DNA of 64,000 bases. It comes from Spirogloea muscicola. Its lineage: Eukaryota > Streptophyta > Zygnematophyceae > Spirogloeales > Spirogloeaceae. Positions 1 to 64,000 of the stretch are shown one piece after another. The notes beneath the pieces were generated by a model. That model was not told where the DNA came from. It ran no database searches and saw only the letters and a list, made by a program, of their open reading frames with translations. Location of the stretch: assembly GCA_009602725.1 (NCBI GenBank), contig WELB01000149.1, positions 27,109-91,108 of the forward strand, read 5' to 3'. Position 1 is the stretch's first letter. Each line of letters begins with the position of its first letter. Both the position numbers and the translations under genes were made by a program.

Positions 1-106
1 TTCACGCAATAGTGCCAGCACCCTGGCTGCTCTGAAGATATTTCAAGCATTCAAAATACCAACCAGAAACATCTCATTGACCACTTATGCAGGTCAAAGT
101 TCTTGC

Positions 107-2299
107 CTGTGCAGCTCAACCCGCACGCACCCACATCTCTGCTCGTCATCAGTAGGAGTCGTGTTTTGACGATGCTCTGAAGACACTCCACACTTGTCGC
201 ATGACAGGGTGTCAACCCACCTGCCAGGTTGCGACAATGCATGTAACGTATTCCGACAAAGCAGGTCGTCTGAAGCGCATCTGCAGGCTGTGGTGTGCAG
301 TGCTTACCTAAAGAAGGTGTGCTTAAACCAGAGCAGCAGCTGCTTGAGCAGCTCACAGCGGAGCTCGCTGTTTTCAGCCTTGAACGATTCGCCACTGCAC
401 TCTTCTCCTGTCCTCTGTTCATTGTGTATTCACGCTTTCAGACACATAAAGACGCTCTGTAAATGTAAGATTCTCGATGAGTACTCATTTGTACTTGATT
501 AAGATGTTCTGAAAGTAGTACTTCCTGACAACGACTTTCAGGTGTTTGGAACCAGGAACCTAACCTTGTAGAAGGCAACAGCTGCTTGCGCTTCAAGGAT
601 GTCATGTGGAATGATTGCCCTGGCCTTTTCTTGGATCCGAGGATCCTCATACTGCAGAGCAAGGGAGGGTGAAGGAAGAGGGGGAAGCCGTTGTTCAAGT
701 AGAACAAGCAGGCCTGCTTCTGAGAAGCAAGCCAATGGTATGCTTATGGCCTTGCAACTTGAATACTCACATTCACCTGCTTGACATTGATGAGGTAATA
801 AAGCACAAAATTCTGGAATCTAGTTTGCCGACTCGGGTCTATAATCTATTTGTCTGTAGATGCGGCCAGCGCTGCGTCCTCCTGAGCCTGTATCAAACAA
901 CAGAAACCACGCAATATAATCATCACTTCATGTGTCGCGCTCGAAGGTGCAGAACAGTTAGCAACTGCTTTACAGACGTCATCTCAACCGTACTTCGACA
1001 TTGCAGTCCGTCCAAAGAGTCGTCATAGAGCTTGCGAAGGTAATGACGAAGAAGTATTTGTGTTAGTGGGAAAGTCAGAATCAGACTAGACTAGCAAGTT
1101 CTTCAGTCACTCATGGTGCCAACTGGCATAAAGCAAGCGGCTGAGAAGTCAATAGTCTAGAGCAGACTGCAAGGCAAGTGCAGGCAATCAGGCCAAATTG
1201 AGGGGTAGCAGAGACCTGCAGGTGTTGAGACTTTTCGTCTATCAAAGGTTTTGGTCGTTGATGTTGTACTTGATCAGAACGAGTAGTCTGTTGTCGTGAA
1301 GTCAGGCTTGTGCAGTCCATCAGCACATCGGTTGCATTGTGAAAGTCCAAGTTAGACAAATTCCTGTCGTGGCGGTGCCAATTGTGTCCAAGTCTGACGA
1401 TCTGAAATGTTGACAGACTGCCACGTGAGTTGTGCATATCAAGGAATATAGGAAAGTGATTGAATGATGTTGGCTTTCAGGTCTCAGCCAGGTGTGTGCT
1501 ATACATGGCATCAAGTCTATTTTCTGAGTTACAAGCTTCGCACGGACGAGTCTCAAAGATGAGCATACAACGTGGTCATCGGTGTCAAGGCAAAGCAAAC
1601 AAGTGCAGCTTGTCGGTTACATCTAGCTACCTCCTGATCCAGGGGAGGTACTCCGGTCAAAGAGAATAGCTGGTACTGCAACACCTTTACAAGAGGAGGG
1701 AGGGGTCCGGAAAGGCAAGCAAGATACACAGGAAATCAACAGTATGAAGTCTCTGTTGTTGGAGCATTTTCAAAGTACGTCTACCTTTCGTCTTGTGCTC
1801 ACCCGTGGGTACTAATGTCATCTTAGGTACCTTAGATTAGGTCTCCGTATTATGTAGCATTGTTTAGTCTGCACTCGACTCTGCCTGAACAATGTATTGG
1901 CTTGAATTGGCCTCCCTTTCAATTCATGCGCCCCGCGCGCCTTCTCTCTCTCTCTCTCTCTCTCTCTTCTCTTCTCTCTCTCTCTCTCTCTCACATGCGA
2001 GAGACCAAATCAGCTTTGTCTCAACTTCCGCAGGCGAGAAGCGCTCTTTCGGTGGCTGAGAATGGCCAGCCAAAAGAAGCGAGCACCAGCAGACGGGGCT
2101 CAGCAGAGCAAGAGCATATCAGCAATCGCGACAGTCAGGAAGACACCTGTACAAAAGCTACCCAGGCAGCTTGTTCAAAGGAGGATGGTGAGCGTTGTGC
2201 TGCATAGCTGGCCTGCCTTACCTCCACGCTCTCCTCGTCGTCGCACTCCAACTCGAATCGGGTGTAGTTGAATATGACGACAAGCTTCCGTAGAACCAT
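107..2299 (-). pseudogene. PNG1: PNG1 copy A: peptide:N-glycanase, 5' half, nonsense-bearing
   Basis: Seven exons of a plant-type peptide:N-glycanase can be followed on the minus strand: 2299-2222 (starts MVLRKL), 1684-1631, 1401-1216, 887-777, 651-565 (YEDPRIQEKARAI), 414-308 (WFKHTFF) and 220-107 (zinc-ribbon half, SCDKCG). Exons 8 onward would lie left of the window. Exon lengths and phases equal those of copy C (26770-33109), except that exon 3 is 186 rather than 198 nt. Exon 4 has an in-frame TAG at 848-846 where copy C has Gln, so I call this copy a probable pseudogene. Exon 7 ends at a GC donor (CACAG|GCAAGA), as in the other copies. A transcript that skips exon 4 (111 nt, a multiple of three) would avoid the stop, so decay is likely but not certain. 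Confidence 0.75.
1941..1992. repeat. (CT)n microsatellite in intron 1 of PNG1 copy A
   Basis: Nearly pure CT run with two TTCTCTT interruptions. It is absent from the equivalent intron of copies B and C, so it expanded after duplication. Confidence 0.9.
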
Positions 2300-2423
2300 C
2301 TCTGACCATCTGAGGGAGCTCAGCTGCCAGAGCTGGCCCGCAACTGCCGATCAGCGACCGCGCGGCTCGTCACCGAAAACCCCGCCAGCAATTTCCGGGG
2401 CCCGCCTGGAGCTCCGGGGGCGA

Positions 2424-2425
<2 letters not shown>

Positions 2426-2458
<33 letters not shown>
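2426..2458. repeat. (CGG)n tract upstream of PNG1 copy A
   Basis: Trinucleotide CGG run about 130 bp upstream of the start codon (on the minus strand it reads GCC). Similar GCC/CGG tracts sit upstream of copy B (about 18046-18078) and copy C (about 33238-33294), so it is an old shared part of the 5' region. It produces spurious poly-Ala, poly-Pro and poly-Arg ORFs. Confidence 0.85.
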
Positions 2459-2623
2459 TGCAGGCCTGGCGACGGCGCTTGATCGCCGCCGTTCGACGTC
2501 GCTGCAGTGTGCCCGCCCGCCCGCCAACTCGGCGGTTGACAGTAATTTGGCTGCGGCCTCCGGCTTCCGTTAGGGCGCCGTCCATCCGCCTGCTGGAGAA
2601 GTGGCTCTCCCAATGAGGGCAAG

Positions 2624-2814
2624 GGCTATGCTCCTGGAAGTATGTCCCCTGGCCAGAGCCAGAGGCAGCAGCAAGGGCTCGGCCAGCACGCAGGTGCAGC
2701 GCACGGGCCATGGACCTCTGCAGCGAGACGGCCAGGCGCATGCGATACACCTGGGCACAGCCCTTGCTGCTGCCTCTGGCTCTGGCCAGGGGACATACTT
2801 CCAGGAGCATAGCC
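2624..2814. repeat. Perfect inverted repeat, two 56-bp arms
   Basis: 2624-2679 and 2759-2814 are exact reverse complements, separated by 79 bp. The arms derive from the end of the retroelement ORF (HLRAGRALAAASG region), so this is a fold-back of a retroelement fragment. Confidence 0.9.
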
Positions 2815-3008
2815 TCTCCGACCTGCGCCTGCTTAGCAGGGGTTACTGAGTGGTTAGTAGCTGCTTTGTTTTTTCTTGTGTGCTTGTCATTTCTGCTGCT
2901 TCGCCTTAGGGCTTCGCCTGGCTTCCCCCCCCCTCTTCTTGTACTCTGTTCATTCTTTTTTGGGCTGGCTGTTCCAGCCCATATTCTCAATGGGCGAGCC
3001 CTTCTTCG
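2700..3008 (+). mobile_element. Retroelement 3' end, subfamily 1, with hairpin tail
   Basis: The end of the retroelement ORF (terminal LLSRGY, stop at about 2848) is followed by a 3' UTR-like tract, then the tail module: GTTCATTC, a T run, stem GGGCTGG/CCAGCCC (about 2965-2985), CTCAATGGGCGAGCCC ending near 3002. This shows the order ORF end, roughly 110 bp, hairpin, terminal box. No reverse-transcriptase domain is present, so it is a 5'-truncated remnant. Confidence 0.65.
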
Positions 3009-3078
3009 AAAAGCCAGCCCGCCTGCTAGCAAGAAGAAAGAGCTATTCAGATTTGCATCTACTGACTAGAAGAAAGGG

Positions 3079-3150
3079 CTCGCCCATAGAGAAGAGTGGC
3101 TGGCAAAGCCAGCCCAAAAAGAATGGACAATATCCCAAGCCAAAGAAAGA
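3079..3150 (-). mobile_element. Hairpin tail module, facing the 2700-3008 copy
   Basis: Reverse-orientation tail: GCTCGCCCATAGAG, GGCTGG-CAAAG-CCAGCCC hairpin, A run, GAATGGACAA. It is tail-to-tail with the preceding copy, about 75 bp apart. Confidence 0.75.
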
Positions 3151-3219
3151 GGAGCCGGAAACGAACTACACTACAGTCCATGCCTTTGGACTAGGACAAA
3201 GACATCAGCCAGAGGACGC

Positions 3220-4026
3220 TCAGTAATCTCTAGTCAGGAGATGCAAGTCTGAGTAGCTAGCCGGGGGAAAGACATCGCCCTGACGGAAGCCGGAGGCCGC
3301 CGCCAAAGCTCTGCCTGCGCGCAAGTGGACCGCGAACGCAAGTGACCGCTGAAGCGAGACGGCCAACCGCATGCGGAAGACCTTCGCAAGGGACCCGGCG
3401 ACATTGAAGCCGGGCTGCTCGCCCTGCTGCCCGTGGCGGCGGGCCGCGGCCTGCTGCGCCAGGCGGTGAAGCAAGTCGAGCCACTTTGCGCCGAAGGCCC
3501 CGTGTACGTTGACTGCAAGGGGAACAAAGTCGTCGCCCATCGGGTGGTCTGCGTATTTACGTTCCTTGGCGTCCGCCGCTTGGCGGATTGCGTAGTTCGC
3601 CTCCTCCGACGATCGCTTGGCGCTGCCGGAGACAACGCAGTCAGTCGTGATCACATCGGCGATGAGCCGAGGCCCCCCGCCGAGCGCGCTGGCGACGAGA
3701 TCGGCCCGCCGGGTGTGGACGCGGCCATCCGACCGAGCGATCGGAGGCATGATGCTGGTACTTTCGAGCGCCACCGAGTAACCGGCCTCGACGCAGATTC
3801 CATACATGGCGTTCCGCAGCAAGTCGTGTGTTCCTGTCTGCTCCCCGCCCCGTGCGCACCTGAGCATGTGAGCTGCCAGCGATGCCGCGTCTGAACCGCG
3901 CTCCCCGCATTCACGCTGCTGTACTCCAGTGAGGCAGGGTGGGTGGAGGCCGAGGAGGCGGTGCACCGCCGTACGGAAGGCGGCATCGGGCATTCGCAGC
4001 GCATCATGGATCGGCAGGGCAGACAA
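3220..4026 (-). mobile_element. Retroelement C-terminal ORF: CCHC knuckle plus endonuclease-like core
   Basis: A 268-residue open frame and the best-preserved fragment of the dispersed family. In order: a Cys-rich knuckle at about residues 38-58 (ECGERG, then AHMLRC), followed by HDLLRNAM; then RRADLVA and GGGPRLIADVITTD at about residues 104-126, which look like the acidic core of PD-(D/E)XK folds; then KYADHP, VHGAFGAKWLDLLHRLA; then a conserved C-terminal block with HLRAGRALAAASG and SYSDLHLLTRDY before the stop. The knuckle-then-RLE order is that of site-specific LINE C-termini (R2/NeSL/CRE type). No reverse transcriptase lies upstream, so this is a 5'-truncated copy. Function is inferred from motifs only. 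Confidence 0.6.
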
Positions 4027-4071
4027 CCAAGCTGCCGCCCCAGGTGAGGATGCCGAGTGAGCAACAGCAGG

Positions 4072-4500
4072 TCAGAATAGCTCGATGCGGGGAAGGGGGC
4101 GCTCCGCCGAGACCCGGAGGTGGCGGCCAGAGCGCGTCCTGCGTGCGTGTGGACTGCGAGGGTAAGGGAACGTTGGGAACGATATTGCCAGGCGCATCCG
4201 AAAGACTTGGGCGAGCGACCCGGCGGCGTTGAAGCCGGGCAGCGCCCCAGGCAGACCCGACCTCCGGTCAATAGCTTGACGGGCAAGCCGCTGGAGGAGA
4301 TCCAGCCAGCGGCTGCCGAACGCCCCGTGGACGTCGATTGCCAAGGCCGCGAACTCGTTGCCAACCCGGTGGTCAGCGTATTTGCGCTCTTTTCCCCGGG
4401 CCCGCCAGGCCTACCGCATGCCCTGCACGCGACGCCGACCTGGTGGGGTTGCCGGAGTCGAAGCAGTCTGTTGTCACGACGTCGGCGATGATGCGGGAGC
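4072..4500 (-). mobile_element. Decayed retroelement C-terminal fragment
   Basis: Frameshifted relative of 3220-4026. DVHGAFGSRWLDLLQRLARQ, FNAAGSLAQVFRMRLA and the terminal block are readable in pieces. Confidence 0.55.
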
Positions 4501-4529
4501 CGCCGCCGGGCGGGATAGAAAGAAAGAAG

Positions 4530-4700
4530 TGGCACTCCCAATGGGGGCAAGGGCTGCGAAAAGCCAGCCCAAAAAGAATTCACAAAGGTTCAGAAAAGGA
4601 AAGGGCTCGCCCATTGAGGATAGGGGCTGGACAAGCCAGCCCAAAAAAGAATGAACAAAGAACGAGAAGGGGGCCAGAGGAAGCCAGAGGAAGCGCTAAG
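4530..4700 (-). mobile_element. Two tandem hairpin tails (type II then type I)
   Basis: About 4530-4590 holds the type II tail (GTGGCACTCCCAATGGGGGC, then GGGCTGCGAAAAGCCAGCCC). 4607-4680 holds type I (GGGCTCGCCCATTGAGGAT, then GGGGCTGGACAAGCCAGCCC). They share layout but differ in the terminal box, which defines two tail types. Confidence 0.75.
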
Positions 4701-4736
4701 AAACCAAAGCACACAAAGAAAGAAAGCAGCTACAAA

Positions 4737-5159
4737 TCACTCAGTAACCCCTGCTAAGCAGCCGCAAATCAGAGAGGCTAGGGTCCTGGAAGTGGGTCCC
4801 CTGGAGGGGCCTAAGAGCGGGCCTAAGAGCGGTGAGCAGCTAGCTACAAAGGGGCCTGAAGGGGGATAGCGACCAGGTCGGCGCGTCGGGTGTGGGGCAG
4901 GCCGTCCGCGCCCCGCTGGATTGGCATTACTGTGGAGTTTTCCACCGCCACCTTGAAGCCCGCCTCGATGAACACCCCCCCCCTGCATACCATCGCGCAG
5001 AAGATCATGGGAAGCGGTCCGCTCGCCCCCGTGTGCGCAACGGAGCATGTGCGCGGCCAGCTCCGCAGGGTCGGCGTGCCGGGCACCGCACTCGCACTGT
5101 GTGACAGGGAGGAGTCCCAAGAGCCGCTGTACCGCCGTCCTGAAGACCTCATCGGGCAT
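4737..5159 (-). mobile_element. Retroelement fragment: knuckle region and C-terminal end
   Basis: Encodes FRTAVQRLLGLLP, QCECGARHADPAELAAHMLR and HDLLRDGM, the region just before the endonuclease-like core, then runs frameshifted into the terminal LAGVTE tract. Confidence 0.55.
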
Positions 5160-5589
5160 GGTAAGTGCTGCGTAGAGTGGGAGCGCTTGGAGCCACGCCG
5201 CCGCCCCAGCGGAAGAGGCGGAAAGAAGCCGAGCACGCCCGCGAACGTCAGACTAGAGGTAAGTGAGAGTCCCCTTGCTGCCGTCTTAGCACTTAGTACC
5301 TTGCTTTCTGCGCGATCCGGCTCCTTCAGACCTTGTCCATTTCTTTGAGCTGGCCTCTTACAGCCACCAGTCGCGCTTTCTCTGATTTGAAGAGAAAGTG
5401 GCTCTCCCCAAGCGCGGCCTGCCCGCCTGTGTACTGCGTGATGAGCCACAGAGCATTGGGAGGAGACAGACAGCCGCAAGGGGGCGAGGGCTGTGGAAAA
5501 AGAGATAAGAAAAGCGCCCGAAAAATAATGACAAGGTCCGAAGGGGCCGGAAAGCGCTAAGGACATAGTCAAGCAATCCGTCCCATTCC

Positions 5590-5830
5590 GCCGCAGTGGC
5601 CTGTGCATCATTGCCGACGTGATCACCACAGATGTGATTGACCGCTCCGATTCTGGGCTCTCTGCTTCGAAGGCTGGGCATGCAGCAGCCAACGCCGCTC
5701 GTGGGAAAACTTTCGCGGCCATGCCCGGCCAAGTACGCGGACTACTCGGAAGGGAACGAGTTTGTTACACTGTCTATCGATGTGCACGGGCTTTCGGATC
5801 TCAGTAGCTCGACCAGTTGAACCGGCTTGC
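5590..5830 (+). mobile_element. Retroelement fragment, endonuclease-like core
   Basis: Readable as IIADVITTDVIDRS followed by a frameshifted KYADYSEGNEFVTLSIDVHG. It resembles 19195-19602, which has the same core. Confidence 0.5.
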
Positions 5831-6233
5831 GCGCCACGCTGGCTGTAGCTTCGGTCCCTAACAGGCAGGTTAGAGCCGAATGCGTCCTCTTTGAGATTGA
5901 GTGCTTGGAAATTTGGGACAACCACCCGCCACGGGGAAGCACTCCGACACAGCCGAAGACTTGCCCTATGGCGCTGCCGCTAGGCAGCAGCCCCACCTCC
6001 CTGGGCACCCGCTGCATCCTTGCCTCTAGCGGGACGCCGCCAAGGTCTTCATAACGAGCCGGCAACGAGCCGCGGGGTAGTGGTCTACAGCAGCAGGCAG
6101 CAGCAGGGCTGCGCCTCTCAGACTTCACTGAGTCCCCGACCTCCGGTCGAGTCTCTTTACACTCCGTCGTCTGGTGCTTCTGCGTGCCACCTCCCCTCCA
6201 GGGTGCAGGGGGTCGCTCCACGGCTTGCCCACG

Positions 6234-6430
6234 AGCATGTTTGACGAGGGAAGCATGAGCTGTCTCCAGCAGGCGCCATGGCGCCGAGCATGGCCGCGGC
6301 AAAGCATGCCGCCAAGCATGGCCGAGACCGGGCATGGCCGAGCATGGCCGCGACCGAACATGCCGCCGGGGAAGTCCGGGCCCACGCATGCCGCTGAGCA
6401 TGTCTGGGCCGAGCATGACGGGAGCATGCG
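6234..6430. repeat. Imperfect GCATGGCCG array
   Basis: About a dozen GCATG cores at irregular spacing of roughly 9-25 bp, many as GCATGGCCG or GCATGCCGC. The rest of 5831-6540 holds no gene I recognise; its long ORFs on both strands are by-products of this repeat. Confidence 0.6.
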
Positions 6431-6579
6431 AGGCCACCGGGACGAGCCTGGAGGGAATGTCAACAGCAAGAGTGCCAGGGCGGTTCGTGCCGTTCGGCAC
6501 GGGGCTAACGACCAAAAGACCTTGGTAAGTTCTGGGGAACTTGCCCACAACTAGTGGCACCCCATGTAAGCGCTATCAA

Positions 6580-7440
6580 AACTGTTTGGCGCTCACAAGC
6601 CTGGGAACGCTACAGTGCCTGAATATATCCCAGCCTCCAGCTTGGCAATTGCCGCTGGGTTGCAAGATGTCATACAAAGGGGCTAGCAACTGCCGCGGTT
6701 TGGCACCTCCGAATGCTCTGGCTTGCTCCGCAGTAGTGTTGTCGCAAATGTTTGAAGGCATTCTTAGCTCCTTCCTCCTGCACCTTGTACTTTTCTTCCT
6801 GGGATGGCAGAAGAGCCCACAAACTGCAACGTGCTGCCTCTGGAGGGTCCGAACCTGCAGTCGGCATACAGTGGTCTCATGTACCTCCTGTCAGCATCTC
6901 TTACTACACAATACCCTTGCTCACTATACTGAACTGGCTCCTCCGAGTCAGTATGGCGGAAAATGACGTCCTTCCAAATTTGACGGCACTCTTGTTGCTT
7001 AGCTTACTGAATAATGCTGAGCACATATCAGCTGCTATTGGTGCTCAAGCTCTTCCCCGTCATTGGCCCAGTACTCCAGAGCTTCAATCAAGGGAAATGT
7101 ACCAGTACCCTTACTCAATAATTACTCTGGGCCCCTCTGGGTGCCAGCAGCTGACTGACGGGCCACGAGTTGCTGTGCCAGACCTGCACGCTTGATTGCC
7201 TTCATATTGCTCAATGTAGGCGCTCAATGTGCAGCTTCTGAAGCGTAAGGATGAAGCAGCGGTTACAATGCAATCCTTTCTTGGGCCTGCTTGCCGGCTT
7301 CTTCACCTGTGTCATGTAGCTCTTGTTGATCCTTATTCACTACTGCCTCCACTACCGTGAAGGTATCTGCAAGATCAACCCCTGGCGGCAGGTCTTGTAA
7401 AATCTTTTTCATTTTGCGCTGGCCTCTTACGGTCTCCAAA
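6580..7440 (-). other. Possible unrecognised minus-strand exons
   Basis: A coding-like peptide (starts MKKILQDLPPGVDL, about 7410-7265) and another around 6860-6670 (EEKYKVQEEGAKNAFKHL) are readable on the minus strand. I recognise neither and see no convincing splice structure. It may be remnants of a gene or element. Confidence 0.2.
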
Positions 7441-7444
7441 TTTC

Positions 7445-9200
7445 GAAGGGCTGTAAGTTCTACAACGGTTTATCTCTTATGTGGGCTAAGTTGTCATAGC
7501 TCGCCCCCTTAATAGAGGCGCTTCTTCGGGCTGGCCTTCCAAACCGAGCCGCTTTGTAATTTCCCGCTGGCCTTTTCACAGCCCACACCCGTTTGGAATT
7601 GCTTACAGCTCCGGAAGAGCGAGAAATTGAGAAGGTCCAAAGGGGCCAAAATATGTCCAGCTGAAAGAGGTACTCAAGCAAGGACCAGGTATGTACAAAG
7701 TCGGAAAGGGTCGGAAGGCGCAAAAGGCAAAAAATAGTCTCTGTGGCTTATGGGGTGGGCGCTCGATAAAATATAATAAATTATATCAGCAAGTGCAGAT
7801 CAGATAATCAGAGGGCGGAAGATTGTTCAAAGAGGACGGGGCACTTTCAGGGGGCGAGGGCTGTGAAAAGGGAAGGGCTCGCCCATTGAGGATAGGGGCT
7901 GGAAAACCAGCCCAAAAAACAACAACAAAGTATGAACAAAGTACGAGAAGGGGGCCAGAGGAAGCGCTAAGAAAACAAAGCACACAAAGAAAGAAAGCAG
8001 CGACAAATCACTCAGTAACCCCTGCCAAGCAGCCGCAAATCAGAGAGGCTAGGGTCCTGAAAGTGGGTTTCCTGGCCAGAGCCAGAGGCAGCAGCATGAG
8101 CCCTGCCGGCGCGAAGGTGCAGCGCACGGGCCATCGACCGCTGCAGCGAGACGACCAGGCGCATGCAATACAATTGCGCCAGCGATTATGCTGCAGGGAA
8201 GTCTACAGGCTCCCCATGGAAGCGACGGGCAATGGTGTGGCGGGCGAGCTGGGTGAGCAGCTCGAGCCACCGAGCGCCCAGCGCCCCATGGGTGTCTATG
8301 GCCAACGGGAAGAACTTGTCGGCCTGCGGATGGTCAGCGTACTTGAGCTCCTTAGCGCGAGCGGCGCCGGCGACCGCAAGAGGAGAAAACAGCTCCTCCA
8401 GATTGAAAGCAATGGCTGTGAGAGGCCAGCCCAAAGAAGAAGTGGCTCTCCCAGTGGGGGCAAGGGCAAGGGCTGTGATAAGCCAGCCCGAAATTGAATG
8501 ACAAGGTTCGAAGGGGCCAAACCACGGAAGGGGCCAGAAGCGCTATCTCAAAACTAGGGAGTAAACCTTTCTATAACTGCGAGTGAGTAGCAGCAAATCA
8601 GAAAAAGAAGAAGTGGCTCTCCCAGTGGGGGCAAGGGCTGTGAGAAGCCAGCCGATCAGAATGACTAACAGAAAATTCCCTGACAAAAGCCAGAGGCTGC
8701 AGCGAGCGCGGCCAGCACACAGGTGCAAGGCGTGGGTCATGGACCGCTGAAGGGAGATGGACAGGCGATGCGGTAGACCTGGGCCAACGGGATGGAGAAA
8801 TAGCTCTTCCCACGCGAGGCATGGCTGTTCGAGGCCAGCCGATAGGACCGTTACAAGGTCTGGAAGGGCCGGAAGGCGCAAAAAGCAGGATGCTATTTGC
8901 CATTGCTTCTGCAAAATGGGCGCTCAATAAGCTTTGGTCAGCAAGTGCAGAGCAGAATAACTAGAGGGCGGAAAAGCGTCGCCATGACAGAACGATCACT
9001 TTGGACATTGTCCAAGATTTTGGGCTGGCTTCCCCTCGATAAATGAAGAAAGAGCTCGCCCATTGAGGATAGGGGCTGGAACAGCCAGGCCCAAAAAAGA
9101 ATGAGCAGAGTACAAGAAGCTCAAGAAGAAGGGGGCCAGGCGAAGCACTAAGGCGAAGCACTAAAAAAGAAGCACACAAGACGAAACAAAGCTGGCTTCC
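7445..9200 (-). mobile_element. Cluster of nested retroelement fragments and tails
   Basis: Hairpin tails lie at about 7868-7990 (type I), 8430-8515 and 8608-8660 (type II) and 9050-9130 (type I). An ORF fragment at 8434-8049 reads ADKFFPLAIDTHGALGARWL; it gives the unoccupied sequence used to define the solo LTR at 20579-20949. A single unknown base at 9221 may be a scaffold join. No host gene seen. Confidence 0.6.
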
Positions 9201-9231
9201 CCCCCCTTTTTTTTTTTTTTNCTGCTACGTC

Positions 9232-9380
9232 ATAAGATGTGCTTACCTCTGTACTTGGCCATACTGGCCTTCGATTGTTTCAAATACACGAAATTTCCCT
9301 GACCAAAGAAGAAGGCTCGCCCATAGAGAAAGAGGGGCTGGCAAAGCCAGCCCAAAAAGAATGGACAAAGGGAGTTGGGT
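9232..9380. mobile_element. Subfamily-2 tail motif plus type I hairpin tail
   Basis: 9232-9290 carries GTGCTTACCTCTGTACTTGG followed by CCATACTGGCC, one of six dispersed copies of a second tail motif. 9310-9370 is a reverse-oriented hairpin tail. Confidence 0.6.
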
Positions 9381-9480
9381 TTGCCCAGGCCCTTTGCGTC
9401 GACCAAGGACCGCGCTGGCCCGCACCTTGCGGCAAACCGCGCTGCGACGCCGGGGCCGCTAATGAGCAGCTACCGCGCCT

Positions 9481-10134
9481 TTGTCGCCAACCCGCGCCTT
9501 GCGGACCCGTCCCCCGCTCTATCCGCGCCCCCGGGCTGATCCCCCGCTCCTGAGACCGGCCTGTGCACAGAGCGGCCATGATTTGTCTCCTCCCCTCAAA
9601 ACTTTCACAAAGCCCACACACAATGCCACCTTGCTCCCTCCTCCGACGCCATATAGCGGCGAGCTCAGGGCGCGCTCTCGCCACTCCCTGCCCGTGCCTG
9701 CTTCAGCTGCCAGAGCCGCAACTCGAGTCACCAATCCTGGAGTCTACGACCACTCGGCTCGTGGACAAGCACGCCCAACTGTGCCACGAAGGATGGAGCC
9801 AGCCGCTGAGCGCCGTGTGCTATCTCAAGCTGCCTGGTCCGACGAAGAGGACCGCAGGCGTCGTGAGGAAGTCCGCCGCCAGCGACTTCTAGAATTGCGC
9901 GAGACTGCTCGGCAGGAGTTGGACGAAGTCGCAAGAACGGCAGCTTCAGATAATTTGCCTGTAAATAACGCAGGAAGCCGGCTGCTGCCAAGGCTACAAG
10001 GGGAATTGCCTCCCGACCACATGAGGATTGTACATGCAAGTGCCCGTGTAGCTACTTGGGGGTTGGTTGAAGAGCAAGAAGCTCGTGAATCATGCGCAGC
10101 TTGCCTGAAAATGCGACGCACATGCCAGGGTTGA
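9481..10134 (+). CDS. Hypothetical protein, 217 residues, unrecognised
   Basis: The longest uninterrupted plus-strand frame in the A-B interval. The first third is Pro/Arg-rich. The middle (about residues 118-150) is a highly charged Glu/Arg helix (EEDRRRREEVRRQRLLELRE), likely a coiled coil. The end has a CAACLKMRRTC cluster that could bind a metal. The first in-frame ATG used here is uncertain; the Met at about 9793 (MEPAAERR) is an equally good start. It could be a host gene exon or part of a transposon. No family recognised. Confidence 0.3.
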   Translation: MSPTRALRTRPPLYPRPRADPPLLRPACAQSGHDLSPPLKTFTKPTHNATLLPPPTPYSGELRARSRHSLPVPASAARAATRVTNPGVYDHSARGQARPTVPRRMEPAAERRVLSQAAWSDEEDRRRREEVRRQRLLELRETARQELDEVARTAASDNLPVNNAGSRLLPRLQGELPPDHMRIVHASARVATWGLVEEQEARESCAACLKMRRTCQG

Positions 10135-11234
10135 ATTGTTTGTATGCCATCCCTAGCTTCCGACCCTCTGATGCTACCAAGATGGCACATTGGGAGATGG
10201 TGCAAGCCATATTCGGAGCCGACCACGCGACCAAGCACTTGACTTATGCAAGTGCAGTCAACATCAATGGATCGTCTACGATATGCGTGAAGCTTGCATG
10301 AAGAGGTACGTGAAAACTCCTTCTACTGCTTGCAGTCCGCAACTTGAGCGGAGGTGCTTTCGTTTGTTTAGATTCATCACGTTGTTTCTTGATATTCATT
10401 GGATTGACTCGTGCGTGACATTGTTGGGTCACTAGTCAGCTTGCCAATACGCTATTGATTAATGAAGATGCCAGAGCCTTTTCGCCGCTTTTGGCAGCTT
10501 GATTTATGAGGCTCGATGCAGATTGGTGGACCCCGTCGAGGGTATGACTGGAATCATTCGTGCACGAGGTACGATCGTCGATCTCTTGGAGGTTACCACT
10601 CTTACTTGCACGAAGTTGCTCTAGTCCGATATTGTTGCAATCAACAAATGCTGTGTGGCAAAGCAACGAGAGGTGCAGGACTCATTGTAGGCAAGTCATG
10701 GTCGTAAGCACGTCATGACATCGGGCACATACCTTGATCATGTCGCAGAGACTTAAAAAACGTGATGCGACCTGGTTATGTCAGCAGCAGCCAGCCCAGA
10801 GGTAGTACGCTGTGGAACAATCTAGAGCACCCACACACTTCATTTGCTCCCTTCGCGTGGTGCAGACGGCTCCAAGCAACACCAAGCCCCTTCAGACTAT
10901 ACAATCTGAGAGAAGGTTTTCACGACTTGTATACCAGTTGAGTCGCAGAGGTTCACTGGAGTAGCAGCCAAATCCACATTCTAATCATGGTGGTGGTAGT
11001 GAATTGTGGAGCTTCATTGGTGATCATATTGACAGGACTCAGATGAGCACTTAATGGCTTGACACCCTGGCGCTAATTGACTTTTCCACACGTTGATATC
11101 ATCCACCTTGCATAGGTGCCTTATAGTCAAGGACGAACATCGACAGAGCGATGAGCTTGATGAGTTAAGATCACTATTCACCCTCTGTGCTTCCCAATCT
11201 GCCCCATTTCAACCCCGTGTCACATGCACTACAT

Positions 11235-11665
11235 ATAGAGAATGCAGGCACGCAAGCACTCATGCACGCAATCAAGTACAGCGGCATGCGCACACACACA
11301 CATGCACGCATGCGCATCACCGCGCACTCCCGCACGCCCGCACTATCATAAGAACGCCCACACGCACACACAGACATGCTTGCATGCATACGCATGTACG
11401 CGCGCGCACGCACACACGCACAGTCGCAAGCACGGGCACAGGATCGATGCACACGCACCCATTTTGTCAAATACAGTTACACAGGAGGCACACGAGCAGG
11501 CACGGCACAAAGACCACCACACGCAGATACGGGCATACGTACTGATGCACAAGCACGTGCACAGGCGGGCAGACACAGGCACACACACACACTCGCACAA
11601 CCAGACGTGCTCGTACAGCACATCCACGATACTTGGTATCACTACAGATGCACACACACTTACCA
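11235..11665. repeat. CA/CACGCA-rich alternating purine-pyrimidine tract
   Basis: Degenerate run of CACACA, CACGCA and GCATGC units on the plus strand, giving His/Thr-rich and Cys/Val-rich spurious ORFs. Nothing recognised in the flanks 10135-11234 and 11666-12440. Confidence 0.75.
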
Positions 11666-12440
11666 GCAGATATTTCCTTGAAGAGGGTGAAAAAGCGTAA
11701 CACCAACGCGTCAGTGCTCCTGCGAGGAAGCTCCCTCACTTGTGCCCAGCAGGTGGTCTGCCATGACATGGCCTAGGGAAAGCCCTAGAATTGTGTAGTC
11801 ATGCCAGTAAAACGGGCATTGCGGACTGATGTGCGCTGCGTTCTCCACACGGAACATTCCATTCAAGGCACAGAATCAAATGCACATTAAAAAAAGATTG
11901 CAAGCTCTTATGTCTGAAGAGCCATACATTTGCCGTCTTTGAGGGAATCAATTTAATGCATTGAGAGACCGAGGCTTCTCACGTGCACAAGCCCGTCTTT
12001 GAGCTAACATGCAGCAGCTCTGCACAGATGTGCCCAGAGGTGTTATATGCAAGTGCATGCTGTGCTCTTGATTAAGACACATTCAACCTCCATGCGGGTG
12101 GCAGATTAGTGCCCCAATAGCAAGAGATTGTTCAGCCGCTGCCGCTGCGCAGCAGCCCTTGTTCAACGGCGCCAGGTTGCTCGGTCAAGTATACCAAATG
12201 CGGCTCATTACTTTGCTCCCGGCGTTGCCAAGAATATGCCGTGCATCTGCGAGCAGGCCGTGCCTTGGCTGCCGCTTCTGGAAGTCTGCGTGGCAACCTT
12301 TTCCGGCTGCTGAGTAGTATGACTTGGCTCCTGACTATAGACTGTTGAGCACTTATGCGACATAGCCACTCGCGAAGAAAAGCGCGAGGTGCGCATGAAA
12401 TTAACAACTAGGGAGGTGCGCATGAGGTAATGAGAGGTTT

Positions 12441-12720
12441 TTGGATCTTGTCGATTCCTTTGGGCTGGCCTTCACAGCCATCGCCCTCCATTTGCAGCGT
12501 GCTCAGGCTATTGCTTTGCACCAGAAAGCTGGGCGAGCTCTAGTTGGTGGCAGAAGGGCCTCGTATCTGCCATCTAGTATTCAGGCATCGATAAGCGACC
12601 TTTATGTATTGACCCCTGGTTACTGAGCGGGTCAATCTGCTGTAGGGTTATATAGGTCTTCAGATGTGCTTGCCTTTGTACTTGGCCATTTGGCCTTCAT
12701 TTGTTTCATATACAAGAGAT
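12441..12720 (+). mobile_element. Retroelement 3' end, subfamily 2
   Basis: Encodes LHQKAGRALVGGRRASY and SISDLYVLTPGY then a stop at 12624-12626. The 3' tract follows: GAGCGGGTCAATCTGC, then GTGCTTGCCTTTGTACTTGG followed by CCATTTGGCC. It differs from subfamily 1 in the C-terminal block and has a TTGGCCA...TGGCC tail in place of the GGGCTGG hairpin. Confidence 0.6.
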
Positions 12721-13533
12721 TTTTCCTTGGAGGAGCTTCTTCTCGAGGCATGACATCAGGCTGGAAAACACAAAGGGCTGACAATCACACCATAGCATGT
12801 AAGGGAAGCTCAGGAGAAGCTCTGTGAGGCCCTCCATCTGGCTCTCCTGGCCTTGCCTAACACATGGACGGGACGGTAGCTTGCTTAGCGCTCCACGGCA
12901 ATGGTAGCCGCTTCATTCGGAGAGTGTTCCCTCTGCTTCATCAACTTCTTGAAGTTAGCCCGCACATATGCCTCAAAGACGGCCTTCGCAAGACGGAGCA
13001 GTGCCGCTTCTTGGTCACCAGGCGTTGAGCTTGGCTAGGAATTTACCAAGAGATTGGTAGCAGCGATGAAATTGGCTGCACATCAGTGTCTTGATGAGGT
13101 GGGGGTGGGATGTGGAATCTCCCAGGGCTTTTCTTCTCAAGGGCACTGGGCCTACTGAGGACAGCGGAGGACTTGCAGCTGCTGCCAAGCAGTCACCTTG
13201 AGTATGTGCAGTACTGCTGGGGCTTGGTCTCTTAGTAAACAGATCCAAGCAAGCCAGTTGGACAGCGGCAGTATTTGTATCCTGCACTTGATGGACAGTG
13301 AATCTGCCACCACGCCGGCTGATAGCTCAGGCTATAAAATGCAAACTGCTGAAATTGAGGATACGACTAGATTAAGCAAGGGCATACTCAGTCAAAAGAC
13401 CCACTGGCTGTGCTTGACAAGGGAAGACCCACTGGCTGTGCTTGACAAGGGAACAACGCAGATCTCAAGCTGCAGTATCAGGGATGCCACTATCATGTAC
13501 CTGTTGTCATTCATCATCGCACTGTGGGCTAAA

Positions 13534-13889
13534 GTAATGAGCAACACCTGAAGGTGCTGTATGCCTTTTGGTTGCACTCCAGTATGCGGTAATAGGGTGT
13601 GACGCCTTGTGCGGTTGGACTGGGCCGATTGCTCTGCTCATCCAGGAGGTGCCAGTGCCAGCCCACATCATCACTACCCTCCAGCACCCTGAAGCCAGAC
13701 GAATGTGTCTGGTAATGAGCAACACCTGAAGGTGCTGTATGCCTCTTGGTTGCACTCCAGTATGCGGTAATAGTATGTGACGCCTTGTGCGGTTGGACTA
13801 GGCCGATTGCTCTGCTCATCCAGGAGGTGCCAGTGCCAGCCCACATCATCACAACCCTCCAGCACCCTGAAGCCAGACGAACATGTCTA
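13534..13889. repeat. Tandem duplication of a PNG1 exon, 178-bp period
   Basis: 13534-13711 and 13712-13889 are nearly identical copies of exon 16 plus flanking intron (VLEGSDDVGWHWHLLDEQ). A separate short tandem duplication of about 33 bp lies at 13398-13457. Confidence 0.9.
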
Positions 13890-14412
13890 AGAAAGTCCAC
13901 AACATACATGGCACTTCGGCTGTGCAAGATCGAGCAGCTTAATGCCAGGTGAGATACTTCCTTGTTTGGCTCCTTGGATATTGGCTTGCTACCCTACATA
14001 TCTACATGGCATTGTTGAGCTCGCAATATTCGTGCTTGTGTTCAGCAAGGCATATCATGATGACGGATGTCGTTCTGGACAATCTTGTGCAGCTGTGATG
14101 CTGTAGACTACTAGGCACGCTGCTGCTTGAGACCTGTAATCCGAGCTTGCCCTTGTACACACCAAAACGGCACAGGACCCAAGCTTAGTCCATTATCTGT
14201 GACAAGGGGATGGCTTTGATGGGGAGCTGAGATGTAGAGAAAAGACCAAGCAAGTCTGTGCCTTTGTACTTGATCATTCAATCAATCTGGCGTCAACTTG
14301 CACAGCTTGTGAACTTAATTCAGGATGAGAAGCATTGTGGCCCACCTTTCCAGCCATCTGGTATCTGTGTTACTTTTTCCGAGCACTTTTGTCCATTCCA
14401 TCGCCAGTGGCA

Positions 14413-15199
14413 GGCTTACTGCTGTCCTTATGCTGTTACCCCTGGCTCTCAAGAAAACCTCTGCCCTCGACCAGACCTCTGGAAGCCAATACATATTTGG
14501 TACGTATAGTATCTCAAGATCCAAGGCTTCCAGCATGCGAGGCATTCTTGGCCAGTTCAGCATCAATATCCAGTTTGGGAAGGCGTCGAGGAGTACCCAG
14601 CTCCTCCACCAAGAGATATCTCCCTCTTCATGTAGGGCTTTGACTTCAGACTGCTCAAGAGTTGGAGCAGGCTTTCAAGACTCCACTGATATCTTGAAGC
14701 TTTTACGAAAACCTTGAGCTAAATCGTGTCAGGATTGCTAGCAAAGAGAAGCTCTGCCAGTCCCATAAAATTGCCTGCAACATGCTCATCTCTGGCTGGT
14801 TGCCACTCTCTGCAGTCTGGATCTGCCAAAATGGGCAAGTCCCTTGCAGGCATTTCTATGGGACTGGCAGAGCTTCTCTTTGCTAGCAATTCTGACACGA
14901 CTGAGCTCAAGGATTCCGTAAAAGCTTTGAGAAATCAGTGGAGTCTTGAAAGCCTGCTCCAACTCTTGAGCAGTCAAAGCCCTACATGAAGAGGGAGATA
15001 TCTCTTGGTGGAGGAACTGGGTACTCCTCGACGCCCTCAAACTGGATATTGATGCTGAACTGGCCAGGAATGCCTCGCATTCTGAAAGTCTTGGATCTTG
15101 AGATACTACGCATACCAAATATGTATTGGCTTCCAGAGGTCTGGTCGAGGGCAGAGGTTTGCTTGAGAGCCAGGGTAACGTCTAAAGGACAGCAGTAAG
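14413..15199. repeat. Large imperfect inverted repeat in PNG1 copy B exon 13
   Basis: Arms of about 365 bp (14413-14780 and 14844-15199) flank a 63-bp spacer. Both encode the same part of exon 13 (YWLPEVWSRAEV), one on each strand. The right arm occupies the place of the exon start. Confidence 0.85.
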
Positions 15200-18100
15200 C
15201 CAGCCAATGCAGAGCTGGTAGGACTTACAAACTTGGTTCATATGTTGACAGCCCAAGCTTGTAGACCTGCCTAGACAACCTTGCTTCGAGTTAAGCATCT
15301 TCATGGACGCAAGTGTACCTCTTTCCAGTTCTTGGTGTAGCGCATGGATACATCATATGGTCCGTACTTGGAGAAGCCAATAACGTAGGTTAGCTTCTTA
15401 CCCCACCTGCAAATACACGAGCTGGACTATTTTTTCACACAGATGAGGATAAAGGTTTTCATCTCAAACTTGGACTGGGCAGCATCGGCCAGTAAGAAGG
15501 TCCAAGGCCAAGAGCCACAGTGTAATATGCACCTTCAGCTTGAAAGCATTATCCTAGGATATACAACTTACCCAGCCTCATACAGAACAGGTTGGTCAAA
15601 GACCGCTTCACAAGGGTCAAGGTGGACCCATCTGCAATAGAGAGGATGACTATGGCTGAGAAACAATACTCTATTTTCGAATCGCTCGAATAGATATAAA
15701 TAGAAATTAAGCACTCGTAGTTCAGTGACGTTGACCCGATTGACACCAAATTACCTCACTATCCTGCATAGCACAGACCTTCTCCATCACTCCAAGTAGC
15801 ATTCTACCCAGACATGATCTGTCCAGTCAATGACCTGCAGAATATATGATGCTTGCAGCTGTAATGACATGTGAATGAGAGCTATATCGGTCGGTCTATG
15901 CTAAGCTATTGGGATTCACTCTGCTTGACGGGTTGCTTATTCTCAGTAGATTCACTTGCTGCACTTACCAGCCGGGTGTCATAACAAAGCGACCGACAGC
16001 AAAGAGCAAAGCAAGTGGCCCATTCTCCACCTCGACCCTTCCTGCTTTCTAACAGCTACATAGGTACACAACAGCAACCAGACTACATGAGCAGAGGTGG
16101 AGATTTTGTGTCAGTGTTGCCGACAGAGTGCAAACAGCAGTAAGTGGCAGCCATGCTACCAAGTACTAATCTCCAGATTGTTACCAATGTTTTAGTGAAG
16201 GAGAGGAGCACAATAATGAGAGACAGCATTCATAAGCATTCTCATTCAAGCATGCCTCCGTATTGAGGCAATGTTTGAAACAACTGTAAGACTGTACCTC
16301 AGTGGAGATTTTTACACAGGGAAATTGCTAACCTTTGCTGCAGAGCTGTACCTGGGGAACCGCATAGTATTTCTGCAGACTACGCACCTACACCCTTGCG
16401 ATGGTTGACAGAGGCATTTCAGAGAGGTGACAATCTTGGAGGCTTGGTGCTCGTTCTTCAGCTTATGAAAAGTATTGAGATCCTATATCGCCCATTGCTG
16501 TCATCTTTCATTTTAGACAACATCATATCCTCCAATAGAACAAGCAATGGGATGCAACATGCACTTTCCTTTTCGAAGCTTGTCACTGACATTGTCCCGG
16601 TCGTCCTCACCTCACGCAATAGTGCATGCATAAATCACAAGACCTCCCTGACTCTCTAAAGATATTTCAAGCATTCAGGATACCAAACAGAAACATCTCA
16701 TCATACACTTATGCAGGTCAAAGCTCTTGCCTGTGCAGCTCAACGCGCACCGCCCCCCATCTCTGCTCGTCATCAGTTGCAGTCGTCTTTCCACTGTACT
16801 CTGAAGCTCCTCCACACTTGTTGTAAGACAGGGTGTCAACCCACCTGCCAGATTGCCACAATGCATGTAAGGTATTTGAAATGGCACAAAACCAAGCGGC
16901 TGAGGAATCAACATCCTGGGAGCAGAATGCAAGGTAAGAGCAGGCAAGGTAAGAGCAGGCAATCAGGCCACATTGAGGGGTAGCAGAGACCTGCAAGTCT
17001 TGCGACTTCTCGTCTGTCACAAATTTCCGTTTATATTTCACCCGATCAGAGTGACTCAAAGCAGTAGTCATTATTGGTGTGGTGAGGCTTGTGAAGTCAC
17101 AAGTGAGCACCACATTCGTTGCAAGGTCAGACTCCAATTTCGACAGACCCCTGTCATCGTGGTGCCATGCATGTCCAAGTCTGACGATCTGAATTGTCAA
17201 CAAGCTGCCTCGTGAGTTGTGCATATCAAGGAATGTAGGAAAGTGATTGAATGATATTGGCTTTCAAGTCTCAGCCAGGTGTGTGCTATACATGGCATCA
17301 AGTCTATTGTCTGAGTCACAATCGTTGCACGGACGAGTCTCAAAGATGAGCATACAACGTGGTCATCGGTGTCGAGGCAAGCAACAATGTGCAGCTTGTC
17401 AGTTACATCTACCCGCCCACTGATCCAAGGGAGGTACTGCGGTCAAAGAGAATAGCTGGTACTGCAACACCTTTGAAAGAGGAGGGAGGGGTCCGTAAAG
17501 GCAAGCAAGACACACAGGGTACTAACATTATATATCCTCTGATGTTGGAGCATTCAGTCAAATCACGTCTGGCTTATTTCCACACCAACATGTGGAACAT
17601 GCGAGAGACCAAATCAGCTTTGTCTCAACCTCCGCAGGCGAGAAGCGCTCATTCGGTAGCTAAGAAAGGCCAGCCAAAAGAAACAAGCACCAGCAGACGG
17701 GGCTCAGCAGAGCAAAAGCGCTTCAGCAATCGCGACAATCAGGAAGACACCTGTACTAAAGCCACCCAGGCAGCTTGTACGAAGGAGGGTGGTGAGCGTT
17801 TTGCTGCAGAGCTGGCCTGCCATACCTCCACGCTCTCCTCGTCGTCGCACTCCAACTCGAAATGGGTGTGATTGAGTTGGACGACGAGCTTCCGAAGAAC
17901 CATCTCCGACCATGTAAGGCAGCTAAGCTGCCAGAGCTGGCCCGCAGCCGCCGATCATTGACCGCACGGCTAATTACCGAGGCCCCTGGGCGGAGGCGCC
18001 AGCAACTCTCGCCTTCGGGCCCGCCTGGAGCTCCGGGAGGGGCGGCAGCGGCGGTGGCGGCGGCGGCGGCGGCGGCTGCAGGCCGGCTGGCGGCGCTCGA

Positions 18101-18299
18101 TTGCCACCGTCCGGCGTCCCTGCAATGTGCCCGCCCGCCCGCCAACTCGGCAGTCCCAAGGGGAGCAAGGGCTGTGAAAAGCCAGTCCGAAACAAATTTG
18201 ACAAGCTTCGAAAGGGCCGAAAAGCGCTGAAGGACATAACCAAGCAATCAGAGAAGCAATCCGTCCCCTTCCCCTTCAGAGCTCGCCACTCACATGCTG

Positions 18300-18960
18300 A
18301 GATGCCCCACTGGACCAGAAGTGGTGGGCATCCACAAACCTCCTCCGCGATGCCCTGGCGGGCTTGATGCGCGACGCCGGCTACCGTGCGGTCGTAAGAG
18401 TCAACAATAGCATGCCTATCACCACGGACGCCCAGGGTCGTCATCATCGCCGCACACTTGACATTGTGGGCGTGCAACCTGGTGGTGGACCGCGGGCCCT
18501 GGTCGACGTTGTTGTTACGGAGGTATATAAAGGTCCAGCATCAACACACATCGCTGGTCACGCAGTGGGCGGTGCAGAACAAAGAAAGTTGCAGCACTAC
18601 TCCGACTACCCACAATGCGATCAGCTCCTGCCAGCGCAATCGACATCTTTGGCTGTCTGGGTCCTCATTTCCACACCCTCCTCCAAAACATTGCCAATCT
18701 AGGCTACACACGTCGTGCAGATGTGTTTCCGGCTGAGATGGGCTTGCCAGCTGCATACCTGTCTTTCTTGCGACGACGAGTTTCGGCCTGTTTGCAGCGT
18801 GCTCAGGCGAATGCCTTGCACCAGAAAGCTGGACGAGCTCTAGTTGGTGGTAGAAGGACTCGTATTTGACATCTAGTATTCATGCATCGATTAGCGACCT
18901 TCATGTTTTGATCCGTGGTTACTGAGCGGGTCAATTTGCTTTACTTTAGGTAGGTCTTTA
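18300..18960 (+). mobile_element. Retroelement 3' end, subfamily 2, with endonuclease-like core
   Basis: Readable blocks: MRDAGYRAVVRVN, HHRRTLDIVGVQPGG, RALVDVVVTE, a HYSDYP block, then a frameshift into LHQKAGRALVGGRR and a degraded terminus (stop near 18930). The same blocks occur, longer and in frame, at 35904-36665. Confidence 0.6.
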
Positions 18961-19170
18961 GATGTGTTTGCCTTTGTACTTGGCCATTTGGCCTTCTTTT
19001 GTTTCAAATACACAAAATTTTCCCTTCCGCGCGGTGGCCCGCGCATCCTGGGAATTGCTCACCCATAGAGAAGAGGGGCTGGCAAATAAGAAAGTGCTCG
19101 CCCATAGAGAAGAGGGGCTGGCAAAACCAGCTCAAAAAGAATGGACTATGTTCAAAGCCAAAGAAGGTGC
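18961..19170. mobile_element. Subfamily-2 tail motif and two tandem hairpin tails
   Basis: 18961-19020 is a copy of the GTACTTGGCCATTTGGCC motif. At 19056-19090 and about 19097-19150 are two reverse-oriented tails, the first truncated at its stem. Confidence 0.65.
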
Positions 19171-19194
19171 CGAAAGGAATACTTACACAACTAG

Positions 19195-19602
19195 ACACGA
19201 GACGCATCATTGCCGACATGATCACCACAGATGTAGTTGACCGCTCCAATCCGGGCTCTCTGCTTCGAAGGCTGGGCATGCAGCAGCGACGCCGCTCGAG
19301 GAAGAGAGGCCAAGTACGCGGACCACCCGGAAGGGGACGAGTTGGTTCCACTGGCCATCGATGTGCACGGGGCTTTCGGATCTCAGTGGCTCGACCTGTT
19401 GACCCGGCTTGCACGCCAGCTGTGTCCCGCAGGCGGGCGAGCAGGCCGACTTCAACGCCGCTGGCTTGCTAGCGCAGTGTGTTTCGCACGCGCCTGTCCA
19501 TCCCTCCAGCCCGTCCATGGCCCACGCCTTGCATCTGCGTGCTGGCCGTGCTGTAGCTGCAGTCACTCGCTTTCGTCTAGGGGAGTAAATCCAGGCGGCT
19601 AG
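19195..19602 (+). mobile_element. Retroelement fragment, subfamily 1
   Basis: IIADMITTDVVDRS, then frameshifts into KYADHPEGDELVPLAIDVHG and AFGSQWLDLLTRLARQ, ending in a decayed LHLRAGRAVAA block. Confidence 0.55.
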
Positions 19603-19859
19603 ATCTGGTGACATGCGGCTCCCAATTAGAGATCAATAAGTCGTTGCCATACCGGCAGAGAAAACAGCTCTTTCAAGGCGATCTCTATGTGGACAGCCCA
19701 AAGGAATGTACAAGCTTCAAGGGGCCGAAAGGCGTCAAATCACATAGCTATGCAAGAGACTACAGCGGATGGGAGTTCAGTAACCCGAGTTAGCAGCCGT
19801 AAGTCGGAGTACCTTGCAGCGGGAATAAGGGCACCCCGACAAAACCCAGAAGCAACAGC

Positions 19860-20360
19860 CATGGCACGGCCTGCCCGCAAATGCACGGCGTGAGCCTGGG
19901 ACCGTTGGACGCTTTTGGGACAGCGGTTTTCGGACCCTTCGGACCCATGGACATATACGGCGGCTACGGAACGAAGTGGTCTTCCCTACTCCATCGCCTG
20001 GCACTGCATGTAGATGCCCGCCGACGTAGTCGGGCGGGTAGCTTAGGCCATTCTAGCGTCCCGCAAGCCATCTTTGCATGCTATAGAATGAGGCTATCAT
20101 TGAGTCTGCAGTGCTCCCAGGCACTCGCATTTCACCAGCGCGCTGGTCGTGCATTAGCCCAGGCTAGTGGCTTCGGTGGTGGTGGTTTGGCTCCTCAGTA
20201 TAGCTTGTCAGATATGCATGTGCTCACTTGGGGATATTAGTGTCCCCCCTAGCCAGCTCATTACCCAGTTAACAGGACATTTGTAAGGCTGGAATTGGCC
20301 TCCCTTTCAATTTCATGCGCACCGCGCGCCTTCTTCTTCGGACCTTGTCCATCCTTGTAG
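19860..20360 (+). mobile_element. Retroelement 3' end, subfamily 3
   Basis: 19881-20240 reads to LHRLALHVDARRRSR, RMRLSLSLQCSQALAFHQR, AGRALAQASG and SLSDMHVLTWGY then a stop. The 3' tract includes AGCCAGCTCATTACCCAG and GAATTGGCCTCCCTTTCAAT. That tract recurs at 33460-33605 with two insertions and, in part, at 1904-1945. Confidence 0.6.
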
Positions 20361-20499
20361 GCTTGCTGTTCACAGCCCTCGCCCCCTAGCGGTCCACCGG
20401 ATGCTTGTTCTGCCGCCGCCCTGCCTTCAGAGGTGGTCCAGCGCGAACGCGGCGAGCGGGGGACCGAGGCTGCTATGTATATAGGCTGGGTATGCGGTC

Positions 20500-20578
20500 G
20501 CCGGCGCCGCTCGCGCCAAGGAGCTCAGTACGCTGACCATCCGCCGGCAGACAAGTCCTTCCCGTTGGCCATAGACAC
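20500..20578 (+). mobile_element. Retroelement ORF fragment interrupted by the solo LTR (5' part)
   Basis: Encodes the ELSTLTIRR/DKSFPLAIDT region up to ATAGACAC. The reading continues at 20950 on the far side of the LTR. Confidence 0.6.
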
Positions 20579-20949
20579 TGTGACGGACACGTCACATTAG
20601 TGGAATCATGTAGAAGATGATAGAAGTATCTTAGCCTAATCATATCTAATCGTAGAGACGATGCTTGGGCTTAGCCGACACTTCTAGCAGGCACGTGTCA
20701 CTATCTGGGCACCACTGCCACCGCCAGGCAGAGGTTCCGGGCACCTGCCCTGGCGGTGGCACCACCACAGCCACCGCCAGGCGAAGGTTCAGAGCACCTG
20801 GCCCTGGCGGTGGCACGGCGTCGGAGACCCTCCTATATAGAGGGCTCCTGCTCTTGTATCAGACATTCGGGCAGACAATGCAAACCTACAGCCAGTCTCA
20901 CATGCACGCAGCTCGCCAGTCACGTCCGTTATCGCTCGACCCCGTTTCA
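20579..20949 (+). mobile_element. Solo LTR, 371 bp, TG...CA with 4-bp target duplication
   Basis: Starts TGTGACGGACACGTCAC and ends CCCCGTTTCA, flanked by ACAC on both sides (20575-20578, 20950-20953). The unoccupied sequence ATAGACACCCATGGGG survives at about 8283-8298 (reverse strand). It contains TATATAG at 20834-20840, a likely core promoter, and two tandem hairpin units at 20716-20815. No internal domain or second LTR is present. The superfamily cannot be told from the sequence. Confidence 0.75.
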
Positions 20950-21250
20950 ACACCCATGGGGCGCTGGGCGCTCGGTGGCTCGAGCTGCTCACCCAGCTCG
21001 CCCGCCACAACATCGCCCGTCGCTTCCATGGGGAGCCTGTAGACTTCCCTGCAGCAGGGTCGCTGGCGCAATTGTATCGCATGCGCCTGGCCGTCTTGCT
21101 GCAGCGGTCGATGGCCCGTGCGCTGCACCTTCGTGCCGGCCGGGCTCTTGCTGCTGCCTCTGGCTCTGGCCAGGGGACCCACTTTCAGGACCCTAGCCTC
21201 TCTGATTTGCGGCTGCTCAGCAGGGGTTACTGAGTGATTTGCAGCTGCTT
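20950..21250 (+). mobile_element. Retroelement ORF fragment interrupted by the solo LTR (3' part)
   Basis: Continues from 20578: ALGARWLELLTQLARH, FPAAGSLAQLYRMRLAV, LHLRAGRALAAASGSG and LSDLRLLSRGY with stop near 21231. The start of the 3' UTR follows. Confidence 0.65.
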
Positions 21251-21320
21251 TCTTTCTTTGTGTGCTTTGTTTTCTTAGCGCTTCCTCTGGCCCCCCTTCT
21301 TAGCAGCAGGTGACGTACAT

Positions 21321-21412
21321 TTGTCCAATGTGCTTGCCTTTGTACTTGGCCACACATGGCCTCCCCATCTCTTAATACATGTGTGGCCTCCCCATCTCTA
21401 AATACACACGCA
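21321..21412. repeat. Subfamily-2 tail motif with short tandem duplication
   Basis: GTGCTTGCCTTTGTACTTGG followed by CCACACATGGCC. Its end is duplicated in tandem: GGCCTCCCCATCTCT occurs twice, about 30 bp apart. Confidence 0.65.
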
Positions 21413-21429
21413 CTTCTCGTACTTTGTTC

Positions 21430-22170
21430 ATTCTTTTTTGGGCTGGCTTTTCCAGCACCTATCCTCAATGGGCGAGCCCTTCTCTCTATGTTGGCTGCAC
21501 ACGTCCGCTGTGCGCCTGGTGGAGAGCGGACAGCAGCTCACGGCCTCCTCGCAACGTCATATCTTCCTGGAGGCCGGCTTGATGGCGACTGCAGAGAACA
21601 CGTCAATCATCGACTCCTGCACAAGGGCGACGGCTTTCAGGCCCGGCGGTCGACCTGCTGGCCACTCCACTGGCTGGTGGACCCGCGCCTGATCGTGGAC
21701 GTGGTGATGACAAACATTTACTCCAGCCAACCCCACTTAATCTGCATCTAAGGTAGGGCATGCAGTGGCCAGTGTCGCTCGAGGCAAAGAGGCTAAGTAT
21801 GCCGATCACCGGCCGGAGGACGAGTTCTCCCCCTTGCCATCAACGTCACGGGCCGTTCAGCGCTCGGTGGCTCAAGACAAAGAACTTATCATTTCACTTC
21901 TAGGGTGGCTCAAGCTCCTGCACGGCCCCCGCGCAACGCAATTTCCCGCCCGTTCCCAACATGATCAGGCCAACTTCAACGTGGCAGGGTCTGCCGCCCA
22001 GGTGCATCGCATGCGCCTGTCAGTCTCCCTGCAGCGCTCAAAGGCATACGCGCTCATCTGCGTGCTGGTCGCGCTTTAGCCAGCCTCTGGCTAAAGACAG
22101 GGGATCCGCAACCCGGAGACTAATTTCTCCAATCCGCGGCTGCTCAACAGGGAATATTGAGCATCCAGTG
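21430..22170 (+). mobile_element. Hairpin tail followed by another decayed retroelement copy
   Basis: 21430-21485 is a forward type I tail that ends at GGGCGAGCCC. From 21490 a second copy begins: LAAHVRCAPGGERTAAH (knuckle), LIVDVVMTN (core), KYADHRPEDEFSPLP, QANFNVAGSAAQVHRMRLS and a degraded terminus, with frameshifts between blocks. 22230-23090 holds only tail-like debris; no gene seen. Confidence 0.5.
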
Positions 22171-23092
22171 GCCACTTAGGTCGCTGTGTGCTTTGGCGCT
22201 TTCCTGGCCCCTTCGAACTTCGTTCATTCATTTTCCTGGGCTGGTCGATCACAGCCATCGCCCTCTTCTGGAAGCTTTGATTCGCCCCCTTTGGAAGAGC
22301 CACATTCTTTTTTGACAGCCATCGGCCCCTGTTGAGAACTTCGTGTGCCCTTTCCGTTGTAGAAAGCCAGCCAGAAAGAATGGACAAGATTCAAAGGGCC
22401 GAATGGGAAGTGGCTCCGCAAAAGGGGGGAAGGGCGGTGAACAGCTAGCCCGAAATGAAGACGAGGTCCGAAGGGGCCAGAAGCGCTTTCTCAAAGCTTG
22501 CCCGGTACGAGTGTTCACGTAGTAACTTCTAATGAGGAGCCACAAACCAGAAAGACTAGCAGTTGGAGAGCAATCCCCCTGACGAAAGCGAGAGGCTGCA
22601 GCTAGAGCACGGCCAGCACGCCGATGCAGGCGTGGGCTCCGCTAACGTGATATGGATGGGCGCATTTGAAAGACCTGGTGCTAGCGAGCCAGCCTGAAGG
22701 CGCCTAAAACCACATAGCTATGCAAGAGACTACAGCGGATGGGAACATAATAACTTCGAGTTAGCAGCATCAAGTCGGAGTAGGTTGCAGCTGGAATAGA
22801 GGCACCTCGACGAGACCCTGAAGCAGCAGCCATAGCAGCAGCTACAGCGCATTCCGCGCATTCACGGTCAGATTTTGGTCGAAGCTGGTAAACAATATGT
22901 TAGGCCACATGGTCCACGTGGCCACCACGGTGCTAACGACTTGCTGAGCCGTCATTTGATTATGTAATCGTGATCACCGAGCGATTCACCTCGCCCGCCG
23001 CCACATCCTCTCTGTCCCTCCCCTCACTTTCTCGGCCGCCGAGGACCCACGTGGTCCCTACCCTCACTGGGCGAGCCCTTCTATATAGAAGA

Positions 23093-23180
23093 AAGTGCTC
23101 GCCCATTGAGAATAGGGGCTGGAACAACCAGCCCGAAAAAGAATGAACAGAGTACGAGAAGGGGGCCAGGGGAAGCGCTA
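23093..23180 (-). mobile_element. Hairpin tail module, type I
   Basis: GTGCTCGCCCATTGAGAAT, GGGGCTGGAACAACCAGCCC, A run, GAATGAACAGAG, then the AGAAGGGGGCC tract. Confidence 0.75.
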
Positions 23181-23489
23181 AGTAACAGAAACAAAGCTGC
23201 TTCTATATAACGTGCTCGTCGACTCTCAACCGGCCCTTCTGCCCTACTCGGAAACAGCTCTTCGGATGCGGCCAGCCAAAAGGATCATCACACGAGTGCT
23301 GAGAAGAGGAGCATAGGAGGAGCGCCTCCTCCGAAGGACCACGGGAGCGCGAGCTGCCAGGCAAGGTGCCAGGCAAGGTGCTTCGAAGAAGGGGTCGCAA
23401 GGTGGCAGAAGCTGCGCAAGGTCTGGGGAGTGGCTGAACTGGGCCAGCTTCCCCAGCTGGCGGCGCTGCCTCACTGCGGCTGCGGCACA

Positions 23490-23812
23490 ATGGCGGCGCA
23501 GCTCCGGCGCGGCTCCGCCAGCTCCTGCTTCCTCCTCTGTCTCCTGCTCCTCGTGGGCCTCCAGGCGTTTCCGTCTGCCGCTGCGAGTGACTCCGAACCC
23601 CCACAAGACAGCACCTGCGATGGCACACCCTTGCCCGACATACGAGTGTATTCCGCTTCCCGCAACACCACTGCCCGTTACCTCCCACTGGATGCCCTGC
23701 AGATTCCACGCTTTGCTGGTACTTGACCCTCGCCACCTTTCCTCCATCTCTCTCTCTCTCTCTCTCCTTTCCTCCATCTCTTTCTCTCTCTCTCCTTTCC
23801 TCCATCTCTCTG

Positions 23813-23901
<89 letters not shown>

Positions 23902-23908
23902 TCCTCCC

Positions 23909-23942
<34 letters not shown>

Positions 23943-24773
23943 CTTTCCTCCNNNNNNNNNNNNNNNNNNNNNNNNNNNNNNNNNNNNNNNNNNNNNNNNN
24001 NNNNNNNNNNNNNNNNNNNNNNNNNNNNNNNNNNNNNNNNNNNNNNNNNNNNNNNNNNNNNNNNNNNNNNNNNNNNNNNNNNNNNNNNNNNNNNNNNNNN
24101 NNNNNNNNNNNNNNNNNNNNNNNNNNNNNNNNNNNNNNNNNNNNNNNNNNNNNNNNNNNNNNNNNNNNNNNNNNNNNNNNNNNNNNNNNNNNNNNNNNNN
24201 NNNNNNNNNNNNNNNNNNNNNNNNNNNNNNNNNNNNNNNNNNNNNNNNNNNNNNNNNNNNNNNNNNNNNNNNNNNNNNNNNNNNNNNNNNNNNNNNNNNN
24301 NNNNNNNNNNNNNNNNNNNNNNNNNNNNNNNNNNNNNNNNNNNNNNNNNNNNNNNNNNNNNNNNNNNNNNNNNNNNNNNNNNNNNNNNNNNNNNNNNNNN
24401 NNNNNNNNNNNNNNNNNNNNNNNNNNNNNNNNNNNNNNNNNNNNNNNNNNNNNNNNNNNNNNNNNNNNNNNNNNNNNNNNNNNNNNNNNNNNNNNNNNNN
24501 NNNNNNNNNNNNNNNNNNNNNNNNNNNNNNNNNNNNNNNNNNNNNNNNNNNNNNNNNNNNNNNNNNNNNNNNNNNNNNNNNNNNNNNNNNNNNNNNNNNN
24601 NNNNNNNNNNNNNNNNNNNNNNNNNNNNNNNNNNNNNNNNNNNNNNNNNNNNNNNNNNNNNNNNNNNNNNNNNNNNNNNNNNNNNNNNNNNNNNNNNNNN
24701 NNNNNNNNNNNNNNNNNNNNNNNNNNNNNNNNNNNNNNNNNNNNNNNNNNNNNNNNNNNNNNNNNNNNNNNNN

Positions 24774-24869
<96 letters not shown>

Positions 24870-26197
24870 GCTCGCTCGCTTTCCCCCCCCCCTCTCTTCC
24901 CCCCCCGCCCTCTCTCTCAATCGAATGTCTTCTTCTAGCGCTACCCAATTCGCTTGCTGCCAAAGCCCCACGTTCCTCTTCCTCTTGCCTTCCCGGCTGT
25001 TGCAGCCACTCCAAGCTCATAACAAGTCTTCGGCGCCACCACTACCCCTGCAGGCATTCGCACGTTTGCACGGCTGCCGCATGTTGACCCTGCCACCAGT
25101 CTGGACGGCGTGGACGTGGCCGTAATCGGCCTGCCCTTTGACACGGGCGCGACCTTTAAGGTCGGTGCTCGTTTTGGGCCTGAGGCCGTGCGCTCCGCAT
25201 CTGCACTGCTGCGGCCCCACAACCTTGAGCTCAATGTCACGACGCTCGGCGTCCTCTCTGTGGTCGACGTTGGCGATGCCCCGGTTGCGCCCGGCTTCAT
25301 CGAGCACAGGTCCCTCCCTCTTTCCTTCCCTCTCCTCCCTAAGCTTTCCAGCATCACTCTCAACAATTTGAGGCAATGCTGACACCCACCTTTGCCTGGC
25401 GGCCCTCGCGGCCCAGCCACGAGCTGATTGCCAAGGCAGTGGCGCCCCTGGCGGCGGCGGGCGTTGTCACGCTGGGCATCGGAGGCGATCACAGTGTCAC
25501 CCTGCCGCAGCTGCGCGCGTTGGCAGCCGCGCACGGTGGCCCGCTTGCACTCGTGCACTTTGACTCGCATGGCGACCTCTGGGACGCATACTTTGGCCAC
25601 AAGTACACGCACGGCACACCATTCCGACGCGCGCTGGAAGAGGGCCTCATTGACCCCCACCTATCCAGCCAGGTCAGCCCTTGACTCGACTGCGTAACGT
25701 GCGGTTTACAGATGTGTATCTCTGGCTCTCAGCTCTCATATTGCGGCTCTGATTTTCTGGCCACGCAGATGGGCATGCGCGGGCCTGTGTACGGCCACAA
25801 TGACATCCAGATGGCGCGCGACTTCGGGTTTGCGGTGCTGACGACCACCGAGCTCCTGGCGCTGACGCCGGCGGAAGTGGGGGCTCTCGTGCGGAGCCGT
25901 GTCGGGTCCGCCAAAGCGTTCCTCACCTTCGACGTCGACTTCCTCGACCCTGCATTCGCGCCGGGCACCGGCACACCCGAGGTCGGGGGCCCAACATCGT
26001 TCCAGGGCCTCGCTTACCTGCGTGCGTGCACAGGCATCAATTGGGTTGGTGGCGACGTTGTCGAGGTGCTGCCAGCGCTGGATCACGGACAGATCACAGC
26101 GCACGCCGGTGCGCAGGCAGCATTCGAGTTCCTGTCCCTCGTCGCTCTCGAGGCCACCAGGACTACTGCTGGCTTAGAAGTGGGCATGCCCAAGTGA
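23490..26197 (+). CDS. Agmatinase/arginase-family (ureohydrolase) with signal peptide
   Basis: Four exons (23490-23718, 25054-25309, 25417-25672, 25769-26197) join in phase to about 389 residues. Ureohydrolases split agmatine, arginine or related guanidino compounds into urea and an amine with a binuclear Mn centre. Visible ligand motifs: GGDHS (exon 3), DSHGD (canonical DAHxD with Ala to Ser, metal ligands kept), and FDVDFLDP followed by GTGTPEVGG (exon 4). KYTHGTPFRRALEEGLID is characteristic of agmatinase-like members, so agmatinase or guanidinobutyrase is likelier than arginase. Residues 1-32 form a hydrophobic signal peptide (LCLLLLVGLQAF, Ala-rich cleavage region), which implies secretion or ER entry. 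Intron 1 contains the CT microsatellite and sequence gap. The exon 3 acceptor is chosen by phase. The gene is opposite in strand to the flanking PNG1 copies. Confidence 0.85.
23735..24880. repeat. Long (CT)n tract with an 822-base assembly gap
   Basis: CT/TCTT repeats fill 23735-23951 and 24774-24875, flanking unknown bases at 23952-24773. True length is unknown. It lies wholly within intron 1 of the ureohydrolase gene and creates false Ser/Leu and Arg/Glu ORFs running through the gap. Confidence 0.9.
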
Positions 26198-26769
26198 AAC
26201 CCTACTCGACTTGACACATCTGCTTTGTACCCATGGTCATGGCTGAGCGATCCTGACTAATCATCGGAGGCTTGCAACATCCTTTGCATGTCCTTGCTTG
26301 CTAATCAAGGAGAGATTACATTACGTGGGGTTGTGAAGTCTGCAGAGGCAGCACTGAAGTAAGCAACTCAGTATAGCAATATATAATTGGCTCTTTGAAG
26401 TGCAGCATGGCCTAACAAAGCGGGCAGCCATGTCAGAAGCTGATATGGGTGTTGGCAGCATAGCATTATGCAATCGAACACGTCAGATAGCTTGTGAATG
26501 CCAGGCCGCGGTATCTCATATCTTGTCATACTCTGTGGCAATGTGGGCTACCGTCTGCTCAGGATACAGCGTGCTAAACAAGCACCTCATTACTGAGCTG
26601 GCCAGATTTTAAAAATGTCGCAAGGATTGTCCTCTGTAAGACAGCGGGAAACGTCAAGCCCCTTGACAAGCAATACAAGTGCTAATCTCAAGTAACAGCA
26701 TTAAGCAGTCTTCAAGAGAAGGCGAGAACATGGGGCACTCTGCCTAATTTCCCCTTAGCTTTCACATGC

Positions 26770-29700
26770 CTAGCTCCCTGATGGTAGCTTCTTTAGCGCA
26801 TCCTTGGCTTGCTTGACAGCGATAGCAGCCGCTTTGCTGGGCGAGTGTTCCCCCTCCTCCATCAACTTCTTGAAGTGAGCACGTACGGACTCAGCAAAAG
26901 CGGCCTTCGCAACATCAACCAGGGCTTCTTCTTTGCTGCTAGACAACGAGCTCGACTGGGCCTGTACCACGAGGCTGGCAGCAGTGGAAGAAGTGGCCTG
27001 CCCTTGAGAACTGGACACCTCCAAGTCTGTAAGGGCGAGAGAGGTAGGCAACTCTGGTTGTTTCCGTCGAGCATCTTCCAGTGGGGGAAGTTGAACCACC
27101 GAGGACAGCTGCGCCGTACTAGCTTCTGTCAAGGGGTCACCCTGAGTAGATACACTGCCGGGCGTGCTTAGCCTTGATGTGTAAAGATCCAGGCAAGCCA
27201 GTTGGACAGCGGAAGTCTTTTGATCCTGTACTTGATGGACAGTGAACCTGCCACCACGCACTTTCATAGCTCAGTGTATATGACTGCAAAGTACTGATAT
27301 TGAGGATACGACCAAAGGTAAGCAAGGGCATAAATAATCTCTAGTAGTACCAAAAGATTCACTTGCTAATTATAAGAAGGTCATGATAGAGCATATGTTT
27401 TTATCATTTTTATCGCACTGTGGAGCAATGGTAACAAGCAATACCTGAAGGTGCTGTATGCAATTTTGTTGCACTCCAGGATGCTGTAATGTATTGTGAC
27501 GCCCCGAGCGGGTGGAGATGGCTGATTGCGCTGCTGATCCAGGAGGTGCCAATGCCTGCCCATATCATCACTACCCTCCAACACCCTGAAACCAGACGAA
27601 CATGTCTGAAAAGGTCCATGTAATGATACTAGGTTTATCCCTGGTCGTGCAGGATCGAGTCATAAGAGGCAGGTCAATATCAGGACCACCCAGCATTGAG
27701 CTGCTCACTCAATTGTTCCAGGTGGGGGACTCCTTGTCTGACTATCTGGCTTGGCTAGCCTACACATGGTGAATGATTGACAAGCCTGCGCCGTATCTAT
27801 TTGGGAAACAGCTCAAGCAATGTGTACCAGGAGGAAGGATCGCGTTCTGGACAATCTTGTGCAGCAGTGATGCTGTAGGCTACTACACGTGCTGCTGATT
27901 GGGACCTGTAACAGATCCAAGCTTGCCCTGCCACAACACGTAATTGTAGCACAGGACTCAAGCCCAAAACTTCTTTCTATTAGAGGAACTGCTCTGAAAA
28001 TACACTGACATTGTAAGAAAATTAGAACAAAATAAAGTGGCTCTAAAACTTGAAGTAGCAATCTGGCCTCAAAGCCTGCACAGCTTAAGAGCTCAACTCA
28101 ACGAGAAGATCAATGCTGAGGCCCACCTTTGCTGACATCTGGTGCAAGCCACTTGGTAAAGTGAGAGCCATCAAATGCGCACACAGCCTGCAAGGCATAG
28201 TGCTATCATCAGAAAGTTCCATTGACCTTCTCATTGGTGTCCAAACTCAACTCCAGCTTGGATACCCAACATCTCCATGCTACATGAAGATTCTACAGCT
28301 ACAGCAGACACTAAGAAATACAACAAAACAATGGTAGGCTTGTCCAACAACAAACGGTGTGCATGGACATGTGCAATTTGCATCAGACGCATTGCCTCGG
28401 AGGCTGCCTATGAAGGCTGTAGGTAGGGAACACAGTGATCACTCACAAGCTCGTTGGGGCTGTTCTCACTGCTGGCCTGAACCTGGCCTCCACAAAGTCT
28501 TGACAAATTGGCATATACAATGGACTCTGTAATCAGATGGCCTGCTAAGGTCTTAGAGGTCTCTGTTTCTTTGGAAGAGGTTAACAGCACTTCTGCCCAC
28601 TCCATTGCTAGTGGCAGGCTTACTGCTGTCATTATGCCATTACCTCTGGCTTTCAACCAGACTTCTGGAAGACAGCTCGTCTTTGACAGTGCTTGGTCAT
28701 CTGTCTGGTACTTCACGTCGAGACTCAAGACTTCCAGTATGCGGGTCACCCCTGGCAACTCTTGCAGCAACATCCACTCTGAAGGCTGCACATGTCCAGC
28801 TCCTCCTCCAATTCTCATCTCCCTCTTCATGTACGGCTTTGCCTTGAGAGACCTCAAGAGTTGGAGCAAGCCTTGTAGACAACGTTGGATTCTCAAAGCT
28901 GGTGGGGAGACCTCATGATCAGTTGTGCCAAATTCTGAATTGCCAGGAAGCAGAAGCTCTACCAGTCCAAGAAAAATGCCTGCAACATGCTCATCTCTGG
29001 CTGGTCGCCACTCTCTGCAGTCTGGATCTGCCGAAATTGACAAGTCCCTTACTGATCCCCCTGGGTGCTTGGGTGTGGTGATTGCTGCTCCTGAAGTCGG
29101 ATCTTGGCCAGTCTCTCCTCGAGCAAGCCTCCATGGAAGTGTTCCTGTCTGCCTTCCAGGCAAGCTCAAATCCTCAGCTGGTGAACGCAACGTATCAAGA
29201 AGCTGGACAAAATCCTCGTGGTCACGCTTCCTCAAACTAGCAGATTCAGCAAGAGGAAGGCCCATCTGACTTTCCATTTGGTAATGGCGCAACATCTTCA
29301 TCAACTCAAGTTCCGTAATGTCATTCCGCCGGTGCTGCATCTGCACAACAGTACAGACCACATATGGGCTGCTATGCAGAAGCAGAGCTGGTAGCATTTA
29401 CAATGTCAAACCTGTACAGCCAATATTGACAGCCAAGGCTTGCTGACCTGCCTAGGTTGTTGTACTTGATAAGAGCTACCGTTATGGATAATACTTTACC
29501 TCTCGCCACTTCTTAGTATATCGCCTGGATACATCGTAAGGTCCATCTTTGGAAAAGCCAATAAGGTAGGTCAGCTTCTTGCCCCACCTGTAACATCACC
29601 CTAAGCTGGATTGTTGAACAGAAGTATGCTTACTTCAAAGTTGACTGGCCCTCATCAGCTGGTAACAAGAAACTATGCCTAAGAGCCGAAAAATGTATTG

Positions 29701-32700
29701 CGCCTCTGTGATGTGTGAGGCTGAGTTAAGCATTCAGATTCACAACTTACCCAACCTCGTACAGAAGAGGTTGGTCAAAGACCGCTTCACAAGGGTCAAG
29801 GTGGACCCATCTGCAATCAAGAAGTTTGAAAACAGCTGAGAATCAGCACCTGAATGTATCAAAGCTTGTGGTGCAATGGATGCGACCTGAATGGACCGTA
29901 GATCATGGTGTCCTGTAGAGGGCATACCTTCTCCAACACTCCAAGTAGCATTCCACCCAAACATGGTCTGTCCAGTCTATTACCTGAAATCAAGATACAT
30001 CACTTGCAGCTCTGTGTCACAGGCTACCCTGACTGATTGTGAATGACAGCTACGTCTTGGCAGCTCGTGACAAGCTTTCAGGCATGAACTCTGCTTGACT
30101 GTATGATTATCCTCAATGCCATCACGTTTTGCAACATACCAGCCGCGTGAAGTAACCCAGCGACCGACAGCACAGAGCAAAGCAATTTGCCCATTCTCCA
30201 CAGCGGCCCTTCCTGGTTTGTAAAAGCTATATGGAAACGGAAGGCAACCAGAGCTCATGAGCAGAGGTGATGCATTATGTCAATGTGGCACAAAAATGCA
30301 ACAGCAGTGAGTGGCAGCTACACTAGCAAGTAGCAACTGTCAGATTGTGACAGATGTTCATTCTAACAAAGCAAAGAAAAGTCAAGGAGACAAAGTACAT
30401 AGGAATTAACCGTCGAGCATGCTTTTGTCGTGAGGGCACATTCTGAATCAAATGTAAGTCCGTGTATGAAGTGAGACAAAGTTTCAAAGACTAACAGCTG
30501 TACCTTTGCTGCAGAATTGTACCTGGGGAAGCGCATGGTGTTTCCGCAGACTCTGCACCTGCACCCATTGATGAGAGTGGCAGGTTAAGACGATGTGTAC
30601 CGGAGGCTAAGTGCTTGTTCCTCTCAGTGACAGAAGCAGGCAATAGTGTCGAGCCAATCTTGCTCATTGCTCATTACTGTCTTCTTTGCATCGACAACAT
30701 CATACCTCTGCAACTGGCCCCACGGAGTGGCCCAGGTTACATGCTACATGCACTCTGCTTTTCTACACTGTCATGACTTGTCTCAATCAGGTCAATTTCA
30801 CACAGTATGGCATGCCTTACTTACAGGATCACCCCGCCTGCCTAGAGAGATGTCAAGCTTGTCAACATCTCACAAAAAGACCACGTCCATCTAGCATGAG
30901 AAGTCAATGTCTTGCCTGTGCAGCTCAACCCGCCCTCCCCCATCCCTCTGCTCTTCATCAGTAGGAGTTGCATTTCCTGCGTGCTCTGATGCTCCACCGC
31001 ACGTATCGCACGACAGCGTATCAACCCACCTGTAAGGTTGGCATAAAGCAGAGACACACGCTCCTATTACTTTCGTTTGTGAGGTGATCTAACAACAGGG
31101 GTGGTCTGAAAAGAATTTGCAGGATGGTGGTGTAGCTGTCTTACTTGAAGAATTTGTGTTTGAACCAGAGCAACAGCTGCTTGAGGAGCTCACAGCGGAG
31201 CTCGCTGCTCTCAGGCTTGAAATCTTTGCTACTGCACTCCTCTCCTGTCCTCTGTCCAAACGAACATTCATGGTTTGAGGATCTCAACCACTCTTTGAAC
31301 GTGCATCAATCTATCTGGTGTTCATCTCCTGACATGATTGAAGTTTTGTAAGAAGAGACTTATCCCCGGAAGCAAATTTTCAACTAGCCTTCGGCCACTT
31401 GAAATGCTTAACCTTGTAGAAGGCAACAGCCGCTTGCTCTTCAAGGCTGTCGCATGGAATTGTTGCCCTGGCCTTTTCTTGCATCTGAGGATCCTCATAC
31501 TGCAACAAGGAGGAAGGAGGAGGAGAAAGGGGTGTAAGAAGGACGAGGACAAATGTCCTGTCTGATACAGCATAGAAAGTCAAGACTACTGGAGGTCACC
31601 ACCTAAACACCTCCAGATTGATTGGTCTTCTCAAGGAGGCCTGCTTTCTGCTAAGCAAGAAATCTTCTCATTGGCCAAAGCAACTTGACTCCTAAAGTTA
31701 CCTGCTTGACATTGTTTAGATGGTAAAGCACAAGGGCTTGGAATCTAGTCTGATGACTCTGGTCGCTATCTTGGTTTGCTATAGCAGCAGCCAGCTCTGC
31801 GTCCTCCTGAGCCTGTGTGAAAGAGAAGATTTATCACTTCATGTGCCACCCTCGGAGTTGCAGAGAAAGCAGCACCTGCTTCAAGAATGTCAATCCAACT
31901 TAGGGCTTCAAATTTGCCTGCTTATTGAGTATATCAAAGTATTGTCAATTAACATGAAAATATAACACGGATCGGTGCTAGTCAGATAAGTAGCAACAGA
32001 CAAGAGTGGCACGTCACACAGGGTGCCACCTGGCACAAAACAAGCCACTGGGAGGTCATCTCAAAAGTGTACAAGCACTTCTGAGATTCCAGTATGAGTT
32101 GAGAAGCTAATGCAGGGTCACTAAGACAATCAGGCCCATGTTGAGAATGGCAGACCTGCAAGTGGCGAGCCATTTCCTCGTCCAAGGAAGTGTCTTGTTG
32201 CTGTTCTGCCTTATTAGATGGCTTCTTGTCAGGATTTCGCAGTGGTCTATTGAGCACTTCACGGGAGCAAAGGAGCACATCGGTTGCGTTATCAAAGTCC
32301 ATAGAGGACAAATTCTTATCATGTGGTTGCCATTTATATCCAAGTCCGATGATCTGAAACGTTGATACACAGTGCCACACTGAGAAGTCTGGACACGGAC
32401 AAATGTGCAGGACAATTTATTGCTTCTGCTTCCTGGTCTCAGACAGTTGAATTACCCCGTTGCATCATATCTGTCATTTTGTCACAAGTGTTCACTACCG
32501 AGCGTTCAAAAAGGGAAATACAAGGTGTCATTGATGACAACTCAAGCAAACACTTGCAGCCAAAGCCAGAAGTATCTACCTACCAATTGATCCTCGGGAG
32601 GTACTGCCGTCAAAGAGAAGAGCTGATATTGCAATACCTTCACAGGGGAGGATTTCAGAAAACAAGGGGATCAACGTCTCAACCAGACAGTATGGAAGCT

Positions 32701-33109
32701 CCCCAAGCATTCTGTCAACTATCTGCGACTTCCTTCTAGACCATAGTGTGAATTCTCGAGTGACCAGATCGAAAGTCCACACCAATGTATGGAACATTCG
32801 AGAGACCAGATCACTCTCGTCAACTCTCCGTAGGAGAGAAGCGCTCTCTCAAAAACCCGGTGGCTAAGAGAGGTCATCAAAATCAAGCAAGTACCACGAG
32901 CAGACTGGACTCGCTAGAGCAAGAGCGTCCCTATATCACTAGACTCAGCAAGTCCAATGTATGAAAGCCAGCCCGGCAGCTTGTGCGACGGAGGAAAGGA
33001 GGCGCTGTGCTGCACAGCTGGCCTGCCATACCTCCACGCTCTCCTCGGTATCGCACTCCACCTGGTACTTGGTGCGCTCAAACTCGAAGTCGAGCTTCCG
33101 GAGAACCAT
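26770..33109 (-). CDS. PNG1: PNG1 copy C: intact peptide:N-glycanase, 17 exons
   Basis: Removes N-glycans from misfolded glycoproteins in the cytosol. Exons: 33109-33032, 32637-32584, 32353-32156, 31812-31702, 31499-31413, 31251-31145, 31029-30916, 30558-30504, 30226-30140, 29983-29928, 29810-29751, 29587-29500, 29340-28447, 28187-28127, 27927-27828, 27585-27445, 27247-26770. All phases agree and give about 922 residues. Seen in order: MVLRKL start and [11 protein letters not shown] (as in Arabidopsis PNG1); [15 protein letters not shown] exon; [10 protein letters not shown]; zinc ligands SCDTCG and CRVCG; transglutaminase triad Cys in RCGEW (codon 30202-30200), His in DHVW, Asp in HLDPCE; WGKKLTY, RRYTKKW; LSLPGRQ; C-terminal domain with [15 protein letters not shown] and LEGSDD; a Ser-rich then Lys/Ala-rich tail. 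Intron 7 has a GC donor. An in-frame Met at 33184 could extend the start, but MVLRKL matches the family and the paralogues. Confidence 0.9.
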
Positions 33110-33237
33110 CTCCAACTGTTCAAGGGAGCCAGCTGGCACCGCAGGCCCGCCACCGTCGTATGTAGCGGCGGCGCAGGCCGTCACCAGGCGCCGTGAGCTG
33201 CGCTCGCCACTTGTCCTCGCCTTCAGGCCTGTCCGAG

Positions 33238-33294
33238 GCAGCGGCGGCGGCAGCGGCGAAGGCCGCGGCGGCCGCGGCGGCGGCGGCGGGAGGA
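33238..33294. repeat. CGG/GCG-rich tract upstream of PNG1 copy C
   Basis: Interrupted GCGGCG/GGCCGC run 130-185 bp upstream of the start codon, matching the tracts at copies A and B. It probably lies in the promoter or 5' UTR. Confidence 0.7.
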
Positions 33295-33354
33295 GGCCTG
33301 GCCAAGTGGCCGCCGTTGCTGGAAGGCCTTAGCTTCTCGTACTTTGTTCATTCT

Positions 33355-33660
33355 TTCATTCTGGTCGTGCATTAGCCCAGGCTAATGGCTTCCGTGGAGG
33401 TGGTTCGGCTCCTCAGTAGCTTGTCAGATATGCATGTGCTTACTCGGGGATATTAGCGTCCCCCTTAGCCAGCTCATTACCCAATTTTTTGGGCTGGCTT
33501 TTCGCAGCCATTGCCCCCATTGGGAGTGCCACTTCTCTGATTAACAGGACATTTGTAAGGCTAGAATTGGCCTCCCTTTCAATTTCATGCGCACCGCGCG
33601 CCTTCTTTTTTGGGCTGGTTTTTCCAGCCCCTATCCTCAATGGGCGAGCCCTTCTCTGCC
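33355..33660 (+). mobile_element. Subfamily-3 3' tract carrying two hairpin-tail insertions
   Basis: Compared with the uninterrupted copy at 20155-20340, a 57-bp segment is inserted at 33484-33540 (T run, GGGCTGGCTTTTCGCAGCC, CCCCATTGGGAGTGCCACTT, CTCTGA). A second tail, type I, starts near 33606. The first insertion has no target duplication that I can see. Confidence 0.75.
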
Positions 33661-33714
33661 TGGCGCTTCCCGTTGTGCCCGACCGTCAGGTAGGCAGTAG
33701 GCGAGAAAGAAATG

Positions 33715-34640
33715 AATTGAAAGGGCTCGCCCATTGAGGATAGGGGCTGGACAAGCCAGCCCAAAAAAGAATGAACAAAGAACGATAAGGGGGCCAGAGG
33801 AAGCCAGAGGAAGCGCTAAGAAAGACGAAACAGCTTTCCCAATTACAATCCAGGGGACCCACTTCCAGGAGCCCAGCATCTCTGATCTGCGGCTGCTTAG
33901 CAGGGGTTACTGAGTGTCTCGTAGCAGCTTTGTTTCTGTTACTTAGCGCTTCCCCTGGCCCCCTTCTCGTACTCTGTTCATTCTTTTTCGGGCTGGTTGT
34001 TCCAGCCCCTATTCTCAGTGGGCGAGCACTTTCTTCTTTCCCAATTAGAAGAAAGGGCTCGCCCATTGAGGATAGGGGCTGGACAAGCCAGCCCAAAAAA
34101 GAATGAAAAAAGAACGAGAAGGGGGCCAGAGGAAGCCAGAGGAAGCGCTAAGAAACCAAAGCACACAAAGAAAGAAAGCAGCTACAAATTACTCAGTAAC
34201 CCCTGCTAAGCAGCCGCAAATCAGAGAGGCTAGGGTCCTGGAAGTGGGTCCCAATTTCCCAATTTGCCTCGCGGGCCGGCCACGCTGCCTCGAAGGCCGC
34301 TCGCTGCAAGGCGGCCAAGCACTCCGACCACCCACCTGCCGACGAGTTCGTCTCCCTTGGCGGTGGACGTGCACGGGGCTCTTGGGTCCCAGTGGCTTGA
34401 CCTATTGGCTAGGCTTGCGCGGCGGGCGCGGCTGGCCCCCTTCTCGTTCTTTGTTCATTCTTTTTTGGGCTGGCTTGTCCAGCCCCTATCCTCAATGGGC
34501 GAGCCCTTTCTTCTTGTGTCGAAAGAAGTGGCACTCCCAATGGGGGCAAGGGCTGCGAAAAGCCAGCCCAAAAAGAATTCACAAAGGTTCAGAGGGGCCT
34601 AAAAGCGGTGAGCAGCTACAAAGGGGCCTGAGGATGCAAT
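33715..34640. mobile_element. Dense mosaic of hairpin tails in alternating orientation
   Basis: Reverse tails at 33722-33800 and 34056-34140, forward at 33975-34035 and 34452-34515, reverse type II at 34526-34600. Between them are ORF-end fragments (SLICGCLAGVTE type) and a piece reading DEFVSLGGGRARG at about 34335. Module joints repeatedly show CCCAATT (about 33480, 33839, 34039, 34252, 34260). Confidence 0.7.
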
Positions 34641-34654
34641 GGTAAAACAGGGGG

Positions 34655-35360
34655 AGGATGGATCACTCAATAAGTACGAGTGAGGAGCCTCAGATCCGAC
34701 AGACTAGCGGCCGGGAAGCTATCACCCTGACGAAAGCCAGAGCCCGCAGCGAGAGCACGGCCAGCTCGCAGATGCAGAGCGTGGGCCATGGACCGCTGCA
34801 GGGATACAGAGAGGCGCATCCGATCTCAGGCTATTGTCCTACTGCTGTTAAGTGGGCGCGCTTGACTGATCATTGCTGCTGCGCTGTCTCATTTTTGTAA
34901 AAGTAAGCCCCAGCTGATGTTATGCAGGATGGCCGCCTATCAGCCACAGCTCTTCGTACAGAAGCACTTCTACCCTTTCAATGGGGGCTTAGAGACTCAT
35001 GCCCGTCACACCTCCATGAATTTGCATGTGATATGTTCTGGGCTGGCCATGCACAGCCTCTTGAGCACTTCACGCTCGGTGGCTCGAGCTCCTGCACTGG
35101 CTAGCGCGCAGCGCGGTCTCCCAACCTCACCAAGGGGAGCAGGCTGACTTGAAGGCAGCTGGCTCTCGCGTCCAGGTGTATCGCATGCGCCTGTCAAAAT
35201 CGCTGCAGCCGTCGATGGCACACGCATTGCATCTACGTGCCGGTCGCGCTTTGGCTGCAGCCTCTGGTCATAGACATGGGACTTCTTCCCGGAGACTATT
35301 TTCTCTGACCTGCGGCTGCTCACCAGAGGATGTTGAGCACTCAGTGACCACTTGAGTCTC
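34655..35360. mobile_element. Retroelement fragments on both strands
   Basis: 34690-34830 is a minus-strand C-terminal block. 34925-35355 is plus-strand, with LRTEALLPFQWGLRD, QADLKAAGSRVQVYRMRLSK, LHLRAGRALAAASG and a terminus at about 35335-35355. 35360-35640 shows nothing recognisable. Confidence 0.5.
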
Positions 35361-35639
35361 TGTGTGCTTCACCGAAGGGTGTTTGGCCCCGTCTTTCCTT
35401 GGGCTGACCAGTTATAGCCATCGCCTTGTCCTTCAGTAGCCTTTCTTTTTCCAATCTCTTGCTCTTCCACTGCCTTTTCTGTAAGCCTTCAAGCTGGTGC
35501 AGGCCCAGGGCAGACTGGGGACTGACACATTCACGAAATGAGGGTGACCATGAACCTAATAGGGTAGAGGTGGTTGACCTGCCACATGTATCACACAGTA
35601 TTCAGCTTTGAACTGTCAATTCTGATGTGCCAGATCGTA

Positions 35640-36665
35640 GAATGCATGAATGAAGACCTCTTCAGGATTGAGCCGTCAGCAATAGCCATGACTGAAGATG
35701 GCTCGGAACTGACGGTAGAACGATGCTGAGTGATGCTGCTAATGTGCGGCGTAAGGGCTGCCATGGATGCGCCAAAAAATCCAGCCCAGTGCTTGTCAGC
35801 AAANACGTGTGTAGCCTAGATTGGCAATGTTTTGGAGGAGGGTGTGGAAACGAGGACCCAGACAACCAAAGACGTCGATTGCCGCTGGCAGGAGCTGATC
35901 GCATTAAGGGTAGTCGGAGTAATGCTGCAGCTTTCTTTGTTCTGCAACGCCCACTGCTTGACCAGCGATGTGTGTGGATGCTGGTCCCTTGTACGCCTCC
36001 GTTACCACGACGTCGACCAGGGCCCGTGGTCCTCCACCAGGTTGCACGCCCACAATGTCAAGTGTGCGGCGATGATGACGTCCCTGGGCGTCCGTGGTGA
36101 TAGTCATGATATCGTTGACTTCCACGACTGCACGGTAGCCGGCGTCGCGCATCAAACCCGCCAGGGCATCGCGGAGGAGGTTGTGGATGCCCACCACTTC
36201 TGGCCCAGTGGGGCATCTCAGCATGTGAGTGGCGAGCTCAGCACCCTCTGCACGGAAGCCGCACTCGCACTGCCGCACCCCGATCAGGCAGTTAGGTGGG
36301 AGGCCGAGGAAGAGTTGAAGCGAAGTCCGAAAGGCCTTGGAGCTGATGCTGAAGGCGTTGGCGACGGCGTGAGAGGTGATCCAATCCGTGGCACCAGGTG
36401 CGGCTAGAGAAGTAAGTCTTGCCAGGCTCCTTGGATTGTTCTCAATCTCTGGCAGCCTCCTCAACCTTCTGCGGCGCTCGTCTTCCACTGCCGTAACCAG
36501 TCTGGATTGTGCCCCTCGATCAGCAGCTTGGGCGATGGCGGAGAATGGCGTGAGCAGGGGTTGGAGAGAGGGGAAGAGCCGATGGCTGAGTCGCAAATGC
36601 TCCTCAGATCCTCTTGGAAGGGGAAGGGGCCTTCCTCCACATGGCGTACAGGGTCGTGGAGGCAA
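35640..36665 (-). mobile_element. Retroelement C-terminal ORF with knuckle and endonuclease-like core
   Basis: 35904-36665 is open for 253 residues and reaches further upstream than the other copies. Seen: SLARLTSLAAPGATDWITS (the linker usually found just before the knuckle), LFLGLPPNCLIGVRQCECG, THMLRCPTGPEVVGIHNLL, MRDAGYRAVVEVND, HHRRTLDIVGVQPGG, RALVDVVVTEAYKG, HYSDYP. After a frameshift at about 35900 it continues to an unknown base at 35804. The knuckle and core are intact in frame, so it is a good query for finding full-length elements. Confidence 0.6.
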
Positions 36666-36799
36666 GGAAAGCGCATGGGTATCAGAGAGGCGATCTGGTG
36701 CCAGCAGCCCAGGAAAGCTGCTTGCGCCGTCTGCTCCAATGACCGGCAGCCAAGGCCGCCCATGCGGGTGGGAAGGGAGGCCTGGAGGGAAGCTGCAGC

Positions 36800-37560
36800 T
36801 GAGGGGAGCTCGCCCATTGAGGATGGGAGCTGGAACAGCCAGCCCAAAAAAGAACTGCTTAGCAGGGGTTACTGAGTAGTTAGTAGCTGCTTTGTTTCTT
36901 CTTGTGTGCTTCTTTCTTAGTGCTTCGCCAAAGAAGGACTACTCTACCAAACACAACATCACACTAGGGAAGCTCAATACCCACGAGTGAGCAACAGCAG
37001 GTCAGAATAGCTCGATGCGGGGAAGGAGGCGCTCCGCGAGAGTGGCGAGCCCAAAGAGAAGAACGACGAATTTGGCTCTTCCACACAAGAAACAGCTCTT
37101 ACGAATGGAAAAATGTCTTATTCCAGAAGAGGCCGACGGCTGTGATCGGCCAGCCAGAAATAAACTATACAAAGTATGAAGGAGCCAGAAGAAGAAAAAG
37201 CGTTCGAGGAAGAACTGCTGACTCAGCTGCTGACTCGGGGCTAAGAAGCTCCCATTCATTCGTGGTCTCTTGCATTACTATAGCACAGTGCGACTCATTA
37301 CCTGAACAATGTCTTGACTCAGGTGGCCCCTGCTCAATTGTCTTCCTGCTCAATATCCCCTGTTGACAGACCAACGGCGCCAGCAAGGCAGGCGCTAGCC
37401 TGTGCTGCTGCAAAGGCAACACAACGTTTGAATGCACCTTTGTCTACACGGAAAGAGCTCGCCCATTGAGGACAGGGGCTGGAACAACCAGCCCAAAAAA
37501 GAATGAACAAAGTACGAGAAGGGGGCCAGGGAAGCGCTAAGAAAAACAAGCACAAGAAGA
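36800..37560 (-). mobile_element. Hairpin tails and decayed fragments
   Basis: Type I tails at 36808-36860 and 37455-37530. The sequence between them includes a tract at 36985-37030 nearly identical to 4050-4095 (subfamily 1 terminus, DLLLLTRG/SLCG type). No host gene seen. Confidence 0.55.
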
Positions 37561-37925
37561 AACAAAGCAGCTACGAAACACTCAGCTACACCGCTGGCTC
37601 GTGGGCTCAAGTCTATCGTATGAGATTGTCGGTCTCCCTCCAGCGGTCCCTGGCCCAAGCCTTGCATCTGCGTGCTGGCCGTACTCTCACTGCGGCCTCC
37701 GGCTTTCGTCAGGGGGATAGTTTCCAGCAGCTAGTCTGTCGGATCTGAGGCTCCTCACTCGTAACTACTGAGTGGTCCATCCTCCCCCAGTTCTGATATA
37801 GCTTCTTCAGGCCCCTTCGTAGCTGCTAAGCGTTCTTGACCCCTTCGCACTCTTGTCAATTCTTTTCGGGCTGGCTTTTCCCAGCCCTTGCCCCCATTGG
37901 GAGTGCCACTTCTCTCTTTGTCTAG
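37560..37925 (+). mobile_element. Retroelement 3' end with type II tail
   Basis: AGSWAQVYRMRLSVSLQRSL, ALHLRAGRTLTAASGFRQG, then a frameshifted terminus, 3' tract, and tail at 37855-37912 ending GGGAGTGCCACTTCT. It shows ORF end and type II tail in one element. 37926-38540 holds only debris. Confidence 0.6.
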
Positions 37926-38556
37926 CACCCCACACCCCCCTTGACAGGGGCCGTTGGACCTTGTGATCCTGTTGAGTGCCTGTTTCCAGCTGCTACTTAC
38001 TTCAACTTATGGCTGTCGACTAGGGGTTATCGAGCTGCCATTTATGGTGGTCACTCAGCATAATGTGGCTTGCGCTGTCGGGCCCCTTTGGACCTTGTCC
38101 ACTCTTTTGGGCAAATCTGCCACAGCCAATGTCTGGGCTGGCCTTTCACAGCCATCGCCCACTCCTGGAAATGTCTATTATCCATCTGTGCGAGTCTGCT
38201 CAAGCAAGCACTTCCCAGGCGGCCTAATTTGGACGACTCCTCGTCTTTGTTTTCCTTTCTCTATTGGGAAAGAAGCTCTTCTAAGAGTTAGGAAGAGCTT
38301 CTTCTCTAGGGGGCGATGGCTGTCAAAGGCCAGCCCAGCAATGCACAATAAGTAGAGGGGCCGCGAGTTGCGGACCACGCAGTTACGAAAGGTACGCACA
38401 ACTTCCTATCTCCGAGCTGGGCCGGCCGGTTACTTCCATTGCCTCCTCTTGAACGAGTTCCCTGTCTTTCCAGCTGCTAGTAAGCCCAACTACTTGCGGC
38501 TGCTAAGCAGAATGATTGAGCGAGTCCGTTAAGTCTTGTGCGATCAAAGCTGCTGT

Positions 38557-38588
38557 ATTAGGCCACATCTATCTAGATGTGGCCTAAT
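38557..38588. repeat. Near-perfect 32-bp palindrome
   Basis: ATTAGGCCACATCTA, TC, then its exact reverse complement: 15-bp stem with a 2-base loop. It is just beyond the 3' end of the LRR gene (stop at 38736, minus). Confidence 0.85.
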
Positions 38589-38735
38589 AAACTGGCTTTT
38601 AACGTCACCTACCACCTGGGTTGTAGTACCCTGCCCTAAGCTGCACATTCTTGCGCTTGGGCTTGGAGATTTGCAGGCACGTTCTAGAGCTAATCTGGCA
38701 CCGAATCCGAAGGGTCTGCAGTAGAGCCTGTCACT

Positions 38736-41320
38736 TAGTGTATTCTTGTGAGCTCTCTGCCAAGCATCTTACACTGCAAATTCAAGAGCTTAGCCTCTGC
38801 CTTGGCTAGAGCTGCCCTGTGAGCAGCTGTGTGCGCAGTGTAGCTCCGCGCCAGCACTGTCCGCCCTTCCAAAATCTGCGCAACGTGGAGGACACAAGGA
38901 CCACCGATCCACACATAAGCAACGGAACGAAGCAGGACCAATAACAAATTGAGAGCTGATTGCACCTATTCTTAGGACTGAAGCATTGCAAGTGCAATGT
39001 AATGCAGTACTCCCTCCTGCCTTGATTGACATATATGCCGGTAAGGTGATGTTCATGCGTAGGGGACCTAGGGCGTATAAGGTGTATACCTTAAGTGCTA
39101 GGGCATCGGCTATGGATTCTGACATCCACGGAACAACACAGGCATTGCGCTCCAAGAAGCAAGCAAACGTCAGGTACGGCAGACGCAGCACTTCTTTGAC
39201 TATGTGGTCGAGGCAGCTGCCGCTGATGTTGCTGAATGTGACCATGAGTGGCGTCAATTGTGGCAGCGCATGGTCAACGGACGTCCATCCTTGCACCTTG
39301 GCTTGGCTCGCATAACTGCAAATTCAGAAGGCTTCTCTTTAGCCCGAGTGCTTTGATAATCACGCATCTTGTGGATGTCTATGCAGGGCCAAGAGACAAG
39401 GATCAGCAACAAGACCTTCCCCACTCAGAGCCAAATCACACATCAGACATCAATGAATGTGATGTCCAGGAGCCACATGGAGTACCGCTTCAAGATAGAG
39501 GTTACAAGCAGAGCAAGCCGGCCATCCTTCACCATCTGCTCACTCAGGTCCATGCGCAGCTCGTCCAAGTCTAAGCCACCAATAGTTGACAAAGTACTGG
39601 GCCTGAGTGTCCCGCAAGATAGAGACAGGGACCGCAGCATCCTGCAAGAAGGCCAACTTGTGGTAAGCAGCTTGAGCTGCATGTGACCATACTTTCTGCC
39701 CATCAATTACTTCACAGCTCCAGCCTCACTTGCAGGAGGAGGACAAAACCATGACAGATGGGCAGGCATTGACTTGCCTGCACGTGCTCAAAACCTCAAG
39801 GCCTGCATTTGAATTCACTGTACGTTTCTTGGTGGTGCAGAGCTGCAAAACACGCAGGTAAGGTGCCGCACAAGGCATAACGTGGACGACGCACGGGACA
39901 TCCTCCAGGATGAGTTGCTGCAAGTCAGCAACATACGAATGAGCTGCTCTGCTGAGAGTATTCGTGAAGGACTGACTTTTGCTGACGTTTGAAGCTGCTT
40001 TGGAGAGTTGGGGCAGCAATGCACCCTCCACACCTTGATGCGTGGCATGGCCGCCAGCAGGGCCTGTAGGTCGGCGGTTTGAACCCTGTAAGAGGCACTG
40101 GCGATATGGAGGCGCCTTATGCCGCAATGCTCTTTCAGACCACTCCTTCTTGTTGTCAGCGACAGCCGACGCAAAATCTGCAACATACCAGTCAGGTAGC
40201 AGCACACTCTAGTGATTAACGCAACTCTCTCAATTGGTCAATTGAGGAAGGATTGACCGGCTGAGATTCTAAAATGATGAGACTGCATGCGAAGGGACTG
40301 CAGTCAAAGAACCTGGAGGGTGCCGCCGCAGCTTGTTTGCAAGTGGGTTGGTTGCATAGGCACACAATCATGCCTGCTGTATTGTGACCTTACCCTTGGG
40401 CATTCGATAATGGAGAGCTCTCGCAGGCGCGGCAGCGCTCGGAGCAGAACGGCGAGGGTGGCGGCTGCACACCAGGGGCTGCGGAAAGGTCGGGCCTCAC
40501 TATACATCTATAATAATTGGGGCTCCTCCGTACATAGGATCTAGAGTATCCGTATGCTTGCTTCTCTTAGAGGGCTTCTTAGTTGGTGCCCTGAATTGGC
40601 TGTTCTCTTGCAATCAGCTGGAGTGGAGACTTGCAGCTCCTGTGTTTGCTCACCAGTGAGAGCGCGGCAGTGATGTAGACACACGGTGGTTAGCTCGCGG
40701 CAGCGCCAGGCTACCATGCCGACGCCCATGTTGGTCACGAGCTCACAGCCCCTGAGCTGCAGCGACTGTACAAGCGGCAAAGGTGGCAGGTCCGCTGTGT
40801 CAAGGTGGGCATGACTTGGCAACGAGCCGCTGAGCATCAGAGAAGAGGCTCCAATGAAGCCATTAAAGCTGGACTTGATCTTGGGCTCCGCCTTTACCTG
40901 GAGGCTGCAACTGAGGTGCCGAGCCACCTCCAGCATCAACTCGTCGGTGGCGTCGCCGCCTTGGAGGGTCACTGACCGGGCCGACACGAAGAGCCGCGCC
41001 CACGAGAGCTGGCAGTCTTCGCTGACTGGCAAGCCGCCTGCCGAGCCCTGTCCTAGCCTCAGCTCTGCGACGTAGTCCCTGACGGTCTCCCGCCAAGCCT
41101 GACGGCCATAGACTCGCCGTCAGAACGATGGTTCACAGACGGGCGCGGGGTCATGGAGGGCCGCTGACACTGACGAGCAAGATGGGACGGGAGGCGCCTC
41201 TGGCCAACACCTTGCAGACGCCGGCCATGGCGACGACGTCGGCGAGGCGGCGGCCGGCGCCGAGGCGCTGCGGCGCGCCCGCGACCGCCCGCGCGACGGC
41301 ACGCACCACATCGCCTNGCC
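38736..41320 (-). CDS. Leucine-rich-repeat (RNI-like) protein, possibly F-box type
   Basis: Coding-like minus-strand exons with LRR character occur at about 41120-40625 (LVQSLQLRGCELVTN, CRELTTVCLHHCRALTGEQ), 40490-40400 (LPRLRELSIIECPRV), 40190-40020 (IRRLHIASASYRV, LLAAMPRIKVWRVHCC), 39950-39750 (DLQQLILEDVPCV, YLRVLQLCTTKK), 39690-39450 (RMLRSLSLSCGTL, LDLDELRMDLSEQ), 39290-39100 and a last exon ending at 38736. The GC-rich first part (about 41310-41150) can be read as DVVRAVARAVAG, RRLADVVAMAGVCKVLARG, which resembles an F-box helix set, but an unknown base at 41317 cuts it. Cys-ended LRRs of this type occur in F-box/LRR and AMN1-like proteins. Boundaries are approximate and the partner is unknown. 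Confidence 0.5.
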
Positions 41321-41429
41321 GCCGCCGCCGCCGCCGGCTGCGGCGCCATGGCGTGGCGGCGCGCGCTCGGCTGGAGCTGCGGCACGGCGGGGGGGCGGAA
41401 TTCGGACTCTGGGGCCGGGCCGCCTGCTG

Positions 41430-41790
41430 AGGATTGTGACCGTTGGGCGCAGCGGTTGTCGGCGGAGCCCCTGCCCTCTACAGTACGCACTTTACAGTAC
41501 CCACTTTGCAGTGGGTAAATGGACGTCATCAGACGTGCTTGCCGTTGTACTTGGCCACTTTGGCCTTCCGTCCTCCAATACACGCAAGTCTCTCTCCTTC
41601 CCACCTCCCTTTGCCGGACATGCAGATGGAGTGTAGAGCAGAGCGAGCTGCAGCGCTTCTTTGACTCGGCCCCTCCAGACCTTGTTCATTCTTTTGGGCT
41701 GGCCTCTGACCTCTGACGTCTGACAGCCACCAGTCGATTTGGAAGCGCTGTTCTATCTTTGACTGCCCGGCCGTGGCGATCACCTCCTAC
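41430..41790. mobile_element. Subfamily-2 tail motif and debris
   Basis: 41531-41590 carries GTGCTTGCCGTTGTACTTGG followed by CCACTTTGGCCTTC. 41690-41735 is a decayed GGGCTGG...CAGCCACC tail. 41790-42660 holds only weak fragments of the terminal block; no gene seen. Confidence 0.5.
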
Positions 41791-42659
41791 CAGCCGCGAT
41801 TGACACCTTTGCCTGCATGGGTCCTCGCTTTCATACCATGCACGAGCAACGCCAGTCCAATTCCTTGCACCGTCGTGCTGGTCGTCCTTCGCAGTGTCCT
41901 CTGGCTTGCGCAGCATTATTACCGTCCCTTGCCTCAGCTCACCTGACTTACTACAGCTTAAACAGGGTTTTTAGGGGTCTGAATTGCCAAGTCTGCACGA
42001 TGTAGTGTGCACTCCACAAGCACCTATTTACCTTCTTGCTGCTGCAGCGATTCCAATCCATACCTTCTATGTACGTGCTAGCGGTGTCCTGGCTACCGCC
42101 TCAATCTATGTGCCGAAATGTTTCCTGCTGCCAGTGACTTGAAAATTGTGGCTGTTGACAGGGGATTACCGTGTCGCAGCACTTCGTTCACAGCACTTTG
42201 AGCGACGAGTACTGACCAGGCGTCAAGGGCAGCAGGCCGAGCAGCCCAGCAAATGCTGCGGGTCACTTGCTCAGGTGCACCTTATGCGCTTCTCCAACCC
42301 GCTCTCTTGATTCCAGGTGTTCGCCGTACATTGTGGCAGGCTGCGCCTTGGCTGCCGCCTCTAGTGGTGACGCTCTTCCGGTGCTAGCTACTCCAACTTG
42401 CTGTTGACTAGGTGTTATTTGGGTCCCTTTGGACATTCCCACTGTTTCGCCTTCTCTGTTTGAGCTGTCCTTTCACAGCCATGGCCCCCTTTACTTATTC
42501 TTCCACATTGCTTGATAAAATGTCCCCTCATCCTGGCGCTTCCCTCTACACGTCCATGCTTCTAGCCTGGCCATTCACGCTGTCTTCTTAGGAAAAGCCT
42601 TCTTTTGCTGAGCGGCCATCCCCCATTCTCCCGGAGTTAGCCCATCGTTGTGCTGCAGG

Positions 42660-43135
42660 ATATGAAGAAGAAGTGCTCGCCCATAGAGACGAAGGGCTGG
42701 CAAGGCCAGCCCAAAAACAAAGGACAATGTCTGAAGCCGAAGAAAGAGGTGCTGGAAAAGGACTACTAGGATATGGGACTGTCCCTGGTCACCAACTGAA
42801 GTCCTGACCGAAACGCTAACCTTCCGAAGCGCTTTACCTATCATACTGCAGCTGCCAGCAGAAAAGAGAGAAGAAGGAGATGAGGAGAAGAGAAGCAGCT
42901 CTTGCAAAGGGGGACGAAAGCTTTTGATTGCAAAGGCGGCGAGAGCTGTGAAAGCCAGCCCACAACCGGCAAGGTGCGAAGGAGCCGGCAATTTGCACAC
43001 GATGCAGCTAGCAAGTGGCTGTCCGGGGCAAGGCCTGTGGACAGCCAGCCTCGACAGCCTTCTCGTTCTTTGTTCATTCTTTTTTTTAGGCTGGCTTGTC
43101 CAGCCCCTATCCTCAATGGGCGAGCCTCGAAACTA
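42660..43135. mobile_element. Hairpin tails in opposite orientation
   Basis: Reverse type I tail at 42672-42740 (GTGCTCGCCCATAGAGAC, GGGCTGGCAAGGCCAGCCC) and forward tail at 43070-43130. Between them is unrecognised debris. Confidence 0.65.
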
Positions 43136-43439
43136 ATTGACAAGGTCCGAAGGGGCCAAGAGTGCTATCGACACAACATGCAGCTAGGCAAGGGGCTACC
43201 ACGAAGTGCTCAAGCCGTAATTTGGAGGCGGTAAGCTGTACAATGAAGGCATCCCAAGGCCAGCTCATATGCACTGGCCTGCAGCCGCAGGGCCTCACCC
43301 CCTCGTGTCCTGCCAGTGAGCAGCGCACACGGCGTATAGTGTCGACGTGAGAATCCAGTCCATGAAGTCTGCAGGGTTGGCATTCAGTTGGCAGGAAAAA
43401 GGTTGGCTTAGACTGGAAGCAGCGGCAGCAGCCGCAGCG

Positions 43440-46400
43440 ATGGAGCCGTGGCCCGTGCTCGTGGCGCTCGTCGCCGTGGTGCTGGTCGCAGTGGCGGCCA
43501 CCTCGCTCTTCCGATGGCGCTTGCGAGACGCCGACGGCCTCAAAGGTAACAATGTCAAGCTGCCGCTACCCTTTGCTAATGCAGTCCAGTAGCAGCAACC
43601 GGCAGCGCAGCACGCTCAGTGCCACTGCTGGTGATGGGCCCCAGCCTTATTCAGCAATTGACGCGCAAATTCGACATTTCTGGAGCCAGGGCCGCCGGCG
43701 CACTGGCTGCTGGGGAACCTGCCGGAGATGAGGAAGCGGGGGTACCACGAGTGCCACCTTGAGTGGCTCAAGACATACGGCCCCGTCTTCAGGCGAGCCG
43801 CCATCCTGCTCGCCGACTGCTCGTTCGTGTTGAGGACCTTGGCCTCCTCAAAGTCCTCCTTGGATATGGAGGTGTGGGCGCCCGCCTCGGCAGTTCTGTC
43901 ACTGTGGGGTCGAGGCCGACGGAGTGCATAGCGCTCTCTTTGGCTGCTGCCCAGTACACTGCCATACATCCACTGCATGTCAGTTGTACCTAAGTGTCCA
44001 ACCCCTAGGTTGAAGTATGAAGGCTGATCACAAGCAACCATGCTGTCCTTGAAGACCAACATCCAGCCCTGTGCATCTGGCTTCTGCAAATGTGCATTCC
44101 ACACAGTTACTACATGGGACGACAGCGTGTGGTAGCCGTGTGCGACTCGGACCTGGTCCGAGACATCTGCGTGCGCAAGAACCGGCAATTCCACGACCGG
44201 CCGCTGCCCCCCTTCGCCGCGCCGTCCAGCCTCAAGGGCCTCATCTTCGGCAGGTTGAGCAGCTGGCTCACTAGCTGCCACCTCTCAATCGGATGACAAC
44301 CTCGCTCGTTTTGAACTCATGTGCAGCTCTCCATGGGTGGGTGCCAAGGACCCCTTGCGGTTAGACCCTTCTCAAATTTATATGCCTCAGAGAGCTTAGG
44401 TACGCTCATACTTAGCCTCAGAACCTTGATGGTGCAGAGGCGAGTACTGGGCCAGCGTACGCGGTGCCTGCGCACCACTTTTTCACGCGGCAAGCGTCGC
44501 CAGTCTCACAACCGCAATGCACGCGCAGTGCCGGGTGCTTGTGAACCGGCTCGACTCCTGGCCCCAGGTAATTGTCACGCTGTGTTGAGTGTAAGGTGCT
44601 GATGTTGACCTGCAACATGTCACGTGCGGTTCCTGCTTATAGCGTCGTCCAACGGTCACTTGAGATTGCATCCACCGCCAGCAGGCAGATTAGTCAGGCT
44701 GATACTGTTGGCTTGCATAACTCTGGTATGGTCATGGCCACCGCCGTCGGTGGTGGGGGGGCAGGGTAGCCCGGTGGACATCCTGGAACTGGCAGAGGAG
44801 ATGACGTTAGACGTGATGGGCCTTGCAACATTCGGCGTCAACCTCAATGTCCAGGTGTGTGCGCCACGCTCCTTGGAATGCCGTGCAAATTGGTGACCAA
44901 ACAATCTAGTAGCAAGGACGATGCTGCAATTGCATGTTGGCTCTCACATCGCTTCAGCTAATGCTTCCCATCTGGGGCGGCCCATCTCTCTAGCAGCCAC
45001 AGTCTGAAGCTCTGATAGCGCCCTGCACCCTGGCCTGCGGCAGGCTGGTGGAGCCTGGTCAGCCATGGCCAGGGCGTACGCGTGCAATGAGCGCGCCACA
45101 TCCCAATTTGGCATCAGCTTGTTGCTGACTGTCCTCTTCCCGGGCCTCAGGGGGTATATCCAGCTGCTGGACCGCCACGTCGCACGCTCTCGGCGTCGGC
45201 TCCTCAACCAGTGCCAGGTACGGCCCTTAAGCAGGTTCTAATGCAGCCAGTATCGGGAAACATGTACATTATATGTTGGCAAGCTGGTGCCATTCCTTCG
45301 GCAAGTGACATGATGGGATCGCATGCCACCTTTGACAGCGCTGGCACAAGTTTCTGCGCTGCCATGCAGGAGCTCATTGAGCAGAGCACGGCGCACAAAG
45401 ACAAGGAGGAGGATAATGACTTGCTTGGCTTGCTGTTGCGGTGAGCCAGAACATAGTTATTGGATTCACTGCGCTTTTTGATTTTGTGTCCAGTTGTAGT
45501 CATACCTGTGTAAGGGCATCATGCAGCCAGCCTTAGTTGTGATGTGTGTCGTTTGCAAGCCACGTGCACATCAATCTGCGGCGTCCTCCTTACAGAATGA
45601 GTACAGTGACTTAGATCAGCTCTGTCACTGCGTCCCACTGTCAATGGACAGGGCTAGGATGAAGGACAGTGGTCGACCACTTTCGGCTGAGGAGGTGCAG
45701 ATTCTTGTATTTAGCTTGCTTGGAGCTGGCAGCGGCACGACTGCCAACACCATCGCCTTTGCTGTCTATCTCATCTCTCGCAACCCGCAGGTTGCCGTGC
45801 CTAAGTGCTGACGCTGGATCCAAGCCCTAGATCATGAGCATTATATCACGTTCTCAGCCAAACCCTCTCTCGATGTTGATGTCCAGGAAGCGAGGTCAAT
45901 ATTGATCTTCCTTGCTGTCGTTCGTGGTCTGCCTTTCATTGGCTGATGGATCAGCTTCTCGCATCGTGCGTGAGACAAACCCAGGTTGAGGAGAAGATGG
46001 TTGAGGAGATCAACAGCATCTTTGCTGATGGAGGTGCCGAGCCCGTGTCGATGACGCAAGAGCAGCTTGCCAAGCTGCACTATGTGGAGCAGGTGACTCT
46101 CTTGCAGCTTCTTGTTTGCTATACAACTCTAAAACTTACATGATTGCTTCGATTGGAGTTAACGTTTAATGTTGCACGAGGATAAAAGTTGCAAATCAGA
46201 GATCCTAGGTTAAGCTAGTAGGCTCTTGTGGTAGGTCAGCAGTGGTCAAGGGCCACTCACTTAATCAGACCACTTGTTTAACCTGTGACTTAGGGTCTTA
46301 GATGTCCAAAACTATGTTAAAGTGAGGAAGCCCCTGCTTGCTACACCTCAGGCGCAGCAAGTTCTTGCACGCGCTCCTTTAACTAGGAAGCCTTACTGAA

Positions 46401-47220
46401 ATTAGAACTGGAAGTAGGGCAATTCGCAAGCACGCCTGACTCAGTCATTGTGCACCTGTGCAAGGTGGTCAAGGAGACGCTACGCCTCTACCCGACTGGC
46501 GCTGTATTGTCCAGGGAGGTGACAGAGGCAGTGACATTGGAGTCCCAAGATCTTACGCTTGCACTACCCAAGGGGGCCCAGGTTGCCATCCCTGTGTACG
46601 CAGTCCACCGTCACCCTGTCACTTACCAAGGTGAGAGGACAACTCCGTCAGACAAGTGTCCCCTGTCCCCTTAACTCTGAAAACATGTTGGCCCAAAAGA
46701 CGCACAAATTAAGGTGTTGCACGACCCCTCGCGTCCCCAGAAATAGCAGCCACCGCTTCTGTGAGAAGCTCTGAGATCGAGTGACAAGCACAGCCAGCAC
46801 GTTGTTGTGCTTTTCTCGTAGTTGCACAAGTGCAGAGCATAGATGTTCATATGTACCTGTTTGGCAACACAGCAGCCGACTTTGTGATTCATTTTGCCAG
46901 CAGACCCTGACGAGTTCCGGCCGGAGAGGTTTGCGAGCACGTCTGCGTCAGCTAGAGACGAGGAGAGCAGCGGTGGCAGCGGCGGCGCACGCCAAGGCTC
47001 GTTCCTGCCATTTGGCATGGGGCCCCGCATGTGCCTCGGCCACCGGCTGGCAATGCAGGAGGCCAAGATAGCACTTGCCCACCTATACTGGCGCTTCTCG
47101 TTCATGAATGTGGCGCCTATCAGCGACAGCCATGGCGGCAGTGCCAACCTCCGCATCAGCGCTGGCTTGAACCTCAAGCCCAAGGACGGCGTCTGGGTCC
47201 AAGTGCGCCGCCGCCGATAA
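43440..47220 (+). CDS. Cytochrome P450, CYP711/MAX1-like
   Basis: Eleven exons: 43440-43545, about 43684-43792, 44107-44253, 44438-44567, 44765-44854, 45044-45217, 45370-45440, 45652-45790, 45985-46092, 46465-46630, 46904-47220, roughly 515 residues; the exon 1-2 joint is unresolved. Residues 2-24 form the N-terminal membrane anchor, then PGPPAHWLLGNLPE. Signatures: WASVR (C helix), GAGSGTTANT (I helix, AGxxTT), KETLRLYP (ExxR), PERF, and haem loop PFGMGPRMCLG. FSYYMGRQRVVAV and LKGLIFGRGEYWASVRG resemble CYP711 (MAX1, strigolactone path) and related CYP3-clan proteins. The substrate is unknown. Intron 2 has a GC donor (TTCAG|GCGAGC). An in-frame ATG at 43347 would add 31 residues before the anchor, but 43440 puts the anchor at the N-terminus. 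TGTAA and AATAAA follow the stop by about 190 bp. Confidence 0.85.
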
Positions 47221-47404
47221 GATGGGCGACCCTGGCGGTGCAAACGCTGGCTGCATCATGCAGGGGTGGCAGTCCTCACCCTGCTTGCTGTAGGCATTCC
47301 AGGAGGCATGGTGCTACTGCAGGCGCAGTTGCCCACTGTGGCCAGCCACAATTGACCGGCAGTGTGCTAGGTGGCTCGCATGGCTGCACATATCGCTCAG
47401 GCTG

Positions 47405-47423
47405 TGTAATAGCCATCAATAAA
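47405..47423 (+). terminator. Candidate poly(A) signals of the P450 gene
   Basis: TGTAA at 47405-47409 (the usual signal in chlorophytes) and AATAAA at 47418-47423, about 190 bp past the stop codon. Confidence 0.4.
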
Positions 47424-48207
47424 CGGGCCCTTCAAGCTTGTCCCAGCAACCCTGTCAATCTCTGCTCAAGCACTCCCACACATGTTTTCGTCCCCCTTCC
47501 CTGACGATGCTCTCTTTTTGGCATTGACTTTCTGGCTAGTCAGCCATCGGAGTAGTAGCCCCTTCAGTGGAGCCACTCGTAGTTGTGGCCTGCAAGCTAA
47601 TTGCTTGGGGCTACCGAGCTTGGAGAGCTCAAGCAGTCATGCCATGGTCGCTGCTTGATGTGTCATGTCGGCTTCTTCTGCTGACACCAATTTGACGCTG
47701 CCTACATATTCTTCTGGGCTGGCCACCTACACATATCAGGCTGTTCCAAGCAGAGCGCGCATTACTTTAGGCGTGCTGGTTGCAGGTACTGCACATGAGG
47801 TCAGGCCACCGAGCCAAGTACGCCCCGTGGGAGTCAACCGCCCACGCTACAGTGTCGTCGCTTGCAATTGAGGACTGCACAGCTACCTGTGGTGGCCCTG
47901 CAAACACTTGCCAGTGCCTTCTCAGTGCCTACTCCAAGCACTCGGTCGCGCTGGCTGTCAGCGGCCCCGCCAGGGCAGAGCACCAGCTGCCGCTTGCCCA
48001 TCAGAAAGTGCCTCTTTGAGACGAGGGCGAGGGCTGTGAAAAGAGAGAAGAAGCGGCTGCTGACATGACAGAATCGGCTGTGAAATGCCAGCCAGATGCA
48101 TACAGGTGTTGTTCATGACGGAGAAAAGGCCAGAGAAAGCTTGTCCCTTGCTAATGCCTTTCCAATGCCTTTCCCGCCGTCTAGCCTCCGCGGCCATCCA
48201 ACTTCGC

Positions 48208-48253
48208 GCACGCCGCCGCCGCCGCCGCCGTCCCCGCCGCCGCCGCCGCCGCG
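48208..48253. repeat. (GCC)n tract
   Basis: GCC run with a CCGTCCCC interruption. Around it, 47430-48550 shows no gene; 48535-48600 is a short retroelement terminus (GCAGGGGTTACTAAGTG) and 48640-48711 decayed tails up to an unknown base at 48712. Confidence 0.7.
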
Positions 48254-49189
48254 TTCGCCAAACGCGGCACAGCGATGGGAAGCAGCAAGTCCCGGGGAGG
48301 CCAGAGACAGTTGCCCGTGCCACGTGGCGTGCCCGGGTCCTCCACTCGGGATCACGGGAGTTGAGGCAAGCCCCAGGCCACGCTGGCTTTTCGCTCGTGC
48401 GGAAGGTGCTCCACGCGAACCAGCCCTCCACGTCGGCAAGACTGGCGCCAGTGTGAAGCGGAGGGACCCCTTCTCCTCGCTCCGGCCTGCCCGTTTATTT
48501 CAGCGCTTATAAGCCCAGTTTCTCTGGACTAAGGCTGCTTAGCAGGGGTTACTAAGTGCTTCGTAGCTGCTTCTTTTTGTGCTTGTTTCACTTTGTGCAG
48601 CTATGAGAGGCCAGCCCAAAGGAATGGACAAGGTCTGAGAACGTTTCGTGTATTTAGAACAATCGAAGGCCGGAAAGCCAGCCCCTCTTCTGTAGGGATT
48701 ATTTCGTGTATNCTCCCCCCCCCCCTCTCTTCCTCACTCTCCCTCTTCCCCCCCTCCTTTTCTCTCCCATACTCATTCCTGCTTCATGAACCCAATTAAG
48801 CAACCACCGCCCGCCTCCTTCCTCCTTGCCTGGAGCCAATGCCAAGCCAGTCCCCTCATCATGTGAGAAGCACTGCCCCTCACCTTCAAGATGATCACAA
48901 CCCGCCATCATAGCACTCCACTACTCGGAGGCAGGCCATGTGAGCAGCTTGTATGAAAGCAGTCCCACCACTTGGGCATGGGGTTTCTGGCGAACACTCC
49001 GCGTGCCAATGGCCCCATGCATGGCGGCTGCATCACATTGTGGGCAACATCTGCTAAAGCAACACCTCGTCTGGCTGTCCTGCCGCTCTCTCTTGTGCTC
49101 ACGGCCTGAACATTTCCACTGCCTGAGCGCCCCAGCCCGAGCTGAGCAGCGAGCACTGACAGCCCTTCACTCTGCTTGCTATGTCGCAG

Positions 49190-49785
49190 TCAAGTACGTG
49201 AACCCAGCAACAGGCCTGTGCATCGTGCGCGTCGCTCGTGAGAAACACCGCATGGCGTGGGCGGCGCTGACGCTGCTCACCGAACTCCGCGGCCGAGCTG
49301 TCCTCTTCCAGCTGCTCCATCTCGGAGGTGGGAAGCTTCCCTCGCTGGTCCATAACTGGCAATAGACATGCCCTGCTCCTCTTGCATCAGGCTGTAAGGA
49401 GGATCACATGACCTGGCTTATCAGCATACAGTCACTTGTGAATACTGAGGGCTAGGATATGAATCTGCTAGTCCTGAGCACCTCAGAGGCATCCTCACCT
49501 AATGTACCTAGTGCAGTGGAGCTGCTTGTCGACCAGCATCCGCCCTTGCTCGAAGCACTAGTTCCAAAGGTGTTCCAAACAATTGATGTTTCATTTCCAG
49601 CCGCCTCAGTCTCTGCCCCACTGCTGTTCTAGCAGGGGCAATCAGGTCCTGCCAGAAAGCGGCCATCCGGTATAACGCCGCCATCTTGGCCCGGCTGAAG
49701 GAGCGGGAGCCTGCTCTGGCCTCCTCCAAGCGCATTCGGGCTGCCGAGGCTGCTCTCGCCCAAATCAGCCTCCTCGAGAACTAAG
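49190..49785 (+). CDS. POP5: RNase P/MRP subunit POP5, 3' exons only
   Basis: POP5 is a protein subunit of nuclear RNase P and RNase MRP (tRNA and rRNA precursor processing). Two exons join in phase: 49190-49327 (VKYVNPATGLCIVRVAREKH, then WAALTLLTELRGRAVLFQLLHLGG) and 49636-49785 (AIRSCQKAAIRYNAAILARL to AQISLLEN, stop). VKYVNP..TGLCI+RV.R..H and the C-terminal LLEN agree with plant POP5. The N-terminal exon(s), expected to begin near LKNRYLLVE, are not visible between 48500 and 49190; they may lie further upstream beyond the unknown base at 48712, or be missing. A TGTAATG at 49843 is a possible poly(A) signal. Confidence 0.75.
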
Positions 49786-50654
49786 TTCCGGCTGGTCGAT
49801 GTGGATGCCAGATGAACCAGAATTGACGTAGGTCGGGGTTCCTGTAATGTTGTTGACTAGCAGTCAGAGAATGGCACCTGCCATAAGCGTGTCTGCCTAG
49901 CTTGTTAAATAGCCTGTGACTCGTGTGTGTTGAGGTACAGTGTTGAGTTGTATGTTACAGGCCCCTTTTCTAACCTGCCTCCTGCAGCTTTGAGTGGTGG
50001 CTATTGTCATGCATTGACATGGATGCTATATTGGAGTTATTGCATTGTGTGTTTTTATTCTAATCTGATGATAGCAAGTGGATAGGTTACTGTATTCACA
50101 AAGAACAAGGATTGATGGCCTCTACAGGAGCCTGCACATATTGACCATGCGACTTCACCGTGGCCCTAAGGTTTGGGGTTGTCAACAAGGACAGGCTCTG
50201 AAGAGCTGCACACACTCGCTCAGACGATGCAACCTACTAATACAGACTAGCACTTTCAGAAATGAAACGTGTACCCCTCACGCTTGAGATGCAAGTGCTT
50301 TGGTGGGGAGGGAGAATGCACTCCAGTATCTTTCTACTGAATATGCCATTCCAATGTCTAACACACTGTTAACCCCATCGACACACTAACACATACCTGA
50401 GGAAGGGAATGACTATATTGCAAAACTGATTGTAAAGTTTTATTTAGCTTTTGAGGCCACAAACTGCTGAATTGGTCATGTGCAGCTCAACCAGCCAGAC
50501 TCATTTGTCGACTTTATGCCCTGGAGGCATTTGGGATAGCCAGCATTGCTCATCTGCCACAGGACAAGCGAGAGGAGCATCTCCAACTGTTGTGCCCTGC
50601 AAGTCCCTATGTGTCATTCCATGACTCACTCAGCAATCCTTGGCTTGGTCAAGC

Positions 50655-53107
50655 TCATTGCTCCACAGCCAGCTCACTCTGTATTTGTGCAGCGTTGTGA
50701 ACCAGCCAGCTCTGAAGGAGTGGCGCGAGTCGGATGTCATCCGCGATCGTCTGGAGAGTGGCATCGCGCGTCACACTGGCCAGAAGCTCCGGCGTGTCTG
50801 GCCCGAAGTTGGTCAGCCGCGGGCCCCAGTAGTGGAACATGAGCATGTCGGCTTCGTCGGCGATGAGCACAGCGCCCGACCTCATCGCAAAGTTGTGCGG
50901 CGTGCCCCACGACACGCTCTGCAGCTCCGCAGTCAATGCAACCGGCTTGAAGCGCCCGTTGACGTCGCCCGACTCCACCGCCCACTTACTTCGCTGCATG
51001 CCGCCAAGCGACAGTACCACAAGTTCGTCTCATCACGCTATCTCCACCAGCAGACGACTTATAGCTTCCAGTATCAGAATGGACGACAGCGCAAGTCTAT
51101 ACAGATTCGATGGCAGCTCAAAGCCTCATGCTAGACTCAGGAAACTTGAAGAAGGCGACACAACCAACTGTTGCTGAATTGTGGAACTGTTGACAGAGCA
51201 AGTGCTTGCATCCAGCAGCCACCGACTTTAACAATCAAGACAGGTACAAGAGCTTGGCAAGTTCATCAATGACAAGAAATGGTCGGGCGCATATGCATAC
51301 CTGATATCTCTCAATCATGAGATGTGATGCAGGCTTCTCCGGGTTGCCAGCGAAGATCAGGCAGCGTAGCAGCAGCTGCAACATATCCAGAGAACAAAAG
51401 CAAGACGCAGCTTAGATCAGTATTGTTGCATACCATGAAGTCGTTGATACCGCGACCTAGCAAGGTGACTAGACGAGGGGGCACCTCATGCGCACCTCTG
51501 TGAAATCGGGTTTTTGGAGGAGGAGACGGTGCAGCGTGCGGGGGATAAATCCTGGGTTGAGGTCCTTTCGGACGACGGGGTACTCGTCCACGTCCATGGT
51601 CAGCAGCCACTGCGGAAGACGCAGGGGAGACAGAGTAAGGAGGACCAATCAAGGAAAGCATCACATTACGTCACAGAATGAAATCGTAATAAACAAATAA
51701 GAGGGAATTTCTGCCCAGCCGGAGTGGTGCCCCGTGCTCTGGTGCCACTGCTGCGTACCCTGCTCATCTTGCCGTACGTCATGATGCAGTGCTGGCCCGC
51801 CATGTCCTGCTCGAAGTGAGTGTAGCCTTCGTGCAGGTGGCCTGGGAAAAGCTTGTGGAAGGCGTGATACGTCACGAACCCCTGCTCAACATATGGCCGC
51901 AGGTTCTCCTCCTGTGGGCACCAAATATATTGCTGCTTAGTCAAAGTTAACTCATGTGCATTGTAACGATGGCACTTGGCAGCTGCAGGCCAGGCAAGGG
52001 GGCCGACACACTGGCTGGCCATGGCAGCTAGCGTAAGATGACTCGACAAGAGATGAAAGACATAGCTCATTGGACACAGACAATATGATATCTGCAATTT
52101 TCCTGGCAAGCCCCGGCTCACAATACTATGTCAAGCCAAAGTTGGTCCCTTCCATTGATCAACGGGAAACCACTGACCTGCGACTCCTTGATGGAGTGCG
52201 CCAAGTCGTACCAGTACACGTGCTGCACGCCAGCGTACCGCATGAACTCAAGCCACTGGCGGCACTCATACCCCGTGACATTGAACAAGTCCTCAACAAA
52301 GATGCGGTTGATGATGTAGACAGCGAGGTACACGGAGCGCTGCCGCGGAGGGCCCAGTTGCTCGTTCGCTGCATCAATCAGCTCCTCGAAGCCCTCCACC
52401 ACGCCTGCGCCGGCGTCGGGCGTCCGGTCGACGCCCTCCCACGTCTCTTTCGCCCCACGTGCATCGCCAGCGCCGCTCTCCGGCGTGGGATCCGCCTGGC
52501 TCACCAAGCCGGGGACCTGCTGTAGGAGCTCGCTGCCGCCTGCGACCTCCACCTTCTGCGCCTCTTGGCTGCCACCGCCGCCGCCGCCGCCGTCGGCACC
52601 GCCGCTGGCGCTCGTGGGCTCCTCCGGGCGCGCCTCCTGGGCTGCCTCAGCAGCCGCTCCGACGGCGCTCACGTCCCCCGCACCCGGCAGGACTCTCTGC
52701 GCCTTGCCTTCGCCTCCAGGTAGCGCAGTGATGGAGCTGCTGTACTGGGTGCCGCGATCGCCAACCAGCACCTCTGCAGTCGCCACTCGCTCCGCCGCCG
52801 CGGCGCTGTCCTGCTCAGAGCTGGCACTCTGCGCCGTCTTCTCCACAGCCTGCATTGCGGCAGCCTCCATGGGCTCCACGATGTCCCGATCGCTCGTGCG
52901 GCCAAGTGGGTTGTCATTGCCGGCGGCTAGTCCGCCGTCGTCGCCAGCAGCCTCGCTCTGGCCGCCGACGAGCGCCGCCACTGCCGGCCCTTCTTCGGGC
53001 CTCGTCCCGTCCTCCCGGATGAAAGCCTTGCGCCCGACGCTGCGGCGGGCCTTCTCGGCGAGTCCTGCGGCGAGAGATGGCCAAGAGCACGCGGTCAGCC
53101 ACCGCAC
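50655..53107 (-). CDS. Glycosyltransferase family 92 (DUF23) protein
   Basis: GT92 enzymes are Golgi galactosyltransferases; plant GALS proteins extend pectic galactan. Exons: about 53060-52178, 51911-51759, 51609-51496, about 51466-51434, 51377-51303 and about 51040-50655. The first is mostly a low-complexity Ala/Glu/Gly stem, then the domain starts: SVYLAVYIINRIFVEDLF, ECRQWLEFMRYAGVQHVYWY. Next come VEQGFVTYHAFHKLFPG and HCIMTYGKMSR, then WLLTMDVDEYPVV, whose DVD is the DxD metal/nucleotide-sugar motif, then AGNPEKPASHLMIERYQ and a last exon with SKWAVESGDVNGRFKPVAL, GTPHNFAMRSG, ADMLMFHYWGPR. The N-terminal membrane anchor is not found; it probably lies in 53140-53640, a GCC-rich stretch broken by 49 unknown bases. 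Confidence 0.8.
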
Positions 53108-53139
53108 CGCCGCGGCGACACATTGGCTCAGTGGCTCGA

Positions 53140-53588
53140 GATGGCCATGCAGGCGAGGCGGTCACCGTGAGGCAGCGGCTCAAGCTCGGCGGCGCCCGCG
53201 GCGTCGGCCTGCTGCCCGCCGCCATTGCCGTCGACCTGCCCAAACCACGGCAGTGAATGTGGCGCCTCAGTAGGGGCTCGCCGTAAGTTGCGGCCAGCGC
53301 TGGCGCTCGTGGCGGCGCCGCGGCGGCGACGAGGCCGCCGGCAGCGGTGTGGCGAGCGAGCGCCGTCGCAATAAGGTGATGGCCGACGACGACGTCGCCG
53401 CCGTTGAGCGTAGTGGCGGCGACGGCAGCGGCGGGGGCTAACCTCGCCGCCGAGAGCGTCGCCGGAGGCGGCCAGAGACCGTGCGCCGCCGCTGCCGCCG
53501 CCGCCGNNNNNNNNNNNNNNNNNNNNNNNNNNNNNNNNNNNNNNNNNNNNNNNNNCGGCGCGGCCGCCGCGCATGCTCGCCGCCGCAT

Positions 53589-53620
<32 letters not shown>

Positions 53621-53640
53621 TGCGCCTGCAGCCCCGATCC
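53140..53640. other. GCC-rich region with 49-base gap, likely 5' part of the GT92 gene
   Basis: Long GCC/CGG runs around unknown bases 53507-53555 give poly-Ala/Arg frames in all directions. A minus-strand reading (APTEAPHSLPWFGQVDGNGG, about 53280-53200) looks like a lumenal stem and may be an upstream exon. Confidence 0.3.
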
Positions 53641-53676
53641 AAAGAAACTGATGGAATGGCTAATCCCAACCATTAA

Positions 53677-54500
53677 GAAAGGGCTCGCCCATTGAGGATA
53701 TGGGCTGGAACAGCCAGCCCAAGAAAAGGAATGAACACAGTTCAACCATTGCCTTACGTTGCCTTCTGCAGCGAGCACCCTTTACTGGAAGACTGAATAA
53801 TCTCCAGAACTCCAGATTTACTATATCTATTTTCCTCTCTCGTCTGCAGCGGCCATCGAGCGCCGGCAGGGTCAGCGAAGGTGAGCTGCCCGGCTTCAAC
53901 GCCGCTGCGTCGCCTGCGCCCATTGGGAGTGCCACTTCTTCTTATTTGGCCACTCTAAGTGGCCGCTCAAGTGGCCACTCAAGTGGCCACTTCGCTTCAG
54001 CGAGAGAGACACTTCCAGTAGAGGGCGATGGCTGTGATTGGCTGTGATTGACTGCTTTCAAGCATTGTCCATTAACCATTGTGCATTCTTTTTGGGCTGG
54101 CTTTGCCAGCCCCTCTTCTCTATGGGCGAGCACTTCTCTTTCCGGCTGGGCTGCACGTCTTTCTAATTTGCGGCTCCCAACTAGAGGTTACTAAGTGATC
54201 ATCCTTCCGCGAAAGCTTTGGAAAAGCGCTTCTTAGCCCCTCTGTACCTTGTCAATGCTTTTCGGGCTGGCTGTGCACAGCCCTTTGCCCCTTTGGGAGA
54301 GCCACTTTCTTTCAGCCCATGTACATTCCTTTGGCTTGCCTCTCACAGACCAACTTCAACGCCGCTGGCTCGCTAGCTCAGTCTTTCGCATGCGCCTGTC
54401 CACTTCAATCCAGCGCTCCATGGCCGACGCCTTGCATCTGCGAGCTGGCCATGCTCCGGCTATGAGCCGTTTGTTTCGCCACGACCTTCATTGCCGCGCT
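53677..54500. mobile_element. Hairpin tails and a retroelement terminus
   Basis: Reverse type I tail at 53677-53740, forward tails at 54082-54138 and 54253-54310, and a C-terminal ORF fragment at 54340-54500 (FNAAGSLAQSFRMRLS, ALHLRAGHAPA). 53945-53995 has a 12-bp tandem repeat (AAGTGGCCACTC, three units). 54500-54824 shows no gene. Confidence 0.6.
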
Positions 54501-54824
54501 TAGCTGCTCGTCACGCCCTCTCGCCACCACCAGCACTTGCACCTCGCGTCATCAGTTGCAGTTCGTCCCAGGCACTGTGAGTGCGACCTCCAGCCCCAGA
54601 CTAACGAGTCACGACACGAGAGTGTCCGGTTAGAAGACAGAGGAACCCTGGAACCGCTAAACCTCTCTTCATATACCTCCTAGCCATTGTAACGATGAGC
54701 ACAGAGCTTATGCATGCACTTGTTTAAAAGCCCGCAATGCATTGGCATGCTTCTCCACATTGCTGTCATTGTACTGTACACAACAAGAGGAATCTATAAG
54801 AAGGAATGTATGAAGCTGTAGATT

Positions 54825-58735
<3,911 letters not shown>

Positions 58736-59106
58736 CCCTGCTGCCCGCCGAGACGACTTCAGTGAGGGGACGCAGAAGGAGAAGCTGGTCTTCAAATGAG
58801 GCAATGGCTGTGGAAGGCCAGCAGGCCAAGTGGGATGGACGACTTCCAGAGGTCTTGGTGCGCAAGCCACGCAGCTCCGCAAGGAGCTTACTACGATTGG
58901 GTGCTCGGGGACCTCAGCTCAGTTCTTGGCCGCAGCTCGGAGATGATCAGCAGCTGGGAGAGGAGGAGGGAGGACAGGAGAGAGGAGGGAGGGGTTTCGG
59001 GGAGGGGTTTAGGGGAGGTATAGCAGCGGAGAGAGGGCTGCTCACAGGCCGGCGCCGTCAGCTCCCGGCCGCGCCCGCGCCCGGCCATCGCCAGCCGCCG
59101 CCGCCN

Positions 59107-59136
59107 AACCCTAAGCCGTGAACCCTAAACCTGGGG
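59107..59136. promoter_or_regulatory. Telo-box-like motifs upstream of PQBP1
   Basis: AACCCTAA and AACCCTAAA about 370 bp upstream of the PQBP1 start. An adjoining unknown base (59106) leaves the join uncertain. 59137-59390 holds retroelement terminus debris. Confidence 0.45.
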
Positions 59137-59394
59137 TTCACGGCTGGGCTGACGTCTTGGGCTAACCCCGGACTCCCTCGAAACCCCAAACCCCCAGGGC
59201 CCTTGCCCACCTTACATGAAGCTCCAAGAAGATGATCACAGCCGACTCGCGGCTGCTGGCTAGGGATCACTGAGCAGGCATCCTTGGTGGATTCAACGTC
59301 TTCCCGGCTGCTACTAAGCTCGACTTGCGGCTGCAAGCTAGCACTCATTCCCTTTGGAAGAGCTGCTTCTATCTTTCTTAATTGAGCTGGTTTC

Positions 59395-59580
59395 CAACAG
59401 CCCTCGCTCCCTCGGAGAGAGCGAGGGAGGGAGGGAGAAGGTGAGGGGGAGAGGGACAGGGAGAGGGAGAGGAGAGGAGAGGGAGAGGAAGGAGAGGGAG
59501 GGAGAGGTGGAAGATAGGGAGGGAGGGAAGGAGGGAGGAAGCGAGAGAGGGAGGGAGAGAGGGAGGTAAGGAGGGGTGGA
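59395..59580. repeat. GGGAGA/GGA purine-rich repeat
   Basis: Strand-asymmetric GA repeat with a GAGAGG/GGAGGGA core. It yields false Pro/Ser/Leu ORFs on the minus strand. 59600-59968 shows no gene. Confidence 0.8.
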
Positions 59581-59968
59581 GAGATGGCCGCAGAGAGAGG
59601 GTGGGAGAAACTGCTCTCCAAGAAGCGAGGTCGTGACGAGCCAGCCAGATGCAGTCACGCGGAGCCCGCAAGCAGAGCAGCTCTATTCACCAGGCAAACA
59701 TGAACACACTCAGGCTGTTCTCTGGACCTCCCTATCCTCCGACGTGCTTATCACGATATCGCTACACTGCATTATATGCTTCCTCTTTATTGGAAACTGC
59801 GAACCGGCGGAGGCTTGAGCAAATGTATGTGCAGTGGTAATTGGCCTCAGGCAAGATGACAATAAGTCAAGGAGCACATGAACGTTGCTTATACGAGGCG
59901 GGACCGGAATGAGATACAGTACGAGCGAAACAAGCAGTAAACGATCTGCGAATCAGCCATGTGGACCA

Positions 59969-61553
59969 TCACGTCTCGTCCATGGGAGTCGGCTCTTCCC
60001 GTCCCGGCGCTTGCTCGCCGGACGCCGCCTCTGCATCGCCCGCCGGCGGCTGGTCCGGGGCTTCCCCGGCCTCGGCGGGTGCCGCAGCCTCTTCGGGCTT
60101 GCCCTCATCAGCAGCCGCCGCCGCTGCCTGTGTCTCCGGCTCCGCTGCATCGGCAGCGCCGCTGCCATCGCCACCCTCATCGGCAGCGCTGAGTGCCTCG
60201 AGGTAGGGCTGCATGGCAGCGTCCTCGACAATTGTGAAAGCCGTGTCTTTGCCAACATATGCCAGGCTGCAGTTCAGCGTCGTGAGCTCGCCCTCCTGCG
60301 CCGCAGACATGGGCCCCCGCATCGGCAACAAGCCGTGAAGTTTAAGTCAGTCTACATATGTGTATACAAAAACAAGGAAATAATCCTTGTACAGTCTCAA
60401 ATCTCAATAATCCAACTGCATCCGCTCAAATTGACTGCTCGTCTTTAAATGATTTTAGAAAGTGAGATACCTAACGCTATCCGCTAATGCATCCCAACTA
60501 CCACAACCTCAGCGATCATTGCCAGCATTCATGGAGAGTATGGGCTGCTCGCCTGCAATGATTCCTTGACGGCGGTGAGCGCATGCTGGATGAGCTGCTC
60601 AAGCGAGCAGTCACCGAATTCTTTGAATTTGCGCTCCAGGTACGTCTTGGCCGCCTGCGAGCGGCTGCCGATGGCCATTGCATGGTACTCGTAGTAATTT
60701 CCTGACGGGCAGGTCTGACGCATGCACATGGACGTCATGGAGTGAGTGGCAAAACCACAACCGCTCAGTACTACAAAGGTTTCCCAAATGATGACAGTGG
60801 AAACGACCTTGCAGAACCTCCGTACTACATCGACTGCAGTCGGGCACCTACCCTAACGAGCGGAAGCCGAGCACGGCGTAGGCAGCAGTGGCTTGCCTGG
60901 TAGAGGTGGGGCCCAGTGCCGTCGTAGCCGGCAACAAGGAGGCCGACACCATAGGGCCGCGTCCAGGAGCGCTGCGTGTTGACCTGGGACTTGTCGGCCA
61001 CCTGGACGACGAGGCGGCCGACGGGGAGCGGCGACTCGTACACGAACTTGTGGCTGATGCACTCGTTGCGCATGTAGAGCGTGAGCATGCGGCCGTCGGC
61101 GTTGAGGCCCGCGACCGCGACGCCCAGGTGGTCGTCCACCTTGACGATCTTGCGCTGCAGAGGCCAGCCGCGGCGAGCCTCAGCGGCGGCCGTCAGTCTG
61201 CGGCTCGAGGCGAGCGGCCGCAGCGGTGAACTCGAGGCTGCGCCGTGGCGACGCTGCAGACAGCTGCGGGGTTTAAGGTATTCCGGGGGTTTAGGGGAGT
61301 CGGGGAGAGGCCGCCGTCGCCGCCGCGGGCCAAGGCGGAGGCTGCGGCGGGGAGCGCGGGAGGGAGTGGCTCGCCTGGTAGGACGAGAGCTCGGAGGCGG
61401 AGCGCTTGAGCGTGGCCAGCACGGCGTGGCCGCCGGAGCGCAGCCCGACGGCGCAGCTGCCCTGCTTCACCGCCTCCATCGCGTACTCGATCTGGTGCAG
61501 CCGCCCCGCCGGGCTCCACGTCGTCACGTCCGTGTCGTACTGGTTGCGGAACA

Positions 61554-61554
<1 letters not shown>
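59969..61554 (-). CDS. PSMA1: 20S proteasome subunit alpha type-1
   Basis: Structural subunit of the outer alpha ring that gates the 20S proteasome. Four exons, 61554-61375, 61154-60897, 60714-60553 and 60295-59969, add to 308 codons with every junction at phase 0. Seen: N-terminal [19 protein letters not shown] followed by [10 protein letters not shown] (the alpha-subunit signature), [73 protein letters not shown]. The C-terminus carries about 70 extra Ala/Glu/Asp-rich residues ending EEPTPMDET, longer than the short acidic tail of animal PSMA1. All three introns begin with GC (CAG|GCGAGC, CAG|GCAAGC, CAG|GCGAGC). Telo-box motifs lie 100-150 bp upstream of the ATG. Confidence 0.92.
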
Positions 61555-61587
<33 letters not shown>

Positions 61588-61652
61588 GCTGCGCCCGGTC
61601 CTCCGTCCGGCAGCTCCGGGCCCGCTTTGCAGCCGCTGCGACGTCCAAGGGC

Positions 61653-61703
61653 TTAGGGTTTAGCTGCCCTAGGTGCCTAAACCCTAGAGCTTTAAGGGTT
61701 TAG
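61653..61703. promoter_or_regulatory. Telo-box cluster upstream of PSMA1
   Basis: TTAGGGTTTA at 61653-61662, TAAACCCTA at about 61678-61686 and AGGGTTTAG at about 61694-61702, in both orientations. In plants telo-boxes (AAACCCTAA) drive expression of growth and translation genes; that role is inferred here. A degenerate GGGTTTA pair also occurs in intron 1 (61269-61300). Confidence 0.5.
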
Positions 61704-61994
61704 GTTTTGAGGCCGGGGTTCGAGACCTGGAGGTCGCCGGGGGTGATGTTGCCCGGCAAGCCGACGTCGCCGCCGCTGGAGGACTTTGGCGGGCCGGTCG
61801 CTGGCGCCGCGCCGGCGGCGGGTCCTGGGGATGGTATGGTCAAGGAGCTGGTGAGGCTCTACGAGGAGGGCGGAGGACGAGGGAAGGAGGAGGGAGGGCG
61901 GGGGAAGGACGGACGAGGGAGAGAGGACGGCGGAGGAGGGAGGGAGGAGGGACACGGAGGAAACATTCCATCGCAGTGACGTGATAATCTAGAA

Positions 61995-62400
61995 GAAGTG
62001 CTCGCCCATAGAGAAGAGTGGCTGGCAAAGCCAGCACAAAAAAAAGGAAGTGCTCGCCCATAGAGAAGAGTGGCTGGCAAAGCCAGCCCAAAAAGAATGC
62101 ACAATATACCAAGCCAAAGTAAGAGGTGCCGAAAAAGAACTACACATAATCTACCACTGCCATTGCTCCCCACTCACTAGTTTCCGACAGGGCGACGTTA
62201 TTCAGCCCTCTGCTTACTCTGATCTTCACTTGCTGACCAGAGATTGTTGAGCGCTCACTCGCAGGAGACATGGATGGACAGTCTTTCGTGCTTTTTGCGG
62301 CTTCCGGCCCTTTCAGAAGAAGGCTCGCCCATAGAGAAAGAGGGGCTGGCAAAGCCAGCCCAAAAAGAATGGACAATGTCCAAAGCCGAAGAATGAGATG
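61995..62400 (-). mobile_element. Tandem hairpin tails and retroelement terminus
   Basis: Two near-identical reverse tails lie head to tail at about 61998-62040 and 62049-62110, and a third at 62321-62385. Between them, 62170-62250 reads FRQGDVIQPSAYSDLHLLTR on the plus strand, a subfamily 1 terminus. Confidence 0.65.
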
Positions 62401-62739
62401 CCGAGGAAGGACTTTCAGACCTTGTACATTCCTTTGGGCTAGCCTTTCACTGCCATTGCCTTAAATTGGAGGACCTGTTCCCTTTGTTTTACAGAGCAGT
62501 CATACACTTCCACGCAGATGATGTACATTAGAGTCGGAGTGTCAAATTATTTCATCTTCTGTAGAAGAAACATGAAGGTAAATGTCTCAGCATCCACTCC
62601 AAATGATTGAGGGAGTCGCTTAGTCCAAGGGGCGGGCATGTCCTGCCGCACTGTCGGCGCGATCTCGTGACCTCTAACAACCTCTATATTGAATATTCTA
62701 TATTCCATTCGTATTTATTGTTGCTGAGCGGGTCAGCTT

Positions 62740-62825
62740 AGCAGCACGTGATGTGTATCCGTCTGTACTTGGCTTGCTTTGTACTTGGCCACACAGGCGT
62801 TCCATTTCCATCACTTCATACGCAC
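62740..62825. mobile_element. Subfamily-2 tail motif
   Basis: GTACTTGGC occurs twice (about 62765 and 62783) and is followed by CACACAGGCGTTCC. 62826-64000 shows no gene: a CT-rich tract, a GC-rich stretch (63000-63190), decayed GGGCTGG tails at about 63250 and 63400, a roughly 22-bp tandem repeat (GCGGGATCTCGGGCCGG) at 63627-63665, and a C-run at the window end. Confidence 0.45.
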
Positions 62826-64000
62826 TCCAGCTCTCCCCAACCCCCTCTCTTCTCCGTCTCTCTCACTCCCTCTCCTCTCTCATTCATCGCCCTCTACCAG
62901 AAAATTCTCTCTTTTTATATAAAAGGCTCTCTTTCCCGATCCCTCGCTTCCTCCTGGCAACTGCAAGTTGCACGTCCAGGTGGCTGCTGGCGGGCCGTGA
63001 TTGGGCGAGGTCCCAGCTCGGCGCGCAGCTTCGGCAGGCTCGGGCGTGCGTGGGCCTGACACCCCCCCGTACAACATGCCCCCAAAGACCGGCGTGTCCT
63101 AGGGGCGGTGCTTCTGTCGGCCGACACCCACCCCCTCCCGGGGCGCCGCCACGACCGGCGTGCCCCAGGGCGGTTGCCAGCCAAGTGGCCGGCTTAATGG
63201 TGGCCTCCCAGGTCGTCGTCACAGTGCTAACGGCCTTCTTCATTTTTCTTCTGGGCTGGCCTTTCACAACCACCGCCCTCCCCTTGAAGCGTCATTCTTC
63301 TAATGACGACTGTATGATGCATTTGAGCGTGAGTGAGTCGAGAGCTCAGATGACTCTCCACTCGGTCTTTCAAGGTGAGGCGATTGCTGTGGAAGGCCAG
63401 CCCAAATAAAGGAAGGAATAAGGTCCGACAAGGAAATGACTCTCCCAACGAAGAGCAATGGCTGTGAGAAAGGGGCTCTATCCGAAGTGGGCTGTGCGAG
63501 GGCAGCCTAAGCAACGTGCAGTGTCTGAAAGGGGCCGAAAGAGCACGAGCATTCAAGATTAGGACTGGTTAACAGCTTCGACAACGTTGCTAACAGAGAT
63601 GATGCATATCACTTTGAGCGAACCCGCGGGATCTCGGGCCGGTGAGCTTGCGGGATCTCGGGCCGGCAGGAACGCGGCCCGCGGAATGTCGGGGGGACGG
63701 GCGGGCGCGGGGGCCCACGCCTTCGTCCTACTGATCCGCCCGGGGGGCAACGGTTGCTACCCTCAGCCAATCGGTGAGCAGCAACTTGCACACGCATCCG
63801 ACCAAGCGGTCCGTGGGCTCCCCACCAAGCAACAAGCCCTGCTGGCAGCCGCCCGGGTCGGCCCACGAGGCTTGACGAGCCGGCTTGGCCGCCTGGGGCC
63901 CAGCCGCGCTGCCAGGCGAGTGGCAGGGCCGCAGGAGAGAGGGAAGGCCCGCCCCGTCTCCCTCTCCCCTCCTCCCCCCCCCCTCCCCCCTCCCCCCCCC

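Follow-up and report, generated by a model that had tools for sequence, protein, structure and literature searches.

A 57-bp hairpin insert in Spirogloea muscicola is very probably the extremely 5′-truncated end of a LINE-like retrotransposon

Analysis of a 64,000-nucleotide stretch of the Spirogloea muscicola assembly (153 Mb, 471 contigs), hereafter the window (C149:27109-91108, with a G+C content of 54.8%), indicated that a 57-bp hairpin insert very probably represents the 3′ terminus of a LINE-like (non-LTR) retrotransposon of high copy number, extremely 5′-truncated to 53-57 nt, and probably not a separate mobile unit. The truncation most likely arose by target-primed reverse transcription. 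Within the window, 23952-24773 and 53507-53555 read N. The insert, its host tract and the related copies in the window are as follows.

33484..33540, + strand: focal insert, 57 bp, best read as 53 nt at 33487-33539 with ATT/ATT flanks
33360..33610, + strand: host tract of the focal insert, the 3′ portion of a different repeat family, with the end ...CGCGCGCCTTCT
20143..20338, + strand: paralogous tract with an empty site at 20260-20276, from sequence comparison with 33360-33610
33605..33656, + strand: second tail stub, of the GGGCGAGCCCTTCT subfamily, on the TTCT end of the focal host tract
4520..4594, − strand: truncated copy of ~75 nt, sharing 98% identity with the focal insert across 51 bp
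34519..34868, − strand: longer copy of the focal-insert subfamily that extends into the coding sequence (model columns 45-398)
37586..37919, + strand: longer copy of the focal-insert subfamily that extends into the coding sequence (model columns 64-399)

The host tract is unbroken at 20260-20276, where it reads ATTACCCAGTTAACAGG, and is split at 33476-33548, where ATTACCCA is followed by the 57 bp (33484-33540) and then by TTAACAGG. The two parts of the split tract are 91% and 97% identical to 20143-20270 and 20269-20338 of the intact copy, respectively. A genome-wide search using the intact tract as the query yielded 40 scored copies of this family among 1848 candidates, including those in the window, and the empty site was seen in 21 records, namely the copy at 20.1 kb in the window and 20 other loci. 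These 21 records confirm the preliminary description, in which a 57-bp insert splits a tract that occurs unbroken elsewhere; it also placed the empty site correctly, although its bounds (20261-20275) have to be widened to 20260-20276. The insert itself is 98% identical over 51 bp to 4525-4575 and 34524-34574 of the window, and the matches of both tract and insert are far above chance. Moreover, the 19-mer GGGCTGGCTTTTCNCAGCC of the insert family occurs at 2674 places in the 153-Mb assembly, compared to 0 for the reversed word. An assembly artefact at 33484-33540 is extremely improbable, as the site lies ~60 kb into a 371-kb contig and comparable insertions are present on other contigs.

Intact occurrences number 15 for CATTACCCAATTAACAGG, which represents the A form of the target, and 256 for the G form; among the examined records, the A form was found at one of 22 intact sites (L066). 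An A-form target leaves a 53-nt insert at 33487-33539 with ATT on both sides (33484-33486 and 33540-33542). Given a G-to-A variant of the target, the focal insert fits 53 nt plus a 3-bp ATT duplication, three bases alone being no proof of it. The initial interpretation of no duplication and one lost G is an admissible reading, but not the only one, since the A-form target gives ATT/ATT.

Comparison of 123 oriented copies with a near-complete tail revealed a common 3′ end and differing 5′ ends; these copies are no random sample, because their loci were partly chosen by the hairpin. The common 3′ end is composed of the hairpin, followed by a box that ends in CTTCT, GGGAGTGCCACTTCT or GGGCGAGCCCTTCT or a variant, and a TTCT-rich tail. 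The stem-loop proposed from the single sequence can indeed be drawn, but folding z-scores of -0.68 to -1.52 (five copies folded) and a two-sided change in one of eight predicted pairs (30 sequences) lend weak support to it as an RNA structure. A search for covariation in the main stem among the 30 sequences found none, and the stem columns are almost invariant. The stem is conserved in sequence, and not demonstrably in structure. In Rfam, region 33300-34700 gave 24 matches up to E = 1, none of which reached the family gathering score; the great majority were to microRNA models and lie chiefly on palindromic neighbours, and the matches were taken as chance.

The longest copies extend upstream, crossing an untranslated stretch of ~90 nt and entering an open frame that ends with SDLRLLTRTY or a variant. 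We collected 23 non-redundant copies of the coding segment from loci other than the window, and sought the hairpin within 700 nt. It lies downstream of the last coding segment in 19 of them, at an offset of +175 to +191 in 17 copies, +224 in L006 and +252 in L045, the latter two being enlarged by inserts of 33 and 61 nt, respectively, duplications included. In the other four copies the hairpin was not found within 700 nt, one of these loci (L103) ending first. Judged by sequence, the insert derives from the 3′ end of an abundant LINE-like element; in the long copies L045, L047, L049, L053 and L124, the stretches preceding the coding segment read N. Five regions of the RVT_1 list (L039-L043) were also checked as parents with four tail queries, and all were rejected. 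L039, L041 and L042 gave no match to the tail queries, whereas the sole tail match of L040 is ~3.2 kb past the frame end. That of L043 is ~0.4 kb past a frame of the LTR-element type, presumably an integrase-type element by its motifs.

Two open frames in the window encode C-termini of this kind.

3223..4071, − strand: C-terminus of a related element, with 65% identity over 278 residues with the L050 frame, covering the last ~280 residues of the element
35907..36938, − strand: C-terminus of the same kind but more distant, with 38% identity to the L050 frame

In an alignment of six C-termini, the conserved residues are CxC...HxxxC, whose first part is missing from some rows, and RxD...DV...K, which we take to be typical of restriction-like-endonuclease LINEs. 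By motif reading alone, the C-terminus of the element would resemble those of such LINEs; it gave no match to Pfam or PDB profiles. A Pfam search with 20 frames of the window gave one match below the cut-off and otherwise none, and structure prediction for 3223-4071 (− strand) resulted in an unusable model with a mean pLDDT of 38.

With a 407-column model, lengths up to the end of the box were determined for 80 copies from the fixed list formed by the first 100 occurrences of the 19-mer. Seventy copies begin inside the model, one of which (L035) is cut by an N stretch so that its apparent start may not be its 5′ end, and the other 10 run on past the 5′ edge. The lengths span from 47 nt to beyond the model, with 11 copies below 60 nt and 45 below 100 nt; the ends of several of the shortest copies are uncertain because of divergent subfamilies and weak scores. 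The copies are distributed as follows.

40-49 nt, 3; 50-59 nt, 8; 60-69 nt, 4; 70-79 nt, 8
80-89 nt, 13; 90-99 nt, 9; 100-119 nt, 4; 120-149 nt, 4
150-199 nt, 7; 200-299 nt, 4; 300-387 nt, 6; longer, 10

The distribution is not perfectly smooth, with modest clusters at 75-89 nt (21/80) and 95-99 nt (8/80). At 5-nt resolution, there are four copies at 55-59 nt, eight each at 75-79, 80-84 and 95-99 nt, and five at 85-89 nt. As this sample is blind to copies shorter than the 19-mer plus the downstream box, a search with the box was added, which gave 165 copies. Among them, 42 begin fewer than 34 nt before the box, including 35 that reach at most 26 nt and are too short for a complete hairpin, the lowest-scoring ones being doubtful. 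In addition, genome-wide counts of 24-mers with up to two mismatches fall from 4537 for the box to 2335 for the hairpin, 1363 just upstream and 914 for the coding segment, with 0 for the reversed controls; only the direction of this fall counts, because the words differ in conservation. The preliminary description was right that the tail can occur without ORF sequence; a constant extension of the copies into coding sequence, its refuting condition, was not observed. However, the peak at 55-60 bp by which it would have recognised a discrete unit is absent, and its designation of the insert as such a unit is not borne out by the continuous spread of 5′ ends.

All-against-all comparison of the collected DNA gave 601 candidate insertion points, 328 of which passed the flank filters. 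Inserts of at most 140 nt were each listed once, and 14 were picked by eye: 10 of the hairpin family, two of the tract family and two that are not simple insertions (L026 and L064). Seven of the 10 hairpin-family insertions thus picked are flanked by target duplications of 6-11 bp; together with the focal copy they are listed below, whereas L098 and L027:1720 have no clear duplication.

L006: 9 bp, one mismatch
L012: 6 bp
L045: 11 bp
L027:1303: 8 bp
L099: 7 bp
L027:2444: 6 bp (the alignment overlap gave only 4)
L085: 7 bp, inside a pyrimidine tail and ambiguous
Focal copy: 3 bp

Some stubs flanked by duplications hold less than the hairpin, such as inserts of 24 and 31 nt with duplications of 9 bp (one mismatch) and 6 bp, respectively. 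The same insertion signs are seen in a second family, that of the focal host tract, with a 26-nt insert and an 8-bp duplication at L091:649, and a 94-nt insert and a 7-bp duplication at L048:998. At L099:241-361, one 7-bp duplication surrounds two tandem tails, the first of only ~30 nt, which could be a single event with template jumping. At L026 (~1256), a box of ~14-16 nt lies inside the coding segment, replacing ~28 nt of its paralogues.

These data bear on the other option raised for the insert, a discrete short mobile hairpin, either a SINE-like RNA or a ~57-bp miniature unit, that moves in trans on the LINE enzyme. Eight of the 80 copies at 50-59 nt and the nearly invariant stem columns in 30 copies would agree with it, and its best single case is L045, in which the hairpin insert of 50 nt, flanked by an 11-bp duplication, does not contain the usual 3′ box; the 3′ end is therefore not always identical. 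On the other hand, the four copies at 55-59 nt fall below the 75-79, 80-84, 85-89 and 95-99 nt bins; neither a uniform length nor a common 5′ end, as for a SINE or a discrete unit, was found among the 80 copies; stubs of 24 and 31 nt, smaller than the hairpin, carry duplications of their own; the box word is twice as frequent as the hairpin word, though their conservation may differ; and the main stem is free of two-sided changes. Altogether, a separately moving hairpin is very unlikely. The extreme 5′ truncation that was the alternative offered at the outset is supported by the 3′ end shared with coding copies, the spread 5′ ends and the duplications at other loci.

A TC-tail word is located within 12 nt upstream of 30 of the 70 truncated copies, compared to 18.4% of random positions (P = 2e-6), and TTCT within 10 nt of 13 of the 70, compared to 4.5% (P = 1.5e-5). 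Between model columns 250 and 350, 24 of 52 starts fall in pyrimidine words that cover 24% of the columns (P = 3e-4, to be read in the light of words chosen after the data were seen). Starts in pyrimidine words account for 13 of 24 tail-flanked copies and 13 of 46 others. At its upstream edge, the hairpin has a T run that resembles one of several joining points of this kind, and hairpin-sized stubs therefore need no separate mobile unit.

Close neighbours among the copies, 88 non-redundant pairs in total, are head-to-tail in 59 cases, tail-to-tail in 21 and head-to-head in eight; for pairs no more than 24 nt apart, the respective counts are 19, four and zero. The excess of head-to-tail pairs could result from later insertion into an old tail, or from template jumping in one event. 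Tail-to-tail pairs that are 8-15 nt apart form near-perfect palindromes at 33948-34136, 34432-34604 and 23056-23139. Such long palindromes in the window, as at 33948-34136, might suggest the end of a DNA transposon or a miniature inverted-repeat element, which we regard as hardly credible: by eye, the focal insert has no terminal inverted repeats, the duplications range between 6 and 11 bp, most close neighbours are arranged head-to-tail (59/88, and 19/23 at gaps of up to 24 nt), and the one-sided variation, with one end common and the other variable, already contradicts it.

We propose that the truncated insert arose as follows. The enzyme of the element would nick the DNA, and the freed DNA end would prime copying from the CUUCU tail of the RNA; copying would then halt within a few dozen bases, leaving a short cDNA to be joined upstream, often at pyrimidine-rich microhomology. 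In an unlikely extension of this scheme, the 75-89 nt and 95-99 nt clusters, together with hairpin-only inserts such as that of L045, would represent discrete short RNAs cut from the 3′ UTR and inserted in trans, their TTCT ends serving as the next targets in self-feeding head-to-tail arrays. If so, the element would keep seeding the genome with tail stubs via a self-feeding cycle.

Recognition of the insert as a LINE insertion that very probably stopped early would settle a misreading, as a coding-free hairpin insert resembles a new mobile unit. Moreover, the thousands of stubs, more than half of those sampled being shorter than 100 nt and many lying inside repeats whose empty sites are present, provide a natural data set for studying the 5′-end joining of new copies and the way in which reverse transcription comes to a stop.

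The copies resemble truncated R1 and R2 elements of Drosophila, which are described as having a fixed 3′ end, a variable 5′ end and, now and then, target deletions or duplications, with microhomology of 1-5 bases at most 5′ junctions of truncated R2 (PMC2718515). However, R2 occupies one site in the 28S rRNA genes, whereas the copies here are dispersed, and more than half of those sampled are shorter than 100 nt. Truncated human L1 is likewise associated with short target duplications and 5′-junction microhomology (PMC2912911), but its tail is poly(A), in contrast to the hairpin and TTCT repeats here. The stringent-type 3′ tails of LINEs and SINEs contain conserved stem-loops, including plant and green-algal cases (PMC3747384). 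They are similar in that the LINE ends with ~50 conserved nt in which a hairpin can be drawn; the tail here differs in a main stem without compensatory changes and in many stubs below 100 bp, compared to the 100-1000 bp given for truncated LINE members in the same review. No SINE head was recognised in the copies here. With the restriction-like-endonuclease LINEs R2, R4, CRE, NeSL and HERO, the element may be compared through its CxC...HxxxC and RxD...DV...K residues, by motif reading alone. Some HERO families are reported to target microsatellites (PMC4640811), which is reminiscent of the TTCT tails that are frequent upstream neighbours of the copies here.
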